DNA of 13,382 nucleotides from JAWCQZ01 sp038869515 [NCBI: Halobacteria archaeon] (GTDB lineage: Archaea; Halobacteriota; Syntropharchaeia; JACQPP01), in the NCBI GenBank assembly GCA_038869515.1, contig JAWCQZ010000014.1, positions 1-13,382 of the forward strand, read 5' to 3'. Both the position numbers and the translations under genes were made by a program. Every line of letters begins with the position of its first letter. Position 1 is the first letter of the stretch. Below are positions 1-13,382 of this stretch, piece by piece. The notes beneath the pieces are model-generated. The model was not told where the DNA came from. It saw only the letters and a program-made list of their open reading frames with translations, and did not search any database.

Positions 1-11
1 GCGGCAGGTCC

Positions 12-50
12 ACCCCCGGGGCCTCCCCCCGCACACGGGGTCCCGGGGGT
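12..50. repeat. GC-rich palindromic hairpin
   Basis: Arms ACCCCCGGG (12-20) and CCCGGGGGT (42-50) are perfect reverse complements, with a further C-run/G-run pairing inside the loop (27-30 with 37-40). It sits just beyond the palindrome at 58-111, so two hairpins stand in tandem downstream of the minus-strand cobO operon. No gene is visible in positions 1-122. A transcript-end or repeat role is inference. Confidence 0.55.
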
Positions 51-57
51 CGGCCCT

Positions 58-111
58 CGCGGAACCCGCCCGAAGCGAGCGCGAAGCGCGAGCGGAGGGC
101 AGGGTTCCGCG
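58..111. repeat. Dispersed palindromic repeat, copy 1
   Basis: Outer arms CGCGGAACCC (58-67) and GGGTTCCGCG (102-111) are perfect reverse complements. The stem continues as GCCC/GGGC after a one-base bulge (A101) and closes with a CGC-GAA-GCG tip. Read on the minus strand, its arms, bulge and CTTCG tip match the palindrome at 8598-8639, so this appears to be one copy of a REP-like dispersed element. It lies downstream of the cobO operon, and an A/T-rich stretch (CTATAATTT) follows it on the plus strand. Confidence 0.65.
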
Positions 112-122
112 CTATAATTTCC

Positions 123-218
123 TTACACAACGAGAATCACCTCCAGCGCAAACTCTTTCGTTCTCTGTTTCAGGTCCTTCGTCCCTTCCGCCTTCATCCT
201 TTCGCCTTCCGCCTTCAT
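123..218 (-). pseudogene. Remnant of a four-helix-bundle (23S rRNA IVP-like) protein, N-terminal 31 codons
   Basis: The ATG at 218-216 overlaps the cobO stop by one base (TAATG), an arrangement typical of translational coupling. The 31-residue product starts with two near-identical direct repeats (MKAEGER, MKAEGTK) and continues KDLKQRTKEFALEVI, then stops. From memory, that segment resembles the N-terminus of small four-helix-bundle proteins related to the 23S rRNA intervening-sequence protein, which normally run to about 110-130 residues. Here the reading frame ends where the palindrome at 58-111 begins, and nothing continuing the family is visible downstream. It is therefore probably a decayed or truncated gene. 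The alternative is a chance small coupled peptide. The family match rests on about 18 residues. Confidence 0.45.
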
Positions 219-775
219 TACCTCTCCACCCCCCACCGCCACCGCACCCCTTGCTCGAATGGGTGCTTCACGCACTTCATTTCGGTGACCAGGTCCGCCG
301 CCTTCTGCAGCGCGGGCCCTGCATGGCGCCCCGTCAGGACGACCTCGGTTCTCGGGGCCTTCTTCCGCAAAAGCGCGACTACCTCCTTCTCCGACAGCAT
401 TCCCTTCCGGACCGCCACGGGCACCTCGTCGAGGACCACCAGGTCGAAGTCGCCGGAGCGCACGGCGTTGGACGCAAACTCCCATCCTTGCCGGACGATG
501 GCCTTTCCATCCTCAAACGGAAAGTCGCGGCCCGTGAATCCTCCCGGGCCGAACTGAACCACGGTCACGTTCTCCAGATGGCGCAATGCCTCCGCTTCTC
601 CGAAGGGGCCCTTGCCCCCCTTGAGAAACTGCACCACCAAGACCCGCAGCCCGTGGCCCGCGGCGCGGAGAGCGAGGCCGAAGGCAGCGGTGGTCTTGCC
701 CTTTCCGTCGCCGGTATACAAATGAACGAGACCCAACCGGTTGCGAATCGAAGCAAGAGGCACCGGCTTGGCCAT
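218..775 (-). CDS. cobO: ATP:cob(I)alamin (corrinoid) adenosyltransferase, CobO/BtuR/CobA type
   Basis: Transfers the 5'-deoxyadenosyl group of ATP to the cobalt of reduced corrinoids in the cytoplasm, making adenosylcobalamin or its precursors. The 185-residue product has the family P-loop TGDGKGKTT at residues 21-29, the VVLDE strand, VVLTGRHA, and the C-terminal ADLVTEMKCVKHPFEQG block that is diagnostic of CobO/BtuR. Length fits the family (about 170-200). I chose ATG 775 because the P-loop then lies at the usual distance from the N-terminus. The frame stays open to 955, but that stretch lies in the hairpin-bearing spacer and looks non-coding. No TATA box or ribosome binding site is visible upstream, so it is probably transcribed with cbtB-cbtA. 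It would adenosylate corrinoids brought in by the Btu-like transporter across the control region. Confidence 0.93.
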   Translation of the reverse strand: MAKPVPLASIRNRLGLVHLYTGDGKGKTTAAFGLALRAAGHGLRVLVVQFLKGGKGPFGEAEALRHLENVTVVQFGPGGFTGRDFPFEDGKAIVRQGWEFASNAVRSGDFDLVVLDEVPVAVRKGMLSEKEVVALLRKKAPRTEVVLTGRHAGPALQKAADLVTEMKCVKHPFEQGVRWRWGVER

Positions 776-816
776 CACAGGATGGGGGAGGGGGGTGGGC
801 CTGTGGGACGGGGCGA

Positions 817-866
817 GGCTCGCGACGCAACCCCGTTCACGTTTCGGAACGCGAGCGTCGCGAGCC
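817..866. repeat. Perfect 12-bp inverted repeat (hairpin) in cbtA-cobO spacer
   Basis: Arms GGCTCGCGACGC (817-828) and GCGTCGCGAGCC (855-866) are exact reverse complements. An inner GTTC/GAAC pair (835-838 with 847-850) extends the fold. It sits in the 189-nt spacer between cbtA and cobO, 42 nt before the cobO start on the minus strand. It could be an mRNA processing, attenuation or terminator structure, or a repeat. The sequence does not decide. Confidence 0.6.
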
Positions 867-868
867 GA

Positions 869-902
869 GAGAGGGGGCCGTCGTGTCGCGAGGCCCCCTC
901 TC
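869..902. repeat. Second perfect 11-bp hairpin in cbtA-cobO spacer
   Basis: Arms GAGAGGGGGCC (869-879) and GGCCCCCTCTC (892-902) are exact reverse complements around a 12-nt loop. It lies two bases from the hairpin at 817-866, making a tandem hairpin pair within the presumed cbtB-cbtA-cobO transcript. No T-run follows it on either strand, so it does not look like a classical terminator. Confidence 0.6.
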
Positions 903-964
903 CCCGGCGACAGTGAGCCGAGGCGGCGGACGGAGGAGAGGGCGGGCCCCTTCATCGTCCCACC

Positions 965-1711
965 TTACGCGGGAGCGCGAGGTGAAAATCGCTTCCAGAA
1001 GAGGCCGAAGAAGAGGCCGATAGAGAGCCAGAGGACCGCCAGTCCGAGGACCGAGAAGGCGCGGAAGGAGGCGATCAAATCGGGTGGGGCCGTCACCGGG
1101 TCCGGGTTGGGGGGGATGAGGATGAAACCTGCTCCAGCGACAGCGGCGAATGTGAGCGCCCCCAGGAGCGTGCTCCGGCGCATCCCGAGACGGGTCCGGA
1201 ACCGGGCCCAGAGGAAGAACGCAAGAGCCGCAGCCAGAATGGCTGTGAGTTGGAATGCGATGAAAATCGCGGTGCGGAAGTGGATGGTTTCGGGATTGCC
1301 CACTGCCGGAGGGTTGCCAGGGTACTTGGCGAACGGCAGGAGAAAGGCGACCCCGAGGACGAGAGATGAGAGGAGAAGGCTGGAGGAAACGGCCCCCCAC
1401 CGGGCGAAACGCTCCCGGAAGAGGCTGCAGACCAGGCCGAAAACCATGGAGTATGAGATGCCGAGCATCACCGCAGCGGGGAAAAGGCCCGCTTTCTGCT
1501 GGTCCCGGGTGTAGGGAAGAGGCTCCCCGGCTTCGCCGGCAGCCGCTGCGGCCGCTTCCTCGATCGCGATGGCCTGGTCGATGGCCCGCTCGGTCACCGC
1601 AAAATGAAACGAGGCGGTGACCAATCCGGCCAGCACCCCCGCCGCCAGGGCGGTTTTGAAGATGGGGAGGAGGCGGGCTGGATCGGAGAGCCGCGAGAGG
1701 ACTGAATCCAT
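965..1711 (-). CDS. cbtA: Predicted cobalt transporter subunit CbtA
   Basis: Integral membrane subunit of the CbtAB cobalt uptake system, a family predicted from its association with B12 genes. The 248-residue product begins with a helix (FKTALAAGVLAGLVTASFHF) followed by the ERAIDQAIAIEEA block typical of CbtA, then several further hydrophobic segments (about 95-120, 125-145, 165-190, 200-217, 225-242). Single histidines in SFHF and ETIHF lie near membrane segments and are candidate metal contacts. The start ATG is 17 bases downstream of the cbtB stop, so the two are co-transcribed. The Ala-rich insert AAAAAAGEAGEPL at residues 53-65 is a local low-complexity feature. The pairing with cbtB, whose C-terminus is unmistakable, makes the call strong. 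Substrate specificity for cobalt is inferred from family and context. Confidence 0.85.
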   Translation of the reverse strand: MDSVLSRLSDPARLLPIFKTALAAGVLAGLVTASFHFAVTERAIDQAIAIEEAAAAAAGEAGEPLPYTRDQQKAGLFPAAVMLGISYSMVFGLVCSLFRERFARWGAVSSSLLLSSLVLGVAFLLPFAKYPGNPPAVGNPETIHFRTAIFIAFQLTAILAAALAFFLWARFRTRLGMRRSTLLGALTFAAVAGAGFILIPPNPDPVTAPPDLIASFRAFSVLGLAVLWLSIGLFFGLFWKRFSPRAPA

Positions 1712-1727
1712 GGCGACGGGGCGGCCC

Positions 1728-1946
1728 TCAGTGGCACATGAAGCCGGCAGCGTGCCTCATGTCGTGGGTGAGTTCGTGGAGCCGGTTCACGCCCGACTCC
1801 ATCCCGAAACCGGCCTCAAGGATGTGGCCCTGGTCGTATCCGACGATGAAAATGAGGAGGAGGGGGACGAGCAAATAGAGAGAAAGCCAGAGAACGTTGC
1901 CCCGGCGGACCTCTTCGCGGACGACAGTTTCCAAAGGGGGTTCCAT
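1728..1946 (-). CDS. cbtB: CbtB-type small cobalt transporter subunit
   Basis: A 72-residue membrane protein with a single hydrophobic helix (about 19-38, LWLSLYLLVPLLLIFIVGYD) and a histidine-rich C-terminus, LHELTHDMRHAAGFMCH. This matches the HE-x2-HD-x-RH...CH tail that defines CbtB (usually about 60 residues) and is thought to bind the metal. It is the first gene of the minus-strand unit cbtB-cbtA-cobO. A TTTAAA box is centred about 29 nt before the ATG and no ribosome binding site is visible, so the message is probably leaderless or nearly so. The charged N-terminus (about 18 residues) should face the cytoplasm by the positive-inside tendency, which is inference. Confidence 0.85.
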   Translation of the reverse strand: MEPPLETVVREEVRRGNVLWLSLYLLVPLLLIFIVGYDQGHILEAGFGMESGVNRLHELTHDMRHAAGFMCH

Positions 1947-1971
1947 GGGGAGGGGAATCCCAGGGAGCGAG

Positions 1972-1979
1972 TTTTAAAG
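1972..1979 (-). promoter_or_regulatory. TATA box of the cbtB-cbtA-cobO operon
   Basis: Reads ACTTTAAAAC on the minus strand. The TTTAAA core is centred at 1975.5, about 29 nt from the cbtB ATG, which predicts a start of transcription within a few bases of the start codon. It is divergent from the TATA box at 2041-2046. Confidence 0.6.
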
Positions 1980-2001
1980 TTGCGGCTTAATTTCCTGGCT
2001 A

Positions 2002-2017
2002 TTAGTCTAATGACTAA
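2002..2017. promoter_or_regulatory. Candidate operator: perfect 6-4-6 palindrome between divergent promoters
   Basis: TTAGTC-TAAT-GACTAA is an exact inverted repeat in an A/T-rich island of a GC-rich region. Its centre (2009.5) lies about 34 nt from each divergent TATA centre (1975.5 and 2043.5), so one dimeric regulator bound here could act on both promoters. The adjacent winged-HTH gene at 2071 is the natural candidate to bind it. Binding is inference. Confidence 0.6.
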
Positions 2018-2039
2018 CGAATCAGAGTCTGCGAGGAAA

Positions 2040-2047
2040 CTTTTAAC
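2040..2047 (+). promoter_or_regulatory. TATA box (with purine-rich BRE) of the regulator gene
   Basis: CTTTTAAC, with its core centred at 2043.5, is preceded by GAGGAAA, a plausible B-recognition element. It is about 27 nt before the GTG at 2071, which fits a leaderless transcript and supports that start codon. Confidence 0.55.
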
Positions 2048-2070
2048 TCCATGACAGCTTTCGACTCTTT

Positions 2071-2622
2071 GTGCCGACCGCCGAGGTGAGTCCGTCCACA
2101 CGCCTCTTCCGGGCCCTGGGAAGCCCGACCCGGCGGGAACTCCTCCGCATCCTCCTCCGCAAGGAGGCCCACATCTCGGGCCTCGCCAGGGAACTGCGGC
2201 TCTCGGTGCCGGTGGTGGCGAAGCACTGCCGCATCCTGGAGGACCTGGGCCTCCTGGAGCGGAGGAAGTTCGGCTCCACCCACGTCCTCCGGGCCAAGTT
2301 CAACTCGATTTACGAGAACTTCGACGGTTTCTCCGAGACTGTCAGGGTCTCCGTGCCCCGCGGCGCCTCCCTGCTCGAAGCGCTGAAGCAGGCGGGGGCC
2401 GACGTGACCCGGCGGGGGGACGGGGAGTATGTGGTCTCCATTGACGGCGACCCGGGGCTCTACCTCTACGAAGTGGACGGCCAGCAGCCGCAGGTGACCG
2501 TGGACAAGTTCGTCCCGGAGAAGGATGTTGCTGTCGTCCTCAAGAAATTGGTTACCGTAACAAGGAAAGAAATCAAAGTGGAAGTTCGAGACGCAAACGG
2601 AAGCGAGAACTCGGGCAAGTGA
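2071..2622 (+). CDS. Winged-HTH (ArsR-like) regulator with C-terminal transcobalamin-like (DUF4430-type) domain
   Basis: Predicted transcriptional regulator of 183 residues. Residues 8-75 form an ArsR-like winged helix (RALGSPTRRELLRILL, then ISGLARELRLSVPVVAKHCRILEDLGLLERR). It lacks the ArsR cysteine metal site; its only cysteine is C53. Residues 91-160 look like the beta-grasp domain at the C-terminus of transcobalamin and intrinsic factor: a strand, then GASLLEALKQAGADV, then YVVSIDG (120-126), then YLYEVDGQQP (131-140), then a strand ending KDVAVVLKKL. In the vertebrate proteins that domain contacts cobalamin. Placed between cobalt and B12 uptake genes, this suggests direct cobalamin sensing (inference). 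GTG 2071 is favoured by TATA spacing; an in-frame GTG at 2086 is the alternative. The HTH call is firm and the ligand domain is by pattern only. Confidence 0.75.
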   Translation: MPTAEVSPSTRLFRALGSPTRRELLRILLRKEAHISGLARELRLSVPVVAKHCRILEDLGLLERRKFGSTHVLRAKFNSIYENFDGFSETVRVSVPRGASLLEALKQAGADVTRRGDGEYVVSIDGDPGLYLYEVDGQQPQVTVDKFVPEKDVAVVLKKLVTVTRKEIKVEVRDANGSENSGK

Positions 2623-2689
2623 GCAGTAACGATTCTTGCCTTTCTGGATAAAACCCGGTGGGGTAAGGGCCATAAACTGAAACCCACAC

Positions 2690-2696
2690 TTTATAG
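2690..2696 (+). promoter_or_regulatory. TATA box of the ChuX-like/btuFCD operon
   Basis: TTTATAG, preceded by GAAACCCACAC, is centred about 30 nt before the ATG at 2723. It lies in an A/T-rich part of the 100-nt spacer after the regulator gene, so the transport operon has its own promoter. I saw no copy of the TTAGTC/GACTAA palindrome here. Confidence 0.5.
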
Positions 2697-2722
2697 CAAA
2701 AAGGAACCGGGGAGAGCCGTCC

Positions 2723-3103
2723 ATGAAGCCGGAAGAGGTCCTCCACGAACTGACGAGTCGAGGCGGTTTTTTCGTCACTGTCAACAACGGAAACGCGGTC
2801 TGCGAGGCCAGGCTGGAGCCCGGGGCCCCCCTCCGGTTCCGGGATGGCTGGGCCACGTTGAACGATGAGAAGCGCCCCTGGCACATCCACGCCAAACTGG
2901 AAGCCGTCCGGGAGGTCCGGTTCGCCATCGAGACCCACGATGAAAAGAGCGGCAGGAAGAGCTACTCGGTCCAGTTCCTCGGGGAGGGGGGCGGCAAAGT
3001 GTTTGCGGCCTACTTCGCCGACATGTACGACGGCGATGGAAAACTGAAAGAAGAGCGGTTGCAAGAGTTTCAGAATCTGCGCGACCGATACGGCAGGAGG
3101 TGA
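2723..3103 (+). CDS. ChuX/HutX/HemS-like small cytoplasmic protein
   Basis: A 126-residue soluble protein with no signal peptide or membrane segment. Its pattern follows the HemS/ChuX heme-utilization fold: FFVTVNNGNAVCEA (like the family's VTTLVH...VILEF), GWATLNDEKRPWHIHAKLEAVREVRFAIE (like YFNLRG...GHI...IALIE), YSVQFLGEGGGKVFAAYF (like ASILFFNKEG...KIFL), then a charged amphipathic C-terminal helix. Family members bind or degrade heme and are often next to heme ABC transporters. Here the neighbours are corrinoid genes, so it may handle an imported tetrapyrrole such as cobalamin, or the transporter may carry heme. It is first in the operon, and its stop overlaps the purine tract that serves as ribosome binding site of the next gene. 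The resemblance is by eye and moderate. Confidence 0.6.
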   Translation: MKPEEVLHELTSRGGFFVTVNNGNAVCEARLEPGAPLRFRDGWATLNDEKRPWHIHAKLEAVREVRFAIETHDEKSGRKSYSVQFLGEGGGKVFAAYFADMYDGDGKLKEERLQEFQNLRDRYGRR

Positions 3104-3105
3104 CC

Positions 3106-4611
3106 GTGCGCCTCTCGGCCATCCTTCTCGTATTGCCGACGCTCTTCCTCGCCGGTTGCACCGGCAGCGCCCCCGAAGCGAAGCCTGCCGCCTCCCCTCC
3201 ACCGGTCTACGATTCCGCCTATGGGGGCCTCAAGGTGGTCTTGGACCCACCGGGCCTTTCCGCCCCAATTTTCCTCGACGGCCAGGAGGTAGGGCGCGGT
3301 GCCTATTCTACGAACACGATGAATCCGGGGGCTTACGTCGTCTCTTTCGGGGAGGTTCAGGGCTACCGCAAGCCGGAAGCCGTGGTTGTCAAGGTGGAGT
3401 CCGACAGGGTGACTGCCACTGTCGGGCGCTTCGAATTCGCTTCCGTGGTCGCTCTCTCCTCTACCCCGACTCCGGCCCCCAATTCCACTCCCACACCCAG
3501 CCCTACTCCCAACGCAACCCCGTCACCGACTGCAACCCCTTCCCCCAGTCCAGCTTCAACGCCCAGCCCATCGGCCATCCCCACGCCCACCCCCGCCCCC
3601 TTCAACCGCACGCTCTCCATCCAATACGCGAAACTGTTCAACGTCACCTACGGCTCCGGCATCAAGGTCCTCCGGGACGGGGCCAACCGGACCCTGACGC
3701 TGATTCCGCGGGACGGCCCGGAAACGGTCCGTGGCACCAGCGTGGTCCGCGTTCCAGTCCAGCGCATGGTCCTCTTCTCCTCAACCCATGCCGCCATGCT
3801 CGACCGGCTCGGGAGCTCCGCGCCCGTGGTGGGAGTCACTTGGGGTGGCCAGTTCGAATGGTTCATCCCCTCCATCAAGAACGGGTTGGCTTCCGGAGCC
3901 ATCAAGGACCTCGGGCCTGGTAGCACCCCGAACTATGAACTCCTGGCCTCCCTGAACCCCGACCTCGTGGTCCTCGTCGGGGGGGTGAGCTCTTTCGGGA
4001 CCCATGCTCAGAAACTGGAGGAGCTGGGAATCCCCTACGCGGTCAACTCGGAGTGGCTGGAGGGGCACCCCCTGGCCCGGGGCGAGTGGATGAAGTTCTT
4101 CGCGGCCTTCACCAACGAGGAGGCCAAGGCGGAACGGGTCTTCAACGAGGTCCGCGACCGGGTTCTGAATGTGGTCCTGAAGGTGGCGGGAGCCCAGCCC
4201 CGGGATGTCTTATGGGCCCTCATGAGCGGGGGCATCGTCTATGTGCCGGCGGCGGAAAATTACGCAGCGAAAGCGGTCTCTCTGGCCGGCGGACGGTACG
4301 TTTTCTCCGACGTGCACGGCACGGGCTCGGCCCAAGTGAGCGCGGAGGAAATCGTGAACCGAAGTGGCAACGTGGGTGTCTGGGTCTACTCCAGCACCCT
4401 CGTGAACACCACCCGCGACGTGGTCAACACCAGCGTCCTCTTCGCCAACGTGTCGGCCCTGCAGCAGTGCAACGTCTATGCGTTCCAACCCTGGTACTGG
4501 CAGAGCCTCGACCGGGTGGACGAGTTCATGCAGGATGTGGGGGCCATCATTCACCCCGCGCGCTTCCCGGGCCACTCCCTGCTCCAGTTCAAGAGATTGC
4601 CCTGCCCCTGA
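3106..4611 (+). CDS. btuF: Corrinoid/siderophore-type ABC transporter substrate-binding lipoprotein with N-terminal PEGA domain (BtuF-like)
   Basis: Surface-anchored receptor that captures the substrate and delivers it to the permease. The order in the 501 residues is: a signal peptide ending in lipobox LAGC (C18); a PEGA-like domain at about 40-111 (GGLKVVLDPPG..IFLDGQEVG..MNPGAYVVSFGEVQGY); a Ser/Thr/Pro linker at about 119-165; then a class III (helical-backbone) binding domain from about 168, with RMVLFSSTHAAMLDRLG, VVGVTWGG, NYELLASLNPDLVVL and KLEELGIP. I chose GTG 3106 because AGGAGG at 3095-3100 is then correctly spaced. GTG 3100 would overlap that site. Several NxT/S sequons suggest an exposed, possibly glycosylated protein. 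B12 as substrate is inferred from cobO and cbtAB; heme or a siderophore remains possible. Confidence 0.85.
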   Translation: MRLSAILLVLPTLFLAGCTGSAPEAKPAASPPPVYDSAYGGLKVVLDPPGLSAPIFLDGQEVGRGAYSTNTMNPGAYVVSFGEVQGYRKPEAVVVKVESDRVTATVGRFEFASVVALSSTPTPAPNSTPTPSPTPNATPSPTATPSPSPASTPSPSAIPTPTPAPFNRTLSIQYAKLFNVTYGSGIKVLRDGANRTLTLIPRDGPETVRGTSVVRVPVQRMVLFSSTHAAMLDRLGSSAPVVGVTWGGQFEWFIPSIKNGLASGAIKDLGPGSTPNYELLASLNPDLVVLVGGVSSFGTHAQKLEELGIPYAVNSEWLEGHPLARGEWMKFFAAFTNEEAKAERVFNEVRDRVLNVVLKVAGAQPRDVLWALMSGGIVYVPAAENYAAKAVSLAGGRYVFSDVHGTGSAQVSAEEIVNRSGNVGVWVYSSTLVNTTRDVVNTSVLFANVSALQQCNVYAFQPWYWQSLDRVDEFMQDVGAIIHPARFPGHSLLQFKRLPCP

Positions 4612-4616
4612 CGGCC

Positions 4617-5771
4617 GTGGCCCACAACCATCTCCCCCACTCCGGCCATCCCCTGCTCAAGGGACTCGATGACCCGGCGCCCGCATCCACGAACCTGCCA
4701 AAAGACCGGGACCGGGCCACGGACTCCCGCGCCCCCGGGCTGCCGGCATCCACCTCCCGGCGAGCCGTTCTCGCTCTTCTGTGCCTCGGATTTCTCGTTC
4801 CCATCGCCGCCTGGCTCAGCCTGGCCCTGGGCGCGGTCTCCCTTCCGGGCGGCGAGGTTGCGGAATGCGTCCTGGGAAAATGTCCATCGCCCACCCTGGA
4901 GACCATCCTCTGGAAAATCCGGATTCCGAGGACCCTCGCCGTTCTCCTGGGGGGCGCGGCCCTCGCCGTCTCGGGCGTGCTCCTCCAGGCCCTCTTCCGC
5001 AACCCCCTCGCCGGGCCTGGCGTCCTCGGAATCTCGGGGGGAGCCTCGCTGACGGTGGCCCTCTTCGTCCTGGGAGGGGTCTCGCTGGGCCTACCGGCCC
5101 GGGAGCAGACATGGGGTTTGGTTGCGGTGGCCTTCGCGGGAGCCATGCTGGTGACCGGGTTCCTCCTGGCGCTGAGCCAGATTGTGCGCTCCATCACCGG
5201 TCTCCTGATTGTGGGGCTGATGCTGGGCTTCCTCCTCTCGTCGGTGACCGGCATCCTGGGAGTCCTGGCCGACGCCGCGCGACTCCAGGTCTTCTATGTC
5301 TGGACAATGGGGTCCTTCGCGCCGGTGGTCTGGAGCCAGGTCCACATCCTGGCGGTCGTGGTTCCCGCCGCGGTGGCGGCCGCCCTGCTGACCTCCAAGG
5401 CCCTGGACGCGCTCCTCATGGGGGAGGAGTACGCCCAGACCATGGGAATCCACTACCGCCGCAGCCGGTGGACGGTCATCGGCCTCTCCAGCCTGTTGGC
5501 GGCGACCGTGGTGGCCTTCGCGGGCCCCGTGGCCTTCGTGGGCACGGTCTCCCCGATCCTGGCGCGGCTCGTCATCCGGTCGGGCGTACACAGGATAGCC
5601 GTCGTCGCCTCGGCCCTCGTGGGCGCGCTGTTGACCCTCGCGGCCGATGTGGTTGCCCGGGTGGCCTTGCGGCCCGTCGAGCTTCCCACGGGCTCCATCA
5701 CCGCCATCATCGGGGTCCCGGTGGTCCTGGCCATCCTCATCGGCCGGAGCGGGAGGGGGCCGTGGACCTAG
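4617..5771 (+). CDS. btuC: BtuC/FecCD-family ABC transporter permease
   Basis: Membrane channel of the importer. The 384-residue protein has the FecCD signature RIPRTLAVLLGGAALAVSGVLLQALFRNPLAGPGVLG (in two parts, residues 103-138), about ten hydrophobic segments, and the C-terminal FAGPVAFVGTVSPILAR...GVHR and LPTGSITAIIGVPVVLAIL blocks that contact the ATPase and close the family. GTG 4617 lies five bases after the btuF stop. It has no clear ribosome binding site and may be translationally coupled. Between it and the first helix is a hydrophilic stretch of about 48 residues, longer than usual, that begins AHNHLPHSGH. Nearly all its codons end in G or C like the rest of the gene, so it looks truly coding. 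The 3' end overlaps the next gene by 10 bases. Confidence 0.9.
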   Translation: MAHNHLPHSGHPLLKGLDDPAPASTNLPKDRDRATDSRAPGLPASTSRRAVLALLCLGFLVPIAAWLSLALGAVSLPGGEVAECVLGKCPSPTLETILWKIRIPRTLAVLLGGAALAVSGVLLQALFRNPLAGPGVLGISGGASLTVALFVLGGVSLGLPAREQTWGLVAVAFAGAMLVTGFLLALSQIVRSITGLLIVGLMLGFLLSSVTGILGVLADAARLQVFYVWTMGSFAPVVWSQVHILAVVVPAAVAAALLTSKALDALLMGEEYAQTMGIHYRRSRWTVIGLSSLLAATVVAFAGPVAFVGTVSPILARLVIRSGVHRIAVVASALVGALLTLAADVVARVALRPVELPTGSITAIIGVPVVLAILIGRSGRGPWT

Positions 5772-6973
5772 AGGCATCCGGCCTCGCCTTCGGTTTTCGA
5801 AAGGCCCAGGCCGTGCTCCGGGACCTGGAACTCCTCATCCCGAGCGGGCAACTGGTGGCCCTCATCGGCGCCAACGGCGCGGGGAAGTCCACCCTTCTCC
5901 GCTGCCTGGCCCGGCTTCTTCGGCCCACCCGCGGGACCGTCTCCCTCGGTGGAAAAGAGATTGGGGCCCTCTCCGCGGAGGAGCTGGCGAGAATGGAGGC
6001 CGCGGTCCTCACAGACCGTGTGGCACCCCTGAACATGACCGCAGGCGAGGTCATCGCCCTGGGCCGTCTTCCCCGGCAGGGCCTCCTGGGACGGATGGAC
6101 GCGCAGGACAGGGCCGCCGTGGAAAAAGCGGCCGTGGCCATGGGAGTGGCCGGCCTCCTGGACCGCTCCTTCGGGGAGCTCAGCGACGGCCAGAAGCAGA
6201 AGGTTCTCATCGCCCGGGCTCTGGCCCAGGAGCCGCGGGTGATGATTCTGGACGAGCCGACGAGTTTCCTGGACCTGCGGGCGCGGCTGGAGGTCCTCGC
6301 GCTCCTGCGGGGGCTGGCCCGGAAGACCGGGATGAGCCTCCTGGTCTCCACCCACGATTTGGAGCTGGTCTCCCGATACGCCGACCGGGTGGTCATCCTC
6401 CAGGACGGGCGGCTTGTGGCCTCGGGAATCCCTGAGGAAGTGCTCTGCGGCGAGGTCGTGCGGGACCTTTACGGCGCTGGGGAAGGGAGTTGGAGCCCGC
6501 TGTTTGGTTCCGTGGAACTCTCCGCCACTGGAAACGGGAGCCGGGAGGTCTTCGTGGTCGCGGGCAACGGGACGGGAGTTCCGGTCTACCGTCTCCTGGT
6601 ACGGGGGACCGTGGGCTTCGCGACGGGGGTCCTGATGGGGAACGACGTGGACGCCCACTTGGCCGCGGTCATGGGGGTTCCGGCGGCGTCAACGCCGCCT
6701 TTTGAAGCTCCCACACCCGGCGAGGTCGAAGCCGTATTTCGTGCCTATGCAAGCGCTCGTTGTGTCATTGATTCTGGATTTCCCGTGAACCCCGCCTCCA
6801 TGCACAACCTCCAACTCGTGCGCCGTTTCCTTGAAGGGGGCAAAATGGTGGCCTGCATTCGCCCGCGCGGCGAGGCTCGTGAACTCTATGGGACGGCGAA
6901 GGGCGTCCGGTGCACATCCCTTCGTGAGGTTCCCGCCATCCTGGGGGGCGCCTCCGGTGAAGGTTCTTCTTAA
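5762..6973 (+). CDS. btuD: ABC transporter ATPase (BtuD/FecE type) with C-terminal Rossmann-like extension
   Basis: Drives import by ATP hydrolysis. The 403-residue protein has Walker A GANGAGKST (36-44), Q-loop region near 80-86, signature LSDGQ (140-144, Asp in place of the common Gly), Walker B VMILDEP (160-166) and switch histidine H198 (STHD). The ATPase domain ends near 235, after which FGSVEL leads into about 160 extra residues: EVFVVAGNGTGVPVYRLLV, VGFATGVLMGNDVDAHLAAVMG, CVIDSGFPVNPASMHNLQLV. This is an alternating strand-helix pattern with a glycine-rich turn, like a nucleotide-binding fold. Similar tails occur in ATPases of this group, but I know of no proven function. GTG 5762 follows GGGAGGGGG and overlaps btuC. 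The upstream open frame is only the shadow of btuC. Confidence 0.9.
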   Translation: MDLEASGLAFGFRKAQAVLRDLELLIPSGQLVALIGANGAGKSTLLRCLARLLRPTRGTVSLGGKEIGALSAEELARMEAAVLTDRVAPLNMTAGEVIALGRLPRQGLLGRMDAQDRAAVEKAAVAMGVAGLLDRSFGELSDGQKQKVLIARALAQEPRVMILDEPTSFLDLRARLEVLALLRGLARKTGMSLLVSTHDLELVSRYADRVVILQDGRLVASGIPEEVLCGEVVRDLYGAGEGSWSPLFGSVELSATGNGSREVFVVAGNGTGVPVYRLLVRGTVGFATGVLMGNDVDAHLAAVMGVPAASTPPFEAPTPGEVEAVFRAYASARCVIDSGFPVNPASMHNLQLVRRFLEGGKMVACIRPRGEARELYGTAKGVRCTSLREVPAILGGASGEGSS

Positions 6974-6978
6974 TTTTT
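6964..6978 (+). terminator. T-rich tract after btuD
   Basis: TTCTTCTTAATTTTT spans the btuD stop codon. Archaeal transcription can end at such U-rich tracts without a hairpin. The next gene starts from its own promoter at 7034. Confidence 0.35.
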
Positions 6979-7033
6979 CAGAGAACGGCTTACCGCTTTC
7001 GATTTCTGAAGGCCGGTTCAACTCACGGAAATC

Positions 7034-7041
7034 TTTTTAAA
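7034..7041 (+). promoter_or_regulatory. TATA box of glnA
   Basis: TTTTTAAA is centred about 28 nt before ATG 7066 and preceded by ACGGAAATC, a plausible B-recognition element. No ribosome binding site lies between it and the ATG, which fits a leaderless message. An imperfect inverted repeat (GAACGGC at 6983-6989, GCCGGTTC at 7012-7019) lies just upstream. Confidence 0.6.
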
Positions 7042-7065
7042 GGGAATCGGCATAGGCCCGGCCAC

Positions 7066-8556
7066 ATGGCCCGTCCGACTTCGTCGTCCGCCCGCGCCTC
7101 AGGCGAGTCGCGGGCCGGGAAGGACTCCGTTTCCAACATTCTGGACCGCATCCAGAAGGAGAAAATCCGCTGGATCGCCCTCCAGTTCCTCGACGTCCCC
7201 GGCTACCTCCAGCACATCACCATCCCGAGCCACCAGTTCGACGAGGACACCTTCAAGGAGGGGCTCGGGAAACTGGACGGCTCCTCCATCAAGGGGTTCA
7301 AGGCCATCTTCGAGTCGGACATGGTGCTCCAGCCCGACGCCTCCACCTTTGCGGAAATCCCCTGGACCCAGCACAGGACCGCCCGCATGTTCGCCAACCT
7401 CTACGAAGCCGGCGGCTCGGAGAGGTTCAGCCGCGACCCGAGATACATCGCCCAGCGGGCCGAGGAGGCGGTGAAGAAGGCGGGCTTCGACGTCTCCTAC
7501 TGGGGGCCCGAGCCCGAGTTCTTCGTGTTCGACGCCGTGAAGCTCTACCCCTCCTGGACTGCGGCCCGCGACTCAGCACAGGGCATCGGCTACCAGATCG
7601 AGTCGAAGGAGGCGGCGTGGGCCCAGGGAGGGGCCAACGTCCCGGTCCGGTTCAAGGAGGGCTACTACCCCGCGCCCCCGGTGGACACCCTCCAGGACTA
7701 CCGCTCGGAGGTCTGCTCGCTCCTCGAGGACTACTACGGCATCGAGATTGACGCCCACCACCACGAGGTCGCCACCGCCGGACAGGTCGAAATCAACATG
7801 AGGTACGACGCCCTGACCAAGATGGCGGACAACCTTGTCAGCTACAAGTTCGTCGCCAAGAACGTCGCCGCCATGCGGGGCCTCATCGCCACGTTCATGC
7901 CCAAACCGATTTTTGGCGACAACGCCTCAGGGATGCACACCCACCAATCTCTCTGGAAAGGGGGCAAGAACACCTTCTTCGACGCCGGGGACAAGTACGC
8001 CGAAATCAGCCAGACCTGCCGCTACTACATCGGCGGCCTGAAGGAGCACGCCCGGGCCATCTCCGCCTTCTGCGGCCCCTCGACCAACTCCTACAAGCGG
8101 CTGGTCCCGGGCTACGAGGCCCCGGTCTACGTCGCCTGGTCGAAGCGGAACCGGTCGGCCGCCATCCGCGTCCCCATGTACCAGAAGGGGGCGGCCAACG
8201 CCCACCTGAAGCGTATCGAGTACCGCCCCCCCGACACCTCGGTGAACCCTTACTACGCCTTCGCCGCGATGGTCTCCGCGGGCCTCGACGGCATCAAGCG
8301 CAAACTCGACCCTGGCGACCCGGTGGACGAGAACATCTACCACCTGACCGCGAAGCAGCGGAAGGAGATGGATATCGTGGAACTCCCCGGCTCCCTCCAG
8401 GAGGCCCTCGACGCCCTCGCCGGCGACCGCGCTTTCCTCAAGCCGGTCTTCCCGGACGACTTGGTGGACACTTGGCTCGAACTCAAGCACGAGGAGTTCG
8501 TGCAGAACTCCATCCGGCCGACGCCCTACGAGTTCTACTCTTATTTTGACATCTGA
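7066..8556 (+). CDS. glnA: Type I glutamine synthetase
   Basis: Makes glutamine from glutamate, ammonia and ATP; cytoplasmic, normally a dodecamer. The 496-residue protein is a full-length GSI. It has DASTFAEIPW (91-100), metal-binding EPEFF (149-153), AGQVEINMRYD (238-248), NASGMHTHQS (287-296, H291), substrate-binding NSYKRL (341-346), and RIEYRPPD (383-390) with both catalytic-site arginines. ENIYHLTAKQRKEMDIVELPGSL occupies the place of the bacterial adenylylation loop; a tyrosine is present, but the surroundings are those of archaeal enzymes. About 22 residues of Ser/Ala/Arg-rich sequence precede the conserved start of the fold. No internal ATG/GTG removes them, and the TATA spacing supports ATG 7066. 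Single-gene transcript facing a convergent neighbour. Confidence 0.97.
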   Translation: MARPTSSSARASGESRAGKDSVSNILDRIQKEKIRWIALQFLDVPGYLQHITIPSHQFDEDTFKEGLGKLDGSSIKGFKAIFESDMVLQPDASTFAEIPWTQHRTARMFANLYEAGGSERFSRDPRYIAQRAEEAVKKAGFDVSYWGPEPEFFVFDAVKLYPSWTAARDSAQGIGYQIESKEAAWAQGGANVPVRFKEGYYPAPPVDTLQDYRSEVCSLLEDYYGIEIDAHHHEVATAGQVEINMRYDALTKMADNLVSYKFVAKNVAAMRGLIATFMPKPIFGDNASGMHTHQSLWKGGKNTFFDAGDKYAEISQTCRYYIGGLKEHARAISAFCGPSTNSYKRLVPGYEAPVYVAWSKRNRSAAIRVPMYQKGAANAHLKRIEYRPPDTSVNPYYAFAAMVSAGLDGIKRKLDPGDPVDENIYHLTAKQRKEMDIVELPGSLQEALDALAGDRAFLKPVFPDDLVDTWLELKHEEFVQNSIRPTPYEFYSYFDI

Positions 8557-8596
8557 CCGGCCCTCGCTCGCCCGCTTCGCGGGCTCGCTCGGCCGG
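8557..8596. repeat. Palindromic hairpin directly after glnA stop
   Basis: Outer arms CCGGCC (8557-8562) and GGCCGG (8591-8596) enclose a second stem, GCCCGC-TTC-GCGGGC (8570-8584). The first base follows the glnA stop codon immediately. It forms a tandem pair with the palindrome at 8598-8639 in the 94-bp spacer between convergent genes, where it could end transcription from both sides. Confidence 0.6.
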
Positions 8597-8597
8597 G

Positions 8598-8639
8598 CGC
8601 GGAATCCTGCCCCTCGCTTCGCTCGGGGCGGATTCCGCG
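8598..8639. repeat. Dispersed palindromic repeat, copy 2
   Basis: Arms CGCGGAATC (8598-8606) and GATTCCGCG (8631-8639) are exact reverse complements, extended inward by CxGCCCC/GGGGCG with one bulged T and a GC-TTC-GC tip. Arm sequence, bulged T (CCTGCCC) and tip match the minus-strand reading of the palindrome at 58-111. It lies between the convergent glnA and acyltransferase genes. Confidence 0.65.
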
Positions 8640-8650
8640 AAGGTTGCTAT

Positions 8651-9598
8651 TCATGGCGGCAATTGCTCTTCTACGGGCGCCCCCGGCATCGGCGCTGCAG
8701 GCCACTGCCGCTTCGACAATTCCTGGGCCTCGGGCGCGGGCGCCGCTGGGGCCGCCGCCCCGCCGTTCCGGCTCTTCCGGGCCGCCAGGACCAACTCCCG
8801 GGGCGACGGGCCCGTGGAGGCCCTGGACTTCGCTGACCTCTTGCGGCTCGCCGCCGGAGGGGCCGTCTTCACCGCCTTCTTCTTGGGCCCCTTTCTCTTC
8901 GGCGGGTGGACGCCTTCCGTAATCATGTGGTAGATGACCTCCCGCGTCTGGGTCGCCACGATTTTCAGGCTCCGGTAGTTGATGGGGCCCTCGAAGCGGA
9001 TGGGCTTGCCGATGAGGAGGCGCGCCTTCCGGTAGACCACATGCTTCTCGAACTCCCCCATCCGCCCCTCGAAGCCCCACATCTTCCGCAGCCAGTCGGG
9101 GATGGGGACCGGCTCCAGACTCTGCTCCTCCGGGATGATGGCGGCGGGGACGACCGGGGCATGGTTCGCCAGGGCCATCCTGGCGAACCCGGTGTGGAAG
9201 GTGTGGAGGTGCTCGGTCTCGGGGTCGCCGATGGCGTCGATGCCCTCGGGGAAGATGCCGACGACCCCGCCCCCCTTCAGGATTTCGGCCCCCCTGTGGA
9301 GGGCCTGCTGTCGCACCTCGGGCTTCCGGTTGATGGGGATGGCGTCCACGGCCCGCAGAAGCTCGCGGAACACCGGGATGTTGAAGAGGAAGGCGCGGGC
9401 CATCCAGTGGACCGGCCGGGGGATGTGGAAGGCGAGGAGGAAGGGGTCGAGGTCGCTCCGGTGGTTGCAGACGAGCACCGCAGGGCCATCCCGGGGGAAG
9501 TTCTCCAGCCCCTCCACCCGGATGGAGACGCCCCGGTCCACCAGGCCCTTGAAGGCCCACTGGACCCCCATGTAGAACTTCTCCTGGAATTTGTTCAT
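8651..9598 (-). CDS. PlsC-like 1-acylglycerol-3-phosphate-type acyltransferase with long basic C-terminal tail
   Basis: Predicted membrane-associated lipid acyltransferase. The 315-residue protein has motif I NHRSDLDPF (N45; H46-x4-D51, the catalytic pair), the PINR motif (88-91), motif III FPEG (116-119) and a VVPAAII strand corresponding to motif IV, all in the usual order within residues 30-150. After about residue 230 the sequence becomes a basic, then Ala/Pro-rich tail (KRKGPKKKAVK..., ending VEEQLPP), which is not part of the family and is probably disordered. I chose ATG 9598: a TATA-like box lies about 27 nt before it and MNKFQEKF fits the family start. The frame open to 9736 would run through that promoter. 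Acyl-ester lipid synthesis is unusual for an archaeon, so the true substrate is open. Confidence 0.82.
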   Translation of the reverse strand: MNKFQEKFYMGVQWAFKGLVDRGVSIRVEGLENFPRDGPAVLVCNHRSDLDPFLLAFHIPRPVHWMARAFLFNIPVFRELLRAVDAIPINRKPEVRQQALHRGAEILKGGGVVGIFPEGIDAIGDPETEHLHTFHTGFARMALANHAPVVPAAIIPEEQSLEPVPIPDWLRKMWGFEGRMGEFEKHVVYRKARLLIGKPIRFEGPINYRSLKIVATQTREVIYHMITEGVHPPKRKGPKKKAVKTAPPAASRKRSAKSRASTGPSPRELVLAARKSRNGGAAAPAAPAPEAQELSKRQWPAAPMPGAPVEEQLPP

Positions 9599-9621
9599 CC
9601 CCCTCGGAGATACGGTCCCCG

Positions 9622-9632
9622 TAATATTATTT
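9622..9632 (-). promoter_or_regulatory. TATA box of the PlsC-like gene
   Basis: The minus strand reads GCAAATAATATTAC, with its A/T core centred about 27 nt before ATG 9598. A purine run GAGGGG directly precedes the ATG. This gives the acyltransferase its own promoter, separate from the upstream membrane-protein genes. Confidence 0.55.
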
Positions 9633-9647
9633 GCGACCTCCGGGGCC

Positions 9648-9770
9648 CTAAAGCGCGCTCGCCGGGTCCCGCAACACCCGTAACTGGCCTTTCTGGGTCG
9701 GGATACGGGGTCGGCTCGGGGGCGGACCGGGTTCATCTGTTTGTTTCAGCGCCAGGTGAGCGCGCTTTAG
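9648..9770. repeat. 123-bp element bounded by perfect 13-bp inverted repeats
   Basis: CTAAAGCGCGCTC (9648-9660) and GAGCGCGCTTTAG (9758-9770) are exact reverse complements. The pairing extends inward by one G-T and two further pairs (to 9663 and 9755). The right arm contains the stop codon of the upstream membrane-protein gene. A smaller inverted repeat, CCCGTA/TACGGG (9677-9682, 9704-9709), lies inside. No coding sequence or flanking direct repeat is evident. It may be a large terminator-like stem, a miniature mobile element or a structured RNA. Confidence 0.6.
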
Positions 9771-10591
9771 TCCTCGAGCTTGAACTCCTTCAGCCGCTTC
9801 AGTTGCCACTTCTCGTAGTTGGTGTGGACGAAGAGCCCGACGAAGATGACGAAGTAGGCCATCAGGAGGACGACGTCGAAGGACGACCCCGACTGGAGAA
9901 ACTCCCCCACCTTGTTGTGGGGAATGCCCGCGGCGATGGCGTAGATCCAGTCGGCCACGGTCGCGATGATGATGCCGACGACCAGCATGAGGAAGGTGAT
10001 GGACTCCCGCGCCTCCCCGCGGAACTGCTGGAGGTAGAGGAAGAGGACCGGGACCAGGGTGTTGACGAGGGTGAAGTTCAGGATGCCGAATGTGAGGGGC
10101 CGCGGGTCGATTCGGCCCCCCGAGACCTGGGCGTCCGCCTGCACGTTGGCCACGACCAACGCGACGCTGCCGATGAAAATGCCCGCCAGGACCAGCCACT
10201 GGACGTCACTCATCTTCCTCACCCGCACGACCTTCAGGGTGTAGAAGCAGGAGAAGAAGAGCATCGAGGAGGCCAGGCAGTCGAGGAACAGGGGGATGAG
10301 GTAGGGGTTGGCCCCGTAGATGGCATGCCAGAGGGGCTTGAGGTTCCCGACGGTCAGGACGCCGAGGTAGGCGGCCACGAAGAGGAACGCCTTGCGGAGT
10401 TGCCGCTCGTAGGTCCGGGAGACGCGGAAGGAGAGGTAGATGCTGAGCGTCAGGAGGAGAGGCATCAGGAGGGAGGTGTAGTAGGTCACCGGACCCGCGG
10501 CAGTGGGGTAGCCCGACTTGAGGACAAGGCTCGCTCCCGCCAGGAGGAAGGAGACCCCCAGGGCGGCGCCGAGGAACTTGTTGGTCTCCAC
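9767..10591 (-). CDS. Eight-helix membrane protein resembling a sensor input domain; function unknown
   Basis: A 274-residue integral membrane protein with about eight hydrophobic helices (for example FLGAALGVSFLLAGASLVL, VTYYTSLLMPLLLTLSIYL, PYLIPLFLDCLASSMLFF, VQWLVLAGIFIGSVALVV, SITFLMLVVGIIIATVADWIYA, FDVVLLMAYFVIFVGLFVH). It has a short charged C-terminus, YEKWQLKRLKEFKLED. The ADWIYAIAAG...SFDVVLLMAYFVIFVG stretch recalls the last two helices of 7TM input modules fused to PAS/histidine-kinase or GGDEF proteins, but no output domain follows. GTG 10591 has GAGGTG three bases before it, and the upstream stop lies within that site, so translation is probably coupled to the CAAX gene. The stop codon lies in the inverted repeat at 9758-9770. 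The family is not recognised with certainty. Confidence 0.75.
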   Translation of the reverse strand: METNKFLGAALGVSFLLAGASLVLKSGYPTAAGPVTYYTSLLMPLLLTLSIYLSFRVSRTYERQLRKAFLFVAAYLGVLTVGNLKPLWHAIYGANPYLIPLFLDCLASSMLFFSCFYTLKVVRVRKMSDVQWLVLAGIFIGSVALVVANVQADAQVSGGRIDPRPLTFGILNFTLVNTLVPVLFLYLQQFRGEARESITFLMLVVGIIIATVADWIYAIAAGIPHNKVGEFLQSGSSFDVVLLMAYFVIFVGLFVHTNYEKWQLKRLKEFKLED

Positions 10592-10598
10592 GGGCACC

Positions 10599-11414
10599 TC
10601 ACGCCCCAGCGCCGCCGGCCGGGGGGGCCGCGGGCCGGGCGGGGGAGCTCCGCAGCAGGAGGAACGCGGGAACCGCGAATGCGACGAGGCCGAGGAGGCC
10701 CGCCTCGGGGCCGCACGGGCCTCCGGCACAGAGGCCGCCCGTGAGGAGGTCGGGCCCGCCGCCGTAGGAGAGGCCGAGGAGAGAGGAGTGGGGGAGGACC
10801 CGGGCCATGGAGAAGATGTGGTACTGGAGGAGGTTCCAGGCGAAGTGGAGGCCGATGGCGGCGAGGAGTCCCCACCGGAGGGCCATGAGGCCCAGGAGCG
10901 CGCCCCCCGCAGTCAGGGTGAGGAACATCACGGCGGCGTTTGCGGGGGGGACGCCCCCCGCGGCGATGGCGGGGAGATGGATGGATGCGAAGAGGAGGGC
11001 CGTGGCCGCGACGGCGAAGCGGTCGGAGCCCGCCTCCCTCAGGTGGGAGAGCATGTAGCCGCGGAAAGCGAGCTCCTCTCCGGAGGCCACCATGCCCTGG
11101 AAGAGAATCGCCATGCCGAGGACCATGGGGACCTCCGGGGTGGCGAGGCCCTCGACCCGGAGCCACCCGCTCGCGAGAAAGGTCGTGAAGAGGAAGGTCA
11201 TGAGAACCGCCCCGGTGGCCAAGCCCAGGACGAGCCCGCCCGGCGCGCCCCACGAGAAGCGGCGGCGCTCCGAAATCAGCAGGAGGAGGGTGACCAGAAG
11301 GATGGTCTCGTAGAGGAAAAAAGAGACCAGGGTCCCCGCCTGGACTAACCCCGCGTTGAACATGAGGAGGAGGCCGATGAAGAGGAAGAAGAGCAGGGCG
11401 TTCTTGGAGGCCAT
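10599..11414 (-). CDS. CAAX/CPBP-family intramembrane metalloprotease
   Basis: Predicted membrane protease of the CPBP (Abi/Rce1-like) family. The 271-residue protein has all three family motifs within hydrophobic segments: EELAFR (113-118, EExxxR), FASIH (142-146, FxxxH), and HFAWN (190-194, HxxxN). About eight helices are visible. A Gly-rich region near GGGPDLLTGGLCAGGPCGPE precedes the last helix, and the C-terminus is an Ala/Pro/Arg tail. The ATG is six bases after the stop of the RecA/V4R gene, with GGACTC between them, and its own stop is eight bases before the next start, so it is the middle gene of a three-gene unit. Members act on prenylated proteins, bacteriocins or membrane regulators. 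Nothing here shows the substrate. Intact motifs argue for an active enzyme. Confidence 0.88.
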   Translation of the reverse strand: MASKNALLFFLFIGLLLMFNAGLVQAGTLVSFFLYETILLVTLLLLISERRRFSWGAPGGLVLGLATGAVLMTFLFTTFLASGWLRVEGLATPEVPMVLGMAILFQGMVASGEELAFRGYMLSHLREAGSDRFAVAATALLFASIHLPAIAAGGVPPANAAVMFLTLTAGGALLGLMALRWGLLAAIGLHFAWNLLQYHIFSMARVLPHSSLLGLSYGGGPDLLTGGLCAGGPCGPEAGLLGLVAFAVPAFLLLRSSPARPAAPPAGGAGA

Positions 11415-11420
11415 GAGTCC

Positions 11421-12593
11421 CTAGGCAATCTCCTTGGCCGTGTCTACCGAGACCCGGTCCTTGACGTGGATCTTGACCTTCCGGGCCGGCGCCGCGACCC
11501 CGCGGACCTTGGCGATGGCGAGGGAGGTCTCGATCTCCTGGCCCGACTCGCGGGTCTCGAGGTCGATGACCACGTCGGCGACGCCGGCCACCACCCGCTC
11601 CATCTCCCGGGACTGGGTCTCCTTCTGGAGGTGCAGGATGACGATGGACTCGGTCTTGTGGGCGGCCTCGTAGAGCGTATTCAGGAGCCTCCGCACCCGG
11701 TCCCGGCTGTCGGAGACCTCGAGGAGGAAGGAGAGGGTGTCCACCACCACGATGGACCGCTTCTCGACCTTCTCCAAGGTCTGCTGCAGGAAGGCGGTGG
11801 CCCCGACGGCCGGGGACTCCGCCGGCGGGTTCAGGAACTTCTGGAGACTCGCCTTGTGGTCGGCGTTGGCCCGGGAGCCGAGGACGAACTCGCAGACCGC
11901 CGCCCCCGAAGCGCGGCAGGCGGACTCGTAGCAATCGAACTCCTGGCCCAAGAGGGTGGTGAGGAGCCCCGCGAAGATGCCGGCGTGGTAGAGGCAGACG
12001 TTGCTCTTGAGTCCCCCGAGGCCCGCGCACTCGTCGCAGTTGGCGAAGCGGACCTTGAAGATGGCGTTCTTCGGGTCCGCGTCCGCCATCGAGAACTTCG
12101 AGCCCTCGCTCACCTTCATCATCTCCGAGAAAATCTTGTCCATGATTTCGCCGAGGACCGCCAGCGCCTTCTCCTTGCTCCAGAACTCGAACTTCCAGAA
12201 CATGTCCTTGGGGATGTTCGCCTGCTTCACGAAGATGCGGGCCGCCCGCCCGGCGTTGTGCTCGGAGATGGCGTAGATGTTCTTGCGGGCCGAGGGCATC
12301 GCGACGCCGCTCCCCTCCTCCCGCATGTTGAACATCGAGTAGGCGTCCACAAACGTGACCCCGTCGGCCTTGAAGTTCAGGTCCTTCATGTTGCTCTGGA
12401 CGAACTCCGGCTTGCGGATGGTGGAGATGTAGGTGCACTTGCGGGTGGTAGCGAACTGGTAGAGGAAGACCTCCGACATGGAGAGGGGGTTGGCCATGAG
12501 GAGGACCACCGAGCCCGGGGGGATGCCCCCGTCGAGAATCTGGTCGAGGAGGGGGATGCCGGTGGAGAGTTTGGTGGTCGGGGCGGCGGCCAT
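11421..12593 (-). CDS. RecA/KaiC-like protein with degenerate Walker A and inserted V4R domain
   Basis: A 390-residue soluble protein. Residues 8-90 are the first half of a KaiC/RadA-like fold (TGIPLLDQILDGGIPPGSVVLL). However, the P-loop is replaced by MANPLSMSE (33-41), with no GKT/S, so ATP binding is doubtful. Residues about 112-240 are a V4R (4-vinyl reductase) domain with six cysteines, C186, C189, C200, C221, C226 and C234, in the order NCDEC...SNVC...DCYESAC...AAVC; in known V4R domains such cysteines are likely metal- or ligand-binding. From about 260 the RecA fold resumes: Walker B IVVVDTLSFL (281-290), VVIDLE, and a final strand KVKIHVKD. V4R is thus inserted within the RecA fold. 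It is the first gene of the minus-strand unit, with no ribosome binding site and a TATA-like box about 27 nt upstream. A signalling or regulatory role is inference. Confidence 0.85.
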   Translation of the reverse strand: MAAAPTTKLSTGIPLLDQILDGGIPPGSVVLLMANPLSMSEVFLYQFATTRKCTYISTIRKPEFVQSNMKDLNFKADGVTFVDAYSMFNMREEGSGVAMPSARKNIYAISEHNAGRAARIFVKQANIPKDMFWKFEFWSKEKALAVLGEIMDKIFSEMMKVSEGSKFSMADADPKNAIFKVRFANCDECAGLGGLKSNVCLYHAGIFAGLLTTLLGQEFDCYESACRASGAAVCEFVLGSRANADHKASLQKFLNPPAESPAVGATAFLQQTLEKVEKRSIVVVDTLSFLLEVSDSRDRVRRLLNTLYEAAHKTESIVILHLQKETQSREMERVVAGVADVVIDLETRESGQEIETSLAIAKVRGVAAPARKVKIHVKDRVSVDTAKEIA

Positions 12594-12612
12594 GGGGGTG
12601 GATGGGGGTAGA

Positions 12613-12630
12613 GAAGATTAACGTTATTTC
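12613..12630 (-). promoter_or_regulatory. Promoter of the RecA/V4R-CAAX-membrane operon
   Basis: The minus strand reads GGAAATAACGTTAATCTT. GTTAAT serves as TATA element about 27 nt before ATG 12593, with GGAAATAA as a B-recognition-like element. Between it and the ATG the strand is pyrimidine-rich, without a ribosome binding site. Confidence 0.5.
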
Positions 12631-12713
12631 CGGGGTCGAGTCCGCCAGAGGGGGGTCAAGGGGGATTTCCAGAAACATGGCAACCGGGGCGCCAAGAGGT
12701 GACGGAGAGTGGC

Positions 12714-12745
12714 TCGATAATCGATTTGAAAGCCGTCTCGGACGG
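12714..12745. promoter_or_regulatory. Two short palindromes in the divergent intergenic region
   Basis: TCGAT-A-ATCGA (12714-12724) and CCGTC-TCG-GACGG (12733-12745) are both exact inverted repeats. They lie between the divergent promoters of the RecA/V4R operon and the secreted-protein gene, 17-50 bases upstream of the latter's TATA box. Operator function is speculative. Confidence 0.3.
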
Positions 12746-12761
12746 AGCCCCGCAGCGGCAG

Positions 12762-12768
12762 TTTTAAA
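12762..12768 (+). promoter_or_regulatory. TATA box of the secreted-protein gene
   Basis: TTTTAAA is centred 27 nt before ATG 12792, with no ribosome binding site in between, so the message is probably leaderless. Confidence 0.6.
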
Positions 12769-12791
12769 CATTTTAGCCGAGTTCCAAGTGG

Positions 12792-13259
12792 ATGTTGGGG
12801 CGGCTGGGGCTCGCGGGGCTACTCTTTCTCGCCGTCGTCGCTCCGGCCCTCTCCCAGACCCCGCCCGAGGCCAACGTCGTCCCCTGCTCCATTGAGGGTT
12901 ACACACTCTGCGCCGACGTGGGAGCCTACACCGCCCTCTTCAAGCCCGACCCGACCTCGCCGGAGCCCGTCCGCTTCCAGAACTCCGTGAACCTGACCCT
13001 CCAACCCCTCCGCCTCGTCTACCGCTTCGAAGACCACGAAGACCTCCTCTCCCCGGTCCGCCCCACATCCGCCACATCCAGCGGCAACGAGGTGACCTAC
13101 CCGGGCGCCTTCGACAACGACAGCCTCTCCTTCGCCGTCCTCGGGAGAGTGCTGGAGCAGCGGTTGGTCCTCCACTCCCCGCCCCGGGCCCCCGACCCCG
13201 GCCTCTTCGCCTCGGTGACGAATGCCACCCACCTCTTCCCCGAGATGCACAAGCAGTAA
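12792..13259 (+). CDS. Small secreted protein of unknown function
   Basis: A 155-residue protein with a clear signal peptide: MLGRLGLAGLLFLAVVAPALS, positively charged start, hydrophobic core, likely cleavage after ALS near residue 21. There is no lipobox or C-terminal membrane anchor, so the mature protein should be released. Two cysteines (VPCSIEGYTLC, residues 32 and 40) could form a disulfide. Several NxT/S sequons (NLT, NDS, NAT) are compatible with glycosylation outside the cell. Alternating hydrophobic stretches (VNLTLQPLRLVYRF, SLSFAVLGRVLEQRLVLH) suggest a beta-rich fold. I do not recognise the family. It is transcribed divergently from the RecA/V4R operon; the shared 198-nt spacer is the only hint of a link. 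The ATG is supported by TATA spacing. Confidence 0.75.
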   Translation: MLGRLGLAGLLFLAVVAPALSQTPPEANVVPCSIEGYTLCADVGAYTALFKPDPTSPEPVRFQNSVNLTLQPLRLVYRFEDHEDLLSPVRPTSATSSGNEVTYPGAFDNDSLSFAVLGRVLEQRLVLHSPPRAPDPGLFASVTNATHLFPEMHKQ

Positions 13260-13328
13260 ATGTTTAGCCATCCCGTCCCCTCCGCCACCAGAAAGCGCAT
13301 AGGGAGCCTCCGCCCATAGCGATTCCAC

Positions 13329-13382
13329 GTGAACGAGTCGGACCTTTTGGCCCGCATCGAGCGGCTGGAACGGAGGGTCGCC
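13329..13382 (+). CDS. Start of a gene running off the window (coiled-coil N-terminus)
   Basis: A GTG at 13329 opens a frame to the window end reading NESDLLARIERLERRVA after the start. The heptad-like spacing of Leu/Ile suggests an N-terminal coiled coil, as found in many regulators and membrane proteins. A weak A/T element (GCATAG at 13297-13302, preceded by AGAAA) is about 29 nt upstream. Only 18 codons are visible, so the product cannot be identified. Confidence 0.5.
   Translation, partial: MNESDLLARIERLERRVA

What the first reader, a model, noticed from the sequence alone, without database searches (positions are those of the whole stretch)
2071..2622. Winged-HTH fused to a transcobalamin-like domain: a possible protein cobalamin sensor
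The N-terminal half is an ArsR-like winged helix without the ArsR metal-site cysteines. The C-terminal half has the layout of the DUF4430/transcobalamin C-terminal beta-grasp domain (SLLEALKQAG, YVVSIDG, YLYEVDGQQP, final KDVAVVL strand). In transcobalamin and intrinsic factor that domain contacts cobalamin. Fused to a DNA-binding domain and set between cobalt import, corrinoid adenosylation and a corrinoid-type ABC transporter, it would make a one-component B12 repressor. That would be an archaeal protein alternative to the bacterial cobalamin riboswitch and unlike the light sensor CarH. The domain match is by pattern; sensing is inference.
Basis: partly seen in the sequence, partly recalled or inferred. 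Interest (0 to 1): 0.85.

Follow-up and report, generated by a model that had tools for sequence, protein, structure and literature searches.

The report
Gene switch with B12-binder-like sensor domain
A small predicted gene switch, built from a DNA-binding part and a part related to the vitamin B12 carriers of animals, sits between cobalt-uptake and B12-type genes; the design and the idea that it senses B12 were published in 2007, I found no test of them, and a comparison of related genomes gives the idea some support without proving it.

Summary
Window 2071-2622(+) encodes an ArsR-type winged helix (HTH_5, E 2e-9) plus a C-terminal DUF4430/transcobalamin-like domain. DUF4430 is sub-threshold in this sequence (20.1 bits, cut-off 23.8) but real: 78 of 99 family members match it (best 2.6e-8). 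Homologues (36-49% identity) occur at 111 places in 84 of 294 genomes of one archaeal phylum. The idea is not new: Burroughs et al. 2007 (PMC1796856) described ArsR-SLBB fusions and proposed sensing of B12, its precursors or another ligand. New here is context: of 107 homologues, 19 lie within 10 kb of CbiZ (1.1 expected), 10 of CbiM (1.8), 9 of CobN-like genes (1.8); glutamine-synthetase control 0 (1.7). Against: 68 of 107 lack such neighbours, FecCD is not enriched, and DNA-repair-like genes (radical SAM, MutS-type) adjoin the regulator in 31 of 98 loci, including L113, otherwise the layout most like the window. Fold test inconclusive. Most likely a one-component regulator of the window's cobalt/corrinoid genes; ligand unproven (corrinoid, other tetrapyrrole, Co/Ni ion, or none of these).

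The parts
2071..2622 (+). ArsR-type winged helix fused to DUF4430 (transcobalamin C-terminal-like, SLBB) domain, 183 aa, GTG start
2101..2304 (+). winged helix-turn-helix part (residues 11-78); recognition-helix residues S45, V46, P47, V48, K51, H52 invariant or nearly so in 99 members
2362..2526 (+). DUF4430 match (residues 98-152); invariant or nearly invariant G98, L105, G129, Y133, E134, G137 (K158 and L160 just beyond)
1947..2070 (.). 124-bp divergent intergenic region shared by cbtB(-) and the regulator(+); TATA-like CTTTTAA at 2040-2046 (+) and CTTTAAAA at 1972-1979 (-), each about 25-33 nt before a start codon, as in leaderless archaeal genes (read by eye, no statistic)
2002..2017 (.). 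palindrome TTAGTCtaatGACTAA, a candidate operator only: 103 of 500 shuffles hold an inverted repeat with arms at least as long; exact pattern absent from the 140 loci
1728..1946 (-). CbtB-like cobalt transporter subunit (PF09489, 39.2 bits over 27)
965..1711 (-). CbtA-like cobalt transporter subunit (PF09490, 156.3 bits)
218..775 (-). CobA/CobO/BtuR corrinoid adenosyltransferase (PF02572, 200.5 bits); likely start at 775 inside the longer frame 218-955
2723..3103 (+). ChuX/HutX-like protein (25.1 bits against cut-off 25; borderline); TATA-like CTTTATAG at 2689-2696 in front (by eye)
3100..4611 (+). BtuF-like substrate-binding protein (PF01497, 76.6 bits) behind an N-terminal region with a Pro/Thr/Ser-rich linker
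4779..5771 (+). FecCD/BtuC-like permease (PF01032, 249.9 bits); exact start not settled
5765..6973 (+). ABC ATPase; best NCBIfam model is PRK09536 corrinoid ABC transporter ATPase (218.3 bits, cut-off 537; model positions 15-349 of 402)

Best explanation
A one-component transcription factor. Shown here: the two-domain make-up, the divergent geometry, and a more-than-chance association of homologues with cobalt/corrinoid genes. Inferred: repression rather than activation, the operator, and the ligand.
For: Domain content. Divergent placement next to cbtB-cbtA-cobA and upstream of a BtuFCD-like set. Of 107 homologues in 80 genomes, within 10 kb: CbiZ 19 (1.13 expected), CbiM 10 (1.84), CobN-like 9 (1.82, listed rows), glutamine synthetase control 0 (1.70) (first pass with fewer rows). 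Fetched members collapsed to 27 clusters at 75% identity: 10 clusters carry CbiZ, CbiM or CobN near at least half their members against 1.40 expected. Layouts: regulator, PGF-CTERM protein, CbiM, a short protein, CbiQ-type and ATPase genes on one strand in L098 and L106; BtuF-, FecCD- and ATPase-like genes divergent from the regulator unit and CbiM about 8 kb off in L113. 0 of 80 of these genomes has a cobalamin riboswitch over cut-off while 8 of 14 control genomes do. Same proposal in print in 2007.
Against: 68 of 107 homologues have none of CbiZ, CbiM, CobN or listed FecCD within 10 kb. FecCD alone is not enriched (4 seen, 2.08 expected). DNA-repair-like genes adjoin the regulator in 31 of 98 loci (radical SAM cluster 27, MutS_V-like cluster 28, plus MutS and MutL in L113 and L126) and an ADP-ribosylglycohydrolase cluster in 27 of 98. 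14 of the 16 CbiZ-cluster loci also hold the MutS_V-like cluster, so CbiZ linkage there may be one event. L113 has MutS and MutL directly downstream. The families scored were picked after looking at neighbourhoods. No conserved His or Cys in the DUF4430 part to coordinate cobalt. No shared operator found. The window's protein is a deep branch with no close relative in the sample.
Confidence: 0.4

Rival explanations
1. The DUF4430 domain binds some other ligand, or serves dimer or protein contact, and the family's common role lies elsewhere (DNA repair or ADP-ribose related); the window's B12 surroundings reflect one recruitment or chance.
For: Commonest neighbourhood in the sample: AP_endonuc_2-type TIM barrel - regulator - radical SAM (rSAM_link_UDG) - DUF4130 - MutS_V-like; 31 of 98 loci have the radical SAM, the MutS_V-like protein, or MutS and MutL (L113, L126); ADP-ribosylglycohydrolase cluster in 27 of 98; F420 ligase cluster in 7 of 98. 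Authors and a reviewer of the 2007 paper also allowed for other ligands.
Against: Ten of 27 clusters carry Co/corrinoid genes against 1.40 expected; the window has cobalt import, adenosyltransferase and a corrinoid-type ABC set all adjacent and no repair gene among the nine proteins scanned.
Confidence: 0.32
2. A heme or general tetrapyrrole sensor: the ligand is a porphyrin-type compound, not specifically a corrinoid.
For: ChuX/HutX-like gene directly downstream (borderline); Peripla_BP_2/FecCD/ATPase sets serve heme as well as B12 (general knowledge); in the seven-member cluster of L070 the regulator stands near DUF2162, MotA/ExbB, DUF2149 and CobN-like genes, a composition like the Bacteroidota hmu operon, where the CobN-like HmuS takes part in heme metabolism (PMC13227078, title and passages).
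Against: CbtAB and the corrinoid adenosyltransferase next door, and CbiZ/CbiM near relatives, point to cobalt and corrinoids; the HutX match is at the cut-off only; no HutX relative was found near the 98 homologues.
Confidence: 0.13
3. A Co/Ni ion sensor of the ArsR metalloregulator type, with the DUF4430 domain secondary.
For: CbiM, CbiQ, NicO and CbtAB are Co/Ni transport families; residue 34 is His in 99 of 99 members and aligns with the first Cys of the CVC motif of Lmo1102 (CadC-like nature of Lmo1102 is recalled).
Against: A single conserved His is no metal site; no conserved Cys; the other conserved His residues (52, 71) lie in the recognition helix and wing (placement by analogy); CbiZ and adenosyltransferase act on the corrinoid, not the ion.
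Confidence: 0.13

Closest known systems
ArsR-wHTH + transcobalamin-like SLBB fusions (Burroughs, Balaji, Iyer, Aravind 2007, PMC1796856; example Methanosarcina gi:72395507)
   Same: same two domains, intracellular; same proposed role as one-component factor for B12, its precursors or an unknown ligand
   Different: this member has CbtAB, adenosyltransferase, BtuFCD-like and HutX-like genes around it; I did not have the gi sequence in hand, so that my family is the one described is inferred from the description
Animal transcobalamin / intrinsic factor C-terminal domain (DUF4430, PF14478; that Pfam's DUF4430 covers it is recalled)
   Same: DUF4430 profile match in 78 of 99 members
   Different: no alpha/alpha toroid partner found, no PDB transcobalamin hit with a profile of 45 members
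ArsR/SmtB metalloregulators (CzrA, SmtB, CadC)
   Same: winged-helix part
   Different: no conserved Cys site; extra C-terminal domain
CarH (recalled)
   Same: would be a B12-responsive repressor
   Different: CarH has a MerR-type DNA-binding part and a B12 domain with a cobalt-ligating His (recalled); here ArsR-type plus DUF4430 without conserved His in the C-terminal part
Cobalamin riboswitch (RF00174)
   Same: would control the same genes
   Different: no Rfam match at gathering score in the window; none over cut-off in 80 of 80 genomes with the protein

Membership tests
ArsR-type winged helix (PF01022 HTH_5) | profile match over curated cut-off | tested here: met
   37.6 bits over 22; 99 of 99 members match at E <= 0.01
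ArsR/SmtB metalloregulator | metal-binding Cys/His set (alpha3 or alpha5 site) | tested here: not met
   no conserved Cys; conserved His only at 34, 52, 71
DUF4430 (PF14478) | profile match over curated cut-off 23.8 bits in the window protein itself | tested here: not met
   18.0 bits full length, 20.1 bits domain alone
DUF4430 (PF14478) | profile match in the protein's own family | tested here: met
   78 of 99 at E <= 0.01, best 2.6e-8; how many pass the curated cut-off was not reported
SLBB superfamily, transcobalamin-like clade | two conserved glycines and hairpin insert after the helix | tested here: inconclusive
   G98 and G129 in 99 of 99, G137 in 97 of 99; mapping to the published positions is mine, made without a structure; weak models show strand-helix-hairpin order
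SLBB superfamily, transcobalamin-like clade | beta-grasp fold superposable on transcobalamin 2bbc | tested here: inconclusive
   pLDDT 67.1, best Foldseek E 0.17, best VIA Z 6.5 to a KA1 domain
ArsR-SLBB one-component factor (Burroughs 2007) | ArsR wHTH fused to a transcobalamin-like SLBB domain | tested here: met
   by sequence profiles; description read
B12-responsive regulator | binds a corrinoid and changes transcription | not testable with these tools
   needs protein and DNA work
CarH | MerR-type HTH plus B12-binding domain with ligating His | tested here: not met
   no MerR or B12-binding family among the 13 Pfam families at E <= 1; no conserved C-terminal His

The most novel reading that the evidence does not exclude
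The ArsR-DUF4430 proteins are a widespread archaeal family of protein sensors for corrinoids (or corrinoid-like tetrapyrroles) that do the job of the missing cobalamin riboswitch: they set cobalt uptake (CbtAB, CbiMQO), corrinoid salvage (CbiZ), import (BtuFCD) and tetrapyrrole demetallation (CobN/HmuS-like) in several lineages, and some tie B12 status to DNA-repair genes, having borrowed the same domain that animals use to carry vitamin B12.
Probability: 0.26. Interest if true: 0.68.

Novelty: new member of a known kind. Interest (0 to 1): 0.43.

Why it matters
How archaea regulate B12 and cobalt genes without the cobalamin riboswitch appears to be open: my paper searches (listings only) showed me no tested archaeal regulator, though the library lacks most subscription papers. 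The 2007 prediction that ArsR-SLBB proteins do this came with little context; the window and the layouts in L098, L106 and L113 give specific genes and promoters on which it can be tested directly.

Tried and rejected
Operator search: the palindrome at 2002-2017 is no better than chance as an inverted repeat (103 of 500 shuffles), its exact pattern is not in 140 loci, and a palindromic motif search on 35 upstream regions gave a low-information motif (log-likelihood 36.0 against 25.9-31.8, and 47.8 against 28.5-33.8, in three shuffles each; real data had 40 random starts and shuffles 15, which favours the real data). I do not claim an operator.

Fold: AlphaFold2 on the whole protein (pLDDT 55.9, C-terminal half mostly under 50) and on the C-terminal 94 residues (pLDDT 67.1), single sequences; Foldseek best E 0.17, VIA best Z 6.5 to a KA1 domain. 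Transcobalamin was not among the rows shown; inconclusive either way. A PDB profile search with 45 C-terminal domains gave five chance-level hits, none transcobalamin.

Relatives of the window itself: the genome-contig scan found two loci with HTH-level matches only, viral contigs none, plasmids only HTH-level matches in Sinorhizobium (50 of 72,556 records, none covering 80% of the query). The window's own genome is not held, so its phylum was not sampled.

Rejected: CobN-like neighbours as plain cobaltochelatase evidence; the 1701-aa protein sits with ExbB, DUF2149 and DUF2162 and may be HmuS-like (heme).

Counting details: I used 75 of 81 listed CbiZ rows, 131 of 142 CbiM, 147 of 150 CobN, 150 of 150 FecCD and 90 of 130 GlnA, leaving out fragments and second copies; one search repeats the count with all those rows and gives the same observed numbers and slightly higher expected ones. 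The CobN and FecCD listings were themselves cut by the tool. The cluster count was not repeated. Expected values assume random placement and independent genomes. Of 111 places 100 were fetched; 98 gave an intact frame in my simple caller (L086 and L122 did not). Four of the 84 genomes were left out of the family searches (limit of 80 handles). In the riboswitch search only part of the first-look candidates per genome was scored, with stricter filters, so weak copies could be missed.

Full report
WHAT IS THERE. Window 2071-2622 (+) is an open frame of 183 aa with a GTG start. Residues 18-63 match the ArsR-type helix-turn-helix (PF01022, E 2e-9), and the C-terminal half alone matches DUF4430 (PF14478) at E 9.2e-4, 20.1 bits, below the 23.8-bit cut-off. 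The gene stands back to back with cbtB (1728-1946, -), followed by cbtA and a CobA/BtuR adenosyltransferase on that strand; downstream on the + strand lie a borderline ChuX/HutX-like gene, a BtuF-like binding protein, a FecCD permease and an ABC ATPase whose best NCBIfam model is the corrinoid transporter ATPase PRK09536, well under its cut-off. Read by eye, TATA-like boxes stand about 24-34 nt before the starts of the regulator, cbtB and the HutX-like gene, which would fit three nearly leaderless transcripts. There is no Rfam match at gathering score in the window.

IS THE DOMAIN CALL SOUND. A search of 294 genomes of one archaeal phylum (reached through a Methanophagales locus) found 111 places in 84 genomes with a match through both halves (two of them partial), 36-49% identical to the window protein. 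I fetched 100 of the 111 with flanks; 98 gave an intact frame. Of these 98 plus the window, 78 of 99 match DUF4430 at E <= 0.01, best 2.6e-8, and 99 of 99 match HTH_5. The weak score in the window is therefore a matter of divergence. Invariant or nearly invariant residues in the C-terminal half are G98, L105, G129, Y133, E134, G137, K158, L160; none is His or Cys. The recognition helix is nearly invariant, which suggests a common operator, but I found none.

FOLD. Two single-sequence AlphaFold2 models gave mean pLDDT 55.9 and 67.1. The order strand - helix - hairpin - strand fits the published description of the transcobalamin-like clade, but structure searches gave only non-specific matches. 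The fold is in effect untested.

CONTEXT OF HOMOLOGUES. In 80 genomes with 107 homologues I asked how many lie within 10 kb of given families, against random placement in genomes of that size. With all listed rows: CbiZ (cobinamide salvage) 19, expected 1.13; CbiM (cobalt/nickel uptake) 10, expected 1.84; CobN-like 9, expected 1.82; FecCD 4, expected 2.08, not significant; glutamine synthetase as control 0, expected 1.70. The CobN and FecCD lists were cut by the tool. In all, 39 of 107 have at least one of the four nearby and 68 have none. Because relatives are not independent, I collapsed the fetched members into clusters: at 75% identity 10 of 27 clusters have CbiZ, CbiM or CobN near at least half their members, 1.40 expected; at 65% identity 6 of 10 against 0.61; at 60% 4 of 6 against 0.38. 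With CbiZ and CbiM only, the figures are 8 of 27 (0.92), 4 of 10 (0.40) and 2 of 6 (0.24). The families were chosen after I had seen the neighbourhoods, so any P value is too small; the contrast with the control stands.

LAYOUTS THAT SPEAK FOR COBALT/CORRINOID. L098 and L106: regulator, a PGF-CTERM protein (tested in L098), CbiM, a short protein without Pfam match, CbiQ-type and ATPase genes, all on one strand. L113: BtuF-, FecCD- and ATPase-like genes divergent from the regulator and its upstream TIM-barrel gene, CbiM about 8 kb away. L136 and L139 with three unfetched relatives: CbiM about 4.3 kb away, and a NicO protein two genes upstream in L136 and L139. L112 and L114: CbiZ about 1.4 kb away start to start. 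Seven-member cluster of L070, six of seven with CobN within 10 kb: DUF2162, MotA/ExbB, DUF2149 and CobN-like genes. HTH-only short paralogues stand 0.7-1.1 kb from CbiZ in three genomes and 1.2-1.7 kb from FecCD in two.

LAYOUTS THAT SPEAK AGAINST. A radical SAM protein cluster (tested member: rSAM_link_UDG family) lies near the regulator in 27 of 98 loci, in 26 as the next gene on the same strand; a MutS_V-like cluster lies near it in 28; a TIM-barrel gene (AP_endonuc_2 type) stands just upstream in 28. In L113 and L126 the next two genes are full MutS and MutL. Taken together 31 of 98 loci have such repair-like genes. The CbiZ of the Methanosarcina-type loci lies two genes upstream of this block, and 14 of the 16 CbiZ-cluster loci also hold the MutS_V-like protein; that group supplies 16 of the 19 CbiZ cases, so for it CbiZ linkage may be one event and the repair-like block the true target. 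Another cluster, 27 of 98 loci, is an ADP-ribosylglycohydrolase, mostly just upstream, and 7 loci have an F420 ligase upstream. The window's protein is a deep branch on the family tree, so none of these layouts can be carried over to it by orthology.

RIBOSWITCH. RF00174 reaches its cut-off in 0 of 80 of these genomes (two sub-threshold matches; only part of the candidates scored) and in 8 of 14 control genomes, all eight bacterial. That fits a protein regulator, but 238 of 294 genomes of the phylum have CbiM while only 84 have the regulator, so it cannot be the sole regulator of such genes.

WHAT IS KNOWN. Burroughs and colleagues (2007, PMC1796856; I saw the abstract, section 6, part 1 of section 7 and found passages) defined the SLBB superfamily, placed the transcobalamin C-terminal domain in it, described intracellular fusions with ArsR-like winged helices in Methanosarcina and AraC-like ones in Lactobacillus, and wrote that they probably act as one-component transcription factors for B12, its precursors or another ligand; in review they reworded the text to allow a wider range of ligands. 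I saw no later test in nine paper searches (listings only, apart from passages of PMC13227078). So the architecture and the idea are known; the window is a new, better placed member, and the neighbourhood counts are new evidence on both sides.

MECHANISM AND SCORES. I give 0.40 to a one-component regulator of the adjoining cobalt/corrinoid genes with a corrinoid as ligand; 0.32 to a different ligand or role; 0.13 to heme or another tetrapyrrole (the HutX-like gene and HmuS-like sets point there); 0.13 to a Co/Ni ion (His34 is in 99 of 99 and aligns with a Cys of Lmo1102). Interest 0.43: not new as an idea, but an old prediction that can now be tested on named layouts.

Noticed in passing
window 2723-3103: ChuX/HutX-like gene (heme carrier family, at the Pfam cut-off) placed first in a B12-type ABC transporter gene set; could be a cytosolic tetrapyrrole carrier.
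   Followed up: partly
L098:9054-14014, L106:1730-6214: Regulator followed on one strand by a PGF-CTERM protein (His-rich start, by eye), CbiM, a short unmatched protein, CbiQ-type and ATPase genes: a likely cobalt/nickel uptake operon beside this regulator.
   Followed up: partly
L074:2242-9195; similar sets in L070, L075, L085, L089, L101: CobN-like protein (1701 aa in L074) with MotA/ExbB, DUF2149 and DUF2162 genes, resembling the Bacteroidota hmu (heme) operon in composition, beside the regulator and a fibrillarin/Nop gene pair.
   Followed up: partly
L120, L121, L123-L125, L127-L129, L131-L133, L140 and others: Block CbiZ - TIM barrel - regulator - rSAM_link_UDG - DUF4130 - MutS_V-like; the MutS_V-like protein's best NCBIfam model is the B12-enzyme reactivase KamC, but far below cut-off (84 of 300 bits).
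   Followed up: no
L113:4517-10287, L126:9118-14221: Regulator directly followed by MutS and MutL; in L113 an AP_endonuc_2-type TIM barrel lies just upstream.
   Followed up: partly
G132:C1:349721, G137:C1:1338313, G187:C7:686860: Short ArsR-type paralogues (HTH-level match only) within about 1.1 kb of a second CbiZ copy.
   Followed up: no
window 2071-2622, residue 34: His34 present in 99 of 99 members, at the place of the first Cys of the CVC motif in Lmo1102.
   Followed up: partly
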